DNA from: Marinobacter halotolerans | GTDB lineage: Bacteria; Pseudomonadota; Gammaproteobacteria; Pseudomonadales; Oleiphilaceae | Direction of reading: 5' to 3' | Assembly (NCBI RefSeq): GCF_008795985.1 | Contig: NZ_VMHP01000001.1 | Coordinates: 1,612,001 to 1,676,000, forward strand | Length of the DNA: 64,000 nucleotides | In this document: one piece after another, positions 1 through 64,000 of the stretch | Position numbering within the stretch: the stretch's first letter is position 1 | Layout of the letters: every line of letters begins with the position of its first letter | Notes under the pieces: model-generated | The model's database searches: none | Told to the model about the DNA's origin: nothing | Seen by the model: only the letters and a program-made list of their open reading frames with translations | Position numbers and translations under genes: made by a program

Positions 1-138
1 TTCATTCTCATAGCGGCTGGCATCGGAAGAGTCGGGTTCCTGGGGACCAGAGAAAATAGCGGCCATGCGGCTGCCATCAATACTGGCGCAACCGGACAGA
101 AAAAGCGCTATTAACCAACACGAATATAGGCGATACAT
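1..138 (-). CDS. Putative lipoprotein, N-terminal part only (runs off the window)
   Basis: Reading leftward from an ATG at 138, the frame stays open to the window edge and gives 46 residues. The N-terminus is a short signal peptide ending in a lipobox, Leu-Ser-Gly-Cys, with the acceptor Cys at residue 17. This predicts a lipid-anchored envelope protein. The mature part seen here is short, polar and rich in Asp, Ser and Glu, and I do not recognise a family. It lies about 86 bp downstream of mnmE on the same strand and could be co-transcribed with it. The C-terminus is missing because the window ends. Confidence 0.6.
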   Translation of the reverse strand, partial: MYRLYSCWLIALFLSGCASIDGSRMAAIFSGPQEPDSSDASRYENE

Positions 139-224
139 CTGAACTCACCAGCCGTTCACGGCAGTCAATGGAACCCTCAGTTTCACACGGAAGAACACGG
201 CTTCAAACTGTTTCTTTCTGCCAT

Positions 225-1592
225 TCACTTGCCAATACAGAAACTACTGAAAATTTTGCCCAACAAATCATCCGGTGTCATGGCGCCGGTGATTTCCCCC
301 AAGGCATCCTGGGCAGCGCGCAAATCTTCGGCCAGCAACTCACCGGCGCCATAGCCCTGCAGCTGGTCCTGGCCCTGTACCATGGCGCTTCTTGCACGCT
401 CCAATGCGTCCAGATGTCGCCGGCGGGCAAGGAAGCCGCCTTCGGTGGTACTGGCAAACCCCATGCAGGCTTTCAGGTGATCCCTCAGCTCTTCCAGTCC
501 TTCCGAGGATCGGGCGGCAATCCGCAGTATTGGAGCGCTGTGAGCCGCCTGCTCAATGCCGACAGTTTCGCCGGTCAGATCCACCTTGTTGCGAATTACG
601 GTCAAAGGCGCGCTGTCCGGTAGTCGGTCGATCAGGTCCGGCCACAGTTGATGCGGTTCGGTTGCGGTTGTGGTGGTGGCGTCCACCATCAGCAGGATAC
701 GATCCGCCTGACCAATCTCATCCCATGCCCGAGCAATGCCGATTTGCTCCACTTCGTCGGGGCTATCTCTGAGACCCGCGGTGTCAATAATGTGCAGCGG
801 CATACCGTCAATGTGGATATGTTCCCTGAGCACGTCCCGGGTGGTACCTTCCACGGCGGTGACAATGGCGGCCTCGCGGCCGGCCAGGGCATTCAACAGG
901 CTGGATTTACCGGCGTTGGGTCTGCCGGCGATCACCACTTTCATGCCTTCCCGCAGAATCGATCCCTGCTGTGCCTCCGCCAGTATCTCATCAAGATCTG
1001 ACAACAGCTGGCCAAGGTCGTTTGCCACTTTGCCGTCTGCCAGGAAATCGATTTCCTCCTCCGGGAAGTCGATCGCCGCTTCCACATAGATCCGCAGGTG
1101 CGTTACCGCTTCGACCAGTGCGTCAATGCGCCGTGAAAACGCTCCCTGCAGGGACCGAACCGCGCATCGGGCCGCCTGTTCGGAGCTGCTTTCGATCAGA
1201 TCGGCGATGGCTTCGGCCTGGGTCAGGTCGAGTTTGTCGTTGAGAAACGCCCGCTCGGAAAATTCACCCGGTCTTGCCAATCTCGCTCCCAGCTCGCAAG
1301 CCGCCCGAAGCAGCAGGTCGAGAATAACCGTGCCGCCATGACCCTGAAGCTCCAGTACATCCTCACCGGTAAAAGAGTGGGGGTTGGGAAAAAACAGCCC
1401 GATACCTTCGTCGATGAGTTGGCTATGGGTGTCGTAGAAAGGACCGTAGTGGGCATAGCGGGGTTTGGGGACAAAGCCCAGCATCTGACGGGCAATGTCA
1501 CTGACTCCGGGCCCGCTGATTCTCACAATACCGACACCGGACTGGCCGGGCGCCGTCGCGATCGCAGCAATTGTATCGGTGGCATTGAGCAT
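225..1592 (-). CDS. mnmE: tRNA uridine-5-carboxymethylaminomethyl modification GTPase MnmE
   Basis: MnmE works with MnmG to install the carboxymethylaminomethyl group at C5 of the wobble uridine in certain tRNAs, using a formyl-folate-bound N-domain and a K+-dependent GTPase domain. The 455-residue product has the family's usual length. An N-terminal TrmE domain (about 1-120) precedes a helical domain that carries the inserted G domain. I see G1 GRPNAGKSS at 223-231, DTAGLR at 270-275, NKVD at 335-338 and the diagnostic C-terminal CIGK ending in 452-455. It follows yidC on the same strand, the usual end of the rpmH-rnpA-yidD-yidC-mnmE block. A hairpin at 1614-1639 separates it from yidC. Confidence 0.97.
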
Positions 1593-1613
1593 TATCTTGC
1601 ATTCCTGAAACAG

Positions 1614-1639
1614 CAGAGGCTCCTGATTAGGAGCCTCTG
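1614..1639 (-). terminator. Hairpin between yidC and mnmE (terminator or attenuator)
   Basis: An 11-bp perfect inverted repeat (CAGAGGCTCCT, loop of 4, AGGAGCCTCTG) lies between the yidC stop and the mnmE start. On the minus strand it is followed only by CTGTTTC, so the U-tract is poor. It may act as a partial terminator or RNA-processing site that lowers mnmE expression relative to yidC. Confidence 0.5.
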
Positions 1640-1670
1640 AAAGTCTGGTTATTTAAACCACTGGCAGATG

Positions 1671-3395
1671 TCAGCCTTTTTTCGCGGCCATTTCCCGTTC
1701 AATCTTGCGGGTAATGTACCACTGCTGGGCGATGGACAGAATGTTGTTGGTCAACCAGTAAAGCACCAGGCCAGCCGGGAACCACAGGAAGAAGACTGTG
1801 AAAACAATAGGCATCATCTTCATGATTTTCGCCTGCATCGGATCCGGCGGTGTCGGGTTCAGGTGCATCTGCAACATCATGCTCGCGCCCATCAGCAGCG
1901 GCAGGATGAAGTAGGGGTCCATCACTGACAGGTCGTTGATCCAGAGCATAAAGGGCGCATGGCGCAGCTGAACGCTCTCGAACAGAACCCAGTAGAGCGA
2001 GATGAACACCGGCATCTGCACCAGTATCGGCAGACAGCCACCCAGTGGATTGATTTTTTCCTTCTTGTACAGCGCCATCATTTCCTGAGACATGCGCTGG
2101 CGGTCATCACCATAGAGCTCTTTCAAGCGTGTCAGCTGTGGCGCCACCGCCCGCATCCGGGCCATGGAACGATAGCTGGTGGCCGACAGCTTGAAGAAAA
2201 CCGCCTTGACCAGAACCGTCAACAGGATGATGGCCACGCCCCAGTTACCCACCAGGCCGTAGAACCAGTCCAGAATGATGAACAGCGGCAGGGCGATGAA
2301 GAACAGGAAGCCGAAGTCGACAGTCCGGTCAAGATTGGGCGCGACGTTTTCCAGCCGTTCAATGATCTTGGGGCCGACATAGGCTCTGGCGGCTACCTCA
2401 CCGGTCTGGCCTGGCGCAACCTGGGTCGCCGGATAGACAAAACCCATCACAAACAGATTGCCACGCTGGGTTGTCTGGAACTGGGCGGGTTGTCCCTGTT
2501 CCGGTATCCATGCGGACAGGAAATAGTGCTGCAGAAAGGCCAGCCATCCGTTGGTTACCGAGCGGTTGACCGGATTTTCCCGAAGATCATCAAAGTCGTA
2601 TTTCTCGTAGGGATCTTCGGAGGAGCTAACAACCATACCGAGATAGGCGCGAATGCCCAGGCTGGTCTGTGCAGTCGGGTCCGGTGCCTGATCCCGCACG
2701 ATTTTGCCTGTCATATTGGCCTGCCAGGGTTCACTGGACTGGTTATTGATCAGGTAACGGACGTCAATTTCATAGCTGTCCCGGGCAAACTGATACTGCT
2801 TGGTAATACTGACGCCGGATTCGGTCGTCAGTTCGAGATTGACGGTAAGCGTATCTTCACCTTCCTCGAGTACATATTCATTTGCCGAGGCTGAATAGAG
2901 TGCACTCTGACCCTGCCGGCGATTATCAATGCCGTTTTTACCAATCAGGCCGCTTTCCATGATGTAGGTACGCTGCTTGGTATTTTGCAGCAGACGCAGG
3001 GACTCATCGCTGTCCAGGGAACGGTCATACTGGAGTAAAGAGCTCTGGATAAGATTACCGCCGACCCGGTCGATCGTGATCTCGTAGACATCGGTTCGCA
3101 CGGTAATCAGCTGATCGCTGGCTTCAGCACTGGCGGTATCGGCACTGGGCAGGGTCTGTTGGTCGGCTTCCGGAGTTGAAAATTCTCCGTCCGATGCCTG
3201 GGTATTCTCTCCCGACATGCCTGATGAAGTGGCGGGAACCTCAAAATCTCCACCGGAGCCGGATGGAGAAACGGTTGCCTGTTCTTCGGCTACCTGTGTC
3301 GACTGCGGCTGATTATAGTCTTCGTTCCAGGCCAGTATCATCATGTAGCTGACAATTGCGAGGCCGACATAAATTACTATTCGTTGAATATCCAT
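1671..3395 (-). CDS. yidC: Membrane protein insertase YidC
   Basis: YidC inserts and folds inner-membrane proteins, alone or with SecYEG. The start is ATG at 3395 (MDIQRIVIYVGLA), although the frame stays open further upstream; this gives 574 residues, as in gammaproteobacterial YidC. Visible parts are the N-terminal membrane anchor (about 5-22), a low-complexity Ser/Thr/Glu/Gln linker, the large periplasmic beta domain, and the C-terminal five-helix 60KD_IMP region. That region includes a cytoplasmic basic loop (KLYGDDRQRMSQEM), NPLGGCLPILVQMP and a basic tail (RKIEREMAAKKG). The start lies 4 bp after the yidD stop, so the two are almost certainly translated from one message. Confidence 0.97.
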   Translation of the reverse strand: MDIQRIVIYVGLAIVSYMMILAWNEDYNQPQSTQVAEEQATVSPSGSGGDFEVPATSSGMSGENTQASDGEFSTPEADQQTLPSADTASAEASDQLITVRTDVYEITIDRVGGNLIQSSLLQYDRSLDSDESLRLLQNTKQRTYIMESGLIGKNGIDNRRQGQSALYSASANEYVLEEGEDTLTVNLELTTESGVSITKQYQFARDSYEIDVRYLINNQSSEPWQANMTGKIVRDQAPDPTAQTSLGIRAYLGMVVSSSEDPYEKYDFDDLRENPVNRSVTNGWLAFLQHYFLSAWIPEQGQPAQFQTTQRGNLFVMGFVYPATQVAPGQTGEVAARAYVGPKIIERLENVAPNLDRTVDFGFLFFIALPLFIILDWFYGLVGNWGVAIILLTVLVKAVFFKLSATSYRSMARMRAVAPQLTRLKELYGDDRQRMSQEMMALYKKEKINPLGGCLPILVQMPVFISLYWVLFESVQLRHAPFMLWINDLSVMDPYFILPLLMGASMMLQMHLNPTPPDPMQAKIMKMMPIVFTVFFLWFPAGLVLYWLTNNILSIAQQWYITRKIEREMAAKKG

Positions 3396-3399
3396 ACAC

Positions 3400-3690
3400 T
3401 TAGAGTTTTGTCTGGTTGGGAATATGGGTTTGGTCAGCCGGCCCGCAACAGACCGATGATGAGTCTTTACGAACGTCAGTGCCCGGTACGGGATCATACC
3501 CGCCATGGGCCCAGGGATGACACCTGAGAAGGCGTTTTACCGCAAGAAAAATTCCTTTTATTCCACCATGACAGGTAATGGCTTCAACGGCATATTGGGA
3601 ACAGGTTGGATAGTAACGGCAATGACTGGCCATCATGGGACTGATAGCGTACTGATAGAATCGAATGGGGAGGAGTAACAGTTTGCGCAT
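3400..3690 (-). CDS. yidD: Membrane protein insertion efficiency factor YidD
   Basis: YidD is a small amphipathic inner-membrane-associated protein that assists YidC-dependent insertion. The 96-residue product shows the family hallmarks: an N-terminal hydrophobic and basic helix ([18 protein letters not shown]) followed by [12 protein letters not shown] and a later [17 protein letters not shown], with conserved cysteines. Its ATG shares the final A of the rnpA stop (TAATG), a sign of translational coupling. The yidC start follows 4 bp after its stop. It is somewhat longer than the minimal family size because of a polar C-terminal tail. Confidence 0.95.
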
Positions 3691-4097
3691 TAACCCCGTC
3701 CTTCGGAAGCGTCCGTCTGGTCGTGGGACACCGTTGTGGTCAAATGCCGGTGTTTGCGTTTCAGTCTGGACCAGAGATCGTCCAGCAACTGGTTCAGCAC
3801 CGCGTTATCGATATCCGCCAGGCCGCGTCTTCCCAGAACGACAATGTCCAGGGCAGGAAAATCAGGCTGCAGTCTGAAGGTTTCGCGAACCCGTCGTTTT
3901 ACCCGGTTCCGCTGAACAGCCAGTTTCAGGTTTTTCTTGGAAAAAACCAGGCCTATTCTGGCTTGGTTAACTTCATTCGGTGTTGCCAGAATCAGGAAAT
4001 TCCGGTGGGGAACCCTGATCTGGACATCGTTGAAGACTCTGGCGTAATCCCTTGGTGTCAGCAACCGCGACGACTTTGGAAAGCTCAAAGCCTTCAT
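3690..4097 (-). CDS. rnpA: Ribonuclease P protein component
   Basis: RnpA is the small basic subunit of RNase P; it binds the catalytic RNA and helps mature tRNA 5' ends. The 135-residue protein begins with the typical [13 protein letters not shown] segment. It contains the RNR signature, [13 protein letters not shown] at about 63-75, which binds the P RNA. It ends in an Arg/His-rich tail slightly longer than in E. coli. It sits directly downstream of rpmH and overlaps yidD by one base, the universal arrangement at bacterial origins. Expression is expected from the rpmH promoter. Confidence 0.96.
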
Positions 4098-4112
4098 CAG
4101 GCAGTCAACGCG

Positions 4113-4247
4113 TTACGCAGACAGACGGGCACGGCCTTTGGCGCGGCGACGCGAAATAACTTTGCGACCGTTGGCAGTGGCCATGCGAGCACGGAAACCG
4201 TGAACGCGCTTACGCTTCAGTACGCTTGGTTGAAACGTTCTTTTCAT
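4113..4247 (-). CDS. rpmH: 50S ribosomal protein L34
   Basis: This 44-residue gene is read from ATG at 4247 to TAA at 4115-4113. The product starts [19 protein letters not shown] and ends GRARLSA, the highly conserved, very basic L34 sequence of the large ribosomal subunit. It heads the leftward rpmH-rnpA-yidD-yidC operon, and rnpA begins 15 bp after its stop. A good sigma70-type promoter (4320-4348) lies about 70 bp upstream. Confidence 0.98.
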
Positions 4248-4319
4248 GATGTCGATCTCACAATACGAGTTAGGAATTCAATGGTTGACTGGAAAATGAA
4301 CAACCGAAACAGGAGCGGC

Positions 4320-4348
4320 ATTCTATGCAATGCGGAGAGGGAATTCAA
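4320..4348 (-). promoter_or_regulatory. Candidate sigma70 promoter for rpmH operon
   Basis: On the minus strand I read TTGAAT (4348-4343), a 17-base spacer and TAGAAT (4325-4320). The -35 matches consensus at 4 of 6 positions and the -10 at 5 of 6, with optimal spacing. It lies about 70 bp upstream of the rpmH ATG on the side facing oriC, where the operon promoter is expected. Confidence 0.5.
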
Positions 4349-4588
4349 TGGGTAAAAACGGCGGCCGTGGTAGCCGGTGTGGTAATTACATCATTAGGTT
4401 TTCTTTTAAATCTCTTAAAAGATTATTACTACTGTTATTACGCAGCGGTATTTCTGTGGAAAGGCCAATTAAATCAATTCTTATCAGGTGCTTACGTTGA
4501 GGTTAACCCTGTTCATAAGGCGGGGTGAGCCTTGTGGATGGAGCCAGTACGGATTGTGCGTAACCTGGCGTTCCCAGAATCAGTGGTT

Positions 4589-4597
4589 TTATCCACC
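4589..4597 (+). promoter_or_regulatory. DnaA box (8/9)
   Basis: TTATCCACC differs from the TTATCCACA consensus only at the last base. Confidence 0.65.
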
Positions 4598-4610
4598 GAA
4601 GTTTTCAGGG

Positions 4611-4619
4611 TTCTCCACA
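4611..4619 (+). promoter_or_regulatory. DnaA box (8/9)
   Basis: TTCTCCACA differs from TTATCCACA at one position. It starts 22 bp after the start of the previous box in the same orientation, close to two helical turns. Confidence 0.6.
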
Positions 4620-4648
4620 GGGCTCAGAGGCATTCGCGCACACCCCTC

Positions 4649-4657
4649 TGTGTATAA
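4649..4657 (-). promoter_or_regulatory. DnaA box (perfect)
   Basis: TGTGTATAA is the reverse complement of TTATACACA, a perfect match to TTATNCACA. It is oriented opposite to the two boxes on its left. Confidence 0.75.
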
Positions 4658-4830
4658 CTATTTTTCAGGAGATTTCTGTACACAACCCTGTAGGTAAGTC
4701 TGTAAAAAATTGATTTAAAAGAATAAAGAATTCCACAGGCTGTTTATTAGTTTGGTTTTACACTTTCACTCGGGGGGTGCGCGGGTTAGAATTCTGGGTC
4801 ACGATTTTTAGGCATTGGAGGCAGAACATC

Positions 4831-6282
4831 GTGCCCAACAAACTCTGGCATCAGTGCCTGGAAGTGCTTCGGGACGAGTTCCCCGCTCAGCAGTTCAATA
4901 CCTGGCTCAGGCCATTACAGTCCGATCACCGGGAGGGCCAGCTTATGCTGTTTGCCCCCAATCGGTTTGTGATGGACTGGGTGAATGAAAAATACCTGCG
5001 ACGTATAGAAGAAGTATTAAAGGATCTCGAAGGCGGGCAGGCGCCAAGGGTGGGCATGAAGGTTGGTTCTGCGCCCAGCGGCGCCGAAATGGTCGTACGC
5101 TCGGAAACGTCAGTGAATGGCCATGCTGCCGAGCGGGAAACGGTCAGCAGTCATGTGACGGAAGAAGAAAGAGGCATTGCCGAGACGGTTGCAGTACCGC
5201 GGGCCAGAGCTAAAAGCGCGAATGGTCGGCCGTCCGTGCAGGTGGAAGGCGACATCAAGCATCAGAGTTTTCTCAATGAGGGGTTCACCTTTGACACGTT
5301 TGTCGAGGGTAAATCCAACCAGCTGGCGCGGGCAGCGTCCATGCAGGTAGCGGAAAACCCTGGCGGAGCCTACAACCCGCTGTTTTTGTATGGCGGCGTG
5401 GGTCTGGGTAAGACCCACCTGATGCATGCCATCGGCAACGAGATCGTTCGTCGCAATCCGCGCGCCAAGGTGGCCTATCTGAGGTCGGAGCGGTTTGTTG
5501 CGGATATGGTCAAGGCGTTACAGCTCAACGCCATTAACGAATTCAAGCGTTATTACCGGTCAGTGGATGCACTGCTGATTGACGATATCCAGTTTTTTGC
5601 CCGTAAGGAACGCTCCCAGGAGGAGTTTTTCCATACCTTCAATGCGTTGCTGGAAGGCGGGCAACAGGTCATAGTGACCTGCGACCGCTTTCCCAAAGAA
5701 ATCGTTGATATGGAAGAGCGGCTCAAATCCCGATTTGGCTGGGGCCTGACTGTGATGGTCGAGCCCCCGGAGCTTGAGACCCGTGTGGCGATATTGATGA
5801 AAAAAGCCGAGCAGGTGAACGTTAAACTCAGCAGCGAAGCGGCTTTTTTTATTGCCCAGAAAATTCGATCGAACGTACGAGAGTTAGAAGGCGCACTGCG
5901 TCTGGTGATAGCGAATGCTCACTTCACGGGCTCGGAGATTACCCCGCCGTTTATCCGTGAAAGCCTGAAAGACTTGCTTGCCTTGCATGAAAAGCAGGTC
6001 AGTATTGATAACATTCAGCGCACGGTGGCGGAATATTACAAGATCAAGGTGGCGGATCTGCATTCGAAGCGCCGCACCCGGACCGTGACCCGGCCACGGC
6101 AGGTTGCCATGTCCCTGGCTAAAGAATTGACGAACCACAGCCTGCCGGAAATTGGCGATGCGTTTGGCGGGCGTGATCACACCACAGTGCTTCACGCCTG
6201 CAAGAAAATAATTGAACTCCAGGAAACGGACCCGGGCATCCGGGAAGATTATCAGAACTTTATGCGGCTACTGACGACCTGA
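4831..6282 (+). CDS. dnaA: Chromosomal replication initiator DnaA
   Basis: DnaA is the AAA+ initiator that binds oriC boxes, melts the origin and loads DnaB. I place the start at GTG 4831 (then PNKLWHQCL), because GGAG lies 10 bases upstream and homologues begin here; the frame is open further upstream. The 483-residue product has domain I (about 1-80), a variable linker, an AAA+ domain with Walker A GVGLGKTH (about 188-197) and Walker B LLIDDIQF (about 248-255), and the domain IV DNA-binding signature [13 protein letters not shown] near 447-459. A weak -10-like TAGAAT is at 4787-4792. dnaN follows 64 bp downstream. Confidence 0.97.
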
Positions 6283-6346
6283 CAAAGCGGCAGATGACTC
6301 TTTAGCTGATACCCATTCACCGTCCAATAAAAGAATGCTGAGTGCC

Positions 6347-7450
6347 ATGAAACTGACAATCAGTCGTGAATCCCTGCTGACTCCCCTGCAATCCATTGCC
6401 GGGGTGGTTGAGCGCAAACAGACCATGCCGGTGCTATCCAACGTGTTGCTGGTGGCAGAAGACAATACCCTGACCCTGACCGGTACCAATATGGAAGTGG
6501 AGCTGGTGGGCCGGGTTACTCCGGTTCATGTGGACCAGCCGGGGCGGATTACCGTTCCCGCCAGGAAGCTTTCCGATATTTGCCGGGCTCTGGGCGAGGA
6601 AGCGCCCATCGAGCTGGCGCTGGAAGGCGATCGGCTGCACCTGCGTTGTGGTGCCAGTCATTTTACCCTGTCGACATTGCCGGCTGAGCATTTTCCCAAT
6701 GTGGAAGATGAGGAAGAGAGTTTTCGCCTGGAGCTGCCGCAGAAAGAACTTGGGCGGATGTTGGACGCGACTGCGTTTGCCATGGCTCAGCAGGATGTGC
6801 GGTACTATCTGAACGGGTTGTTGCTGGAAGTGGATAAAGACCACGTTCGTACTGTGGCTACCGACGGCCATCGACTGGCCATGGCCCATGTGGATCTGGC
6901 GACCGGTTGCCCGGACCCACGGCAGGTGATTGTGCCCCGCAAGGGTGTTCTGGAACTGGCACGGCTGCTGGATGACGTGGAGACACCGGTTACCCTGGTG
7001 ATTGGCGACAACCATCTGAGAGCCACCGTAGGCGCGTACACCTTCACCTCCAAACTGATCGAGGGCAAGTTCCCGGATTACAACCGGGTTATCCCCCGCG
7101 GCGGCGACAAGGTGGTGCTGGCAGACCGTGCCACCCTGAAAAATACCCTGCAGCGTGCCGGTATCCTGTCTCATGAAAACATTCGTGGTGTGCGGCTGAA
7201 CCTCTCCCCCAACGAGCTCGGGGTCTTTGCCAACAACCCGGATCAGGAACAGGCCGAAGACGCATTGCCTGTCGAGTATCAGGGCGAATCCCTGCAGATC
7301 GGGTTTAACGTAGGCTATCTGGTGGACGTGATGAATGCGCTGGATGATGACCAGGTCAAGATTACGCTGGCCAATCCTAACAGCAGCGCGCTGATCGAAT
7401 CCCAGAACGATAACCGCTGCCTGTACGTAGTGATGCCCATGCGGCTCTAG
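6347..7450 (+). CDS. dnaN: DNA polymerase III beta sliding clamp
   Basis: The beta clamp encircles DNA and tethers polymerase III and repair enzymes. The 367-residue product from ATG 6347 (MKLTISRESLLTPLQ) matches the start of known clamps; an ATG four codons earlier has no better ribosome site. The three-fold clamp architecture is apparent, with SNVLLVAEDNTLTLTGTN early, TVATDGHRLAMAHV in the middle and the C-terminal YVVMPMRL that forms part of the partner-binding pocket. In most relatives recF comes next, but here an ABC1-family gene intervenes. Confidence 0.97.
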   Translation: MKLTISRESLLTPLQSIAGVVERKQTMPVLSNVLLVAEDNTLTLTGTNMEVELVGRVTPVHVDQPGRITVPARKLSDICRALGEEAPIELALEGDRLHLRCGASHFTLSTLPAEHFPNVEDEEESFRLELPQKELGRMLDATAFAMAQQDVRYYLNGLLLEVDKDHVRTVATDGHRLAMAHVDLATGCPDPRQVIVPRKGVLELARLLDDVETPVTLVIGDNHLRATVGAYTFTSKLIEGKFPDYNRVIPRGGDKVVLADRATLKNTLQRAGILSHENIRGVRLNLSPNELGVFANNPDQEQAEDALPVEYQGESLQIGFNVGYLVDVMNALDDDQVKITLANPNSSALIESQNDNRCLYVVMPMRL

Positions 7451-7519
7451 GTCACGATGGATAATGCGGGTCGGTAAAGGATGACACTTTCGAGCATCGG
7501 GAATTTGAGGAAAACGATT

Positions 7520-8791
7520 ATGGGAACCGTGACCAACAGTCTCAAGGGCGCTTTCAGGATCGGCCAGACGGTCTCCGTACTGGGCCGCACCGGCATCAAC
7601 TGGGTGCGGGGTGAGCGGCCGCCGGCACCACGTCTGTTGCGCGAGACCTTTGAGTCATTGGGGGCCACCTACATCAAACTGGGTCAGTTTATTGCCAGCT
7701 CCCCCACCTTCTTCCCCAAGGCCTATGTGGAAGAGTTCCAGTACTGCCTGGATCGAACTCCCAGCCTGCCCTATAGCGTGATCCGTAAGATCATTCGGGA
7801 CGAATTGGGCCGGCCCATTGAGGAAGTGTTCTCCGATATTGATCCGGTCGCCCTGGCCTCGGCTTCGATTGCCCAGGTGCATCCCGCCACCCTGGTGACC
7901 GGGGAGGAAGTGGTGATCAAGGTTCAGAAGCCGGGGGTGGAAACCATTCTGCTGACGGACCTGAATTTCCTTTACCTGTCTGCCAGAATTCTGGAGACCC
8001 TGGCGCCCAAGCTGTCATGGACGTCCATGTCGGGCATTGTCGAAGAAATCCAGCGCACCATGATGGAAGAATGCGATTTCATCAAGGAAGCGAACAATCT
8101 CAAGGTGTTCCGGGAATTTCTCCACAACACCCACAATGAAGATGCCACGGTGCCGAAAGTCTACGAAGAGGCCAGCACCCGACGTATTCTCACCATGGAG
8201 AGATTCCATGGCGTACCGCTGACGGACCTGGAGAGTATTCGAGGGTATGCCCGCGATCCAGAGCGTACGCTGATTACTGCGATGAACACCTGGTTCTCCA
8301 GCCTGACGCAATGCGAATTTTTCCATGCGGATGTTCATGCGGGGAATCTGATGGTGCTTAAGGACGGTCGGGTCGGATTTATCGATTTCGGCATTGTCGG
8401 TCGCATTCGACCGGACACCTGGCAGGCAGTGAGCGATTTTATTTCCTCGGTGATGGTTGGCAATTTCGATGGCATGGCCGATGCCATGATCCGGATTGGC
8501 ATCACCCATCAGCGGGTGGTTGTCAGCGAGCTGGCGAACGACCTGCGTAAGCTGTATCAGCAGATGGATAAGATGGTGCCGGATGATGTTCCCTACTATG
8601 CGGAACAGGCTGATGACGATGTGAATAACATCCTGATGGACATGGTCAGGATTGGTGAAGGGCACGGGCTGCATTTCCCCAGGGAGTTTGCCCTGCTTCT
8701 CAAGCAGTTCCTTTATTTCGACCGCTACGTGCACATTCTGGCACCGGAAATGGATGTGTTTATGGACGAACGGCTGAACATGCTTCACTGA
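7520..8791 (+). CDS. ABC1/AarF/UbiB-family atypical kinase
   Basis: This is a 423-residue member of the ABC1/UbiB protein-kinase-like family, whose characterised members act in ubiquinone or prenyl-lipid metabolism. I see the KxGQ-like YIKLGQFIASSP near the N-terminus, the ASIAQVH loop, a catalytic FFHADVHAGN segment and a metal-binding FIDFG. The usual HxDxHPGN Pro is Ala here, and I see no clear C-terminal membrane helices like those of UbiB. The ATG at 7520 has GAGG nine bases upstream; an ATG at 7481 abuts its purine tract with no spacing. The gene lies between dnaN and recF and ends with a strong terminator. Substrate and role are unknown. Confidence 0.85.
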   Translation: MGTVTNSLKGAFRIGQTVSVLGRTGINWVRGERPPAPRLLRETFESLGATYIKLGQFIASSPTFFPKAYVEEFQYCLDRTPSLPYSVIRKIIRDELGRPIEEVFSDIDPVALASASIAQVHPATLVTGEEVVIKVQKPGVETILLTDLNFLYLSARILETLAPKLSWTSMSGIVEEIQRTMMEECDFIKEANNLKVFREFLHNTHNEDATVPKVYEEASTRRILTMERFHGVPLTDLESIRGYARDPERTLITAMNTWFSSLTQCEFFHADVHAGNLMVLKDGRVGFIDFGIVGRIRPDTWQAVSDFISSVMVGNFDGMADAMIRIGITHQRVVVSELANDLRKLYQQMDKMVPDDVPYYAEQADDDVNNILMDMVRIGEGHGLHFPREFALLLKQFLYFDRYVHILAPEMDVFMDERLNMLH

Positions 8792-8798
8792 TCGCTCC

Positions 8799-8824
8799 GG
8801 GCAGCCAATTGGCTGCCCTTTATT
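8799..8824 (+). terminator. Rho-independent terminator after the ABC1 kinase gene
   Basis: GGGCAGCC (8799-8806), loop AATT, GGCTGCCC (8811-8818), then TTTATT. It is an 8-bp GC-rich stem with a U-rich tail, eight bases after the stop codon. It would separate dnaA-dnaN-ABC1 from recF-gyrB transcription. Confidence 0.8.
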
Positions 8825-8860
8825 GTTCCCGCCTTGGCCGGCTTGAGACTTCAGGGATTT

Positions 8861-9976
8861 ATGGCGCTCGTCAAACTGCAAACGGAACATTTCCGGAATC
8901 TCCAGGGCTCACCTGTCAGTTTCTCTCCCTCCATGAATCTGCTTTACGGCGAAAACGGCAGCGGCAAAACCAGTGTGCTGGAAGCTATTGGTTATCTGGG
9001 TCTCGGCCGATCCTTCCGTGTGAACCGACACCAAGCTGTTGTCAGTCATGGCCAACATAAACTGACGGTATTCGGTGGTCTTGATCAGGGCTTTGATCCG
9101 GAACGGGATACCGCAATCCGTCATCGGCTGGGTATTGCCAGGGATGTAAGCGCCAAAGAAACCACGTTACGCGTGGATGGTGAAGCAGTCAGGAATATGT
9201 CTGTGCTGGCCCAGCACTTGCCTGTGTCGGTGATCGATCCTGGGGTTTTCGATATCGTTGCGGGCGGGCCGGGCAAGCGCCGCCAGTTTCTGGACTGGTC
9301 AGTGTTCCACGTGGAACCTTCTTATGCTTCCTTATGGCAGCAGTGTCAGAGAGTCACATCACAGCGGAATCAAATCCTCAGAAATGGTAGACTGGACGAA
9401 GCGTTAATGAAGGTCTGGGACGCCCAGTATGTGGAGCTTGCCGAACGCATGACGAAGGCAAGAAAACATACTTTTGGACTTTTCCATCAAGCCTTTTTTC
9501 GGCTGGTGAGTGAAGTATCGGCTCCCTGGGTCGACGGCCTCAAGGTCCTGTTTTATCCGGGGTGGGATGACGGGCAGTCGTTATTGGATGTGCTCCGACT
9601 CCATCGGGAACAGGAAGTGAAGATGGGCCACACATTGTATGGTCCGAACCGGGCAGACCTGAGATTGAAATACCAGGGGCGTCCGGTTGCAGAAACCTTT
9701 TCACGTGGTCAGCAGAAGACCCTGGTGATTCTCATGAAGATAGCCCAGGGCATGGTACTGGCTGACCTGGAAAAACAGGTCACTTTTCTGCTGGATGATA
9801 TCAATGCGGAGCTGGACGTTGGCCACCGGGCCATGCTGGCCTCAAAGCTTGACGAGCTCAGATGCCAGGTCTTTGTGACCTCTATTGAGCCGCCCAAGCC
9901 GGAAGAATTATGGCAACAGCCGTTGCCCGAGTATCGAGTGTTCCACGTGGAACATGGCAAAATGACGGAAGAATAA
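8861..9976 (+). CDS. recF: DNA replication and repair protein RecF
   Basis: RecF is an SMC-like ATPase that, with RecO and RecR, loads RecA at gaps. The start ATG 8861 (MALVKLQTEHFRNLQ) matches homologues; upstream frame is fortuitous. The 371-residue protein carries Walker A GENGSGKTS at about 30-38, a signature region FSRGQQKTLVILMKIAQ and Walker B TFLLDDINAELD. Expression must start downstream of the terminator at 8799-8824 or by read-through. Two parS centromere palindromes, at 9303-9318 and 9939-9954, are embedded in the reading frame, so this gene also carries the ParB-loading sites of the origin region. Confidence 0.96.
   Translation: MALVKLQTEHFRNLQGSPVSFSPSMNLLYGENGSGKTSVLEAIGYLGLGRSFRVNRHQAVVSHGQHKLTVFGGLDQGFDPERDTAIRHRLGIARDVSAKETTLRVDGEAVRNMSVLAQHLPVSVIDPGVFDIVAGGPGKRRQFLDWSVFHVEPSYASLWQQCQRVTSQRNQILRNGRLDEALMKVWDAQYVELAERMTKARKHTFGLFHQAFFRLVSEVSAPWVDGLKVLFYPGWDDGQSLLDVLRLHREQEVKMGHTLYGPNRADLRLKYQGRPVAETFSRGQQKTLVILMKIAQGMVLADLEKQVTFLLDDINAELDVGHRAMLASKLDELRCQVFVTSIEPPKPEELWQQPLPEYRVFHVEHGKMTEE
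9303..9318. other. parS: parS centromere site 1 (ParB binding)
   Basis: TGTTCCACGTGGAACC matches the Pseudomonas-type parS palindrome with a single departure from perfect symmetry at the outermost base. It lies inside recF, about 4.7 kb from the oriC boxes. ParB spreading from such sites organises origin segregation with ParA and SMC. Confidence 0.85.
9939..9954. other. parS: parS centromere site 2 (ParB binding)
   Basis: TGTTCCACGTGGAACA is a perfect 16-bp palindrome and a perfect parS site. It lies near the 3' end of recF, 636 bp from site 1, and encodes residues of the RecF tail (VFHVEHG). Confidence 0.9.
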
Positions 9977-10044
9977 AACCCGGAATAGCGCGCACTGACA
10001 TGGTTACAACCGCCGACCGGGACATCACCCTCAGGAGTTTTTGA

Positions 10045-12459
<2,415 letters not shown>

Positions 12460-12480
12460 CCCTGCCCGCTCCACCGGGAG

Positions 12481-14442
12481 TCAGCCGGAGTTGCCGGACT
12501 GCTCCCGGTCTGGAAAGCGGGTTCCCCCGGTGTCGGAATTGAGTTGCCGAATCTCGGTGGGAACCCCTTCAGAATCCAGATGAACCATGCCGATCCCGGC
12601 GTGGTTCCATAACCTTTCCCCTGCATCACGGCCTTCCGGCATTCGCGGCGTCACCCGCATACGGCGGCGCTTGGTGAACCAGTTCAGCGGCGACCAGGGG
12701 GCGTAAAGCCAGCGATTGATCCGGTCCAGCCATTCCATCAGGTTGTGGGGAAATTCGTTCTTGATTCCACTACTGGTGATCTGCCAGATGCGGGGATGTT
12801 GCGGGCGACGGCGAAAACGCACGTCATAGACGAATGAGTAATGCACATCGCCGGAGAGGATCACGAAGTTTTCCGGCGTGCGGGAGTGGCTGAAAATATT
12901 CAGCAAGACACTGGCAGCCCCCCGGTGCGCCATCCAGTTTTCCGCGTCCACCACCAGCGGCTTTCCGAAGAAGGTGAAAACACTCTGAATGGCCTCGATC
13001 AGTTTTACACCGAACATCGGCGCCGGTGACACCACAATGACGGCCTTCTGATCCATCACATCCTGTTGAAACTCGGTCAACGCTTCCCAATCCAGAAGGC
13101 CAGACGGCCGGGCCCGATTGAGCTCGCTGCGCCAGCGACGGGTGCGGGTATCCAGCACCACAATTCGCGGCGATGTCTGCAGGGTGTAGTGCCAGTGCTC
13201 GAACTCCAGCAACTGGTTTATGATCTCCTCCTGGCGGCGCTGATCCAGTAAACCCTGGCCATCAGCCGACATCATTAGCCTACCAACTGGCTGCATCAGG
13301 TCGGCAAAGGCATCGGGGTTGTTTCCCCAGCCCTGGAACAGCAGATAGGCGATCAATGCGTTGCCGACAATTCTCCGGGAAAACGGATGCTCGTAGGTGG
13401 TTGCTTCCCAGAGCGCGGACAGATTCCAGTCGTCCGTTACATCGTGATCATCGAAGATCATATAAGTGGGGATATGCGCCAGAGCCCGGGCGGCTCGGGG
13501 CAGGCCGTCAACGAAATCGTCTATAAGGCTTTGCTGATGTTGGTAGCCGTTAGCGTCCTCCGGGGACAGCTGTGGCTGCTCCGTGTCAATCAGCTGCCAG
13601 CACACGGGTGACCAGACCAGAAGGTACATAGCCACCACTTCATTTAATGAAATCAAATGGTTATGGGCATTCGCCGTGGTAAAGACGGGTTTGCGGACCC
13701 CGCCAAAGAAACGCTCTACCAGGGCTTCGTTGCTGTGTACGTCCGGAAGCAGATTTTCCCGATGGAAGTAGGTGCGGTTGTCTTCCCTTAACGCCCGGCT
13801 ATCGTTTATTGCGGCGCCGGTCATGGTTTCCTCGTACAGGCCCAGGCGCTCGATCAGGCTGTGAATGGCACGAAGCAGTGGCCCGGCCACGTCGTCAGCG
13901 TAAATCTGGTCACCGGTCATCAGCATCAGGGCGGGTCGTTGAGAGTAGTCGTCCCCTGCCTGCAGCAGTTCGCTATCCACCCTGACCAGGCCGTCTGCCG
14001 CCGGTGAATGGGGTTTGCGGCAGGATCCGTGGGCAAGTTTATCCAGCCGCTCCCGGAGGATGAAATCCGGACGTGGACGGTCTGGCAGGCACAGATGCGG
14101 CCCCCAGTCGTTTATCCAGTAGTAAGAGCGCTCACCGCCGTCATAAGGCCCTTTTACGCCCAGGTCATAGCCGATAACAGTGTCGGCAGGCAGGGCATCG
14201 TCTAGTTTCAGGTCGATCAGGTGCAGACAGGCGGAGTCACCCAGTCTGATTCGGGTAATGTCGCTATCCGTCAGAACCCGGTCGACCGATGGCGCCTGGC
14301 CGTCGGCGAAATACAGTTGCAGGCGCAGGTCCAGAGTGAAGGAGGCTACCAGCCAGAGAGTCAGTCTGTGGAAGGTGGTGTGTCTGAGAACGGGGCCCGC
14401 CAGGACCGGTGGCAAGCCGTTGTTGTTAGCCGGTCTGTCCAC
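12481..14442 (-). CDS. PhoD-like metallophosphatase family protein
   Basis: The 653-residue product shows the metal-binding motifs of the PhoD/alkaline phosphatase D clan of calcineurin-like esterases: GDQIYADD at 177-184, MIFDDHDVTDDWN in the middle and LSGDVHYSF near the C-terminus. I see no signal peptide, so unlike secreted PhoD it is probably cytoplasmic; similar proteins are annotated only as 'alkaline phosphatase family'. The start GTG 14442 has GGAG at suitable distance. It follows the VC0807-like gene by 18 bp and is probably co-transcribed with it. The substrate is unknown. Confidence 0.8.
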   Translation of the reverse strand: MDRPANNNGLPPVLAGPVLRHTTFHRLTLWLVASFTLDLRLQLYFADGQAPSVDRVLTDSDITRIRLGDSACLHLIDLKLDDALPADTVIGYDLGVKGPYDGGERSYYWINDWGPHLCLPDRPRPDFILRERLDKLAHGSCRKPHSPAADGLVRVDSELLQAGDDYSQRPALMLMTGDQIYADDVAGPLLRAIHSLIERLGLYEETMTGAAINDSRALREDNRTYFHRENLLPDVHSNEALVERFFGGVRKPVFTTANAHNHLISLNEVVAMYLLVWSPVCWQLIDTEQPQLSPEDANGYQHQQSLIDDFVDGLPRAARALAHIPTYMIFDDHDVTDDWNLSALWEATTYEHPFSRRIVGNALIAYLLFQGWGNNPDAFADLMQPVGRLMMSADGQGLLDQRRQEEIINQLLEFEHWHYTLQTSPRIVVLDTRTRRWRSELNRARPSGLLDWEALTEFQQDVMDQKAVIVVSPAPMFGVKLIEAIQSVFTFFGKPLVVDAENWMAHRGAASVLLNIFSHSRTPENFVILSGDVHYSFVYDVRFRRRPQHPRIWQITSSGIKNEFPHNLMEWLDRINRWLYAPWSPLNWFTKRRRMRVTPRMPEGRDAGERLWNHAGIGMVHLDSEGVPTEIRQLNSDTGGTRFPDREQSGNSG

Positions 14443-14460
14443 TGGACTCTCCGCCGGATG

Positions 14461-15225
14461 TCAGGAGCGGGGTGACGAATCCGATGATTTATTGCCCTCG
14501 TCCGAAGCCAGATGCGGCGCCATCACCTCCTCCAGGGTGTAACCGGTAAGCTTCCGGATGGAGCGCCAGAGGTAATAAAAAATGGCGATCATCATGATCA
14601 TGGAGGGAATAGCAATCATGGGATAGCTGACCAGCGTCATCCTACCCAGCTCTTCATTAAAAGCCTGCGTGCCGGAGGGACTGGTGACGATCCACTTGGC
14701 CAGAACGTAGTTCATCACGGAGGAAAATACGAACGTCAGGCTGAAGAGATAGCTTGCCTTTTGCAGGCGTGCATCGAATTCCTCTTCCCGATTATTCTGT
14801 TTCAGTACGGACTGGATTTTGTCGACATTCAGTACTGTCGGGTTGTACAGCAGCGTTTTTACCAGGGGATACCGGGTGCGGGTGGAGATCAGCACCGCAA
14901 TACCGATAACCGCAGGCACCGCCGCTTCTTTCACTGCCAGCCACTTGGCGTTCAGTTCCAGCAACCCTATGCCGCCGGTCAGGCCCACGCTGATCAGGCC
15001 CAGTACGGCAATGAAGTTGTATTTGCGGTAGCGCACCAGCTCGAACAGGCCCCAGCCCAGGGGAAAGGCCAGGCCAACCACCAGTGCCATTACACTGCCC
15101 AGATACTCGTCCCCGGATAGTTTCATCAGGATAACGGACGGGATAATAATGCTGACAAGCAGATCGACCCAGGGCCTCGGCTTGTGTGTGGGTGTGGTCT
15201 GGTTGGTGTGAAGATTGGAGGTCAT
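14461..15225 (-). CDS. VC0807-like multi-span membrane protein
   Basis: A hydrophobic protein of 254 residues from ATG 15225, or 261 from ATG 15246, with about six predicted membrane helices. Its layout resembles the VC0807 / septation-protein-A-like family of unknown function. The N-terminus is cytoplasmic and polar, and the C-terminus is a charged tail (HLASDEGNKSSDSSPRS). I prefer 15225, because a -10-like TATACT on the minus strand (15260-15255) would put transcription initiation near the upstream ATG. It is the first gene of a two-gene unit with the PhoD-like phosphatase. No function can be deduced. Confidence 0.7.
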   Translation of the reverse strand: MTSNLHTNQTTPTHKPRPWVDLLVSIIIPSVILMKLSGDEYLGSVMALVVGLAFPLGWGLFELVRYRKYNFIAVLGLISVGLTGGIGLLELNAKWLAVKEAAVPAVIGIAVLISTRTRYPLVKTLLYNPTVLNVDKIQSVLKQNNREEEFDARLQKASYLFSLTFVFSSVMNYVLAKWIVTSPSGTQAFNEELGRMTLVSYPMIAIPSMIMMIAIFYYLWRSIRKLTGYTLEEVMAPHLASDEGNKSSDSSPRS

Positions 15226-15274
15226 AAAACGGCCTGAGTCTGACATGAACCCGCAGTATACGACGATTTGAACA

Positions 15275-15306
15275 CAAAAAAACCGGTCGGGTTTCCCCGA
15301 CCGGTT
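15275..15306 (-). terminator. Terminator of gabT
   Basis: An 11-bp stem, AACCGGTCGGG (15281-15291) with a tetraloop and CCCGACCGGTT (15296-15306), is followed on the minus strand by a run of T (15280-15275). It lies 43 bp past the gabT stop. Confidence 0.85.
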
Positions 15307-15348
15307 CTGGTTTTCAGGTCATTGCCAGGAATGACCTGAAGGGCCGTT

Positions 15349-16623
15349 TCAGCCCAGTTCTTTCAGGGCGTTTTCAACGATGTTCAAGCCCTCTTCCAGA
15401 ATCTCGTCCTCAATGGTGACAGGCATCAGGAAGCGGATGGTGTTGCCGTACATGCCACAGCTTAGCAGGATCAGGCCGTGCTCCTTGCAATATTTGGTGA
15501 CGGCGCCGGCAAAGTCAGCCCGTGGCTCCTTGCTGTTCTTGTCGGTAACCAGCTCAATCGCCGCCATTGGGCCGAGATTGCGCACATTGTCCACCTGCGG
15601 GAACTGCTCTTGCCACTGCTGGAAGCGCTTGTTCAGCTTCTCGCCAAGACGCTGGCTCTTGCCAAGAATATCTTCGGTCTCGAAGACTTCCATGACCGCC
15701 AGGGCCGCCGCACAGGCGGTCGGGCTACCGGTATAGGTGCCGCCCAGGGAGTTGGGCCCGGAGGAGTCCATGATCTTGTCGGTGCCGACGATCGCAGAAA
15801 TGGGCATGCCGTCCGCCATACTCTTGGCCATGGTCATCATGTCCGGCTCGACACCACTGTGCTCGATGGCGAACATCTTGCCGGTACGGCCAAAGCCACT
15901 CTGCACTTCGTCACAGATCATGATGATGCCGTGCTCGTCGCAGATCTCGCGAATCTTCTTCAGGAAGCTGGCCGGTGCAGCGTAAAAACCGCCCTCGCCC
16001 AGAACCGGTTCAATGATGATGGCCGCGGTATCATGGGCGGGAGAGTCGGCTTTCATGGCCATTTTCAGGCCTCGAATGGCTTCGTCTTCGTCCACGCCAT
16101 GGTAAGCCACGGGATAAGGCGCACGGAACACGGTACCCGGCATGGGGCCGAAATCGGTCTGGTAGGGTGCAGCCTTGCCGTTCATGGCCATGGTGTAAAA
16201 GGTACGGCCGTGATAGCCGCCATCAAAGCAGATGACGTTGGGGCGTTTGGTCGCAGCGCGGGCGATTTTCACCGCGTTTTCCAGGGCTTCGGCACCGCTG
16301 TTGGCCAGCATCACCTTGGCATGGCCACGTACCGGTACAACGCCGCTCAGCTTCTCGGCAAGACGGACGTAACCTTCATAGGGCATAACGGTCTGGCAGG
16401 TGTGCATCACCTTGTCCAGCTGTGCCTTGACGGCTTCCACCACTTTCGGGTGACGATGGCCGATGTTCAGTACACCGATACCGCCGGCAAAGTCGATCAT
16501 CCGCTTGCCATCAGCATCCCAGAGTTCGGCGTTGGTTGCATGGTCTGCGAACTGTTCGTTCGGGCTGGCAGCACCTGCCGCAACATAGCGTTCTTTGAGT
16601 GCCTGCAATTCTTTGTTCGTCAC
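15349..16623 (-). CDS. gabT: 4-aminobutyrate aminotransferase
   Basis: GabT is a class III PLP aminotransferase that moves the amino group of GABA to 2-oxoglutarate, giving succinic semialdehyde and glutamate. The product of about 424 residues has the family N-terminus (FADHATNAELWDADGKRMIDFAGGIGVLNIGHRHPKV in sequence, from residue ~25), GAEALENAVKIAR for phosphate binding, CDEVQSGFGRTG, and AKSMADGMP with the Schiff-base Lys near 266. I place the start at GTG 16623 because AGGAGAGG lies just upstream. No gabD is adjacent, so the partner dehydrogenase must lie elsewhere. It is followed by a strong terminator. Confidence 0.9.
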   Translation of the reverse strand: MTNKELQALKERYVAAGAASPNEQFADHATNAELWDADGKRMIDFAGGIGVLNIGHRHPKVVEAVKAQLDKVMHTCQTVMPYEGYVRLAEKLSGVVPVRGHAKVMLANSGAEALENAVKIARAATKRPNVICFDGGYHGRTFYTMAMNGKAAPYQTDFGPMPGTVFRAPYPVAYHGVDEDEAIRGLKMAMKADSPAHDTAAIIIEPVLGEGGFYAAPASFLKKIREICDEHGIIMICDEVQSGFGRTGKMFAIEHSGVEPDMMTMAKSMADGMPISAIVGTDKIMDSSGPNSLGGTYTGSPTACAAALAVMEVFETEDILGKSQRLGEKLNKRFQQWQEQFPQVDNVRNLGPMAAIELVTDKNSKEPRADFAGAVTKYCKEHGLILLSCGMYGNTIRFLMPVTIEDEILEEGLNIVENALKELG

Positions 16624-16739
16624 TTTGCCTCTCCTCAACTCGGTTTAGACCAACCATTATACAGAAATTGCCTCCCCTTTTCAGGGACCCGGCTTTTGCG
16701 GCCTTAGACCTTGGTCATGAGCGGCCCCTAACAGGGCCT

Positions 16740-18491
16740 CTAGCCCTCGCGGAACTGCAGCTGCGCCAGCTTTCGGTAGAGTGCATTTCGTTCCACCAGT
16801 TCGTCGTGGCTGCCAATATCCGCCAGGCGACCGTTGTCCATTACGAGAATGCGGTCGGCGTGGCGAACGGTCGCTAGCCGGTGGGCAATGACCAGAGTCG
16901 TGCGATCCGACATCAGCCCGGGCATGGCCTGCTGGATCAGGTGTTCGCTTTCCGCATCCAGAGCGCTGGTGGCCTCATCCAGTAACAGTATAGGTGCATC
17001 CGCCAGCAGTGCCCGGGCAATGGCCAGACGCTGTTTCTGGCCACCGGATAGCCCGATGCCACCATCCCCCAGTCGGGTCTCATAAGCCTTTGGAAAGCTC
17101 TGGATAAATTCATCGGCGTGGGCAATACGGGCGGCATGGATCATGTCGGCGTTCGGGGCGTCCGGCCGCGCGTAGCGGATGTTGTCGGCAATGGTGCCGT
17201 GAAAAAGCGATGGGGTCTGGGGCACCAGGGCAAAACACCGTCGCAGATCATGAAGGGACAGATGGCGGATATCGGTACCATCCAGCAGGATCCGGCCCTG
17301 ATCCGGATCATAGAAGCGCAGCAGCAGGTCAAACAGGGTGGATTTACCTGCTCCGGAAGGCCCCACCAGGGCAATGGTTTCCCCGGCCCGGATGGTGACG
17401 GACAGATTGTCGATCACCTGCCTGTCCGGCCGTGAGGGATAGCAGAAACCCAGTTCTTCAATCGCCAGATCGCCCTTTACCGGCTGCTTCAGTGGTTGCA
17501 CCGACGCCGGCACCGGCGGCAGTTCGCTTTCAGTCTGCAGCAGCTCGAAGATTCGGGCTGCAGCCCCCGCGGCGCGCTGCAGCTCGCCAATCACTTCGCT
17601 GATGGCGCCGGCGGCCAGGCCTACCAGAAGGCTGTAAAACACAAACGCCGCCAGTTCCCCGGGACTGGTCTGCCCGGAAATCACATCCAGCCCGCCAATC
17701 CAGAGCACTACGCCCACGGCCCCCATCACCAGCGTAATGGCGATAGTGGTCAGAAACGCGCGCTGGCGAATGCGGGTGCGGGCAATGTTGAAGGCGTTTT
17801 CCGCCACCGTACTGAAGAACGCCCGGTCATGGGGCTGATGGTTGAAGGCCTGAACCGTTTTGATCTGGGTCAGGTTCTCCCCCACGTAGCTGCCCACTTC
17901 CGCCACCCGGTCCTGGCTGAGGCGGGACAGGCTGCGCACCCGGCGTCCGTAGATCAGGATGGGCACGATCACCAGCGGAAAGCCCAGCAGGATGATGCTG
18001 GCCAGCTTGGCATTGGTGACAAACAGCAGGATCAGCCCGCCAATCAGCATCAGGCTGTTGCGCAGGGCAATGGAAACGGTAGAGCCGATGACGGACTGCA
18101 GTACGGTGGTATCGGCGGTAAATCGGGACTGGATTTCCAGGCTGCGGTTTTCTTCGTAAAAGCCGGGGTGCAGGTCAATCAGGTGGTTGAAGACCTGTTT
18201 TCGGATATCGGCCACTACTCTTTCGCCAATCCAGCTCACCAGATAGAAACGGGCGAAGGAACCAAAGGCCAGCGCCACCACCAGAACGAAAAAAAATCCG
18301 ATCGACTGGGACAGCATCGCCGGTGACTGGGTCGCCAGCCCCTGATCCACCAGAATGCGCAGACCCTGACCCAGGCCAAGCGTGACGCCGGCGGTGAATA
18401 TCAGCGCCGTCAGAGCGCCGGCAACCGCTTTCTTGTAGGGGCTGATGAAGGTTCTTGCCAGTATCAGCGCACGGCGGTGTGTGGGTTTGAT
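16740..18491 (-). CDS. ABC exporter half-transporter, MsbA/MdlB-like; non-standard ATC start proposed
   Basis: This is a fused six-helix membrane domain plus nucleotide-binding domain, about 583 residues. The NBD has Walker A GPSGAGKST, the Q-loop, signature LSGGQKQRLAIARALL, Walker B ILLLDEATSALD and switch His IAHRLATV. It exports lipids, drugs or peptides by family, but the substrate is unknown. The best Shine-Dalgarno, GAGGAG at 18503-18498, sits six bases before an ATC codon at 18491, and translation from there gives a sensible N-terminus (KPTHRRALILARTFI). The only upstream alternative is TTG 18563, with no evident ribosome site. It is divergent from a second ABC half-transporter 132 bp away. 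Confidence 0.85.
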   Translation of the reverse strand: MKPTHRRALILARTFISPYKKAVAGALTALIFTAGVTLGLGQGLRILVDQGLATQSPAMLSQSIGFFFVLVVALAFGSFARFYLVSWIGERVVADIRKQVFNHLIDLHPGFYEENRSLEIQSRFTADTTVLQSVIGSTVSIALRNSLMLIGGLILLFVTNAKLASIILLGFPLVIVPILIYGRRVRSLSRLSQDRVAEVGSYVGENLTQIKTVQAFNHQPHDRAFFSTVAENAFNIARTRIRQRAFLTTIAITLVMGAVGVVLWIGGLDVISGQTSPGELAAFVFYSLLVGLAAGAISEVIGELQRAAGAAARIFELLQTESELPPVPASVQPLKQPVKGDLAIEELGFCYPSRPDRQVIDNLSVTIRAGETIALVGPSGAGKSTLFDLLLRFYDPDQGRILLDGTDIRHLSLHDLRRCFALVPQTPSLFHGTIADNIRYARPDAPNADMIHAARIAHADEFIQSFPKAYETRLGDGGIGLSGGQKQRLAIARALLADAPILLLDEATSALDAESEHLIQQAMPGLMSDRTTLVIAHRLATVRHADRILVMDNGRLADIGSHDELVERNALYRKLAQLQFREG

Positions 18492-18622
18492 GGGTAACTC
18501 CTCGGGGTCTTTGTGTGAGCTATTGTGCCGGGTCAGGCGTAAGGCTGTACCATAACATCGCAACCATATACGCCTGCGCCATCCAACCCGACTGATTTGA
18601 ACAGATCAAGGACAGCCATTCT

Positions 18623-20431
18623 GTGCGAGCTTATGCCGACAATGATTACCCTGCCAATCACAAACTCAACTGGCGCATCATTGCCGGGTTGTGGCCCTAT
18701 CTCAGCGAGTTTCGCGGTCGCGTTGCGCTTTCTCTGTCACTCCTGGTTCTGGCGAAACTGGCGACGGTTGCCACGCCCATTGCCCTTAAATACATCGTCG
18801 ACTATCTAGACCAGAACCGCAGCGGTGACCTGTTGCTGTGGATTCCGGTCCTGCTGGTGGTGGCCTATGGCCTGCTGCGGTTTGCCAGTACCCTGTTCAG
18901 CGAGCTGAGGGACGCCGTCTTTGCCCGGGTGGCGGAGCGGGCCATGCGTCGGGTCTCCCTGAAAATATTCAGCCATCTGCATAACCGGGAGCTGGCTTTC
19001 CACCTTGACCGCAAGACCGGCGGTCTGGCCCGTGACATTGAACGAGGCACCAACGGCATCAGCTTCCTGCTGCGCTTCACGCTGTTCAATATCGTGCCGA
19101 CCCTGCTGGAAATCCTGATGGTTGCCGGCATTCTCTTTGTAGCGTTCAACCTCGGGTATGTTCTGGCCATACTGGTGGCGGTTGTGGTGTATGTGGTGTT
19201 TTCCATCAAGGTCACCGAATGGCGGACCAAGTACGTGCGCGAGGCCAATGCCCGGGACAACCAATCCAACTCCCGGGCGCTGGACAGCCTGCTTAACTAC
19301 GAAACCGTCAAGTATTTCAACAACGAGCGGTTTGAAGCCCAGCTGTACGACCAGAACCTGGATGACTGGGAGCAGGCCCGCCTGAAGAACCGGTTGTCGC
19401 TGGTGGCCCTGAACTCCGGCCAGGCGCTTATTATCGGTCTGGCGATGATCAGCATCATGGCCATGGCGGTAAAGCAGGTGGCCGCAGGCGAGATTACCCT
19501 CGGCGATTTCACCATGGTGAACGCCTACCTGTTGCAGCTATTCATTCCTTTGAACGCCCTCGGGTTCGTGTATCGGGAGATCCGCCAGTCCCTGGTCAAC
19601 GTTGAACGGCTGTTCGGCCTGCTGGATGATGAACCCTCGATCAAGGATTCACCCCAGGCGCGGCCGCTCGAAATTACCCAGGGCGCTGTGCGGTTTGATC
19701 ATGTTCATTTTGCTTACCGGCAGGACCGCCAGATTCTGCGGGACGTGAGTTTTTCCATACCGGCCGGGCACACGGTGGCGGTGGTCGGCGCCAGTGGTGC
19801 CGGTAAATCCACCCTCGCCCGCTTGCTGTTCCGCTTTTACGATGTGGACCAGGGCAGCATCACCATTGACGGCCAGGATATCCGCGACGTGACCCAGGAC
19901 AGCCTGCGGTCGGCGATTGGCGTGGTTCCCCAGGACACTGTCCTTTTCAACGATACGCTTTATCGCAACCTTGCCTATGGACGGCCGGCGGCCAGTGAAG
20001 AAGAGGTGTACCGGGCCGCCAGAATGGCCCATCTGGAAAGCTTCATCCTCAGCCTTCCGGACGGCTACCAAACGCAGGTGGGTGAGCGTGGGCTGAAATT
20101 ATCCGGGGGGGAAAAACAGCGGGTGGCGATCGCCCGGATTATCCTCAAGAACCCGCCGGTGCTGATTCTGGATGAGGCAACGTCTTCGCTGGATTCGCTG
20201 TCTGAACAGGCTATTCTGGGCGCCCTGAGGGAAGTCAGCCGCCAGCGTACGTCTTTGGTGATTGCTCACCGCCTGTCTACCACCCGGGATGCGGACACGA
20301 TTCTGGTTATGGATGGGGGCCGAATTGTGGAGAGCGGGCATCACAGTGAGCTGCTGTCGATGAACGGCCATTACGCCCGGCTATGGACGCAGCAGCACCG
20401 CGATGAGGATGGTGATAACAACCAGGGCTAG
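18623..20431 (+). CDS. ABC exporter half-transporter, Atm1/HMT1-like
   Basis: The 602-residue product is a fused membrane and ATPase half-transporter. The segment LLNYETVKYFNNERFE is characteristic of the Atm1/ABCB7/HMT1 branch, which exports glutathione-linked sulfur or metal conjugates. The NBD has Walker A GASGAGKST, signature LSGGEKQRVAIARII, Walker B VLILDEATSSLD and IAHRLSTT. The start GTG 18623 follows AAGGA at good spacing. Its stop shares the palindrome CTAG with the stop of the opposing small gene. It is probably a homodimer. A heterodimer with the divergent ABC gene is possible but not indicated, since both have complete NBD motifs. Confidence 0.9.
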   Translation: MRAYADNDYPANHKLNWRIIAGLWPYLSEFRGRVALSLSLLVLAKLATVATPIALKYIVDYLDQNRSGDLLLWIPVLLVVAYGLLRFASTLFSELRDAVFARVAERAMRRVSLKIFSHLHNRELAFHLDRKTGGLARDIERGTNGISFLLRFTLFNIVPTLLEILMVAGILFVAFNLGYVLAILVAVVVYVVFSIKVTEWRTKYVREANARDNQSNSRALDSLLNYETVKYFNNERFEAQLYDQNLDDWEQARLKNRLSLVALNSGQALIIGLAMISIMAMAVKQVAAGEITLGDFTMVNAYLLQLFIPLNALGFVYREIRQSLVNVERLFGLLDDEPSIKDSPQARPLEITQGAVRFDHVHFAYRQDRQILRDVSFSIPAGHTVAVVGASGAGKSTLARLLFRFYDVDQGSITIDGQDIRDVTQDSLRSAIGVVPQDTVLFNDTLYRNLAYGRPAASEEEVYRAARMAHLESFILSLPDGYQTQVGERGLKLSGGEKQRVAIARIILKNPPVLILDEATSSLDSLSEQAILGALREVSRQRTSLVIAHRLSTTRDADTILVMDGGRIVESGHHSELLSMNGHYARLWTQQHRDEDGDNNQG

Positions 20432-20721
20432 AGAGGAACCCGCATGGTTTCATCATCATCGGCGTCCGGCATGCCGATCATTTCGTCCGTGCCTGTGGGC
20501 GGAATGACTTCGGTACTCGCCACATGATAATTCTGGAAATGCTCCCGTGCAGCGCTGGCCCCGGAAAACATCATGGGCTTGTCATCTGAGTTAGTCAGCA
20601 CGTATCCCTGGCCGTCCAGATAGAACCTTGCCATGTAGTAGCGGCCTTCCATGGAGACAATTTCCAGTGATGAAATGGTGTCGTGCTTGTGGGATTTCAG
20701 CTCGCTGTCGTTCATATGCAT
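20428..20721 (-). CDS. Small uncharacterised protein, DUF6482-like (tentative)
   Basis: The 97-residue soluble, acidic protein has no signal peptide. A beta-rich core (ISSLEIVSMEGRYYMARFYLDGQGYVLTNSDDKPMMF by composition) precedes a helix and a Pro/Asp-rich tail. It resembles a group of small gammaproteobacterial proteins classed as DUF6482, but I assign that from memory of pattern only. The gene converges on the Atm1-like ABC gene, and both use the shared CTAG for their stops. Function unknown. Confidence 0.65.
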   Translation of the reverse strand: MHMNDSELKSHKHDTISSLEIVSMEGRYYMARFYLDGQGYVLTNSDDKPMMFSGASAAREHFQNYHVASTEVIPPTGTDEMIGMPDADDDETMRVPL

Positions 20722-20798
20722 GGGAAGTCTCTCTTGTTGCTCAAAGCGTACAGAGGGGTACGGAGAGTCTTTCAGAACAGGTCAATAAACGAGCAGTT

Positions 20799-21221
20799 AT
20801 GAGCAGAATTGATTTGGTGAAACAGGTTGTTGCCGAGCAGTTGGATGATCCCTATTACCTGCTGGCCCTTCGGCTGATTTTCCCCCCGGACCGGGTTGAG
20901 GTGGAAATCGACAAGGAAATCAGTGATTTGTACGTTTATCCGGAGAGGTTAGAGGCCAGTTACCGGGATGAGTGGCGGTCCATCGCCACCCGGGCCCTGT
21001 TTCGGTACGCCTTCGGCGACCACTGGCGTTCCGATGAGGAAAACCTCAACCGCTATGTTTGTTTCCTGCGGGACGAGGCCATTCCCCGGTGCATCCATAA
21101 CCACATTGATCTGTTCCGGAACCTGGGGGAGGTTCTCCAGATCCAGCAGTCTGACAACACGGTTTCCTTCCCCCATCCAGGTCGACAGGCGCTTATGGAT
21201 ATCATCTGGCCAAAGCTCTGA
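20799..21221 (+). CDS. Hypothetical protein
   Basis: From ATG 20799 the frame encodes 140 residues starting MSRIDLVKQVVAEQLDDPYY. The protein is soluble, without signal or membrane segment, and rich in aromatic and charged residues, including VEVEIDKEISDLYVYPERLEASY and a Cys in VCFLRDE. I do not recognise a family. The frame extends upstream to 20628, but that part overlaps the opposing gene and has no good ribosome site. It converges on the BCCT transporter gene, stop to stop 19 bp apart. Confidence 0.6.
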   Translation: MSRIDLVKQVVAEQLDDPYYLLALRLIFPPDRVEVEIDKEISDLYVYPERLEASYRDEWRSIATRALFRYAFGDHWRSDEENLNRYVCFLRDEAIPRCIHNHIDLFRNLGEVLQIQQSDNTVSFPHPGRQALMDIIWPKL

Positions 21222-21240
21222 TTCTATCTGTGGGTGCCGA

Positions 21241-22800
21241 TCAGGCGATTCCTTGCTCTGTTGCCATCTCCATGGCGGCCCTGGGGCCGGTCCAGAGGGA
21301 GGGCAGAATGATGAACGACACGGGTATGGCCGTTAGTACAATAAACTGCTGCAGCACGCCGATCTGCCCCGAGCCCATATAAAGCAGAATCGCGGCCATC
21401 AGTGCCATGGCACCGCCCCAGAACACGCGAATCCAGGGGTTCGGCTCGTCGTGGCCGGCGCCGACCATGGCGATGGAATAGCTCATGGAATCGCCTGTGG
21501 TGGCCACGAAAATGGTGGTCAGCAGTAGAATGGCTGCGGCCATCCAGGTGCCCCCCGGCAGGGCCTGGGCAACCGTGAGCGTAGCCACATCAAAGCGGAA
21601 ACTGTTCAGCGCCTCCGTCAGATCGAAGGTCCCGGCCAGCTGGTGGTAGATTCCGGAACCTCCCAGCAGTGTGAACCAGATAGTGGTGGCCACCGGCGCG
21701 AGCACCGCCACCGCAATGATCATCTCGCGAACCGTGCGCCCGCGGGAGATTCGCGCGACAAACACGGCCATCAGGGGCGTGTAGCCGATAAACCAGGCAA
21801 AGAAGAATACCGTCCACCACTTCATCCACCAGGCCGGCGCGGTTTCCGCCGTCATGGTCGACATGGTCATGAAGGAATTCAGATACTCACCAAACGCCTG
21901 GGTGAAGGTGTTAGCCAGGAACAGGGTGGGCCCGAAGATGAAGATCACTGCCGCGATGACCAGCGCCAGAATCACATTGAACCGGCTAAGCAGTTGAATG
22001 CCCTTGTGCAGACCGGTCATCGCGGAGGTCATGTAAACCGCAGCGAGAACCACCAGTACTGTCAGCTGTGTGCCATAGCCGTCATTGATACCGAACAGCT
22101 CGTGCAGGCCAAAGCTCATCTGGGTGGCCAGAAAGCCGATAGGCCCAACAGTGCCTGCCACGACCGCAATGACGCACAGGGAATCGATCACCCCGCCAAA
22201 ACGGCCACTGACCACCTTCTCACCAAAAACCGGATAAAGCAGGGTGCGCGGTTGCAGGGGTTTGCCCTGATCGTAATGGGCGCGGGCCAGTACCAGCGCC
22301 GTCAGCGACCCCAGTACCGCCCAGGCCAGAAAGCCCCAGTGAATAAAAGACTGTGCCAGTGCCGGGGCAACCGCCGCTGCGGTTCCTGCCTCAGTGTTGA
22401 AGGCCGGTGGTGTCACCACAAAGTGATAGACCGGCTCGCCCGCCGCGAAGAACACGCCGCCACCGGCCAGCAGGGTACACATGATCATGGAAAGCCAGCG
22501 AAAGCGGCTGATTTCCGGCTTGTCGAGTCCGCCAATACGGGCGTTGCCCGCCTTGCTGACAGCGGTGCCCAGCGCAATAAAAAAAGTCGCCAGCAACAGC
22601 AGCTGGAAAAACGATCCCAGGTATTGTGCCGTCCAGCTGAAGCCGGCGCCGATCACACTGGCAACCCCTTCACTGTTGATCACCGAGGCGCCGACAAACA
22701 CCAGAATGAAACCGATGGTCAGTATCAGAACCACAGGATCGCTGTCGGAGAAAGCACCGGGGCGGTCAGTGCGGGCCGGTGAATCTGTCTTTGCGGTCAT
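21241..22800 (-). CDS. BCCT-family transporter, divergent subgroup
   Basis: A 519-residue protein with about 12 membrane helices, of the betaine/carnitine/choline transporter family. Diagnostic pieces are GGVFFAAGEP, a sodium-site-like region and VARISRGRTVRE after helix 8. The usual Trp-rich helix 8 (WTxFYWxWWxSW type) is replaced by WWTVFFFAWFIGYTP, which loses most of the aromatic box that holds quaternary amines. So the substrate may differ from betaine. The start ATG 22800 has AAGGA six bases upstream; the upstream open frame overlaps folM. It is on the same strand and 64 bp after folM. Confidence 0.88.
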   Translation of the reverse strand: MTAKTDSPARTDRPGAFSDSDPVVLILTIGFILVFVGASVINSEGVASVIGAGFSWTAQYLGSFFQLLLLATFFIALGTAVSKAGNARIGGLDKPEISRFRWLSMIMCTLLAGGGVFFAAGEPVYHFVVTPPAFNTEAGTAAAVAPALAQSFIHWGFLAWAVLGSLTALVLARAHYDQGKPLQPRTLLYPVFGEKVVSGRFGGVIDSLCVIAVVAGTVGPIGFLATQMSFGLHELFGINDGYGTQLTVLVVLAAVYMTSAMTGLHKGIQLLSRFNVILALVIAAVIFIFGPTLFLANTFTQAFGEYLNSFMTMSTMTAETAPAWWMKWWTVFFFAWFIGYTPLMAVFVARISRGRTVREMIIAVAVLAPVATTIWFTLLGGSGIYHQLAGTFDLTEALNSFRFDVATLTVAQALPGGTWMAAAILLLTTIFVATTGDSMSYSIAMVGAGHDEPNPWIRVFWGGAMALMAAILLYMGSGQIGVLQQFIVLTAIPVSFIILPSLWTGPRAAMEMATEQGIA

Positions 22801-22864
22801 AGTCTGTCCTTTGGGTAAAAAGGTCGCGGAGGCTACAGAAATCCGAATGCAATTGCACTTCCGT

Positions 22865-23572
22865 TCAGACCAGATGGCGACCACCATCCAGCGGAATCGA
22901 GCGGCCGGTGATGTAGGGGTTGTCCAGCAGGAACTGCAGGGTGTCCACCGCTACAGCAACGCCGGGTTCCAGGCCCATCAGGGATTTTTTAAGGGTTTTC
23001 TTCCGGTAGGCGTCATCGTCTGACGCGTTGAACATGATCAGCGACGGCGCAAGGCTGTTCACTTTGACCCTTGGTGCCAGAAGCCGGGAAAAAGAGAGCG
23101 TCAGATTTTCCAGCGCTGCTTTGCTGGCAGCATAGGCAATATGCTTGGCGCTGCCCTTCTCTACCACGTAATCGGTCATGTGAATGATGTCGGCAGTGGT
23201 TTCGCTGTTTTCCAGCAGGTCCCGCAAAGCGAGATTGATCCGGTAGGGCGTCATGGCGTGGATCTGCATCATCGCGTTCATCACATTGGCCGGGTCGGTG
23301 TCGTCGCTTTCCGGCATCCAGTCCGAGGCGTTGTGGATAATCGCCCGCAGGGAATCGGTTCTGTCCCTGAGTAATGGGATAAACCGATCGATACCCTCAC
23401 CGGTGGAAAAATCCGCGTGGATGCAGGTGGCTCCGGCCTTCTGCAGTGCGTCCACCGCCGGGCGATAGCTGCGGTAGGTGACGATGACAGGCTGGCCCCT
23501 GTCCAGGCAGTGCTTTGCGAAGGCCAGACCAATGCGCTGGCCGGCGCCGGTAATCAGAATGGGTGAGGTCAT
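22865..23572 (-). CDS. folM: Dihydromonapterin reductase, SDR family
   Basis: The 235-residue short-chain dehydrogenase begins with ILITGAGQRIGLA, an NADPH-binding motif. It has the catalytic YAASKAALE, and ends in SIPLDGGRHLV. The GAGQRIG variant and the overall length match FolM, which reduces dihydromonapterin and weakly dihydrofolate in pterin metabolism. It is divergent from the FAD oxidase gene, and the BCCT gene follows on the same strand. Other SDR specificities cannot be excluded. Confidence 0.85.
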   Translation of the reverse strand: MTSPILITGAGQRIGLAFAKHCLDRGQPVIVTYRSYRPAVDALQKAGATCIHADFSTGEGIDRFIPLLRDRTDSLRAIIHNASDWMPESDDTDPANVMNAMMQIHAMTPYRINLALRDLLENSETTADIIHMTDYVVEKGSAKHIAYAASKAALENLTLSFSRLLAPRVKVNSLAPSLIMFNASDDDAYRKKTLKKSLMGLEPGVAVAVDTLQFLLDNPYITGRSIPLDGGRHLV

Positions 23573-23692
23573 TGTTAACTCCCGTCAGTTGCACCTGATT
23601 ACGTTCAGAAGGGGTGCGCGGGTCAGTAACGGGCGAATAAAGCGTGGGTGTTTTCAGCTATGCTGAAACCAAAACAAGAATGGAGATGGATC

Positions 23693-25270
23693 ATGCCAAC
23701 ACGAAGCTTCTGGGCCTGGGGCAATGAGGAAAACGCGTTCAGCGATGGGGAGGTCAACCAATTACGGCAACTGGTGGGCATGCAGTTTGGTAACGTCGAA
23801 CTGACGGCGCAGGCCGCGCCTTTCCTGGCAGATCTGGCCATGCCTGAGCCCAGGCTTAAAATTCCCGAATCGCTGGGCTCGATCCTGTCAACGGATAGGC
23901 GGGACCGGGCGAGCCACACTTATGGCAAGTCTTTCCGGGACATCGTGCGGGGCCTGAACGGTGATTTTGATTGTGCGCCCGACCTGATTGCCCGCCCATC
24001 CACCGAACAGGAACTGGTGGACGTTCTGGATTACGCCAGCCGCTGCGGCGCGGCTGTAATTCCCTATGGCGGCGGATCCAGCGTGGTGGGTGGCACGGAG
24101 CCGCGCTACGAGAGCGACTGGGCCGGCACCATCACCGTGGACATGGAACGATTCAACCGGATTATCGAGGTAGACACCCAGTCCCGGGCGGCCCATATCG
24201 AGGGTGGTATCTACGGTCCGGCGCTGGAGGACGGGTTGCGTCCCCATGGTCTTACCCTGCGGCACTTTCCCCAGTCTTTCGAATTTTCCACTCTGGGCGG
24301 CTGGATAGCGACGCGATCCGGCGGCCACTTTGCCACGCTTTATACCCACATTGATGACCTGGTGGAGTCCACCCGCGTGGTCACGCCCAGGGGTGCGCTG
24401 CAATCCCGCAGGCTTCCCGGGTCCGGTGCCGGGCCGTCACCGGACCGCTTGTTTCTGGGCTCCGAGGGCACCCTTGGGTTCGTAACCTCTGCCTGGATGC
24501 GCCTCCAGGCCAGGCCGGTCTATCGGGCAACGCGGACCGTTCATTTCGGGGATTTTGCCCAGGGCGCCGAAGCTGTGCGCAGGCTGTCACAATCCGGCCT
24601 TTATCCCACCAACTGCCGGCTGATCGACGCCCGAGAAGCTATGATGAATGGCATCGGCAGAGGAAGTAAGCACTTACTAATAGTCGGTTTTGAATCCGCG
24701 GATCATCCGGTGGATGCGTGGATGGAGCGGGCCCTGGAGATCGTGTCGGACGCAGGCGGCTCGGTTCAGGCCCTCAAAGACAAGAAGCCGGACCAGGGTC
24801 AGGCCGGCGACTGGCGTAACCAGTTTATCCGCGCCCCCTATATGCGCGACGCCCTGGTGCGCCTGGGGCTGGTGGCGGAAACCTTCGAAACCGCCATCAC
24901 CTGGGACCAATTCGAGGCCTTCCATCAGGGCGTGATGGCGAAGGTCAAATCGGTCACCAAAGAGGTCTGTGGCGGCGCCTTCGTTACCTGCCGCTTTACC
25001 CATGTCTACCCGGACGGCCCTGCGCCCTACTACACCGTGATTGCCCCGGGCCGTCGGGGCGACCAGGTTAACCAGTGGGATGAGATCAAACTGGCGGTGA
25101 TGGAAACGCTGATCGACCTGGGTGGGACCATTACTCATCATCATGCGGTTGGGCGAGACCATATGCCCGGTTATGAGCGGCAGCGGCCGGAGTTGTTTGG
25201 GGAGGTGTTATGGGCGACGAAGAAGACCTTGGATCCCGGGGGCATGTTGAATCCGGGGGTGTTGGTTTAA
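23693..25270 (+). CDS. FAD-binding oxidoreductase, alkyldihydroxyacetonephosphate synthase-like
   Basis: The product is 525 residues from ATG 23693, which has GGAG eight bases upstream. It has a PCMH FAD domain with YGGGSSVVGG and PQSFEFSTLGGWIATRSGG, the latter very close to alkyl-DHAP synthase, the flavoenzyme that makes the ether bond in ether lipids. The C-terminal ITHHHAVGRDH carries the His cluster that in ADPS is catalytic. The N-terminal RSFWAWG is also ADPS-like. The gene might make ether-type lipids or be a paralogous 2-hydroxyacid oxidase. It ends in TTAA shared with the stop of the opposing histidine kinase gene. Confidence 0.85.
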   Translation: MPTRSFWAWGNEENAFSDGEVNQLRQLVGMQFGNVELTAQAAPFLADLAMPEPRLKIPESLGSILSTDRRDRASHTYGKSFRDIVRGLNGDFDCAPDLIARPSTEQELVDVLDYASRCGAAVIPYGGGSSVVGGTEPRYESDWAGTITVDMERFNRIIEVDTQSRAAHIEGGIYGPALEDGLRPHGLTLRHFPQSFEFSTLGGWIATRSGGHFATLYTHIDDLVESTRVVTPRGALQSRRLPGSGAGPSPDRLFLGSEGTLGFVTSAWMRLQARPVYRATRTVHFGDFAQGAEAVRRLSQSGLYPTNCRLIDAREAMMNGIGRGSKHLLIVGFESADHPVDAWMERALEIVSDAGGSVQALKDKKPDQGQAGDWRNQFIRAPYMRDALVRLGLVAETFETAITWDQFEAFHQGVMAKVKSVTKEVCGGAFVTCRFTHVYPDGPAPYYTVIAPGRRGDQVNQWDEIKLAVMETLIDLGGTITHHHAVGRDHMPGYERQRPELFGEVLWATKKTLDPGGMLNPGVLV

Positions 25271-27672
25271 TCCGAAAGGCTATCCTTGAGCCCCCGTTGT
25301 CTCCGTATCCGGGTGGCAACGCGGTGGACCGCATAGCGGGTGACGAGTGTTTTCAGTTTTTCCATTCGCAGGGGTTTGGTGCAGAATTCATCCATGCCGG
25401 CTTCCAGGCACTGCAGGCGATAGCTTTCGCTGGCGTTCGCGGTAACAGCGATGATGGGCGTATCCAGGTTCGCAGCGGCTTTGAGCCGGATTTCACGTGT
25501 TGCTTCAATGCCATCCATGACCGGCATCTGGCAATCCATGAGGATCATGTCCCAGGGTTCGTTCATCGCCACCCTTATTGCTTCCAATCCGTTCTGGACA
25601 CCTTCCGCGACAGCCCCAATCTTCTCCAGCTGTTTTCGAAGAATCGTGCGGTTGCCGGCATCGTCTTCCACCACAAGGATCCTGGGAGCATTATTCATAA
25701 TGCTGAAATTATCCTGGCCCTCATTATCGGGCGTTGCCTGGTGCACCTCGCCAAAGGGGGCTCTGACTTCCAGCGTGGTGCCCTGATCAGATGACTCCAC
25801 GACGGAAATCTGGCCGCCAACGGCGCGGATCAAAGAGCTTGCCAATGGCAGGCCCAGGCCGACGCCACCATACCGGCGGGTAAGACCCGCTTCGCCCTGT
25901 TCGAACGCCTGGAACACTTTTTCTTTATGATTGTCAGGAATGCCCGTGCCAGTGTCTGAAACCAGGATGCACAGGACGGAATCGCCTTCCAGCCGGGTTC
26001 CCTTTACCAGAACCTGACCGCCGGCCGGTGTGAACTTAACGGCGTTATCAACCAGCTGATAGAGAACCTTCTCCAGCACCAGTCCATCCATGTAGATCTT
26101 GCCCGGCACCGTTTCATCAAGGCCGAATGCGAGCGCAACGGGTTTCGCCCGCGTCGCTTCCCGGAACTCGTATTCCAGAAGATCGAATAGAGACTGAGGC
26201 TCAAATACCTGTGGTGAGCTGAGCAGTTTATCGTCCTGCGCATCCACGAAATCCAGAATGCCACCGACCTGTCGGGTCATGCGAAGATTCGCGTATTCGA
26301 TCAGGCGGAAGGCCTGATTCTGCTCCCCGTTCAGCGGTGCCTCCCGAAGCAGGTCAAGCTGACCCTGAATGGTATGCAGAGGCGTACGGAGCTCGTGGCT
26401 GACCGCATTCAGAAAGTCATCCTTGATACGGTTGCTGCGCTCGAGGGCCTTGCGGGCGCTTTCGCTTAGTTCGATCTGCTGGGCATGGAGGGTGTCGCGT
26501 TCGTCGCGTAGGATTTTTATGCGGGATGCAAGGGCCAGAGAAAAGAGTGCCATTTCCCAGGATAGGGCTACTGGTACGAAATAGGAGACCCAGTTTGTTG
26601 GCTTTAATAGCGACGCGTACTCAAGGCTGGTCATGGTGGCTGCGACCAGGAAAGGCACCCAACCGATAATGAAATAGACCGCTGGTCGGTAGCCTGTTTT
26701 TGCGAGTCTGAATGCCAGGACGAGGGCGCCAAAGTAAATTGGGTAGGCCAACATTATCCAACCTGCTACGAGAAGGTCATACGCGAGTATTGGAGAGAAC
26801 ATCAGCAAGAGAGCGCCGCATGCGCAAATCAGGCCGGATACTCTGTGGGTACGTGGATATCTTTTCCGTGTGTCCAAAAGTTTCTGGAAAAGAGGCACGT
26901 GAAGGATGAATGAGGTTAAGCCGAAAACGAATCCGTATTTGGGATGAGAATTGGCTGTATCAACGAAGTAAACCTGAACATTAGTTAGCAAAGCCGAATA
27001 AGTCAGTGTTGCAACTGATGCTGCGACGTAGAAGAGATAGACGGAGTCCCGCACACTAAAATAGAGAAACAGATTATAAATCGCCATGATTGCGATCATA
27101 GCGAGCAGCGAAAAGGCCAGGGCCGTGTGAAAGTTTAGTTCCTGAACAAGCTCCCGCTCATTCAGCAAATAGAAAAAAGTATTGATATGGAAGAGAGGTT
27201 CGACCCTGATGTGGATCGTATGGCTCTGAGCTAGGGGGTTCAGGTCCACAGTGTTCAGGGGTATTGCGATGAAATGGTGCGGTATGGGTCGTTCGTCAGG
27301 GGTGCTCCAGGAGTTCACTGGCTCAGCGGTTGTGGCTTTGCCGTCGACAAACACCGTCACTTGCTGAATATAGGGATGGAGTAAAAGCCACGGCTTCGTC
27401 TTCAGTTCAGACTTGCTTATTTCCGTGCGTAACCAAACAAATTCCCTTGGGTCATCGGCTCTGAAAGACGTCTTACTCAAAGGCGTCCAACCGGTTTCCG
27501 ATGGGTCGGGAGCAGTGGCTTCATCCCAGTTGCCTTGAAACAGTTCTAATCTGGGCTCCAGATCAAGAAAGCCCTCCGCCGTGTCATCAGCCAGCAAATT
27601 GGAAGACGCAAACAAAAATAGAAAGAGGGTTATGATCTGAAGGTTGCAGGCACCCATTCCGACTCGGTACAT
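25267..27672 (-). CDS. Hybrid sensor histidine kinase with 7TMR-DISM sensor
   Basis: About 801 residues from ATG 27672 (AGGA upstream; a GTG nine codons earlier is less likely). Order: signal peptide (about 1-28), a periplasmic 7TMR-DISM extracellular domain, seven membrane helices, a coiled coil, HisKA with SHELRTP, a HATPase with NAVKFTP, DTGTGIP and GVGLGLPL, then a C-terminal receiver with phospho-acceptor Asp in LMDCQMPVMDG and conserved Lys in CTKPL. No HPt domain is present, so phosphotransfer to a separate HPt or response regulator is expected. The ligand is unknown; the DISM sensor often binds carbohydrates or envelope signals. It stands alone, divergent from fadL. Confidence 0.9.
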   Translation of the reverse strand: MYRVGMGACNLQIITLFLFLFASSNLLADDTAEGFLDLEPRLELFQGNWDEATAPDPSETGWTPLSKTSFRADDPREFVWLRTEISKSELKTKPWLLLHPYIQQVTVFVDGKATTAEPVNSWSTPDERPIPHHFIAIPLNTVDLNPLAQSHTIHIRVEPLFHINTFFYLLNERELVQELNFHTALAFSLLAMIAIMAIYNLFLYFSVRDSVYLFYVAASVATLTYSALLTNVQVYFVDTANSHPKYGFVFGLTSFILHVPLFQKLLDTRKRYPRTHRVSGLICACGALLLMFSPILAYDLLVAGWIMLAYPIYFGALVLAFRLAKTGYRPAVYFIIGWVPFLVAATMTSLEYASLLKPTNWVSYFVPVALSWEMALFSLALASRIKILRDERDTLHAQQIELSESARKALERSNRIKDDFLNAVSHELRTPLHTIQGQLDLLREAPLNGEQNQAFRLIEYANLRMTRQVGGILDFVDAQDDKLLSSPQVFEPQSLFDLLEYEFREATRAKPVALAFGLDETVPGKIYMDGLVLEKVLYQLVDNAVKFTPAGGQVLVKGTRLEGDSVLCILVSDTGTGIPDNHKEKVFQAFEQGEAGLTRRYGGVGLGLPLASSLIRAVGGQISVVESSDQGTTLEVRAPFGEVHQATPDNEGQDNFSIMNNAPRILVVEDDAGNRTILRKQLEKIGAVAEGVQNGLEAIRVAMNEPWDMILMDCQMPVMDGIEATREIRLKAAANLDTPIIAVTANASESYRLQCLEAGMDEFCTKPLRMEKLKTLVTRYAVHRVATRIRRQRGLKDSLSD

Positions 27673-27791
27673 CCAGCTTTTCCTGCCTTGGCCATACACC
27701 TGAGTTAGTCAATTTACAAACATTGACACTGTCACTTGGAACGATGTGTCGTTAAAAACTATACTTCGGATCCTATTCAAAAGGACGCTCT

Positions 27792-29156
27792 ATGTATAGC
27801 TCAAGGTCAGGTTTTGTAAAGAAATTTTGTGTCGCTCTCGCATTGGCCGTGTTCGCTCCTACCACTGCTATTGCGGGCGGCCTGTCCAATAGCGACCAGA
27901 GCGCCAGCGCCTCTGGCGTCAGCAACGCCGGCAGCGTCGCCAATCCGGAAAACGCCTCAACGATCTTTTTCAATCCCGCCGGAATGAGCCGTCTTTCCGG
28001 TACCAATCTGTCGTTCGGAGCAATCTTGTTTGAGATCGATGCCGAAGGCAGGGACTCTCAAACCTCGGCGACCCGAGCCAATGGAGATCCGGTTGTCGGT
28101 GATGGCGGTGGCGATCATGTTGATACCTTTGCTGTGCCCAACGTTTATCTCACTCATGAAGTGAATGACTGGCTGGATGTGGGTGTGGGGGTTTATGTCC
28201 CCTATGGTCTGGGCTTCGATTATGGCGATGAGTTTGCGGGACGGTTTATCGGCGATGAGACTGAACTGGTTTCTTATGGCGTGAGCCCCTCTTTCGCCGT
28301 CAATAGCGGTGAAGGTTTCTCTTTAGGCGGCGGTATCAATGTGCTCTACGCTAACGCCGAACAACGCAATCCGGTAGATTTCAGTGGAGTTGAAGCGCGT
28401 TTCTCTTTGCCCAGCGGTACTTTGAGCGACGGCCAGGCCCTGCTGGAGGGTGAGGATATTGCCGTCGAGTTCAGCCTTGGCATGCTGTGGCAGGCGACCC
28501 CTGAAACATCATTTGGATTCTCTGCCCGTACGGGTACCGAGTTCAATTTGAAAGGTACTGGCACTATCAACAACTTCCCGACCCTGTCAGCCAGCGGCCT
28601 TACCCAGACGACGGTCACCGAGCAGATAGAGGTTCCCATCACGATCCCTCAAAGCCTGAGTTTTGGTTTTGCTCACCAGTTGAGCGACGCGCTTAAGCTG
28701 CTTGCCGGAGCCACCTGGGCGAAGTGGAGCGATGCGTCGGCGTTGACCGTTGTATCCCGGGAAACTACACCGATGGCCTTTCCCGCTGAACAGCCCCCTG
28801 AAGAGCAGGTACAGAGTTGGAAAGACACCTGGCAATGGCGAGTTGGTGCAATCTGGAAAATGACACCGACCTGGTCGCTGAAGGCCGGGTATCTATTCGA
28901 TGAGTCGCCCGTTACGCTCAAGACGCGTTCACCTCTGACACCCTTCGACGACTACCATCAAGTTTCCTTCGGTGCCCAGGTGCAGGATGTGGCGGGTGAC
29001 TGGACTTTGGATATGTTTGTCGCGCGGGTTTTCTATGAGGGAGACATTTCCATCGATTATACGGCGACGGATCCTGCGCAGGGCCAGACTTCATTCAAAA
29101 GCGAGTATGACGTAGTGCCGTGGACAGCTGGTTTGCAGTTTAGCCGGGAGTTTTAA
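27792..29156 (+). CDS. OmpP1/FadL-family outer membrane transporter
   Basis: This 454-residue protein starts with a signal peptide (cleavage near Ala28) and mature GGLSNSDQSASASG. It has the NPAGMSRLSGTNLSFG segment typical of the plug/hatch of FadL-type channels and ends in LQFSREF, an outer-membrane beta-barrel signature with C-terminal Phe. FadL channels admit long-chain fatty acids or hydrocarbons, in keeping with an oil-using marine bacterium. AAGGA precedes the start. Substrate specificity within the family is not shown. Confidence 0.88.
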   Translation: MYSSRSGFVKKFCVALALAVFAPTTAIAGGLSNSDQSASASGVSNAGSVANPENASTIFFNPAGMSRLSGTNLSFGAILFEIDAEGRDSQTSATRANGDPVVGDGGGDHVDTFAVPNVYLTHEVNDWLDVGVGVYVPYGLGFDYGDEFAGRFIGDETELVSYGVSPSFAVNSGEGFSLGGGINVLYANAEQRNPVDFSGVEARFSLPSGTLSDGQALLEGEDIAVEFSLGMLWQATPETSFGFSARTGTEFNLKGTGTINNFPTLSASGLTQTTVTEQIEVPITIPQSLSFGFAHQLSDALKLLAGATWAKWSDASALTVVSRETTPMAFPAEQPPEEQVQSWKDTWQWRVGAIWKMTPTWSLKAGYLFDESPVTLKTRSPLTPFDDYHQVSFGAQVQDVAGDWTLDMFVARVFYEGDISIDYTATDPAQGQTSFKSEYDVVPWTAGLQFSREF

Positions 29157-29182
29157 AAGAGGAGGGAATCAAAGCGGGAAAA

Positions 29183-29259
<77 letters not shown>

Positions 29260-29279
29260 ATCAACGGGCGGTATTATAC

Positions 29280-29313
29280 GGACAAAACGGGGTTTTTCCA
29301 GCCCCGTTTGTCC
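29280..29313 (-). terminator. Palindromic hairpin after glyS
   Basis: GGACAAAACGGGG (29280-29292) pairs with CCCCGTTTGTCC (29302-29313) around a 9-base loop, with one bulge. It lies 27 bp past the glyS stop and just upstream of the tRNA-Pro gene. The U-tract is only the TTTT inside the stem, so termination strength is uncertain. Confidence 0.45.
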
Positions 29314-29340
29314 ATCAATCCGGCCGACTTCCTTTAATAA

Positions 29341-31422
29341 CTACGCCGCGGTCGGCAGTACCGAAATATCCGCGACCCGCAGGAACAGGTTGCGCAGCAT
29401 GTTCAGCATCGCCAGCCGGTTGTTGCGGGTGGCGTCGTCTTCGGCCATGACCATGACGTCGTCAAAGAAGTTGTCCACCGGCTCCCGCAGGTTGGCCAGG
29501 GAGCTCAGGGCGGCGGCGTAGTCACCTTTCCCGAACAGCGGCAGTACCGTGTCTGCCTGCTGGCGGATCTGTTCCGCCAGTTTCTTTTCCGCCGGATCCT
29601 GCAGCAGGGAATCATCGATGGTTTCGCCGATATCGTCACCGCCCTGTTTGGTCAGGATATTCGATACGCGTTTGTTGGCACCGGCCAGGGCCAGGGCTTC
29701 CGGCAGTTGGCGGAAGGCTTCCACGGCTTTTACGCGGCGGTCGAAATCCAGCGGGCTGGTGGGCCGGCGGGCGTGTACGGCCAGGTAGACTTCGGCGTTG
29801 ATACCCTGCTCTTCGTAATGGGCACGGAAGCGTTCAAGCATATAGTCCACCACCGTTGAGGCGGTGTTCTGTTCGGTCAGCACCGTGAAGTTTTCTTCTG
29901 CCCACTCGCAGCAGGTCTGCAGATCCAGCGGTAGTTCCCGTTCAATGATGATTCGCAGCACCCCCAGGGACGCCCGGCGCAGGCCGAAAGGGTCGCGGGT
30001 GCCGGACGGCGGCTGGTTGATGCCGAACAGGCCCACCAGCGAATCCAGCCGGTCGGCAATGGCCACGGCACAGCCGGTCAGCGTCTGCGGCAGATCATCA
30101 CCGGCAAAGCGGGGCATGTATTGTTCGTTCAGGGCACTGGCGACGTCTTCGTTCTCGCCGTCGTTGGCAGCATAGTACTGGCCCATGATGCCCTGGAGGT
30201 CAGTGAATTCCAGTACCATTTCGGTGACCAGGTCGGTTTTGGCCAGCATCGCGGCACGCTCAGCCAGCATCGGGTCACTGCCAATGGCGTTGGCGATCTT
30301 ACCGGCCAGCGCCGCAACCCGTACCGATTTGTCGTGAATACTGCCCAGCTTCTCCTGGAACACGATGGGCTTGAGCTGGTCGATGCGATCTTCCAGACGG
30401 GTCTTGCGGTCCGTGTCGTAGAAGAAAGCGGCATCAGCGAGGCGCGGACGAATCACCTTCTCGTTGCCGGAGATCACCTGGCTCGGGTCTTTGCTTTCCA
30501 GGTTGGCCACGGTGATGAAGAGTGGGAGCATCTTGCCGTCGGCGGTCACCACGTGAAAATACTTCTGGTGCTCTTTCATGGAAGAGATCAGTGCTTCGGC
30601 GGGCACCTCCAGAAAACGTTCTTCAAACCGCCCCATCAGCGGCACCGGCCACTCGTTCAGGGCGGTGACTTCGTCCAGCAGGTCTTCGTCAATCACAGCT
30701 TCACCGCCGGCTTCCCGGGTAGCGATGGCGTTTACGCCTCTGCGGATCTGCTCGCGGCGTTCGGCGAAGTCAGCGATCACATACCCTTCCTGCTTCAGCA
30801 CCACTTCATAGTCACCGGGCGTGGGTACGATAAGGGACTTGGGGCAGTGGAAGCGATGGCCGCGGGTCTTGTTGCCCGGGGTCAGGCCCATGATGGGGGC
30901 GTCGATCACCTTGTTACCGAACAGCATGATGGCCCAGTGGACCGGGCGGACGAATTCTGTGCGGTGGGCACCCCAGCGCATGCGCTTGGGAATCGGCAGC
31001 GCCGCCAGGGACTGGTCCACCAGCTCGGGCAGCAGGTCGACGGTGGGGCGGCCTTTTTCGATGGTGCGATACACCACCCAAGCGCCCTTGTCGGTTTCCA
31101 GGGTATCGAGCTGGTCCGGAGTGACGCCAAGGGACGTCGCAAATCCGGTTAGCGCTCGGGTCGGGTTACCGGAGTCGTCGAAGGCGGCTTTTACCGCCGG
31201 GCCGCGCTTTTCAACCGGTTTGTCGGGCTGGGCATCGCCAAGGGCACGGACCCGGACCGCCAGGCGACGGGGGGCAGCGAAGGCCTCGACCTTGCCGAAT
31301 TCAATGCCGGCATCTTCCAGGCCTTTGGCAATGCCCTGGGTAAAGGCGTCAGAAAGCGGCTTGAGGGCCTTGGGGGGCAGTTCTTCGGTGCCCAGTTCGA
31401 CCAGAAAATCCTGTGTTGCCAT
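29341..31422 (-). CDS. glyS: Glycyl-tRNA synthetase beta subunit
   Basis: The 693-residue protein starts ATQDFLVELGTEELPPKALKPL, the conserved N-terminus of GlyS, and contains HRFHCPK and QVISGNEKVIRPRLADAAFF. With GlyQ it forms the alpha2beta2 synthetase that charges tRNA-Gly; the beta subunit binds tRNA. It lies two bases downstream of glyQ, so the two are coupled. The downstream hairpin at 29280-29313 probably ends the unit. Confidence 0.97.
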   Translation of the reverse strand: MATQDFLVELGTEELPPKALKPLSDAFTQGIAKGLEDAGIEFGKVEAFAAPRRLAVRVRALGDAQPDKPVEKRGPAVKAAFDDSGNPTRALTGFATSLGVTPDQLDTLETDKGAWVVYRTIEKGRPTVDLLPELVDQSLAALPIPKRMRWGAHRTEFVRPVHWAIMLFGNKVIDAPIMGLTPGNKTRGHRFHCPKSLIVPTPGDYEVVLKQEGYVIADFAERREQIRRGVNAIATREAGGEAVIDEDLLDEVTALNEWPVPLMGRFEERFLEVPAEALISSMKEHQKYFHVVTADGKMLPLFITVANLESKDPSQVISGNEKVIRPRLADAAFFYDTDRKTRLEDRIDQLKPIVFQEKLGSIHDKSVRVAALAGKIANAIGSDPMLAERAAMLAKTDLVTEMVLEFTDLQGIMGQYYAANDGENEDVASALNEQYMPRFAGDDLPQTLTGCAVAIADRLDSLVGLFGINQPPSGTRDPFGLRRASLGVLRIIIERELPLDLQTCCEWAEENFTVLTEQNTASTVVDYMLERFRAHYEEQGINAEVYLAVHARRPTSPLDFDRRVKAVEAFRQLPEALALAGANKRVSNILTKQGGDDIGETIDDSLLQDPAEKKLAEQIRQQADTVLPLFGKGDYAAALSSLANLREPVDNFFDDVMVMAEDDATRNNRLAMLNMLRNLFLRVADISVLPTAA

Positions 31423-31424
31423 GG

Positions 31425-32450
31425 TTATGCGTTCCCTTTTTCCTGCTGAGCCTTCTTCGCTTTCTTGCTTTTCTTGCCGTTGGCCTTGTCGTCAGCGGCT
31501 TGGCTGGCGGCGATCACTTCTTTACGAAGGGCGTCCGGCGCCAGCGGGAAGCCGAGCTTCAGGCGGCTGTCGAAATAGGCCTGAGCGACAGCGCGGGCCA
31601 GGGTGCGAACGCGAAGTATGAAACGCTGGCGTTCGGTCACCGAGATCGCGTGCCGGGCATCCAGCAGGTTGAAGGTGTGAGAAGCTTTGAGTACCTGCTC
31701 ATAGGCGGGCAGGGCCAGACCCGCGTCGATCAGTCGGGCGCTTTCCCGCTCGTGCACGTCGAAGCTGTGGAAGAGGAATTCGGTGTCGGCGTGTTCGAAG
31801 TTGTAGGTGGACTGTTCCACCTCGTTCTGATGGAACACGTCGCCGTAAGTGACCACGCCTTCCGGGCCCTCGGTCCACACCAGGTCGTACACGCTATCCA
31901 CGCCCTGCAGGTACATGGCGATACGCTCCAGGCCGTAGGTCAGCTCGCCGGTGACCGGGAAGCATTCCAGGCCGCCCACCTGCTGGAAGTAGGTGAACTG
32001 GGTGACTTCCATGCCGTTCAGCCAGATTTCCCAACCCAGACCCCAGGCGCCGAGCGTTGGCGACTCCCAGTTGTCTTCCACAAAGCGGATGTCGTGAACC
32101 AGCGGGTCCAGCCCCAGTGCCTTAAGGGAATCCAGATAGAGTTCCTGGATGTTGTCCGGCGAGGGTTTAAGTACTACCTGGAACTGATAGTAGTGTTGCA
32201 GACGGTTGGGGTTCTCGCCATAGCGGCCGTCGGTGGGGCGGCGGCTGGGCTGAACATAGGCCGCATTCCAGGTTTCCGGGCCGATGGAGCGCAGGAAGGT
32301 GGCCGGGTGAAAGGTACCGGCGCCTACTTCCATATCCAGCGGCTGAAGTACCACGCAGCCGTGCTGCGCCCAGAAATTCTGCAAGGCCAGGATCAGACCC
32401 TGGAAGGTCTTGATATCCGGCGTGTTATTGGAATGTCCCTTGTCTGTCAC
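31425..32450 (-). CDS. glyQ: Glycyl-tRNA synthetase alpha subunit
   Basis: GlyQ is the catalytic class II subunit. I place the start at GTG 32450, giving 341 residues. The longer frame from ATG 32534 would overlap a consensus -10 box, so it cannot be translated from that promoter. The conserved core runs from [18 protein letters not shown] through [21 protein letters not shown] to [22 protein letters not shown] lysine-rich C-terminal tail ([15 protein letters not shown]) extends beyond the E. coli length of about 303. It overlaps nothing and is followed immediately by glyS. Confidence 0.95.
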
Positions 32451-32532
32451 AACGTTTGCCTGCTGGTTGATCTGTGTGTCGCGTCCGGGCCTGATAGTCG
32501 GCTTTGCAAAAGGACGCGCTGAAAAAAGGCGC

Positions 32533-32562
32533 ATTATACGCCTGCAAACCGCGTATTTCTAA
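32533..32562 (-). promoter_or_regulatory. Candidate glyQS promoter
   Basis: On the minus strand a perfect TATAAT lies at 32538-32533. An A/T-rich -35-like TTAGAA lies 18 bases upstream. It sits 83 bp before the chosen glyQ start. Confidence 0.5.
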
Positions 32563-32599
32563 GTGAGGTTCACAGGCGGGCGTTTCAATGGAGTGTCAA

Positions 32600-33973
32600 T
32601 CAGAAGAAGGTCAGCCCGACCTGGAAAAGTTTCTCCACATCCCGGATCCGGGTTTTGTCCACCAGGAAGAGCACCACGTGGTCGTCCGGCTGGATGCGCA
32701 GGTGGTCATGGGCGATCAGCACCTCGTTATGTCGAACGATCGCACCAATGGTGGTACCCTCCGGCAGGTTGATCTCGTCCAGTCGCTTGCCCACTACCTT
32801 GGATGAGCGGTGGTCGCCGTGGGCAATGGCTTCGATCGCCTCGGCAGCGCCGCGGCGTAGTGAGTGAACGTTTACTACATCGCCCCGGCGGACGTGGGTC
32901 AGCAGGCTGCCGATAGTGGTCTGCTGTGGGGAAATCGCCACGTCTATGTCACCGCCCTGGATCAGATCCACGTAATCCGGGTTGTTGATCAGGGTCAGCA
33001 CTTTGCGGGCGCCCAGACGCTTGGCCAGCAGCGAGGCCATGATGTTGGCCTCGTCGTCGTTGGTGACCGCGCAGAATACGTCGGTGTTCTCGATATTCTC
33101 TTCCAGCAGGATGTCCTTGTTGGCGGCATCCCCTTCCAGTACCACCGTCTTGCGAAGATTTTCAGAAAGCATCACGCAGCGGTCGTGGTCCCGTTCCAGC
33201 AGTTTCACCTGATAGCGGGATTCCAGGGTGCTGGCCAGTCGTTGGCCGATGTTGCCGCCGCCGCAGATAAAGATGCGTTTGTAGGGCTTTTCCAGGGGCT
33301 GGAGTTCGCTCATGACCGAGCGGATATGGTCGGTGCCTGCGATGAAAAAGACTTCGTCGCCGTCTTCGATCACGGTATCGCCCTGGGGCATGATTGGACG
33401 GTCCTTGCGGAAAATGGCCGCGACCCGGGTATCGATGCGGGGCATGTGGCTGCGCAGGTAAGACAGTTCGTGTCCCACGAGTGGCCCGCCCTTGGTGGCG
33501 CGGATGGCCACCAGTCGCACCAGGCCCTTGGAGAATTCCAGCACCTGCAGGGCACCGGGGTATTCAATCAGCCGGGTGATGTGCTTGGTGACCAGGTGCT
33601 CCGGGCTGATCAGCACGTCCACCGGAAAGCCGTTCTCACCAAAGAGTTCCTTGCGGGCCAGATAAGCGTTGGCGCGGACACGGCTGATCTTTGTGGGGGT
33701 CTTGAACATCACATTGGCGATCTGGCAGGCCACCATGTTCACTTCGTCACTGCTGGTGACGGCGATCAGCATATCCGCATCTTCCGCGCCGGCCTGGCGC
33801 AATACGGTGGGATAGGAGCCATGGCCCTGCACGGTGCGGATATCCAGCCGATCCTGAAGCTCTCTCAAACGGGTGCCATTGCTGTCGATGATGGTGATGT
33901 CGTTGGCTTCGTTGGCCAGGTTTTCAGCCAGTGTGCCACCGACCTGGCCGGCACCGAGAATCAGAATTTTCAT
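32600..33973 (-). CDS. trkA: Trk potassium uptake system NAD-binding protein TrkA
   Basis: TrkA is the peripheral regulatory subunit of the Trk/Ktr K+ transporter. The 457-residue protein is a tandem of two RCK_N/RCK_C units. The first Rossmann motif is [17 protein letters not shown] at residues 2-18, and the second is [14 protein letters not shown], near 235. It follows rsmB by 16 bp on the same strand, the common fmt-rsmB-trkA order. The membrane partner TrkH is not in this window. Confidence 0.97.
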
Positions 33974-33989
33974 AGCTCAGCTTGCTCTC

Positions 33990-35285
33990 TCATTGCTCGG
34001 ATTTTTCGAGCACGGCATAAAAAAAGCCGTCGTGGCTTTGCGGAGTCGGCAACAACTGTCTTCCGGCCTCCGTATCCCTGCCCCAGGGCAGATCCGGCGC
34101 CAGCAATACCGCCTGGTCCGTCTGTTTGAGGAATCTGCGGATTATACGGTGATTCTCCTGCGGGAACACGGAACAGGTGGCGTAGACCAGTCTGCCACCG
34201 GGTCTTAACGTCTGCCACAGGGCGTTCAGCAGGCCCAGCTGGATGCCGGCCAGGGGCACGATATCCGACTCCCGCCGCAGCAGTTTGATATCTGGATGGC
34301 GACGGATCACGCCGGTGGCGCTGCAGGGCACGTCCAGCAGGATTCGGTCAAAAGCCTGGCCGTCCCACCAATCGTCGGTCTGTGCTGCATCCGCCTGTTG
34401 CACCGTGGCGGTCAGATCCAGGCGGGTCAGATTTTCCTCGATTCTGGGCAAACGGTCGGCGGATTCGTCAATGGCCACCACTTCCGACAGATCCTCGCAG
34501 GCTTCCAGGATGGCGCAGGTTTTGCCCCCGGGTGCGGCGCAGGCATCGAGTACCCGTTGCCCTGGTGCCAGATCCAACAGAGTGGTACACAGCTGGGCTG
34601 CCTCGTCCTGAACACTGACAGCGCCGTCCGCGAAATAGGGCAGTCGTTCCACCGGAACCGGGGTTTCCAGCTGCAGGCCGTGGGGCGCGAAAGGTGTGGG
34701 CCGGGCTTCAATGCCGGCGTCGCCGAGCAGGTCGAGATAGGCCTGGCGGGTAAAGCGCCGGGCATTCACCCGAAGGGTCATGGGGGCCTGCGTGTTGTTC
34801 GCCTCCAGGATGCTCTGCCAGTCGTCGGGCCAGTTATGGCGAAGTTTTTCCACCATCCAGGGTGGATGGGCAAACCGCAGGTAGTCGCTGGTTACCCCGG
34901 GCGGGCCTTCGCGCTCCGCAGCCCGCAGTATGGCGTTCACCAGGCCGGTCAGGTGGGGTTTGTCCAGGGCGCGACAGGCCTCGACGGTTTCGTTCAGCAC
35001 GGCGTAACTGGCCCGTTCGCTGTGACGAAGCTGGAACAGGGCCACCAGCATCAGGTGATGAATGACCCGGTCTGCGGGTTTGAGAGGTTTTTTCAGGCGT
35101 CCCTGCAATTCGCCATCAAGCTGATAGAACCAGCGGCAGGTGCCGAAACACTGGGCCTGGAGTGCCGGCCGATCGGTTTCCGGTAACCGGTTCAGCGCTG
35201 GCGGCAGGCACTGTGACAGGGATCTGCCCTGCTCTACCGCCAGCATGACCTGGGCAGCAACGGCCCGCATGGGCTGGCCCGGCAT
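33990..35285 (-). CDS. rsmB: 16S rRNA (cytosine-967-C5)-methyltransferase RsmB
   Basis: RsmB makes m5C967 in 16S rRNA with S-adenosylmethionine. The 431-residue protein has an N-terminal NusB-like helical domain (about 1-150) and a methyltransferase domain with VLDACAAPGGKTCAILE, LLDVPCSATGVIRRHPD (the catalytic PC motif) and VYATCSVFPQENHRII (second active-site Cys). The start ATG 35285 shares its base with the fmt stop (TGATG), with GGAG upstream inside fmt. trkA follows. Confidence 0.96.
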   Translation of the reverse strand: MPGQPMRAVAAQVMLAVEQGRSLSQCLPPALNRLPETDRPALQAQCFGTCRWFYQLDGELQGRLKKPLKPADRVIHHLMLVALFQLRHSERASYAVLNETVEACRALDKPHLTGLVNAILRAAEREGPPGVTSDYLRFAHPPWMVEKLRHNWPDDWQSILEANNTQAPMTLRVNARRFTRQAYLDLLGDAGIEARPTPFAPHGLQLETPVPVERLPYFADGAVSVQDEAAQLCTTLLDLAPGQRVLDACAAPGGKTCAILEACEDLSEVVAIDESADRLPRIEENLTRLDLTATVQQADAAQTDDWWDGQAFDRILLDVPCSATGVIRRHPDIKLLRRESDIVPLAGIQLGLLNALWQTLRPGGRLVYATCSVFPQENHRIIRRFLKQTDQAVLLAPDLPWGRDTEAGRQLLPTPQSHDGFFYAVLEKSEQ

Positions 35286-36220
35286 CAGTCCAGCTCCTGC
35301 CCGGGCATCAGAATGTCCTTGCCGCCGTTGATCAGATCATTGACGGATTGCGCGCGGGAGCCGGGCAGTTGCAACCGGGTGACTCGTAACACGTCCAGGC
35401 CGCAGGCTATGTCGATGCCCTCACGGCTGCGGGCGACCACCGTGCCGGGGTGGCGGTCGCTGGTGATATCAATGACCTCTGACTCATGAAGCCGGATACG
35501 CAGGTCGTCGGCATCGGTATAGGTGCCAGGCCAGGGGTTGAACGCGCGGATCTTCCGGTTGATGGCAGTGGCGTCCTCGGTCCAGTCGATCTGGCCCTCT
35601 TCCTTGCTCAGTTTGCTGGCATAGCAGGCCTGGGCGTCGTCCTGGGGCGTGGGGTGCAGGGTGCCTTCAATGATTCCCGCCAGGGCGTCGATGATCGCGT
35701 CGCCGCCCAGATCTGCCAGCCGGTCATGCAGGCTGCCGCCGGTGTCGGATTCGGTGATCGGTGTGGTCAGTTTCAGCAGCATGTCCCCGGTATCCAGCCC
35801 GGCGTCCATCTGCATGATGGTGATACCGGTCTGCCGGTCACCGGCGGCGATGGCCCGCTGGATAGGTGCTGCACCGCGCCAGCGTGGCAACAGCGACGCG
35901 TGGATGTTGAGGCAACCATGGCGCGGGATGTCCAGGATGGCCTGGGGCAGAATCAGGCCGTAGGCGGCCACGACCATCACATCGGCATTCAGGGCGGTAA
36001 GCTGTTCCCGGGCTTCTGGCGTTTTCAGGGTCTGGGGCTGGAAAACCGGAATGCCCGCGTCCAGGGCCACCTGCTTCACCGGGCTGGGCGTCAGTTTACG
36101 CCCCCGCCCGGACGGGCGGTCCGGCTGGGAATACACGCCCACCACTTCATGATCCGTCTGAAGAAGTGCTTCTAGGGCGGTTGCTGCGAAGTCCGGGGTG
36201 CCGGCAAAAACGAGTCGCAC
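35285..36220 (-). CDS. fmt: Methionyl-tRNA formyltransferase
   Basis: Fmt adds a formyl group to initiator Met-tRNA using 10-formyltetrahydrofolate. The 311-residue product starts RLVFAGTPDFAATALEAL, with GTG as start at 36220. It contains the formyltransferase signature SLLPRWRGAAPIQRAI and the IMQMDAGLDTGDML segment, plus the C-terminal OB-like domain. It is downstream of def, 84 bp away, with an attenuator-like hairpin in the gap, and is translationally coupled to rsmB. Confidence 0.97.
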   Translation of the reverse strand: MRLVFAGTPDFAATALEALLQTDHEVVGVYSQPDRPSGRGRKLTPSPVKQVALDAGIPVFQPQTLKTPEAREQLTALNADVMVVAAYGLILPQAILDIPRHGCLNIHASLLPRWRGAAPIQRAIAAGDRQTGITIMQMDAGLDTGDMLLKLTTPITESDTGGSLHDRLADLGGDAIIDALAGIIEGTLHPTPQDDAQACYASKLSKEEGQIDWTEDATAINRKIRAFNPWPGTYTDADDLRIRLHESEVIDITSDRHPGTVVARSREGIDIACGLDVLRVTRLQLPGSRAQSVNDLINGGKDILMPGQELD

Positions 36221-36249
36221 AGGGTTGATGTCTCGGGTTCGTTGAATAC

Positions 36250-36275
36250 GAAAAGACCGGGCGCAGGCCCGGTCT
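36250..36275 (-). terminator. Hairpin with T-tract between def and fmt
   Basis: A 9-bp perfect stem, AGACCGGGC (36254-36262) with a 4-base loop and GCCCGGTCT (36267-36275), is followed on the minus strand by TTTTCG. It could terminate or attenuate transcription from def into fmt. Confidence 0.6.
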
Positions 36276-36304
36276 CTGTCAGTTCTTGTGCTATAGCGTC
36301 GGGA

Positions 36305-36808
36305 TCACGCGCTTTTCTTGTGAAGCTTTTCCAGTTTCTTGCGGATCCGGGTGCGCTTCAGCGAGCTCAGGTAATCCACAAACAGCTTGCCGTTCAGATG
36401 ATCCATTTCGTGCTGGATACAGACTGCGAGCAAGCCACGGGCCTCGATTTCGAAAGGCTCACCGTTACGGTCAATCGCCCGGATCATGCAGTGCTCAACG
36501 CGCGAGACGTCCTCATAGAAACCAGGTACCGACAGGCAACCTTCCTGCATCTCTTCCAGGTCCCCGTCCAGAACCTCGATTTCGGGGTTGATAAACACCC
36601 GGGGCTCGCTCTTGTCTTCCGACAGGTCCATCACGATGATCTGCTTGTGCACGTTCACCTGACTTGCTGCCAGGCCGATACCGGGCGCATCGTACATGGT
36701 TTCAAACATGTCATCGATCAGTTTGCGGGTCTCGTCGGTGACCGTCTCCACCGGCTTGGCAATGGTTCGCAGCCGGGGATCGGGATATTCGAGAATCTCT
36801 AGTATCAT
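36305..36808 (-). CDS. def: Peptide deformylase
   Basis: Def removes the N-formyl group from nascent chains. The 167-residue protein has all three motifs: GIGLAASQV (motif 1, near 44-52), EGCLSVPG (motif 2, near 90), and [16 protein letters not shown] (motif 3, near 133), whose Cys and two His bind the metal. It is the first gene of the leftward def-fmt-rsmB-trkA unit and is divergent from the LysM gene. No strong Shine-Dalgarno is visible before ATG 36808. Confidence 0.97.
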
Positions 36809-37180
36809 GGTTCGTACACTTCTGTTCTGTATGGCTGACTTTAACCGTTATGATTTGTAACGGTGTGAAGACCGTCTCCGAATTGCGACAGCGTACTGCG
36901 CTTTTTTGTTTCCCATGTCTATTATGATCGGGATGCGAGCGCGGAATTCAACGGACTAAACTGTTTATTCAGGTTATTATCCCTCAACTCGCTCATTGAG
37001 TACAAACTGATCAGTTGATAGTTAAAAACTTTCGGGCTGAAGATAGAATTTACTGGAAGAACAAAAGATAACATCACAATTTGCGAGAGTTCTTCTATAG
37101 TAGTGGTATCAATGCCACCTTAACGGCTGACTACCAAGAACAGAATCTGCGGATTCAGGCACGCGATCAAGGATTTAACA
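36809..37180. other. Divergent intergenic region between def and the LysM gene
   Basis: This 372-bp non-coding stretch must hold promoters for both divergent units. It is AT-rich compared with neighbouring genes, especially 36960-37110. Candidate elements are weak: TTGAGT, 17 bases, TAGTTA around 36996-37024 on the plus strand. A short open frame at 37081-37296 has no ribosome site, overlaps the LysM gene and is not credible. AAGGA lies just before the LysM ATG. Nothing else is recognisable. Confidence 0.5.
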
Positions 37181-38197
37181 ATGAGGAAACTGCTGTACGC
37201 TCTCGCAGCTGGCATGCTGCTGGCAACCTCCTGGGCCCACGCTGCCCCGGAACTGAGGTCCGATCATCCCGAGCGTTACACTGTCGTGAAGGGTGACACC
37301 CTATGGGATATTTCTGCCCGTTTTCTGAATAACCCGTGGTACTGGCCGGAAATCTGGCACGTTAATCCGCAGGTTGAAAACCCGCACCTCATCTATCCTG
37401 GTGATCGTCTGGCGCTGGTGTATATCGATGGCAAGCCACGGGTAACCAAAGTGGCCAGCTCGGATGTGGTCAAGCTGTCACCCAAGGTTCGTTCCGAGCC
37501 GATTGAAACCCCCATTCCCGCTATCCCGCTGGATGCCATCAACGGTTTCCTTTCCAATACCCGTATTGTGGATGCGGAAGAGTTGAACGGCGCGCCCTAC
37601 ATTCTGGAAGGTGAGGATGGTCGTATTATTACCGGCGCCGGTGACAAGGTGTACGCCCGGGGTGAAAAACCGGCAGACAGCGTGGGCGTTTTCCGCCGCA
37701 GCCGCGAATTCCGTGATCCCGTGACCGGCGAATTCCTCGGCCTCGAGGCCCGGAGTATCGGCCAGGGTGAGATCACCGCTGAAAACGGTGACATTCTTAC
37801 CATGATGCTCAAGGATTCCAACCAGGAAGTCCGGATCGGCGACCGCCTGCTGGTTGGCGAGGAACGTCGCATTACCACCAGCTTCGTGCCCAGCCCGCCG
37901 GATTCAGAGATCGAAGGCCAGATGATCTCGGTAGAGGGCGGTGTTACCCAGATCGGCCAGTTTGATGTTGTGGCGGTCAACCGTGGTGAGCGCGAAGGGC
38001 TTGAGCCCGGCGATGTCCTGGCGGTTCTGAAAGCCGGCAACATGGTTCGGGATCCGGTCACCGGTGAAACCATCGAGTTGCCTTCCGAGCGGTCCGGTCT
38101 GATGATGATCTTCCAGACCTACGACAAGATGAGCTACGGCCTGATTCTTCAGGCAACTCGCCCGCTGTCGGTTGGCGACAAGGTAACCAACCCCTGA
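37181..38197 (+). CDS. Exported LysM-domain protein
   Basis: The 338-residue protein has a signal peptide ending near Ala-His-Ala-Ala (about residue 22). It also has one LysM motif (YTVVKGDTLWDISARFLNNPWYWPEIW region, about 32-80) that should bind peptidoglycan, and a beta-rich C-terminal part with repeated DPVTGE-type segments. It is the common 'LysM peptidoglycan-binding domain protein' found upstream of dprA in pseudomonads and Marinobacter. Its catalytic role, if any, is unknown. AAGGA precedes ATG 37181. A strong terminator follows, separating it from dprA. Confidence 0.9.
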   Translation: MRKLLYALAAGMLLATSWAHAAPELRSDHPERYTVVKGDTLWDISARFLNNPWYWPEIWHVNPQVENPHLIYPGDRLALVYIDGKPRVTKVASSDVVKLSPKVRSEPIETPIPAIPLDAINGFLSNTRIVDAEELNGAPYILEGEDGRIITGAGDKVYARGEKPADSVGVFRRSREFRDPVTGEFLGLEARSIGQGEITAENGDILTMMLKDSNQEVRIGDRLLVGEERRITTSFVPSPPDSEIEGQMISVEGGVTQIGQFDVVAVNRGEREGLEPGDVLAVLKAGNMVRDPVTGETIELPSERSGLMMIFQTYDKMSYGLILQATRPLSVGDKVTNP

Positions 38198-38222
38198 TGC
38201 CTGAACCGGCATAGCACTGAAT

Positions 38223-38248
38223 AGAGCCGCTTTTGCGGCTCTTTTTTT
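38223..38248 (+). terminator. Rho-independent terminator after LysM gene
   Basis: AGAGCCGC (38223-38230), loop TTTT, GCGGCTCT (38235-38242), then six T. A strong intrinsic terminator 25 bp past the stop. Confidence 0.9.
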
Positions 38249-38319
38249 ATGTCATAATTCCGACTCGCTTGGCCAGGATGGCGGAGCGTCAGGTACCTTA
38301 CACACCAAGGATGGACATC

Positions 38320-39483
38320 ATGTCTTCATTACCCTCTGCTGATGCCGTGGCGGATGAGCCGCTTCTGCAATCAAATACCGGTTTCTGGATACTGCTCTCC
38401 TGCCTGCCGAAATTCAGAGCCCGCCGCCAGCAGGCGGTGCTGGAAAGTATGGGGGAGCTGGCAAAACTGGCCACCTGTAATGTCGCCACATTAACGGCCA
38501 TCGGTCTGCAGGCGGATACCGTGGCTGCCATCGAGGCCTGGCAGAAAGGGCGAGTGGACAATCCGGTGGTTGCCCGGGCGTTGGCCATTCATAAGGACTG
38601 CCAGCGCCACCAGATAGATATCCTGACCAGGGCCGATGAGGATTATCCGGACAGCCTCAAAAACATTCATGACGCTCCACTGGTACTTTATCTGAAGGGC
38701 GACCGTTCACTACTGGGAAGGCCCCAGGTGGGTATTGTGGGCAGCCGCAATGCCAGCCGCGCCGGTCTGGAGCATGCCCGATCCTTTGCCGCCGGGCTCG
38801 GGCCGCAAGGGTTGCTGGTGACTAGCGGTCTGGCCCTGGGCGTTGATGGGGCCGCACACGCCGGTGCACTGGATGCCGGCTTTCCCACCATTGCGGTGAT
38901 CGGCAACGGCATTGACCGGCCCTATCCGTACCGGCACCGGTCGCTGGCCGCCCGGGTGGTCAGTCATGGTCTGCTGGTGTCCGAGTACCCGCCGGGGACC
39001 GAAGCCCGCCCGGCCCATTTTCCCCAACGCAACCGGATTATCAGCGGGCTCAGCCGGGGTATCCTGGTGGTGGAAGCCGGGCTGAAGAGTGGGTCCCTGA
39101 TTACCGCCCGTCTGGCACTGGAGCAGGGCCGGGATGTGTTCGCCATTCCCGGCTCAATTCACAACCCGCTGGCCCGCGGCTGTCACGAGCTGATCCGGCA
39201 GGGCGCGGCACTGGTGGAATCCGTGGAGGACATCTGCAATGAATTCGAGAGCGGCTGGTCCTCCTGGAGACCGGAGCCGGCTGCCACCGGCGCTGGTGAA
39301 GGGCCCGCCCTCGACGCCCGGGAAATCGCGGTGCTGGATGCTTTAGGGTATGATCCTCAATCAACTGACGATCTGTGTGCAATCACCGGCTTAGCGCCGG
39401 ACCAGCTGATGCAGTCGCTTCTGTTACTTGAGCTTGAGGGCCTGGTTGATTCGGCCCCGGGCGGGTTTCAGAGAATTGCCTGA
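38320..39483 (+). CDS. dprA: DNA-processing protein DprA
   Basis: DprA loads RecA on incoming single-stranded DNA in natural transformation and is widely kept in bacteria. I choose ATG 38320 (AAGGA nine bases upstream), which gives 387 residues; the frame is open further upstream. Parts: an N-terminal SAM-like domain, the Rossmann core with VGIVGSRNASRAGLEHARSFA, LVTSGLALGVDGAAHAGAL, YPPGTEARPAHFPQRNRIISGLS, and a C-terminal winged helix (LDALGYDPQSTDDLC on). It heads the dprA-tsaC-hemF-aroE run. Confidence 0.95.
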   Translation: MSSLPSADAVADEPLLQSNTGFWILLSCLPKFRARRQQAVLESMGELAKLATCNVATLTAIGLQADTVAAIEAWQKGRVDNPVVARALAIHKDCQRHQIDILTRADEDYPDSLKNIHDAPLVLYLKGDRSLLGRPQVGIVGSRNASRAGLEHARSFAAGLGPQGLLVTSGLALGVDGAAHAGALDAGFPTIAVIGNGIDRPYPYRHRSLAARVVSHGLLVSEYPPGTEARPAHFPQRNRIISGLSRGILVVEAGLKSGSLITARLALEQGRDVFAIPGSIHNPLARGCHELIRQGAALVESVEDICNEFESGWSSWRPEPAATGAGEGPALDAREIAVLDALGYDPQSTDDLCAITGLAPDQLMQSLLLLELEGLVDSAPGGFQRIA

Positions 39484-39523
39484 TCAGCGTTGCCGCACAA
39501 GGAACCAAGCTGTCTGACCTGAT

Positions 39524-40099
39524 ATGAAACCACCGTTACAGCCCCTCTCCGACTGGCAGCTCTCCCAGGCTGTGCGAACCATCCGAGCCGGCGGTGTCAT
39601 TGCCTACCCCACGGAAGCCGTCTGGGGGCTGGGATGTGATCCCTGGAACACCAACGCCGTGGAACGCATTCTCGAGCTTAAACAGCGGCCCATGGAAAAA
39701 GGCCTGATTGTGGTAGCAGGTTCGGTGGAACAGGTGCGGTTCCTGTTGGACCCGCTACCGGAGGATCAACAGCAAAAAGCCCTGGGTTATTGGCCCGGCC
39801 CCTTCACCTGTCTTCTTCCTGACCTGCTTGGCCAGATTCCCCAGGAGGTGCGGGGCCGCCATTCAACGATTGCCGTGCGGGTCAGTGATCATCCGCTGGT
39901 GCAGGCCCTGTGTCAGGCGGCAGATTCGCCCCTGGTGTCCACGTCCGCCAATCCGGCCGGGCGGCAACCGGCCCGGTATTCCTGGCAGGTTCGGCAGTAT
40001 TTCGGAAACCGGTTGGACCGTGTGGTCGCAGGTTCGCTCGGCGGTCATCGTCAACCCAGCCAGATTATTGATATCGTCAGCGGACAACAGCTGCGCTAG
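39524..40099 (+). CDS. tsaC: Threonylcarbamoyl-AMP synthase TsaC
   Basis: TsaC makes threonylcarbamoyl-AMP from threonine, bicarbonate and ATP, the first step of the universal t6A37 tRNA modification. The 191-residue YrdC/RimN-type protein shows [18 protein letters not shown] near 24-41, LKQRP, then [11 protein letters not shown] and [14 protein letters not shown]. It is the short TsaC form, without a Sua5 domain. It lies between dprA and hemF, as in E. coli and pseudomonads. Confidence 0.95.
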
Positions 40100-40107
40100 G
40101 AGCCTTC

Positions 40108-41034
40108 ATGACAGAACAACCCGACGTCCAAGCCGTCAAACAGTATCTGCTTGGTCTTCAGGAAAGCATCTGCCAGCGGCTGGCGGCCGCTGATGGCCAG
40201 GGCGTTTTCGAAACCGACGCCTGGGACCGTCCGGAAGGTGGCGGCGGCAAAAGCCGGGTGATTAACAACGGTGCGGTCTTTGAAAAGGGCGGTGTGAATT
40301 TTTCCCACGTAATGGGCGAAACCATGCCGGCATCGGCGACCGCCCACCGGCCCCATCTGGCTGGCGCACCCTGGCAAGCCATGGGGGTATCGCTGGTGAT
40401 GCATCCCCACAATCCGTTTGTGCCAACGTCCCATGCCAATGTGCGGTTCTTCATTGCCACACCGGAAAACAGCAAACCGGTCTACTGGTTTGGTGGCGGT
40501 TACGACCTGACGCCCTACTACGGGTTTGATGAAGATTGCGTTCACTGGCACCGAACGGCAAAAGCCGCCTGCGACCCTTTCGGCGACGGGCTATACCGCC
40601 ACTTCAAAAACTGGTGTGATGACTACTTCTACCTGAAACACCGGGACGAACCGCGGGGCGTGGGCGGGCTGTTTTTCGATGATCACAACACCGGGGACTT
40701 CCAGCAGGACTTTGCGTTGATGCGGGCGGTGGGCGACAGTTTCGTTGAGGCCTATGAGCCCATCGTGCAGGCCCGCAAGGACACCGCTTTCAGCGAACGT
40801 CATCGGCAGTTTCAGCTGTATCGCCGGGGCCGTTATGTGGAATTCAATCTGGTCTATGACCGCGGCACCCTGTTCGGGCTGCAGTCCGGCGGTCGCACGG
40901 AATCCATCCTGATGTCGCTGCCGCCGCTGGTGCGTTGGGAATACGATTACCGACCCGAACCGGGGTCGGAAGAGGCGCAACTGACCGACCATTACCTGAC
41001 CGGGCGCAACTGGCTGGAGCAAGACAATGGATAA
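40108..41034 (+). CDS. hemF: Oxygen-dependent coproporphyrinogen III oxidase
   Basis: HemF decarboxylates coproporphyrinogen III to protoporphyrinogen IX with O2 in haem synthesis. The 308-residue protein has the family core: [10 protein letters not shown], the [17 protein letters not shown] signature, [18 protein letters not shown] and GLFFDD. AGGAG precedes ATG 40108 nine bases after the tsaC stop. It overlaps aroE by eight bases, so translation is coupled. It would supply haem to the terminal oxidase genes further right. Confidence 0.97.
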
Positions 41035-41854
41035 GGATCTCTATGCAGTGGTTGGCAATCCCATCAGCCACAGTAAATCCCCGCGTATTCACAGTCTGTT
41101 TGCACAGCAGACCGGTGAAAACCTGGATTACACGGCCATTCAGGCTCCGGAGAACGAGTTTCGGACTGTAGTTACCGATTTTTTCAGCCGCGGGGGCCAG
41201 GGACTGAATGTGACTGTGCCTTTCAAGGAAGAAGCCTGGAAACTGGCTGACTACCGAACGGAACGCGCGCAGAAGGCCGGCGCCGCCAATACCCTGTATC
41301 TGGACAACAAAAACCATCTGACAGCAGACAACACCGATGGCGTGGGGCTGGTGAGCGATTTGGTGAACAACCACGGTATACCGATTTCCGGTGCGCGAGT
41401 GCTGGTGCTGGGTGCTGGTGGCGCCGTGCGGGGTGTTCTGGGGCTGCTGCTGGCACAGAAGCCGGAATCTCTCACCATTGCCAACCGGACGGTTTCCCGG
41501 GCCCAGGGCCTGGTCCTGATGTTTGCCGATGAGGCGGGCGGTGCAAGCCTGGAGTCCTGTGGCTTCGAAGCGCCGGATGCGCCTTTTGACATTATCATCA
41601 ACGGCACCAGCGCCAGCCTTCAGGGGGATCTGCCGCCCCTGTCTCCGGCGGTGATCGGGCCGGGCACCGTAGTGTACGACATGATGTATTCTCTGGACGC
41701 CACCCCCTTCAACCAGTGGGCGATGGATCAGGGGGCAACCCGGGTGTTCGACGGCCTGGGTATGTTGGTGGAACAGGCCGCCGAGTCCTTCCGGGTATGG
41801 CGGGGCCTGAGGCCGGACACAGCCAGCGTGATCAAGGAGCTGCGAACGGTCTGA
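41027..41854 (+). CDS. aroE: Shikimate dehydrogenase
   Basis: AroE reduces 3-dehydroshikimate to shikimate with NADPH. The 275-residue protein starts [21 protein letters not shown] and has [11 protein letters not shown] with catalytic Lys, [10 protein letters not shown], and the nucleotide-binding [14 protein letters not shown] and [10 protein letters not shown]. Its start overlaps hemF by eight bases, with GGAG inside hemF. The stator genes follow after 80 bp. Confidence 0.97.
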
Positions 41855-41934
41855 TGTGCCGACCGGGCCGCAAGGCTTATTCCGGCAGTTTGGACTATGC
41901 TCAGCAGGTGTAAACGCACCCAGGAAGCTTTGTA

Positions 41935-42708
41935 ATGGATATTCTGACCCTTGTCGGCCTGCTGGCAGGCATATTGATTGTTCTTCTGGCCATGCTGGCC
42001 AATGCCTCCGTGCTGACCTTCCTGAATCTTCCGGGCCTTGCCATTGTCATCGGGGGCACGGCGGCGGTGACGCTGATCAAATTCCGCCTGCCATCGGTCA
42101 TGAGTGCTTTCCGCCTGGCCATGGCGTCTGCGTTTACCGACCGTATGGCCCAGCCATCGGAACTGATCCGGGAAGTCAGCAGCCTGGCGGCGGTGGTCCG
42201 CAAAGAGGGAATCCTCGGGCTGGAAAACCACCAGACCAACACCGAATTCCTGCAGAAAGCCATTAACCTGTGCGTTGACGGCCATCCGCCCGAGCTGATT
42301 GAGGAAATCCTGACCCATGAAATGCAGCAAACCGCTGAGCGCTATGACGTGGCCGAGCGGGTGTTTCGTGGTATCGGTGAATCCGCCCCGGCCATCGGCA
42401 TGCTGGGTACCCTGGTGGGTCTGGTGCAGATGCTGAACACCCTGGACGACCCCGCTTCCATCGGACCCGCCATGGCCATAGCGTTGCTGACAACCCTCTA
42501 TGGCGCCTTTATTGCGCAACTGATTGCCCTGCCGCTGGCGGACAAACTGCAGCTCAAGGCCGAGGACGAGGCCCGCAACCAGACCCTGATCGCCACGTCG
42601 ATGCGCAATATCATGCGCGGAGAGAACCCACGGGTGATGACGGAAATGCTGTCTTCGTTCGTGACTCCGGAGCATCGCTCAGCCCTCGCCCCGGAGCGGA
42701 GGGCCTGA
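41935..42708 (+). CDS. Flagellar stator subunit, MotA/PomA-like
   Basis: This 257-residue protein has four membrane helices: two near the N-terminus and two after a cytoplasmic loop. The segment GESAPAIGMLGTLVGLVQML is the conserved TM3 with its Pro and Gly. Together with the next gene it forms a MotA/MotB- or PomA/PomB-like proton or sodium channel complex that drives the flagellar motor. Sequence style (MDILTLVGLLAGI, FRGIGESAP) looks more PomA-like. AGGAAG precedes the start. The pomB-like gene begins three bases after its stop. Confidence 0.88.
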   Translation: MDILTLVGLLAGILIVLLAMLANASVLTFLNLPGLAIVIGGTAAVTLIKFRLPSVMSAFRLAMASAFTDRMAQPSELIREVSSLAAVVRKEGILGLENHQTNTEFLQKAINLCVDGHPPELIEEILTHEMQQTAERYDVAERVFRGIGESAPAIGMLGTLVGLVQMLNTLDDPASIGPAMAIALLTTLYGAFIAQLIALPLADKLQLKAEDEARNQTLIATSMRNIMRGENPRVMTEMLSSFVTPEHRSALAPERRA

Positions 42709-42711
42709 CCC

Positions 42712-43539
42712 GTGGTGCTGAGGAAACCGGCCAGGCACAAAAAGCATAGCCGTGGATCCCCCGCCTGGATCGTGACGTTTGCTGATCTGGCGACCCTGCT
42801 ACTGACGTTCTTTATCCTGCTGTTGTCCTTTGCCGAAATGGACGTGGAGAAATACCGGGCCATGGCCAATTCCATGGCGGTTGCCCTTGGCGGCACTCCG
42901 GTGATTTCCAGTGTCCCCGGGGGCCAACCGGTATCGGTGATTGCCACCGAGCCAGCGCCGGCTGCGCCAACCGACCCGCAACTGGAACCTGAGCTAATCG
43001 ATGAACGCGCCGAGGGCGATGCGCCTACGAAAATCTCCGGGGGTATCATCGATCTGGCCTCGGCACTGATAGAAGAGCTGGAACCGGAAGTGGCGTCCGG
43101 CGCTCTGAGCGTCAACTACGACGAAGAGCGGGTGATTATCCGTTTCGCCGAAGAGGCCGCCTTCCGCTCCGGAGAGGCCGAAATCAAGCCGGCGATGATT
43201 CCCATTATTGAGCGCGTGGTGGAAGTCCTGTCGTTCTGTAGCGGGGATATCCTGGTGGCGGGCTACACCGACGACCGTCCCATTTCCAGCGGGCGCTACC
43301 GGTCGAACTGGGATCTATCCGCGGCCCGGGCGGTCTCTGTGGTGCACGAACTGGTGCTTAACCGTGAAGTGCCGGCCGAGCGGGTGGCGGCGGCCGGTCG
43401 AGCAGAAACCAACCCGCTGGTGCCCAATGACAGTCCGGAAAACCGTGCCCGCAACCGCCGGGTCGAAATTTCCATCCGTAATCCCGAATGCGACGAGAAT
43501 ATGCCCGCTGGCGATCTTCCGGTAGAGATCACGCCCTGA
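42712..43539 (+). CDS. Flagellar stator subunit, MotB/PomB-like
   Basis: From GTG 42712 (or the adjacent GTG) it encodes 275 residues. A single membrane helix, TFADLATLLLTFFILLLSF, carries the ion-binding Asp at about 25, like PomB. A Pro/Glu linker follows, then an OmpA-type peptidoglycan-binding domain (GYTDDRPI and ENRARNRRVEISI). The stator anchors to peptidoglycan and conducts ions. The LLSFAEMD after the helix is similar to the LLSFSEMD of PomB, suggesting sodium coupling, which is an inference. It pairs with the gene just upstream. Confidence 0.88.
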   Translation: MVLRKPARHKKHSRGSPAWIVTFADLATLLLTFFILLLSFAEMDVEKYRAMANSMAVALGGTPVISSVPGGQPVSVIATEPAPAAPTDPQLEPELIDERAEGDAPTKISGGIIDLASALIEELEPEVASGALSVNYDEERVIIRFAEEAAFRSGEAEIKPAMIPIIERVVEVLSFCSGDILVAGYTDDRPISSGRYRSNWDLSAARAVSVVHELVLNREVPAERVAAAGRAETNPLVPNDSPENRARNRRVEISIRNPECDENMPAGDLPVEITP

Positions 43540-43618
43540 CATCCGGGCGCCGAGATCTTTATACTGTGCGCCCTTGATTGACCAAAACAGCTTGATTGAA
43601 CAAACAGAGAGACAGGCC

Positions 43619-43930
43619 ATGAGTGGACCGGACAAACCAAAAGTAATCGGCGAGGAATGGAGCGACGAGCGGGTAAAAGGCTTCCTGGCGATCGAGCCCT
43701 ACGACAGTGCCGTCAACCCCGATTTCAATGCTCTGCTGAAGGCCTATCAGGCCATGAGGGCAGAGGATTTCGAGCGTTTCGTGGGGTTCTTTGTGGAAGC
43801 GGGTCGCGACCTTAATGGGGTCAACGAGCGCGGCGAAACCATCCTTGATCTGATTTCACAGCATCGCCGCAGCACAGCTTACGCCGACATACTGAAACAG
43901 GCCGGAGCGAAAACAACAGCAGCCGGGTAG
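43619..43930 (+). CDS. PA4642-family protein
   Basis: A 103-residue soluble protein from ATG 43619; the frame opens further upstream without a better ribosome site. The region KVIGEEWSDERVKGFL and FERFVGFFVEAGRDLN and the terminal NERGETILDLI match the small PA4642 family of pseudomonads, known only from sequence. An ankyrin-like pattern in the second half is possible. Its function is unknown. Its stop codon lies within a hairpin shared with the opposing hsp20 gene. Confidence 0.8.
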   Translation: MSGPDKPKVIGEEWSDERVKGFLAIEPYDSAVNPDFNALLKAYQAMRAEDFERFVGFFVEAGRDLNGVNERGETILDLISQHRRSTAYADILKQAGAKTTAAG

Positions 43931-43942
43931 TCACCCGGCTGC
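43919..43942. terminator. Bidirectional terminator between PA4642-like gene and hsp20
   Basis: GCAGCCGGGT (43919-43928), loop of 4, ACCCGGCTGC (43933-43942), a 10-bp perfect stem overlapping the PA4642-like stop codon. On the minus strand it is followed by TGTTGTTTT, so it should mainly serve hsp20. Confidence 0.65.
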
Positions 43943-43967
43943 ACTGGCAGGACAATTGACCCCGGAT

Positions 43968-44423
43968 CTACTGAACGTTGACTTCAATAGCCTTGGGTTG
44001 GGCCGGTTCGGCTTTGGTGAGGGTCAGCGACAGCACGCCGTCCTTGAAGTTGGCGTCAATGCTGTTTTCGTCAACATTCTCCGGCAGGGTAAAGCGGCGG
44101 ATAAAACTGCCGTAAACCCGCTCTACACGGTGATGTTTGCGATCACCGGTTTCCTCCTCCTGACGGCGCTCGCCCTGAATGCTCAGGACACCGTCCTGCA
44201 CCGTTACCTTGATGTCGTCCTTTGACATACCCGGCAGTTCAGCTTCAATGCTGTAAGCCTTGTCGGTTTCCTTGATATCGACGGCCGGGGCCCAGTCCGT
44301 GCGGCGGAACAGATCCCGGCTCTCGCGCTCGCCGTTACTGCGAGCCAGCCCGAATTGCCGGTTGTAGCGGTTGATCAGGTCTTCGAATTCGTTGACCGGA
44401 TTCCAGCGGGTTAGATTGCTCAT
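43968..44423 (-). CDS. Small heat-shock protein, Hsp20/alpha-crystallin family
   Basis: This 151-residue ATP-independent chaperone has a central alpha-crystallin domain (about 45-140), with DWAPAVDIKETDKAYSIEAELPGMSKDDIKV, FTLPENVDENSIDANFKDGVLSLTL and a C-terminal tail ending IEVNVQ. It holds unfolded proteins for refolding by DnaK or ClpB. A strong AGGAGGAG lies upstream of ATG 44423. A sigma32-like -35 (CTTGAAA) at 44567-44561 suggests heat-shock control. It is not classical IbpA but a class A relative. Confidence 0.92.
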   Translation of the reverse strand: MSNLTRWNPVNEFEDLINRYNRQFGLARSNGERESRDLFRRTDWAPAVDIKETDKAYSIEAELPGMSKDDIKVTVQDGVLSIQGERRQEEETGDRKHHRVERVYGSFIRRFTLPENVDENSIDANFKDGVLSLTLTKAEPAQPKAIEVNVQ

Positions 44424-44533
44424 ATGAAACTCCTCCTACGAATCTGAGATCGTTGTCTTGATGTCAGCTTCGCTCGCGGAACAGCTCCATGCCGGTGGCG
44501 CCAGCCGGATGGTTCTCCGTGAACATCTGCTAT

Positions 44534-44567
44534 TTAGGAATGTAGGTGCGCCCGCTTACTTTTCAAG
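44534..44567 (-). promoter_or_regulatory. Candidate heat-shock (sigma32) promoter of hsp20
   Basis: The minus strand has CTTGAAA at 44567-44561, a perfect match to the sigma32 -35. Fourteen bases on is CCTACATT, a weak match to the -10 CCCCATNT. It is about 110 bp upstream of the hsp20 start, and it overlaps the stop codon of the sulfatase-fold gene (44563). Confidence 0.45.
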
Positions 44568-46122
44568 GGGCCGATGAAAATTCCCCGAAGTGTCGGTGCA
44601 GGAACGGCCGGAAACGGCTCATGGGGGCGCCGGGGGTCTGCAGATCGGGTCGGACGCCGGGGCGGAAGCCCGGTAATTCTCCGGACAGGAATGGCCTGAC
44701 CAGCGCCGGATCCGCGCTGATAACGTGGACGATGACATCTCGGCTGGCCCCTTCGCCGGTAATCAGCGGGGCCGGTTGATGATCTCCGAGAATAATCATT
44801 AGCGTGTTATCGCCGATATAGCGGGAGGCAAAGCCACCGGCGACTTCAAGAGCGTAGGCAATGGCGCGGGCGTAATGTTCACGCACCCGCTCCGGCTCCC
44901 GCCAGAGCGATACCGGTGCCTCCCCCATGCCTTCCCAACGCCGGAACACCTGTCCATCGGCAATGGCCTCCCAGTCTTCAAGCACCGGCAGTATTGGCAC
45001 CCAGGGCGCATGGCTGCTGATCAGCGCCAGCTCGGCGAATAGCGGGCCGCTGTTTTGCTGCCGGATAGTGCGGAACTGATGCCAGGTATACTGATCGGGC
45101 ATGGTCACCCAGTTGAACGCGGGACCCTGGTAGCCCAGGTCCCCCTGGCCGTAAATCCGGTCGTAGCTGTAAAGCTCCCCCGCCGGCCATGACTGGGTAA
45201 TAGCCGGCATGATGGCGACCGCGCGGTGGCCGGTACGCCTGAAATCATCAACAAGCGTGGCAAATTCGCTGCTAAGAAGGGTTTCATAAGCCAGCTGATT
45301 GTTAATCCACTGGCCGCTGAGCACTGAAAGATGCCCAAGCCATGATTGCCCGCCCTGGATGGGTGATTCCAGCCGACCCGTGGCAACGGTCAAGCCGGCT
45401 GTCTCCAGTTCACGGGCCATGAAGTCTAATGTTGGCCCCACCGTGTCCCGGTAGCGCTCGTCGGTCAGGGTAGAAATGCCGTAGGATTCGATAAAACCCA
45501 GAACCACGTCCTTGCCGGCCAGAACTGGCAGGGGGACGGGCTGGTTGGCCGTCTCCGGCCCGGTCAGGATCTGGCTGGTAAAGGTACGGGTGGTCTGATG
45601 GGTGTGACTGATCAATGAGGCCTGATTGGCGACAAAGGCCAGTGCGGGGCTGCCTACCCAGGGTGTCACTGAAGCAGCCAGGGCCAGGCCCACGATCAGC
45701 CATAGCGGTTTGGCCAGGTGCGGGCGGGAATGATGTTTCAGCCGTTCCAGCGCATACCGGAGTAGCCAGATAGCCCCGGCCAGCACCATCAACAGCAGTG
45801 CCAGCGCCAGAACAGCAAGCACTTCGCCAAGGTTTGTGGTCATCAGATCCCAGGCGGCGTCCAGCAGCCGGACTTCCAGATACAGGTTCAATCCACGCCC
45901 GAGACTCTCCCGCACCAGGGCGTCTGCCAGCACAAGAAATCCCAGCAGCCCATAACTCAACGCCACGGCCAGAGTCAGGCGATGGCGCCGTTCCGGTCTG
46001 GGCAGTTTGCAGAGGACGGCCCCAAGAACCAGCGCTTCCAGCGACACCCAGGGACCGGCCCCCGGCAATGCCAGCGACGGAAACAGGAACAGGATGTTGA
46101 GAAGCAGCAACCAGAGAAGCAT
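44563..46122 (-). CDS. Membrane-anchored alkaline-phosphatase-superfamily (sulfatase/LtaS-like) protein
   Basis: A 519-residue protein with about four N-terminal membrane helices (to about residue 170) and a periplasmic catalytic domain. The catalytic domain opens with VVLGFIESYG (metal-ligand Glu and nucleophile region) and has SSHAPW and IILGDHQPAP, the Asp-His pair that binds metal. Such enzymes transfer phosphoglycerol or phosphoethanolamine, or hydrolyse sulfates, at the envelope. The precise substrate is unknown. It is on the same strand as hsp20, whose promoter lies in its 3' end. Confidence 0.8.
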   Translation of the reverse strand: MLLWLLLLNILFLFPSLALPGAGPWVSLEALVLGAVLCKLPRPERRHRLTLAVALSYGLLGFLVLADALVRESLGRGLNLYLEVRLLDAAWDLMTTNLGEVLAVLALALLLMVLAGAIWLLRYALERLKHHSRPHLAKPLWLIVGLALAASVTPWVGSPALAFVANQASLISHTHQTTRTFTSQILTGPETANQPVPLPVLAGKDVVLGFIESYGISTLTDERYRDTVGPTLDFMARELETAGLTVATGRLESPIQGGQSWLGHLSVLSGQWINNQLAYETLLSSEFATLVDDFRRTGHRAVAIMPAITQSWPAGELYSYDRIYGQGDLGYQGPAFNWVTMPDQYTWHQFRTIRQQNSGPLFAELALISSHAPWVPILPVLEDWEAIADGQVFRRWEGMGEAPVSLWREPERVREHYARAIAYALEVAGGFASRYIGDNTLMIILGDHQPAPLITGEGASRDVIVHVISADPALVRPFLSGELPGFRPGVRPDLQTPGAPMSRFRPFLHRHFGEFSSAP

Positions 46123-46162
46123 CGCTCAGATACGATCTTTATGGGACAGTCAGACCACTGGC

Positions 46163-46699
46163 CTACGCTTCCTTAAGATATTCATCCTTCAGTCGGGCGT
46201 AATTGGCGGCGGTGTATTTGAAAAAGCTTCTTTCGTTCTCCGTCAGTTCCCGTGCCTTCTTACAGGGTGAACCTACGTATAGATGGCCGGATTCAAGCGT
46301 TTTGCCTGGCGGCACCAGGCAGCCGGCAGCGACAATCACTTCGTCCTCGACAACCGCGCCGTCCATAATGATGCAGCCCATCCCGACGAGTACGCGGCTG
46401 CCAATCGTGCAGCCATGGAGCAATGCCTTGTGGCCGACGGTGACATCGTCTCCCAGCGTCAGCGGATGGCCGCCCGGGTTGTAGTCACTGGCATGGGTGA
46501 TGTGCAATACGGATCCATCCTGGATGCTACAGCGATCCCCAATGCGGATTTTATGCATGTCCCCCCGTATCACGGTCATCGGCCAGACCGACACATCGTC
46601 ACCGGTCTGCACGTCTCCTATCACCACCGAGCTGGGATCCACCCATGCGCGTTTACCGAAATGTGGCGTAATACCCTTGTGTGTTCGTACATTAGCCAT
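46163..46699 (-). CDS. Gamma-carbonic anhydrase family protein
   Basis: From ATG 46699 (GAGG eight bases upstream) it encodes 178 residues of left-handed beta helix. The hexapeptide repeats (VVIGDVQTGDDVSVWPMTVIRGD, IRIGDRCSIQDGSVLHIT, LTLGDDVTVGHKALLHGCTIGSRVLVGMGCIIMDGAVV) carry the three zinc-ligand His positions (VLHIT, VGHKALLHG). It is the YrdA/PaaY-like trimer, a putative carbonic anhydrase or acyltransferase-like protein. The longer frame runs into the intergenic repeat at 46728-46860 and is discounted. Confidence 0.92.
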   Translation of the reverse strand: MANVRTHKGITPHFGKRAWVDPSSVVIGDVQTGDDVSVWPMTVIRGDMHKIRIGDRCSIQDGSVLHITHASDYNPGGHPLTLGDDVTVGHKALLHGCTIGSRVLVGMGCIIMDGAVVEDEVIVAAGCLVPPGKTLESGHLYVGSPCKKARELTENERSFFKYTAANYARLKDEYLKEA

Positions 46700-46727
46700 T
46701 ACATATACCTCATAACGTTTACCCCGA

Positions 46728-46860
46728 GGCTCGGGGTATCGGAGGGAAAGGCCCTTCCAAAACTGTGCGGAGCCATGGATGGCGGAGCCCAAGCGTCACA
46801 TGGATGTGCCGCAAGGAGCGTGTTTTGGAAGGGCCTTTCCCACCGGTACCTCCCCCGAGG
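46728..46860. repeat. Intergenic inverted-repeat element (REP/MITE-like)
   Basis: A perfect 20-bp inverted repeat (46744-46763 and 46822-46841, GGGAAAGGCCCTTCCAAAAC and its reverse complement) brackets 58 bp. The core reads AGCCATGGATGGCGGAGCC then AAGCGTCACATGGATGTG, a pattern I associate with repeated intergenic sequences of Marinobacter relatives. Imperfect repeat symmetry extends outward to about 46728 and 46860. It codes for nothing credible and lies between the gamma-carbonic anhydrase and prlC genes. Only one copy is evident in this window. Confidence 0.75.
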
Positions 46861-46909
46861 TCTGATTGAATGAAACTACCTTAGATCCAATTTCCTGAGA
46901 AGGGGACTT

Positions 46910-48955
46910 ATGAATAACCCGCTGCTGACGGACGATCTGTTACCGCGTTTTGACCATATCCGTGTTGAGCATATGGAAGAGGCGATTGACCAGATCCTTA
47001 GCGAAAACCGGATGAAGATCGGGCAGATTGCCGCGCAGGAGGACCCTACCTGGGAAACTCTGGCTCAGCCGATGCAGGCGCTGGAAAACAAGCTGGAAAA
47101 TGCCTGGTCGGTAATTTCCCACCTGAACGGGGTGATGAACAACGATGAGCTGCGCAACGTCTACAAAAGCTGCCTCGAGAAACTGACCGAGTACACCACC
47201 CAACTCAGCCAGAATGCCGAGCTGTGCGAAGCCTATAAAAAGCTCCAGGCACGGGATGACTTCAAGGATCTGTCCGAGGCCCAGCGCAAGTCCGTCGAGA
47301 ACACTCTCCGTGATTTCCATCTGGGCGGCGTGGACCTGCCTCAGGAGCAGAAAGAGCAGTACGCCAGTCTTTCCATGGAGATGTCCGAACTTTCCAACCG
47401 TTTCAGCGACAATGTGCTGGATGCCACCCAGCACTGGTACAAGCACATTACCGACGTGGCGGATCTTGCCGGTGTTCCGGAAAGCGCTCTTGAGGGTGCC
47501 CGGCAGTCCGCGAAGCAGCGGGAACTGGACGGTTACGTGATTACCCTGGATTTCCCCAGTTTCTATCCGGTGCTGACCTACGGGGACAACCGGGAACTGC
47601 GCCGTGAAGTCTACGAAGCCTTTGTGACACGTGCCTCGGATGTAGGCCCGGATGGCGGCACCTGGGACAACACCCCGGTGATGGCGGAGATTCTCAAGCG
47701 CCGCCATGCCATGGCCCAGTTGCTCGGCTTCAACAACTATGCCGAGCGGTCGCTGGCCAAGAAAATGGCCCGCAGTGTGGATGAGGTTCTGGATTTCCTG
47801 AACCAGCTTGCTGCCAAGTCCAAACCCATTGCCCAGCGTGAGTTCGGTGAACTGAAAGCCTTCGCCCGCGACACCTACGGTGTGGACGATCTGCAGGCCT
47901 GGGACGTTGGTTATTACAGTGAAAAACTGCGTCAACAGCGCTACGACATCTCGCCGGAGACGCTGCGCCCCTATTTCCCCGCCGATAAAGTGGTATCCGG
48001 CCTGTTCCGGGTGGCGGAAAAGCTGTTCGACGTTCAGATCGAAGCAAAACCGGAAGTGGAAACCTGGCACCAGGACGCCACCGCCTACTGCATCAGCCGT
48101 GGCGGCGAGCCGTTGTCGTGGTTCTATCTTGACCCCTACGCCCGTCAGGGCAAGCGTGGCGGTGCCTGGATGGCGGACTGCCGCGTTCGCTGGCGCAACC
48201 TGCGCGGCACCCTGCAGTTGCCGGTGGCCTTCCTGACCTGCAACTTTACGCCGCCTGTGAATGGCAAACCGTCACTGCTGACTCACGATGAAGTCACCAC
48301 GCTGTTCCACGAGTTCGGCCATGGTCTTCACCACATGCTTACCCAGGTTGATGTAATGGACGTGTCCGGTATCAACGGTGTGGCCTGGGATGCCGTGGAG
48401 CTGCCCTCGCAGTTCCTGGAGAACTGGTGCTGGAATCCGGAGTCACTGGAACTGATTGCCAGCCACCACGAAACCGGTGAGCCGCTGCCCCAGGATCTGC
48501 TTCAGAAGCTGCTGGCGGCGAAGAACTTCCAGTCTGGTATGGCCATGGTTCGGCAGCTGGAATTTTCTCTGTTCGATTTCCGTCTGCACGCCGAGTTCAC
48601 GCCGGATGCGCCCACCAACCCTCTGGATATGCACCGGCAGGTACGGGAAGAAATCGCCGTGGTCCAGGCGCCGGAGTTCAATCGCTTTCCCAACAGCTTC
48701 TCGCACATCTTTGCCGGTGGTTATGCGGCGGGTTATTACAGCTACAAGTGGGCGGAAGTGCTCGCGGCGGACGCCTTCTCGTTGTTCGAGGAGAACGGCA
48801 TTTTCGATCAGGAAACCGGCAAGTCATTCCTACACAACATTCTTGAAAAAGGCGGCTCCCAGGAGCCCATGGAGCTGTTCAAGGCCTTCCGTGGACGTGA
48901 ACCCCAGGTGGATGCCCTGTTGAAGCAGACCGGTATCACCGACGACGCTGCCTGA
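46910..48955 (+). CDS. prlC: Oligopeptidase A (M3 metallopeptidase)
   Basis: PrlC degrades oligopeptides and signal peptides in the cytoplasm. The 681-residue length and the zinc motif HEFGHGLHH at 467-475, with a downstream ENWCW region carrying the third ligand, match E. coli PrlC. The N-terminus NNPLLTDDLLPRFDHIRVEHMEEAI is typical. GAAGGGG precedes ATG 46910. A strong terminator follows its stop, but yheV begins just after, so some read-through is likely. The prlC-yheV order is conserved in gammaproteobacteria. Confidence 0.96.
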   Translation: MNNPLLTDDLLPRFDHIRVEHMEEAIDQILSENRMKIGQIAAQEDPTWETLAQPMQALENKLENAWSVISHLNGVMNNDELRNVYKSCLEKLTEYTTQLSQNAELCEAYKKLQARDDFKDLSEAQRKSVENTLRDFHLGGVDLPQEQKEQYASLSMEMSELSNRFSDNVLDATQHWYKHITDVADLAGVPESALEGARQSAKQRELDGYVITLDFPSFYPVLTYGDNRELRREVYEAFVTRASDVGPDGGTWDNTPVMAEILKRRHAMAQLLGFNNYAERSLAKKMARSVDEVLDFLNQLAAKSKPIAQREFGELKAFARDTYGVDDLQAWDVGYYSEKLRQQRYDISPETLRPYFPADKVVSGLFRVAEKLFDVQIEAKPEVETWHQDATAYCISRGGEPLSWFYLDPYARQGKRGGAWMADCRVRWRNLRGTLQLPVAFLTCNFTPPVNGKPSLLTHDEVTTLFHEFGHGLHHMLTQVDVMDVSGINGVAWDAVELPSQFLENWCWNPESLELIASHHETGEPLPQDLLQKLLAAKNFQSGMAMVRQLEFSLFDFRLHAEFTPDAPTNPLDMHRQVREEIAVVQAPEFNRFPNSFSHIFAGGYAAGYYSYKWAEVLAADAFSLFEENGIFDQETGKSFLHNILEKGGSQEPMELFKAFRGREPQVDALLKQTGITDDAA

Positions 48956-48962
48956 ACCAAAG

Positions 48963-49002
48963 GCGTATTGCCGGGGCAGCCCGGCAATACGCGTGCTTTT
49001 TT
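48963..49002 (+). terminator. Rho-independent terminator after prlC
   Basis: GCGTATTGCCGGG (48963-48975), tetraloop GCAG, and CCCGGCAATACGC (48980-48992), a 13-bp perfect stem. After GTGC come six T (48997-49002). The T run directly abuts the GGAG of the yheV ribosome site. Confidence 0.9.
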
Positions 49003-49015
49003 GGAGAACAAAGCA

Positions 49016-49267
49016 ATGGCCAGTCCAAAACGTTTTATCGCCGGCGCGGTCTGCCCGCGTTGCGCGGAAATGGACAAGATCATGATGTTCACCACGGATG
49101 ATGACGACCAGGTGCGCGAATGTGTGGCTTGCGGTTTTACGGACGCGGTTTCAGACACACCGAAGCCGGAAGACGCTGAACTGCAAACCCGCGTAAACAA
49201 GCGTAAAAACACCGACGACCACACGGTCCAGCAGGTAGTGTTTTTCAAATCCGGCTCAGAGGATTGA
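49016..49267 (+). CDS. YheV-family putative zinc ribbon protein
   Basis: An 83-residue protein from ATG 49016 (GGAG upstream). It has the four Cys of a rubredoxin-like zinc ribbon, CPRC at 13-16 and CVACG later, as in E. coli YheV. It accompanies prlC across gammaproteobacteria, but no role is known. Its ribosome site begins where the prlC terminator ends, so it needs read-through or a promoter inside prlC. Confidence 0.88.
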   Translation: MASPKRFIAGAVCPRCAEMDKIMMFTTDDDDQVRECVACGFTDAVSDTPKPEDAELQTRVNKRKNTDDHTVQQVVFFKSGSED

Positions 49268-49273
49268 GACGGG

Positions 49274-49504
49274 TTATTCTTCCGCTACAAAGGCGAACCT
49301 GGGCACCTGTTCGCCCGCGACTTCCACGGTTTCGCGAAACATGGCGAGGGGCCTGACCCACAGGCTCCTGTCGCCGTACAGGCAGCGGTATACCACCATC
49401 TTTTCCTCGGTTTCACTGTGTCGGGCGATGTCGATCACCTGATAGTCCCGGCCCTTGTAATGACGATATCTTCCCGGACGGATTTCCGTTTTCTTGTCAG
49501 TCAT
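49274..49504 (-). CDS. DUF1653 domain protein
   Basis: A 76-residue basic-then-acidic protein with PGRYRHYKGRDYQVIDIARHSETEE and VVYRCLYGDRSLWVRPLAMF, the DUF1653 pattern. It is a small beta-rich fold found alone or fused to other domains, function unknown. It stops six bp after yheV in a convergent arrangement and is divergent from the diguanylate cyclase gene. Confidence 0.88.
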   Translation of the reverse strand: MTDKKTEIRPGRYRHYKGRDYQVIDIARHSETEEKMVVYRCLYGDRSLWVRPLAMFRETVEVAGEQVPRFAFVAEE

Positions 49505-49660
49505 TGGTAAACTCTTTTCTGTATCTTCATGCTACGGATTTACGGGCAGCAGACCTCCCCTTCAGCGACTAGACTGACAGCCACGGCGTCAGGCAATGTC
49601 GTCTGGCCGTTTGGGGCCTTTAAGTCTAGCCTAAGTTCCGATTTCAGGTAACGCTGCTCT

Positions 49661-51457
49661 ATGAAGCCTATAACTTGTGGCCTTGTTGGTTGTTTGTTGA
49701 TGCTGTTGTCAGCGGCGGCGAACTTTGCCCATGGGGCAGATTACGCTGTTGACTGGATTAAGGCGCCGAGCGGCGGTCTGACGCTTCAAGAAGTCAGGAC
49801 CCTGCCCGACGCCCGTTGGAGCCAGGTCCCCGCAGGCGAAACGTTGAACGCCGGTTTTGACGCCGATGACATATGGGTGCGCCTTACCCTCCCTGCTGCC
49901 CAGTTCGAGCGCTATCTCGAGATCGGCTATCCTTTGCTGGATTATGTCCGGTTGGATTGGGTCAGCGCCGGCGAGCGGCTGTCGCAGTTTGAAACCGGCG
50001 ATCGCGTGGCTTTCGATTCTCGCCCTGTGCGTCATCGAAATTTTCTGTTCCCGGTTCCTCAGACGGAAGAACCAGTCACCGCCTACATTCGGGTACAATC
50101 CGAAGGAGCTGTGCAGGTGCCGATTGACGTCAGCGACACCGCTGATCTGATTGCCTCTGAACAGATCGATTACGGATGGCAGGCTTTGTTTCTCGGCATC
50201 ATGATTGCCATGGCGGTCTACAACGCCTTCGTGATGTTGTTGGTCCGTAATCCCGCCTATTTCTGGTACGTGCTGACGGTGGTTGCGTCCGCGCTTGCGA
50301 TCATGAATCTGAATGGCCTTACCTTTCAATGGTTCTGGCCCGATTCACCCATCATGAACCGATATTTCACGGGCCCGGTGGTGGCCGCAAATATCCTGTT
50401 TGCAGCCTTTTTTGCAATGAGTTTTCTGTCCCTTCGACGATTCAGCCCCTGGTCCTATCGGGTTATGCAGGCCGTCGTCGTTGTCTCTCTTTTCGGTATC
50501 GTTTTTGGAATTTTTGGCGACTATCAGTCTTCTGCGGTTTTCGTCAGTGTGCTGACAATGCTGGTGACCTTGCTGACATTCATTATTGGCCTGGTTGCAT
50601 GGCGGAAAGGACAGGTGTTGGCAAAATATTACGTGATTGCATGGTCTCCCCTTTTATTGGGGCACCTGGTAAATGCCGCCAGCAAGATTGGGGTGATTCC
50701 GCGTAGTGACCTGACCGATGTTGCACCGCAGATCGGTGTGGCTCTGGAGGTGACGCTGATGTCCTTTGCCCTGGCTTCCCGCATCAGTCTTGAACGCAAG
50801 CGTCGCCAGCAGGCCCAAGAACGGACGCTGGAAGTTCAGCGTCAGGCTAATCAGACTCTGGAAGCCCGGGTCCAGGCCCGGACCGAGGAACTGGAACAGG
50901 TGAATGACCGGCTCAAGGCCATGACCATAACCGATGGCCTGACCCAGGTAGCCAACCGGCGCCGCTTTGACGACTGCCTGGCAACGGAATTCAATCGCGC
51001 CTGTCGTCAAGGCTATCCGCTTAGCGTAATCCTCATGGATATTGATCATTTCAAGAAGCTGAACGATAACCATGGTCACCTGATCGGGGATGACTGCCTT
51101 ATCAGCGTGGCGTCAGCCTGCAGTGAGCTTATCCATCGGTCCGGTGATCTCCTGGCCCGCTATGGCGGTGAGGAGTTTGTGGTTCTGCTGCCGGATACCC
51201 CCGAAGCTGGCGCACTGGCGGTGGCTGAACGCCTCAGGCAGGCCGCTGCCTCGGTGCCTCTGCCCGCCGGAAGCGACGGGCAGCCGCTCTCGCTCACCAT
51301 CAGTCTGGGCGTTGCCACTGCCATTCCCACCCGAAACCAGGTGGCAACTGACCTGGTGAGGCATGCGGACGAGGCGCTTTATGCGGCCAAGGACGCCGGG
51401 CGCAACCGGGTCATGGTGTTCCGTGAATCCGGCTGCGAGGCGGCAGAACCGGTCTGA
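49661..51457 (+). CDS. Diguanylate cyclase with 7TMR-DISM sensor
   Basis: A 598-residue protein makes c-di-GMP in response to an envelope signal. It has a signal peptide (about 1-25), a periplasmic 7TMR-DISM domain, seven membrane helices (about 180-390), a coiled coil rich in Gln and Arg, and a C-terminal GGDEF domain. The active site is intact: YGGEEF near 501-506. An RSGD inhibition site five residues upstream indicates product feedback control. The sensor architecture is shared with the hybrid kinase at 25267-27672. It is divergent from the DUF1653 gene and converges on the haemoglobin gene nine bp away. Confidence 0.92.
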   Translation: MKPITCGLVGCLLMLLSAAANFAHGADYAVDWIKAPSGGLTLQEVRTLPDARWSQVPAGETLNAGFDADDIWVRLTLPAAQFERYLEIGYPLLDYVRLDWVSAGERLSQFETGDRVAFDSRPVRHRNFLFPVPQTEEPVTAYIRVQSEGAVQVPIDVSDTADLIASEQIDYGWQALFLGIMIAMAVYNAFVMLLVRNPAYFWYVLTVVASALAIMNLNGLTFQWFWPDSPIMNRYFTGPVVAANILFAAFFAMSFLSLRRFSPWSYRVMQAVVVVSLFGIVFGIFGDYQSSAVFVSVLTMLVTLLTFIIGLVAWRKGQVLAKYYVIAWSPLLLGHLVNAASKIGVIPRSDLTDVAPQIGVALEVTLMSFALASRISLERKRRQQAQERTLEVQRQANQTLEARVQARTEELEQVNDRLKAMTITDGLTQVANRRRFDDCLATEFNRACRQGYPLSVILMDIDHFKKLNDNHGHLIGDDCLISVASACSELIHRSGDLLARYGGEEFVVLLPDTPEAGALAVAERLRQAAASVPLPAGSDGQPLSLTISLGVATAIPTRNQVATDLVRHADEALYAAKDAGRNRVMVFRESGCEAAEPV

Positions 51458-51466
51458 TCGGTCTGA

Positions 51467-51910
51467 TCAAAGGTTGCGGATGTCCGGGTACATGGGCACC
51501 AGACGCTTGATCAGCCGGTTCTGGGCGCTGACCGGCACGCCGTTTTCTTCCATCGCCAGAATCAGGTTCTCTGCCAGGGCGTTGAACTCCGTATCGGTAA
51601 TGTTCATGTCGGAATGGCTCTCCCGCATGCCCCGGCCGGTGTAGGTGCAGGGGCCGCCGCTCACGCTGCACAGCTGGTCTGTGAGGTTGGTGTGGAACTG
51701 GGACACATCAATACCGGCGAAGTGTTCGTTGATCCGTTCGTCCTCGACAATCAGGTATAGCAGATCTTCCACGATAGTGGCGATGCCCCTGCGCTCGCCG
51801 AGCTGCTGGTAGAGCTCTGGTGACGAATCGGTGTCAGCGTTGCTGCTGAGGGTCTGGCACCCGCTGAGCAGCACGGAGGCGAGAACAAGAGTCAGAATAT
51901 AAGCTTTCAT
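51467..51910 (-). CDS. Lipidated truncated haemoglobin (group 1-like)
   Basis: From ATG 51910 the product is 147 residues. A lipoprotein signal ends in LLSGC with Cys18, followed by a truncated-globin fold: ELYQQLGERRGIATIVEDLLY (Tyr52 at the expected B10), FAGIDVSQF and GRGMRESHSDM with proximal His99. Two cysteines (81 and 88), in CSVSGGPC, could form a disulfide in an oxidising compartment. The predicted site is the envelope, not the cytoplasm, which is unusual for this family. It may bind O2 or NO. It is the last gene of a leftward cluster, 16 bp after DUF3034. Confidence 0.82.
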   Translation of the reverse strand: MKAYILTLVLASVLLSGCQTLSSNADTDSSPELYQQLGERRGIATIVEDLLYLIVEDERINEHFAGIDVSQFHTNLTDQLCSVSGGPCTYTGRGMRESHSDMNITDTEFNALAENLILAMEENGVPVSAQNRLIKRLVPMYPDIRNL

Positions 51911-51926
51911 GGTGTCCTCCGGTGAA

Positions 51927-52808
51927 TCAGAAACTGGCCTGCAGGGAGAGGTAGGCGCCGGATTGGTCTTGCAGGGTGGCAACGTCACCGAGGTTGACCC
52001 ACGCGGCGGTCACCGACACCCGACGATCCGGCACCCAGGCCACGAACACGTCCCACCAGTCATCTTCCGTGGCAAAGCCGAGGTTGTCCGGTTTCTGGCG
52101 ATATTCGGTGCCCACCAGCCACTGGCGGCTCAGGAACAGGCTGACACTGCCCTCGGCCATGGCTTCGTAACTGTCGTTGCGGTCGCCGCCGAAACCCAGC
52201 AGGCCGCCCTGGTTGGCTTTGGTGGCCCGAAGGGTGCCGTTCACCAGCAGGTTGCGGCCGGCAATGGCGGCAAAAAACAGTTTGCTGCCGCTGAGATAGA
52301 AGTCGGCGCCTGTGTCGTCCCGGGAACCGATGGCTTCGGGCACCGTGTATTCACGATTCTGTTTGTATTGCAGGCCTGCCGACCATTGGCCCCAGGAGCT
52401 GTAAAGCACATCCCCCACCAATCGCACTTTCAGGCCTGCCACATCCTGCACCAGCTCCTCCTCTTCCAGGCCAAAGCCGTTCTTGAGGGTGAACACCAGT
52501 GAATCCAGGTCCAGTGTCTGCCTTGCAAACGTCAGCTCCACCCGGTTTTTCCAGGTAACGCCAGCGCCGGTGACGTTCAGCGAATAGTCGTCGGTTTCGG
52601 CCCGCGACAGCGTCACTGTGCCGCCCCATTCTTCATCACTGGCGTAGCCGTTCAGCAGGGCCCAGGGAGACAGGCCGCCACCGGCACTGCCCTCAATGGA
52701 TGTCACGCCACCAGTGGCCCATAGGCGACTCCCAACATCCGCCACAGCGGGGGCGGATGAGGCCAGTATCAGTAAGCCAGTGGCGAGAGTGCTCAGGTAG
52801 TTTTTCAT
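51927..52808 (-). CDS. DUF3034-family outer-membrane-like protein
   Basis: A 293-residue exported protein with a signal peptide (cleavage near Ala23) and mature DVGSRLWATGGVTSIEGSAGGG. It continues with alternating amphipathic strands typical of an outer-membrane beta-barrel and ends in LSLQASF, with C-terminal Phe. I recognise the DUF3034 family, uncharacterised. Its ATG overlaps the stop of the GGDEF/EAL gene (ATGA), and the haemoglobin gene follows 16 bp later, so it is translationally coupled in the cluster. It may be a channel or surface partner of the haemoglobin. Confidence 0.82.
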   Translation of the reverse strand: MKNYLSTLATGLLILASSAPAVADVGSRLWATGGVTSIEGSAGGGLSPWALLNGYASDEEWGGTVTLSRAETDDYSLNVTGAGVTWKNRVELTFARQTLDLDSLVFTLKNGFGLEEEELVQDVAGLKVRLVGDVLYSSWGQWSAGLQYKQNREYTVPEAIGSRDDTGADFYLSGSKLFFAAIAGRNLLVNGTLRATKANQGGLLGFGGDRNDSYEAMAEGSVSLFLSRQWLVGTEYRQKPDNLGFATEDDWWDVFVAWVPDRRVSVTAAWVNLGDVATLQDQSGAYLSLQASF

Positions 52809-55180
52809 GGCGTCGTTTCTCCCGGGGTTTCCAGTTCCGGTTTCATGTCCTGTAGTTTGTTGACGGTCGCCAACAGGTCAGAGGCACCGACGGGACGGCT
52901 CATGTAGAAGCCCTGGCCGGTCTCGCAACCCCAGCCCTTTAGGATATGCCAGGCCTCACGGTTCTCGATGCCTTCGGCGACAATTTTCAGGCCAAGCCCA
53001 TGGGCCATATCGATCGTCGACCTGACAATCAGCTGGTCCTGGGGTTCGCTATCGAGCTTCAGCACAAAGGATTTGTCGATCTTCAGCTCCTGCACCGGCA
53101 GCTTGCGTAGCTGGGACAGTGACGAATACCCGGTACCGAAATCGTCGACAGACAGGGTGACTCCTAACTGGCGGAGCCTGCCGAGGGTTTCCAGTGCCGT
53201 TTCCGGGTCGTCCATCAGGGCGCTTTCGGTCACCTCGAGCGTTATGGCGGACATAGGCAGTTTCCAGTCCGAGAAGGCATCCGCAACCTCGTCAATCAGT
53301 TCAGGCCGGGTGAGATCCATGGTCGACAGATTGATCGCCACGCCAATATCGAGCCCGGAAGCATGCCAGTGGCTGGCGTCCTGGGCCACGCGGCGCAGAA
53401 TGTGGCGGGTGAGGTCGGTGATCTGACCGGACTGTTCTGCGAGGAAAATGAACTCTTCCGGTGAGATAAATCCCAGCTCCGGGTGAATCCAGCGCACGAG
53501 GGCCTCTACTTGCTGCAGACTGCCGTCGGCCATGGCCAGCTTGGGCTGATAGTTCATGTGCAGACCCATATCGGCAATGGCCGAGGTCAGGTCCGAAATA
53601 ATCTGCAGCTCTCGCAGGTGGTCTTCGTCCCTGCCCGGCTGATAATGAGTCACCCGCTGGCGGGTGGACTGGGCCAGCTCAAAGGTCAGATTCAGCCGCC
53701 GACGGACCTGGTCGGTGTCCTGGGCGTCTTCCGGCAGTTGCAGTGAAACCATGGTGCAGCGTAGGGCGAACGGGGTGTTATCGATCATCAGCGGCGCCTG
53801 CACAGCGTCCAGAAGCTGGTGGGCCAACGCGTTCAGGGCTTCGCCCGTGCAGGCGTCGGCCAGCATCAGGAATTCACCGCCGCCGGTGCGGGCCAGTTCC
53901 GAGTGGTCGGGCAGTTCATGGCGCAGCCGGTCTGCCACAGCCTGAAGCACTTTGTCGCCAAACGCCAGGCCCAGAGTATCGTTGATATTGGACAGCTCAT
54001 TGATGCGCAGACCAAACAGGCGGTAGGACTGATTCTCGCTGAACCCTTCCCGCACGCTGTTCAGGAAGGCGTGGGCATTGGGCAGGCCGGTAATTTCGTC
54101 GTGGCTGGCCGCGTAACGTATCTGTGCTTCCCGGTCCTTGAGTTTCTCCAGCATGTCCCCCAGTGCATGTCGCAGTTCCTCCAGTTCACCGCCCGCCCGG
54201 ATGCGGGGAGGTTCCGGGGATGCGCCATCGCCAATGGATTTGGCGTATTCGGCCAGCGCAAGTACAGGTCTGCCCAGGCTACGGGCGACGATCAGCGCAA
54301 TCAGCGCTGCCAGAATCAACACGCCGCTAATCAGCAACAGAATTTCGATGGCCCGCTTGTAATAGGCGGCCAGGCTGGCATCACGGTTGATCAGCAGAAG
54401 CAGCTGCAGACTGGTTTGCGGGTCGTCGGACAGTATAAGAATGCGGGTGAAAAAATGCGGGCTGCTGACAAAACGCGAGCCCATCTGATTCTCGGCACTG
54501 ACGCCGGCCAGCTCGCGGAGCCTGCCGTCGGACATGGCCGAGTCGTCGGAGAGAAACTGGAAGTTATCGTCTCCGGGCAGTTTGGCGCGATAGCGTACTT
54601 CCGTGCCACTAAGGCGTTCGATAATGTCCGCCACTTCCTCGCCCAGTTCGAAACCGGCGATCAATTGCGCCCGCAATCCTGGCGCTTCCACCGGGAGCGT
54701 GACCAGTTCGATGGCACGACCATCGATCACCGTGATCTGGCTGGCAAAGCCGTTGACCTGGGCTTCCGCCAGCAGCTTGAGGGTTTCCGCCCGCTGCCTG
54801 AGGTTTTCAGGGGGTGTACTGGCAGTGGCCAGTACCTGGCTATCGCTACCGATGATCACGGCAAATCGGGCGCCGACGCGGCGGCTCTGGTTTTCCAGTG
54901 CACTGTCTGCCGTTGCCCGGTCGCGGCTGGCCAGGGCCGAGCGAAATCCGAAGTCCCTGACCACCACGTCCAGGCGGGACAGGATCAGGCTGGTGCGACG
55001 CTCCAGAATTTCCGCGGCTACCCGCTCGCCCAGTCGGAGCTGCTCTACAGCCCGTGCTTTTTCATCCTCAAACAAATAAAGCATCAGCAGGGCGCCGATG
55101 CTGATGCTGACCACAGCAACCAACGCCACCATAGCCGTCACGAGCCTGCCCCGAAATCCGATCCGGTTTGCTATTCCCAT
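52805..55180 (-). CDS. Membrane c-di-GMP enzyme: degenerate GGDEF plus EAL
   Basis: A protein of 791 residues. It has an N-terminal membrane helix (about 12-34), a periplasmic sensor domain of about 230 residues, a second helix (about 280-305), a HAMP-like linker, GGDEF and EAL. The GGDEF motif reads GGGEF (near 434), so cyclase activity is probably lost. The EAL domain is intact: QVEALVRW near 560, NLSTMDL, and DDFGTGYSSLSQL near 684. I infer a c-di-GMP phosphodiesterase. ATG 55180 overlaps the cupredoxin stop (TGATG), with AGGA upstream. Confidence 0.9.
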   Translation of the reverse strand: MGIANRIGFRGRLVTAMVALVAVVSISIGALLMLYLFEDEKARAVEQLRLGERVAAEILERRTSLILSRLDVVVRDFGFRSALASRDRATADSALENQSRRVGARFAVIIGSDSQVLATASTPPENLRQRAETLKLLAEAQVNGFASQITVIDGRAIELVTLPVEAPGLRAQLIAGFELGEEVADIIERLSGTEVRYRAKLPGDDNFQFLSDDSAMSDGRLRELAGVSAENQMGSRFVSSPHFFTRILILSDDPQTSLQLLLLINRDASLAAYYKRAIEILLLISGVLILAALIALIVARSLGRPVLALAEYAKSIGDGASPEPPRIRAGGELEELRHALGDMLEKLKDREAQIRYAASHDEITGLPNAHAFLNSVREGFSENQSYRLFGLRINELSNINDTLGLAFGDKVLQAVADRLRHELPDHSELARTGGGEFLMLADACTGEALNALAHQLLDAVQAPLMIDNTPFALRCTMVSLQLPEDAQDTDQVRRRLNLTFELAQSTRQRVTHYQPGRDEDHLRELQIISDLTSAIADMGLHMNYQPKLAMADGSLQQVEALVRWIHPELGFISPEEFIFLAEQSGQITDLTRHILRRVAQDASHWHASGLDIGVAINLSTMDLTRPELIDEVADAFSDWKLPMSAITLEVTESALMDDPETALETLGRLRQLGVTLSVDDFGTGYSSLSQLRKLPVQELKIDKSFVLKLDSEPQDQLIVRSTIDMAHGLGLKIVAEGIENREAWHILKGWGCETGQGFYMSRPVGASDLLATVNKLQDMKPELETPGETTP

Positions 55181-55845
55181 CACAGATCCTGGAAGCGTTT
55201 TTGTAAACCGTCCAGTCGCCCCTTTTCCGGACGTTCCAGCTTGAGGTCCAGGGCCAGCTCTAAGGGGCCGGAGGACGGAATACTGGCCGTCACATCGACG
55301 GTTTGCGTGGTGTTCTGCAACCTGTCATGCCAAAGGCTGAAGTCCAGCTTCCCGTCGGCCATGGCCGACACGCTGGCAGGAAGACGGATGGCGGCCATGC
55401 CGTCCGGCCCCGTGCGGGCCGTCAGGGCGCTTTCGGTAACCAGAATAAAGCCCTGCATCTGGTCATGAATGTTGCATCCAACTTCCACAACGCCGGTTTT
55501 GTCAAACAGGATGGGTTCTTCGGGCTGGCCTGCAAAGAGCTCAATATTGAAGGATTTGGCGGGCGAGAATGAATACACGTGATGCTGGGTGTTATCCCGA
55601 TTGGGGAAATCGACCTTCGATCCTCTGGGAACGACCAGAGAATGCGGCCGGAATTCTCGGCCTTTCTGGATCATTTCGGCGCTGGAGGGCTCGGCGGCTT
55701 GGCCGTGATTGATTATAACCCGGGCGTCCTCGACGGGTTCCCCGGTCGAGCTGTCTACGATTCTGACCGAAAGCGTCGTCGGCTCCGCTGCCAGTGCAAG
55801 GGGCGCCATGGTCAGCAATAGCGGAACAATCCAGTTTTTGAACAT
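55180..55845 (-). CDS. Exported cupredoxin-like protein ('methylamine utilization' type)
   Basis: A 221-residue secreted protein with signal peptide to about Ala20, then a Big-like segment (VRIVDSSTGEPVEDARVIINHG) and a plastocyanin-like domain. Candidate blue-copper ligands are His88/His89 (NTQHHVYSF), Cys124, His127 and Met130 (GCNIHDQM), so a periplasmic electron carrier or copper-binding sensor is likely. Similar genes are labelled methylamine utilization protein, but no mau pathway is present. ATG 55845 is preferred over GTG 55857. The upstream unknown gene stops 23 bp before, and the GGDEF/EAL gene overlaps its stop. Confidence 0.85.
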   Translation of the reverse strand: MFKNWIVPLLLTMAPLALAAEPTTLSVRIVDSSTGEPVEDARVIINHGQAAEPSSAEMIQKGREFRPHSLVVPRGSKVDFPNRDNTQHHVYSFSPAKSFNIELFAGQPEEPILFDKTGVVEVGCNIHDQMQGFILVTESALTARTGPDGMAAIRLPASVSAMADGKLDFSLWHDRLQNTTQTVDVTASIPSSGPLELALDLKLERPEKGRLDGLQKRFQDL

Positions 55846-55868
55846 CGGTATGACCACTCGCCTGTCAA

Positions 55869-56555
55869 CTACTCAACGCCCCCCAGAGAAAGGCGTATAT
55901 GATTGCGATCCAGCAGATTGTCCCAGTACTGCTTCATCCAGTCCCACGCTGCATTCCTTGTCTGTTCTACGAACGGATCCAGATTCAGTTCGTAATAGTC
56001 CGGTGTGCCTGCAATCTGCAGAACGGTGACAGTGATGGATTGGTCCAGCTCGTTGGCAAAGGGCTCACCAATGAGCTGATGTGCCAGCAGGTTGGCCCTG
56101 GTTGCCTCCACATCCACCAGTTCACTGGCGCGGGTACAGCGGTTGTTCTCACACATCTCTTCCATTAAACGGTGGCACAGGTAGGCACGAATCAGCAGTC
56201 CCCCCAGGCCGTCATAGCGTACCAGCAATACAGAGGGCTGAGTAAAGTAACCAATTGCAGCTTTTATGAATGGCGCGAACAATTCCGATTTGCCGGCTTC
56301 GGCGGCACAGGCTTCCACACACTCGATCAGTCGGGGGGCCATCTCAATGTACTCGAGGGCAAACTGAAACAGGCAGCTGGCGGGCTGGTACCCCTCGATG
56401 GCGATGGTAGACGGCAGCGAGAGGGCACTCTCCTGCATCTGCCTCAGGAAGGTGCCAGAGCGTGCTTCCTGGCGCCTCGCCTGATCAATAATGTCTAGCA
56501 CAGCCTTCGGTGTCATTTGAGGAGATGCCAATATCTGAACGGAATGGGGTCGCAA
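55869..56555 (-). CDS. Hypothetical protein, first gene of the cupredoxin/haemoglobin cluster
   Basis: A 228-residue soluble, mainly helical protein without signal peptide or membrane segment. It is rich in Leu, Ala, Glu and Cys (CVEACAAEAG, CHRLMEEMCENNRCTRAS). I recognise no family. The likely start is TTG 56555, because GGGAGG lies just upstream at 4-5 bases; ATG 56516 lacks a ribosome site. The cupredoxin gene begins 23 bp after its stop, so they are probably co-transcribed. Its cluster suggests a redox or c-di-GMP-linked role, an inference only. Confidence 0.6.
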   Translation of the reverse strand: MRPHSVQILASPQMTPKAVLDIIDQARRQEARSGTFLRQMQESALSLPSTIAIEGYQPASCLFQFALEYIEMAPRLIECVEACAAEAGKSELFAPFIKAAIGYFTQPSVLLVRYDGLGGLLIRAYLCHRLMEEMCENNRCTRASELVDVEATRANLLAHQLIGEPFANELDQSITVTVLQIAGTPDYYELNLDPFVEQTRNAAWDWMKQYWDNLLDRNHIRLSLGGVE

Positions 56556-56678
56556 GGCGCCTCCCTGTATCAGGAACCGAGTCAGGAGCAGAATCGCCGG
56601 TGACAGGAATATGCCGCTGGCTTGGCCACACGCCTGCTTATCCTCCCAAGTGTAGACCAGATTCGCCAGTCTGCCCGG

Positions 56679-58052
56679 TCAACCGGTATGCCCTGAACGG
56701 CTGTTCCCGTCGAACCAGCGATCGTGCCGGGTGTGCTGGTAGCACAGCCATCCCATGGAAAGTGCACGGGCTATCATCAGGCTGATAAGCGCAAACCACA
56801 GGCCATGATTGCCCCACCCGGTGGTCAGCCACCAGACCGGCAGAAACACCAGCCCCGCCGATACCAGCATTGTGTTCTGCATGTCCCGGGTGCGGGTGGC
56901 GCCAATGAATACGCCGTCCAGCAGAAACCCCCACACGGCGGTTAGCGGCAGCGTCCATAGCCAGGGTAGATATTGCCAGGCTGTGTGGCGGACTTCGTCA
57001 ATACCGGTCAGCAGGCTGATCAGGAACCGGCCCCCAAGCACGAACGCCACTGTGAAAAGCACCGAACCCCAGAGTGACCAACGCAGGGCCACCCGGAACA
57101 CGCGTCTGAACTGGGCCCGGTCGCCCTGTCCCACTGCTTCGCCAATCAGTGCCTCTGCGGCATTGGCAAAACCGTCCAGACCGTTGGAAATCACCAGCAG
57201 AAAAGTGATCAGCACGGCGTTGGCCGCCAGCACCGTGTCACCCTGGCGGGCGCCCTGGGCGGTAAAGAACGCCAGCACCAGCAACAGGGCAATGGTACGG
57301 ACCATAATGTAGCGGTTGACCTGCAGGATTGTCAGATAGTCGCTGACGCGGCCGAACAGGGCACGGGTAAACCCTTGGCCCGAGGGCATATTCTTCAGTA
57401 CCAGGTAAAAGCCCACGGCCGCGGCCGAGTACTCCGCCATAACCGTGGCGACAGCAACACCTGCGCTGTTCCAGCCCAGAACCGTTACGAACAGAACATC
57501 CAGAACTATATTCAGGCCATTGGCCACGATCAGCATGATCATTGGGCCCTTGGGGGAGTGGGTGCCGATCAGCCAGCCCACCAGGGTGTACTGACAGAGC
57601 ACGGCAGGGGCGCTCCAGATCCGGATCGAGGCGTACTCGGCGGCCAGCTCGGCAACGTTCTGGCTGGGATTCATCAGGATCAGGCCGAATGCCACTATGG
57701 GTTGATGAAACAGGATTAGCACGAGCCCGATGCCGGTTGCCAGCAGTACCGATCTCAATAGCAGGGCTATCTGTGCGAATTCGTCCCGCCGGCCCCAGGC
57801 CTGGGCCGCCAGTCCGGTGGTGCCCATGCGCATGAAGCCGAAAGTCCAGTACAGAATGCTGAACAGGTTCGCGGCTACCGCCACGGCGCCCAGGTATTCG
57901 GGGCTGTCCAGATGACCGAGTACGGCGGTATCTACCAGGCCCAGCAGAGGCACGGTGAGGTTGGTCAGCATCAGCGGCCAGGCCAGCGCCCAGAGCCGTT
58001 GATCTGTCCGTGACAGGCTGCGAGAGGCTGTTTTGCTCGGTTCAGTGGCCAG
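56679..58052 (-). CDS. MATE-family efflux transporter (DinF-like); CTG start proposed
   Basis: A multidrug and toxin extrusion antiporter with 12 membrane helices, ion-coupled, in the inner membrane. The first ATG (57971, MLTNLTVPLLGLVDTAVLGHL) misses the family's N-terminal helix start. In frame upstream the sequence reads RTDQRLWALAWPL, as homologues do. Between an in-frame TAA and that ATG there is no ATG, GTG or TTG. A CTG at 58052 lies eight bases after AAGGA (58065-58061), giving 457 residues. It is divergent from coxB. Confidence 0.85.
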   Translation of the reverse strand: MATEPSKTASRSLSRTDQRLWALAWPLMLTNLTVPLLGLVDTAVLGHLDSPEYLGAVAVAANLFSILYWTFGFMRMGTTGLAAQAWGRRDEFAQIALLLRSVLLATGIGLVLILFHQPIVAFGLILMNPSQNVAELAAEYASIRIWSAPAVLCQYTLVGWLIGTHSPKGPMIMLIVANGLNIVLDVLFVTVLGWNSAGVAVATVMAEYSAAAVGFYLVLKNMPSGQGFTRALFGRVSDYLTILQVNRYIMVRTIALLLVLAFFTAQGARQGDTVLAANAVLITFLLVISNGLDGFANAAEALIGEAVGQGDRAQFRRVFRVALRWSLWGSVLFTVAFVLGGRFLISLLTGIDEVRHTAWQYLPWLWTLPLTAVWGFLLDGVFIGATRTRDMQNTMLVSAGLVFLPVWWLTTGWGNHGLWFALISLMIARALSMGWLCYQHTRHDRWFDGNSRSGHTG

Positions 58053-58242
58053 AAAAATGTTCCTTCTTTAGTGGAATTCTGCCTTCGGGGACTTTCGAAT
58101 CCTTTCGGAATGTGCCTATACTTGTTGCTGATTTATCCATAGCAGGCTTCCGCTCTGACGAGAATAGTGTTTGCGAGCGCTGTTCGGGCCAGAGGGATTG
58201 GTCGCGAAATCCGACAAGAATAACACTCTGTGGAGACACAGT

Positions 58243-59367
58243 ATGCGCGTGCAAGTTAGACGGGCAGGTGCACTCTTGGGTGGTCTTATGTTGCCAGCGA
58301 TGTCCATGGCGGACTGGACGCTGAACATGAGCCCCGGGGTAACCAAGTCCAGTAATGAAATTTTCGACCTTCACATGACCATCCTCTGGATCTGCGTCGT
58401 CATCGGCGTTGTGGTCTTCGGCATCATGTTCTGGTCTATCTTTGCCCATCGCAAATCTCCGGACCGGAAGCCGGCCAATTTCCACGAGAACACTCTGGTG
58501 GAAATTCTCTGGACAATTATCCCCCTGGTCATATTGGTCGTTATGGCCATTCCGGCCACCGCTACCCTCGTGGATATGTATGACACCACCGAGGCAGAAA
58601 TCGATATCAAGGTAACCGGCTACCAGTGGCGCTGGAAATACGATTATATCGATCAGGATTTCGGCTATTTCTCGAACATTTCCACCAGCGATGACGAGAT
58701 CTACAACCGCACGCAGAAAACCGAAAATTATCTTCTCGACGTCGATAATCCCCTGGTCATTCCGGTGGACACCCGGGTCCGGTTGCTGCTGACATCAAAC
58801 GATGTCATCCATAGCTGGTGGGTTCCTGCCTTCGGCGTCAAGAAAGACGCAATTCCCGGCTTTATCAACGAAATCTGGACGCAGGTAGACGAGCCCGGCA
58901 TTTATCGTGGTCAGTGCACCGAGTTGTGCGGTATCAAGCACGGCTTTATGCCCGTGGTGGTCAGAGCGGTCCCACGTGAAGAATACGATGCCTGGGTCAG
59001 CGAGCAGACAGCCGCTGCAGAGGCTGAGCGTGATCTTACTCAGAAAGACTGGACCATGGCTGAACTGATGGAGCGGGGCGAAAAAGCTTACGCCACCGCC
59101 TGTGCGGCCTGTCACCAGCCTGACGGCACCGGCGCTCCACCCGCATTCCCCGCCCTGAAGGGCAGCCAGATTGCATTGGAAGACATGCAGGCTCACCTGG
59201 ACGTCGTGGTTAATGGCGTGCCCGGATCGGCCATGCAGGCCTTCGGTAACCAGCTAAGCGAGGTGGATCTTGCCGCCGTGATTACCTACGAGCGGAATGC
59301 CTGGGGTAACGACACCGGTGAAATGGTGACGCCGAAACAGGTTTTCGATTACAAAAACCAGGAATGA
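58243..59367 (+). CDS. coxB: Cytochrome c oxidase subunit II with fused cytochrome c domain
   Basis: Subunit II carries the binuclear CuA centre that accepts electrons from cytochrome c. From ATG 58243 (GGAG upstream) it is 374 residues with a signal peptide, two membrane helices (about 45-125), the cupredoxin domain with HSWWVP and GQCTELCGIKHGFMP (CuA ligands), then a C-terminal haem-binding domain with CAACHQPDG and a Met in GSAMQAFG. This CuA-plus-cytochrome fusion is typical of caa3-type enzymes. It heads the oxidase operon; a terminator-like hairpin separates it from ctaD. Confidence 0.95.
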   Translation: MRVQVRRAGALLGGLMLPAMSMADWTLNMSPGVTKSSNEIFDLHMTILWICVVIGVVVFGIMFWSIFAHRKSPDRKPANFHENTLVEILWTIIPLVILVVMAIPATATLVDMYDTTEAEIDIKVTGYQWRWKYDYIDQDFGYFSNISTSDDEIYNRTQKTENYLLDVDNPLVIPVDTRVRLLLTSNDVIHSWWVPAFGVKKDAIPGFINEIWTQVDEPGIYRGQCTELCGIKHGFMPVVVRAVPREEYDAWVSEQTAAAEAERDLTQKDWTMAELMERGEKAYATACAACHQPDGTGAPPAFPALKGSQIALEDMQAHLDVVVNGVPGSAMQAFGNQLSEVDLAAVITYERNAWGNDTGEMVTPKQVFDYKNQE

Positions 59368-59375
59368 TTGAACAT

Positions 59376-59410
59376 ACACTGCCGGCGACTTTCTCCGGCA
59401 GTGTGTTTTT
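59376..59410 (+). terminator. Terminator-like hairpin between coxB and ctaD
   Basis: ACACTGCCGG (59376-59385), a 9-base loop and CCGGCAGTGT (59395-59404), a 10-bp perfect stem, then GTTTTTG. It would reduce transcription from coxB into ctaD unless read through or processed. Confidence 0.7.
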
Positions 59411-59471
59411 GACCACTGCCAGATTAATGACATCACCAGCCAGTAGTTAAAGGCGGTAAACGGGGGTTTTC

Positions 59472-61058
59472 ATGAGTGCGGTTACAGATACCCACGCCCA
59501 GGACGATCATCACCACGGCCCTGCCAAGGGATTCAGCCGGTGGTTGCTGACGACCAACCATAAAGACATCGGGTCCATGTACCTGATCTTCAGTTTCACC
59601 ATGTTCCTGTTGGGCGGGGCCATGGCAATGGTGATTCGGGCCGAGCTGTTCCAGCCGGGCTTGCAGATTGTGGAGCCGGCATTCTTCAACCAGATGACGA
59701 CCATGCACGGTCTGATTATGGTATTCGGCGCGGTCATGCCGGCCTTTGTCGGCCTGGCTAACTGGATGCTCCCGCTGATGGTGGGCGCGCCCGATATGGC
59801 CCTGCCACGGATGAACAACTGGAGCTTCTGGCTTCTGCCCTGCGCCTTCCTGATTCTGGTTTCCACCCTCTTTATGCAGGGCGGCGCACCGAACTTCGGC
59901 TGGACCTTCTACGCTCCGCTGTCCACCACTTACGGGCCACCGAGTACCACCTTCTTCATCTTTGCCGTTCACATAATGGGTATCTCATCCATCATGGGTG
60001 CTATCAACGTGATCGCAACCATACTGAACATGCGTGCACCAGGTATGACCCTGATGAAAATGCCCCTGTTCGTGTGGACCTGGCTGATCACCGCTTTCCT
60101 GCTGATTGCCGTTATGCCTGTGCTGGCCGGCGTGGTCACCATGATGCTGATGGATATCAACTTCGGCACGAGCTTCTTTGATGCTTCCGGCGGCGGCGAC
60201 CCCGTACTGTTCCAGCATGTGTTCTGGTTCTTCGGCCATCCCGAGGTCTACATCATGATTCTGCCGGCCTTTGGTGCGGTGTCTCATATCATCCCGGCAT
60301 TCTCCCGCAAGCCGCTGTTCGGCTATGCCTCAATGGTATACGCGGTAGGTGCGATCGCTCTGCTGTCGTTTGTGGTCTGGGCTCACCACATGTTTACCGT
60401 GGGGATCCCCATCGCCGGCCAGTTGTTCTTCATGTATGCGACCATGCTGATCGCGGTGCCCACGGGCGTTAAGGTGTTCAACTGGGTTGCCACCATGTTC
60501 CGTGGTTCCCTCACCTTTGAAGCGCCCATGCTGTTTGCCGTTGCCTTCGTGATCCTGTTCACCATTGGCGGTTTCTCCGGACTGATGCTGGCCATCGCCC
60601 CGGCGGACTTCCAGTACCACGACACCTACTTCGTTGTGGCGCACTTCCACTACGTGCTGGTGCCCGGTGCCATCTTCGGTATCTTCGCCTCGGCCTATTT
60701 CTGGCTGCCCAAGTGGACCGGGCACATGTACGATGAAACCCTGGCCAAGACCCACTTCTGGCTGTCGTTCGTGGGCATGAACCTGGCGTTCTTCCCCATG
60801 CATTTCCTGGGGCTGGCGGGTATGCCGCGTCGTATCCCGGACTATGCTCTGCAGTTCGCCGACTTCAACATGGTGTCCAGTATTGGCGCGTTTATGTTCG
60901 GTGCGACGCAGCTGCTGTTCCTGTTCATTGTGGTCAAATGCGTAAGAGGCGGAGAGAAAGCCTCCGCCAAGCCCTGGGATGGTGCTGAAGGTCTGGAGTG
61001 GACGGTACCGTCACCGGCGCCTTATCACACGTTCGCGACGCCGCCGGAAGTGAAATAG
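59472..61058 (+). CDS. ctaD: Cytochrome c oxidase subunit I
   Basis: This 528-residue protein is the catalytic core with haem a, haem a3 and CuB, and 12 membrane helices. Visible ligands and markers: TMHGLIM (haem a His), FFGHPEVYIMILP (CuB His and cross-linked Tyr), WAHHMFTVG (two CuB His) and HDTYFVVAHFHYV (haem a3 and a His). It ends in a cytoplasmic tail. The N-terminus DTHAQDDHHHG is His-rich. coxC follows 61 bp later, with no ctaG gene between. Confidence 0.97.
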   Translation: MSAVTDTHAQDDHHHGPAKGFSRWLLTTNHKDIGSMYLIFSFTMFLLGGAMAMVIRAELFQPGLQIVEPAFFNQMTTMHGLIMVFGAVMPAFVGLANWMLPLMVGAPDMALPRMNNWSFWLLPCAFLILVSTLFMQGGAPNFGWTFYAPLSTTYGPPSTTFFIFAVHIMGISSIMGAINVIATILNMRAPGMTLMKMPLFVWTWLITAFLLIAVMPVLAGVVTMMLMDINFGTSFFDASGGGDPVLFQHVFWFFGHPEVYIMILPAFGAVSHIIPAFSRKPLFGYASMVYAVGAIALLSFVVWAHHMFTVGIPIAGQLFFMYATMLIAVPTGVKVFNWVATMFRGSLTFEAPMLFAVAFVILFTIGGFSGLMLAIAPADFQYHDTYFVVAHFHYVLVPGAIFGIFASAYFWLPKWTGHMYDETLAKTHFWLSFVGMNLAFFPMHFLGLAGMPRRIPDYALQFADFNMVSSIGAFMFGATQLLFLFIVVKCVRGGEKASAKPWDGAEGLEWTVPSPAPYHTFATPPEVK

Positions 61059-61119
61059 CGCCTGGCGGCGCCGTTCGATAAAACAATAACTGAAAACGGA
61101 AAAGCCATCGGAGATTAAC

Positions 61120-62007
61120 ATGGCCGACAACCAGTCATATTACGTGCCTGAACAGAGCAAGTGGCCCATCATTGCTACCGTTGGGCTTGGGGTGATGCTG
61201 TATGGCCTTGCAGCCATCATGGTGGATAGTAAGCAGGGTGCAGAAACCACCAGCTCGTGGATTATGTTCTGGGCCGGCACGGCCATCATGGTCTACATGC
61301 TTTTCGGGTGGTTCGGCAATGTCATCAAGGAAAGTCGTTCCGGGCTTTACAGCCCGCAGATGGACCGCTCTTTCCGCTGGGGGATGATGTGGTTCATATT
61401 CTCCGAAGTGATGTTTTTCGCGGCCTTTTTTGGTGCTTTGTTCTACGTTCGTGTGTTTGCCCTGCCATGGCTGGGCGGCGAGGGCGATAAAGGCAGTACC
61501 AATATGCTCTGGGAAGGGTTTCAGGCCAGCTGGCCGCTGCTGAACACGCCCAATCCTGAAGCCTATCCGGCGCCAGCTTCTGTCATTGGGCCCTGGGGCC
61601 TGCCCCTGATCAACACCATCCTGCTGGTGACGTCGTCTTTCACCGTCACCGTGGCACACCACGCCTTGAAGCATGATAACCGGCCCAAGACCAAGCTCTG
61701 GCTGGGAGCGACCATTGCTCTGGCTCTGGTCTTTGTGTGTGTGCAGGCTTATGAGTATGTCCATGCCTATCAGGACCTGAACCTGACGCTGGGATCCGGC
61801 ATCTACGGCAGCACTTTCTATATGCTGACCGGGTTCCACGGGGCGCACGTGATACTGGGTACGCTGATGCTTACCATCATGCTGGTCCGGATTCATAAGG
61901 GACATTTTACGCCCGACAACCATTTCGGGTTCGAAGCCTCGGCCTGGTACTGGCACTTTGTAGACGTGGTCTGGCTCGGTCTGTTTGTGTTCGTCTATGT
62001 AATCTGA
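61120..62007 (+). CDS. coxC: Cytochrome c oxidase subunit III
   Basis: A 295-residue protein with seven membrane helices of the heme-copper oxidase subunit III family. Diagnostic are MDRSFRWGMMWFIFSEVMFFAAFFGALFY and FHGAHVILGTLML, plus the terminal WYWHFVDVVWLGLFVFVYV. It helps sustain proton pumping and stabilises subunit I. It converges on the DUF2909 gene on the other strand. Confidence 0.97.
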   Translation: MADNQSYYVPEQSKWPIIATVGLGVMLYGLAAIMVDSKQGAETTSSWIMFWAGTAIMVYMLFGWFGNVIKESRSGLYSPQMDRSFRWGMMWFIFSEVMFFAAFFGALFYVRVFALPWLGGEGDKGSTNMLWEGFQASWPLLNTPNPEAYPAPASVIGPWGLPLINTILLVTSSFTVTVAHHALKHDNRPKTKLWLGATIALALVFVCVQAYEYVHAYQDLNLTLGSGIYGSTFYMLTGFHGAHVILGTLMLTIMLVRIHKGHFTPDNHFGFEASAWYWHFVDVVWLGLFVFVYVI

Positions 62008-62019
62008 GCCCGATGAGGA

Positions 62020-62223
62020 TCAGGGGGTCGGATTCAGTGTCAGGCCCCCTTGCCATAGCGAGATAAGAATCACCGCCAGCAGCGCGATGCTCAGTGCGAC
62101 CCGCAGTGCCAGTGAATTCAGAACCCTGTTGCTTTTCCCGCCATCCTTTATCAGGAAAAACAATCCGCTGAACAGACTCACCACGACCGCAAGCATGAGT
62201 ACAACGATGGAAATTTTCAGCAT
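62020..62223 (-). CDS. DUF2909 twin-transmembrane protein
   Basis: A 67-residue protein read leftward from ATG 62223. It has two membrane helices, LKISIVVLMLAVVVSLFSGLFFLI and RVALSIALLAVILISLW, separated by a short basic loop (KDGGKSNRV). This is the DUF2909 or twin-transmembrane pattern, a small protein near cytochrome oxidase assembly genes in pseudomonads. It lies on the strand opposite the cox operon, between coxC and SURF1. Role unknown, probably oxidase assembly. Confidence 0.85.
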   Translation of the reverse strand: MLKISIVVLMLAVVVSLFSGLFFLIKDGGKSNRVLNSLALRVALSIALLAVILISLWQGGLTLNPTP

Positions 62224-62273
62224 GAGTAATCCTGTGGAACAAAAGGTGAGTTTACTGGCCACTATAGCAGACC

Positions 62274-63008
62274 ATGGTCGCGCCTGATTCAGTCGAGCCC
62301 CGTCGGTGGCGGTTCGACTGGCGGCTGATGGTTTTCGCCGGCATATTTCTACCACTGTTGATCGGGCTCGGCCTCTGGCAACTGGATCGGGCCGCAGAAA
62401 AGAAAGCCCGCCTTGCGCAATGGCAGCAGCAGGCGACAGAACTGAGCTGGCCTCAGCACATTGCCGAAGGCCTGCAGCCGGGTCAGCCAGTGACGCTGAC
62501 GGGCGAATACGGAAACAATACGTGGCTGCTGGATAATCGGACCCGTGATGGTGCGGCCGGCTATGAAGTTCTGACGCTCTTTCGCCCGGACAGCGGCAGC
62601 CCATTGGTGATCAATCGTGGCTGGGTACTGGCGCCACGGCGCCGGGACGAGTTGCCGGACATCAACACGCCGGAGGGCGAGGTGGCGGTTTCCGGTCGCC
62701 TGAGCGAGTACCCTGTTCCGCCTGTGCTGATGCAGACACCCGATGATCAGGTTGGCTGGCCCAAGCGGGTGCAGGCGCTTATCCGGGCCGAGGTGTCCGC
62801 GCAGATTCCGGACGTGGCGCCGCTGGTCCTGCGCCTCAAGGGCCCCGACCAGCCCGGCGCATACCGTGCTGACTGGGCGCCGGACACAATGGGGCCGCAA
62901 ACCCATTACGGCTATGCCGTGCAATGGTTTTCACTGGCCGCCGCACTGGTTATATTGACGTTGGTTGCAAGCTACCGCAGAACGGGAAACAACAATGACA
63001 ACGGCTGA
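62274..63008 (+). CDS. SURF1-family cytochrome oxidase assembly protein
   Basis: A 244-residue protein with an N-terminal membrane helix (GIFLPLLIGLGLWQLDRAAEKK, with the LGxWQ motif of SURF1), a periplasmic domain (VNRGWVLAPRRRDELPD-like stretch, seen as VINRGWV), and a C-terminal helix after GYAVQWFSLAA. SURF1 helps insert haem a into subunit I. It is divergent from the DUF2909 gene and overlaps the next gene by 14 bp. Confidence 0.92.
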   Translation: MVAPDSVEPRRWRFDWRLMVFAGIFLPLLIGLGLWQLDRAAEKKARLAQWQQQATELSWPQHIAEGLQPGQPVTLTGEYGNNTWLLDNRTRDGAAGYEVLTLFRPDSGSPLVINRGWVLAPRRRDELPDINTPEGEVAVSGRLSEYPVPPVLMQTPDDQVGWPKRVQALIRAEVSAQIPDVAPLVLRLKGPDQPGAYRADWAPDTMGPQTHYGYAVQWFSLAAALVILTLVASYRRTGNNNDNG

Positions 63009-63645
63009 ATCCATGAACCGCAACAATGAAGAAGACAACCACAACGTATCGCCGGAGCAGGTCCGGCGCGGGCGTAGAATGGCTTTGTTGCTATTTGCCA
63101 TCGGGTTTGGCCCCATGGTGCTGGCAACCATCATGTATTACACAGGCTGGATGAATCCCACGGCGCAGAGCAATAACGGTGTGTTACTGAATCCACCGGT
63201 GCCGGTGGCCGAACTACAGTTGCAGGGGGCGGGGGGCATGCCTCTGGAGGATCGCTTCGGCCCCGAACTCGAAGAGCCCGAGTGGATGATGATGGTGGTT
63301 GCCGGCGATTGCGAAGCTGCCTGTGAAGATTTGCTGTATCTGACCCGACAGGTGAATATCGCTCTGGGCAAAAATGCCAACCGGGTGAATCGTTCTGCCT
63401 GGCTTGGCAACGTCAGCGACGACCTTGCGGCCCGCTGGCCGTCGGAGTATTCGTCGATGGAGACCCTGGAACTGACAGACGGCGCTGAACCTTCGTGGCC
63501 ACCAGGTGTCAATCCAGACACCCAACCCCGTATTCTGGTCGTTGACCCCTTCGGGAACGTCATTATGCATTACGGCAGTGAGCACACCGGCAAGCAGATG
63601 CTGGAAGATCTCAAACAACTGCTGAAACTTTCGCAGATCGGCTAG
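62995..63645 (+). CDS. Membrane-anchored thioredoxin-like protein of the cox operon (PA0111-like)
   Basis: The product is 216 residues from ATG 62995; ATG 63013 is an alternative. A basic cytoplasmic start leads into one membrane helix (ALLLFAIGFGPMVLATIMYYTGW), then a periplasmic domain. A CEAAC motif in GDCEAACEDLLYLTRQ and a terminal ILVVDPFGNVIMHY recall SCO/thioredoxin folds that handle copper or thiols. It is conserved between SURF1 and COX15 in pseudomonads. I infer an oxidase-assembly role. It overlaps SURF1 by 14 bp. Confidence 0.75.
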   Translation: MTTAESMNRNNEEDNHNVSPEQVRRGRRMALLLFAIGFGPMVLATIMYYTGWMNPTAQSNNGVLLNPPVPVAELQLQGAGGMPLEDRFGPELEEPEWMMMVVAGDCEAACEDLLYLTRQVNIALGKNANRVNRSAWLGNVSDDLAARWPSEYSSMETLELTDGAEPSWPPGVNPDTQPRILVVDPFGNVIMHYGSEHTGKQMLEDLKQLLKLSQIG

Positions 63646-63667
63646 CCGCGTTTCCGGAGAACAACCG

Positions 63668-64000
63668 TTGAATCCATATAATTCCACATCATCCAGTCGC
63701 ACCAGCTTTCTGGCCCGGGCCTCACTGTTTGCCACATTGCTGGCCGTTGTCGTGATCATGCTTGGTGCCTGGACTCGCTTGGTGGATGCCGGGCTTGGTT
63801 GTCCCGACTGGCCGGGCTGTTATGGGTTTTTGACGGTGCCCCAGGGCGAATCAAACATTGCCATTGCCAACGCCCGTTTCCCGGACACCCCGGTGGAAGC
63901 CGAAAAGGGCTGGCCTGAGATGATTCACCGATATGCCGCCGGCACCCTTGGCCTGGTGGTGTTCGGCCTGGCCGGTTACGCGGTAAGACATCGCCGTGAA
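63668..64000 (+). CDS. Heme A synthase, COX15/CtaA family (3' end missing)
   Basis: The frame opens at TTG 63668, with GGAG eight bases upstream, and runs past the window end; 111 codons are visible. The N-terminus has a membrane helix (LFATLLAVVVIMLGAWTRLVDAGLGC), a CPDWPGCYG motif, and EMIHRYAAGTLGLVVFG with the conserved haem-ligand His. CtaA/COX15 oxidises haem O to haem A for the aa3/caa3 oxidase. It is the last gene visible in the cox operon; cyoE/ctaB is expected next. Confidence 0.92.
   Translation, partial: MNPYNSTSSSRTSFLARASLFATLLAVVVIMLGAWTRLVDAGLGCPDWPGCYGFLTVPQGESNIAIANARFPDTPVEAEKGWPEMIHRYAAGTLGLVVFGLAGYAVRHRRE

Follow-up and report, generated by a model that had tools for sequence, protein, structure and literature searches.

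A widespread cupredoxin, GGDEF/EAL, DUF3034, and globin gene cluster that looks like a so far undescribed envelope-condition sensor

To our knowledge, it is unknown for most c-di-GMP enzymes how conditions outside the inner membrane reach them. In the autoinducer-2 receptor of Vibrio, the kinase LuxQ is read through the periplasmic protein LuxP. A periplasmic protein controls a GGDEF-EAL enzyme in the Vibrio NspS-MbaA system, which leads from polyamine to c-di-GMP (PMC8967002), and in the IsmP (PA2072) iron sensor the metal binds the CHASE4 domain itself and alters contact with ImcA (PMC10904736). The cluster described here offers one widespread c-di-GMP enzyme a candidate input, in which a copper protein and a constant sensor type accompany a changing output. 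It is real, widespread, and undescribed as a set in the literature searched; the four-gene set was described nowhere, as judged by titles and the starts of abstracts with subscription journals mostly outside the search, and no paper was found that deals jointly with a cupredoxin, a Cache domain, and GGDEF.

The cluster lies in a 64,000-nucleotide stretch of the Marinobacter halotolerans genome (the window). The original prediction of five leftward genes with two overlapping junctions and two short gaps is borne out by an ORF check, which places all five on the minus strand with unchanged coordinates:

51467..51910, minus strand: globin, an exported group-1-type truncated haemoglobin and predicted lipoprotein (Pfam Bac_globin)
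51927..52808, minus strand: DUF3034 protein, a predicted 12-stranded outer-membrane beta-barrel (Pfam, AlphaFold2, PDB barrels)
52805..55183, minus strand: GGDEF/EAL transducer, predicted inner-membrane, with a dCache_3-like periplasmic domain, HAMP, a degenerate GGDEF, and an intact EAL
55180..55845, minus strand: cupredoxin, secreted and carrying a type-1 copper site (His88, Cys124, His127, Met130)
55869..56555, minus strand: 228-aa ORF with a TTG start, a neighbor in Marinobacter loci only and outside the core

The cupredoxin and EAL genes overlap at TGATG and the EAL and DUF3034 genes at ATGA, with gaps of 16 and 23 bp at the remaining two junctions; the transducer ORF begins either with GTG (end 55183) or with an ATG at 55180. 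Promoter- and terminator-like sites in the window are at the level of shuffled sequence. The core genes are presumably co-transcribed. The 55869..56555 ORF has no Pfam or NCBIfam match, and its closest named relatives, like those of the cupredoxin, are from Marinobacter.

Scanning named genome contigs with a DUF3034 profile gave at least 562 confirmed stretches, and the best 80 of these, a sample biased toward close relatives, were kept. By a strict test, cupredoxin, EAL, DUF3034, and globin genes follow in this order on one strand in 71 of these 80 loci (Pseudomonadaceae, 30; Halomonadaceae, 12; Marinobacteraceae, 9; Lysobacteraceae, 8; Idiomarinaceae, 5; Shewanellaceae and Chromatiaceae, 2 each; Granulosicoccaceae, Porticoccaceae, and unassigned, 1 each). 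Four others (L045, L055, L069, and L090) have all four genes and missed the test because of the extents of their ORFs. In L091 the EAL gene is fragmented; L049 is without cupredoxin and EAL, L083 is without EAL, L070 starts inside DUF3034 at a contig edge, and L103 has neither cupredoxin nor EAL in the 2.2 kb before DUF3034. The 55869..56555 ORF, together with an upstream MATE gene, is present in only 9 of the 80 loci, every one Marinobacter, and a five-gene unit is thus rejected. The conserved unit is four genes, so that the cluster first proposed stands without its fifth member, and orthologues of the other four are gathered in order rather than scattered. The window's own genome has 20 matches to the sensor profile, of which one is full length and 19 cover only the HAMP-side part, yet the pairing of sensor and cupredoxin recurs in 24 family codes; the synteny is therefore far beyond chance, and chance clustering is rejected. 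Organism names in the DUF3034 sample include many Pseudomonas, Halomonas-type, and marine bacteria, and with such carriers the idea is open to a gene-removal test.

A less biased class sample of 321 genomes contains DUF3034 in 16 genomes, cupredoxin homologues in 74 (E≤0.001), and any Bac_globin in 138. Eight of the 16 DUF3034 genomes carry the complete set in one place (the window, L018, L019, L020, L022 in another order, L024, L025, and, with broken copies, L017). L021 combines the cupredoxin with a kinase-type transducer, its globin lying elsewhere; L026 is without a transducer; contig ends truncate L023 and L031; and in L027 to L030 none of the other three genes lies near DUF3034. Searched at the level of the phylum (398 genomes; E≤1e-20), the cupredoxin profile finds 61 places in 56 genomes. 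Forty-six of these adjoin (within 1 kb of the cupredoxin match) a dCache_3-like membrane transducer of the same sensor type, with outputs that are GGDEF-EAL in 43, cyclase in two, and Ser/Thr kinase in one. DUF3034 and globin accompany 30 of the 43 GGDEF-EAL loci (the window being counted by hand) and are absent from 16 of the 46, and of the 15 matches without a transducer within 1 kb, two have DUF3034 and globin and 13 have neither.

The outputs vary further among 16 cupredoxin loci hand-picked from the upper part of the class-search list, loci already in the set being left out. Ten of these adjoin a transducer by the same 1-kb rule (L120 is also in the phylum sample), with histidine kinase (L112), cyclase (L113, L116, and L117), GGDEF-EAL (L114, L115, L118, and L120), and Ser/Thr kinase (L121 and L123) outputs. 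Pfam confirmed the outputs of eight of the ten, L115 and L123 being outside the scan, as well as those of L021 and L122, and the cyclase beside the cupredoxin is of class III. On a quick tree of 101 cupredoxins, labels combining output and DUF3034 presence need 22 changes, including four for cyclase and two for kinase; at least two of the four cyclase changes are on starred branches, although single-row labels say little. From these varying outputs and label changes it follows that the copper protein and the sensor type stay while the output domain is swapped. The two gene pairs are arranged divergently in three other family codes (L140, L154, L157, L163, L166, and L167). No cupredoxin-sensor fusion is present among the ORFs of loci L017 to L184. 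We note that one ORF in L069 joins EAL and DUF3034, which may be a frameshift.

The transducer has Pfam matches to EAL (6.1e-69), GGDEF, and HAMP. Its periplasmic part (residues about 40 to 270) falls under the dCache_3 cut-off (17.5 versus 25.7 bits). Of 66 aligned sensors, 64 match dCache_3 at E≤0.01, and the AlphaFold2 model (pLDDT 92.6) has a Cache fold, with LuxQ and other Cache domains heading the structure matches. VIA-align ranks LuxQ domains first to fourth, one of them LuxP bound, and a further complex with LuxP eighth, whereas the Foldseek order is led by chemoreceptors, DctB, and PctA and has LuxQ 48th; the likeness of the modeled sensor to LuxQ is thus clear by VIA, though not by Foldseek's order. 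In the window the GGDEF motif is the degenerate GGGEF, and exact GGDEF occurs in just 20 of 110 relatives; the domain, degenerate in most cases, probably has a regulatory role. The EAL motif is intact, and E560, N618, E650, D680, D681, K701, and E737 are present in all 110 EAL domains and Q757 in 109; we take these to be the metal- and substrate-binding catalytic positions, and the transducer is predicted to be a c-di-GMP phosphodiesterase.

The window cupredoxin matches Cupredoxin_1 weakly (20.1 bits, under the cut-off of 27), and its other Pfam matches at E≤0.1, likewise weak, are DUF7382 and CarboxypepD_reg, with none to solute-binding families; its relative in L121 exceeds the Copper-bind (PF00127) cut-off (23.9 versus 21.2). 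The copper ligands are strongly conserved, H88 in 114 of 114 sequences and C124, H127, and M130 in 113 with one gap, and the His, Cys, His, and Met ligands are invariant in a 19-row alignment that includes histidine kinase, cyclase, and kinase loci. Database names of the relatives are methylamine utilization protein or plastocyanin. The protein shares these ligands and, weakly, the Cupredoxin_1 match with type-1 copper proteins (plastocyanin/azurin; 5fc9), but it differs in an extra N-terminal stretch, to which the weak CarboxypepD_reg match belongs, in a C-terminal region, and in that its usual gene partner is a signal transducer.

The globin is related to the group 1 truncated haemoglobins by its Bac_globin match (1.7e-13; 51.3 bits against a cut-off of 21), its proximal His, and a PDB match to the Tetrahymena protein, but is set apart by being exported, usually lipidated, and equipped with an invariant Cys pair. 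By eye, its N terminus has a lipobox-like LLSGC with Cys18, and the strict lipobox pattern is present in 90 of 118 cluster globins, the other 28 having near-lipoboxes in some cases and plain signal peptides in others; these 118 loci are not independent and some are near-copies. Alignment to the Tetrahymena structure maps Leu51, Phe72, Leu76, and His99, which we take to be B10, E7, E11, and the proximal F8, respectively. His99, Cys81, and Cys88 are invariant in all 118, and a periplasmic Cys81-Cys88 disulfide is plausible. A polar distal network (B10 Tyr with E7 and E11 Gln) is typical of group 1, though not universal. The window globin has Leu, Phe, and Leu in place of this Tyr/Gln/Gln network, and among the 118 loci B10 is Leu in 91, Val in 12, Ile in 12, Thr in two, Asn in one, and Tyr in none; E7 is Leu in 66, Phe in 47, Val in four, and Ile in one; and E11 is Leu in 99, Phe in 13, Ile in four, and Met in two. 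As a control, among the 30 class-wide globins that best match the Tetrahymena protein, B10 is Tyr in 30, E7 is Gln in 30, and E11 is Gln in 29, and none has the Cys pair. Among 20 hand-picked distant loci (21 globin rows), 18 rows are without B10 Tyr, and an apolar B10 is therefore not peculiar to the cluster; for off-cluster globins overall the count is 18 of 51 rows. The Cys pair also occurs in five distant globins (L215, L216, L218, L224, and L231), four of which have an export signal or lipobox by eye. To judge from these alignments, the cluster globin is distinguished by having export, an apolar pocket, and the Cys pair all at once, and no exported haemoglobin with such a pocket and Cys pair is named in the titles and abstract starts searched.

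The DUF3034 protein (Pfam, 3.6e-106) has a signal-like start, an antiparallel-strand barrel, and a C-terminal Phe. AlphaFold2 models it as a 12-stranded barrel (pLDDT 84.7) whose structure matches are PDB barrels, a generic match, and it is predicted to be an outer-membrane beta-barrel. DUF3034 thus gains a predicted location and fold.

Partial distance correlations over 59 nonredundant clusters out of 109 are strongest for DUF3034-EAL (0.41), DUF3034-globin (0.40), EAL-sensor (0.36), and cupredoxin-DUF3034 (0.29), followed by cupredoxin-globin (0.18), globin-sensor (0.15), cupredoxin-EAL (0.12), globin-EAL (0.10), and DUF3034-sensor (0.08). The co-variation supports links between the envelope proteins but offers little evidence of a direct cupredoxin-sensor contact, for which the correlation (0.11, P = 0.053) is weak, no better than that for cupredoxin-EAL; specific co-variation of this pair is not convincing. 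Upstream regions (114 of 115) were scanned at up to two mismatches with general consensus patterns and estimated gene starts and compared with shuffle means, and nothing convincing was found for FNR/Anr, NsrR, CueR, Fur, RpoN, RpoE, CRP, or one FleQ-like pattern. Counts were 11 versus 8.3 for FNR, 7 versus 2.0 for RpoN (a small excess), 9 versus 10.7 for CRP, 0 versus 4.0 for RpoE, and 0 versus 0 for NsrR, CueR, Fur, and the FleQ-like pattern. When the distal pocket is apolar and the proximal ligand is His, stable, tight O2 binding is disfavored and NO or CO is still permitted; the cluster globin's pocket accordingly argues against tight O2 binding and would allow NO or CO, proving neither. 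With these B10, E7, and E11 residues and no outstanding FNR- or NsrR-like upstream sites, the suggestion of O2 or NO as the stimulus is not supported.

Our best reading, which we hold with about even confidence, is that the products of the four core genes make up a receptor spanning the envelope, in which the state of a periplasmic copper protein sets c-di-GMP hydrolysis. The cupredoxin would be the input protein, and its copper occupancy or redox state would be read, presumably by direct contact, by the dCache_3-like domain of the inner-membrane transducer, much as LuxQ reads LuxP or MbaA reads NspS. Through HAMP the signal would set the EAL domain, predicted to degrade c-di-GMP. The DUF3034 barrel and the globin, which is usually lipidated, would together make up another module, located at the outer membrane, that provides the signal or tunes it; most likely it would either admit or bind a small ligand or pass electrons to or from the cupredoxin. 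Both cupredoxin and globin may act on the sensor. In favor of the receptor are the synteny (71/80), the adjoining transducers (46/61), the swapped outputs, the LuxQ-like model, the dCache_3 matches (64/66), the kept residues, and the DUF3034-globin and cupredoxin-DUF3034 correlations; against it are the cupredoxin-sensor correlation of 0.11, the 15 of 61 cupredoxins without a transducer, the full set in 8 of 16 DUF3034 genomes, the LuxQ Foldseek rank of 48, peroxidase and oxidase neighbors, and the lack of a cupredoxin-sensor fusion in the loci examined. The original picture, with periplasmic input to a sensor that sets c-di-GMP, fits the LuxQ fold match and the varying outputs, with the 55869..56555 ORF no longer a member. 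More tentatively, the cluster could represent an undescribed receptor class in which a periplasmic cupredoxin acts as an exchangeable sensory subunit of dCache transducers whose outputs are of at least four kinds, and outer-membrane barrels, joined in one branch by an exported globin with an apolar pocket, complete a relay across the envelope from copper, redox, or NO state to c-di-GMP, cyclic-nucleotide, or kinase signaling.

Cupredoxins are mainly electron carriers, and the principal rival to the sensory reading is an envelope redox enzyme, in which cupredoxin and globin exchange electrons, the globin reduces or oxidizes NO, peroxide, or sulfide, and the phosphodiesterase is co-regulated or senses by-products. 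Some cupredoxin homologues adjoin CCP_MauG di-haem peroxidase genes (L182 and L184) or lie near a cbb3-like oxidase pair (L124), which suggests electron transfer, and L026, L083, and L160 have cupredoxin, DUF3034, and globin without an adjoining transducer. However, a transducer adjoins 46 of 61 cupredoxins, 16 of them without DUF3034 or globin, making the signaling partner the commoner constant, and we judge the redox enzyme unlikely. More doubtful still is a copper-sensing or -handling system, in which copper crosses the barrel and is bound by the cupredoxin, high or low copper changes c-di-GMP, and the globin guards against copper-driven radicals; no CueR-like site is present in the 114 upstream regions, copper in a type-1 site is usually held tightly as a cofactor, and the barrel match is generic. 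That these are four envelope genes without relation or joint function, kept adjacent by descent or by use of a common promoter, is very improbable. Overlapping operon genes can persist by descent, and the full set is missing in half of the class-sample DUF3034 genomes, but the order recurs in nine named families and, in three further family codes, the two pairs recur divergently. Of all these readings, the sensory one has the best support.

Among described systems, such a receptor would stand closest to those read through a periplasmic partner. By VIA the sensor model is closest in fold to LuxQ, but the partner is a copper protein rather than LuxP, the output is EAL, and a barrel and a globin are added. 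Like NspS-MbaA, the cluster pairs a predicted periplasmic protein with a GGDEF-EAL enzyme; NspS, in contrast, is a polyamine-binding periplasmic binding protein, and the available part of that report names no cupredoxin, globin, or barrel (PMC8967002). At E≤0.1 the cluster partner matches no solute-binding Pfam family, which separates it from both receptors. IsmP differs in binding the metal through its own CHASE4 domain, and copper goes unmentioned in that paper (PMC10904736), whereas in the cluster the metal site belongs to a separate protein, the cupredoxin.

The cupredoxin-EAL pair is divergent from the DUF3034-globin pair in six comparison loci from other genomes (L140, L154, L157, L163, L166, and L167), an arrangement in which the four core genes look as if they were two modules. 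In several Pseudomonas genomes the cupredoxin gene is directly preceded by a second GGDEF-EAL gene (L053, L057, L060, L065, L067, L071, L077, and L091), and the dCache_3-like sensor type of the cluster's transducer is matched in L091, L132, and L136.

The gene bordering the cluster and the homologues found outside it are as follows (positions in L-numbered loci are locus-internal):

Window 49661-51457, 7TMR-DISM diguanylate cyclase gene, convergent with the cluster and adjoining its end
L027 6447-10128, divergent DUF3034 gene with a PAS/sigma-54 activator nearby (by Pfam), no other cluster genes
L029 615-3321, the same, activator by Pfam
L028 4149-8589, the same, activator by eye
L124 5931-11861, distant cupredoxin homologue with a SoxA/TsdA-type cytochrome c and a COX1/FixO oxidase pair nearby
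L182, L184 (both by Pfam), and L183 (by eye), di-haem CCP_MauG gene adjoining a cupredoxin homologue

Four Marinobacter loci (L032, L034, L035, and L036) have a GGDEF/EAL-profile match with the position and direction of the window's 7TMR-DISM gene. We note that a Pyr_redox_2 flavoprotein gene also lies near the divergent DUF3034 gene in L027, and that in L182 these genes are followed by one for a hybrid kinase, which matches the cluster's dCache_3-like sensor less strongly.

The cysteine pair of the cluster globins (Cys81 and Cys88) is also present in the off-cluster globins of L215, L216, L218, L224, and L231, the last of which is encoded ∼10 kb from a DUF3034 gene on one contig.
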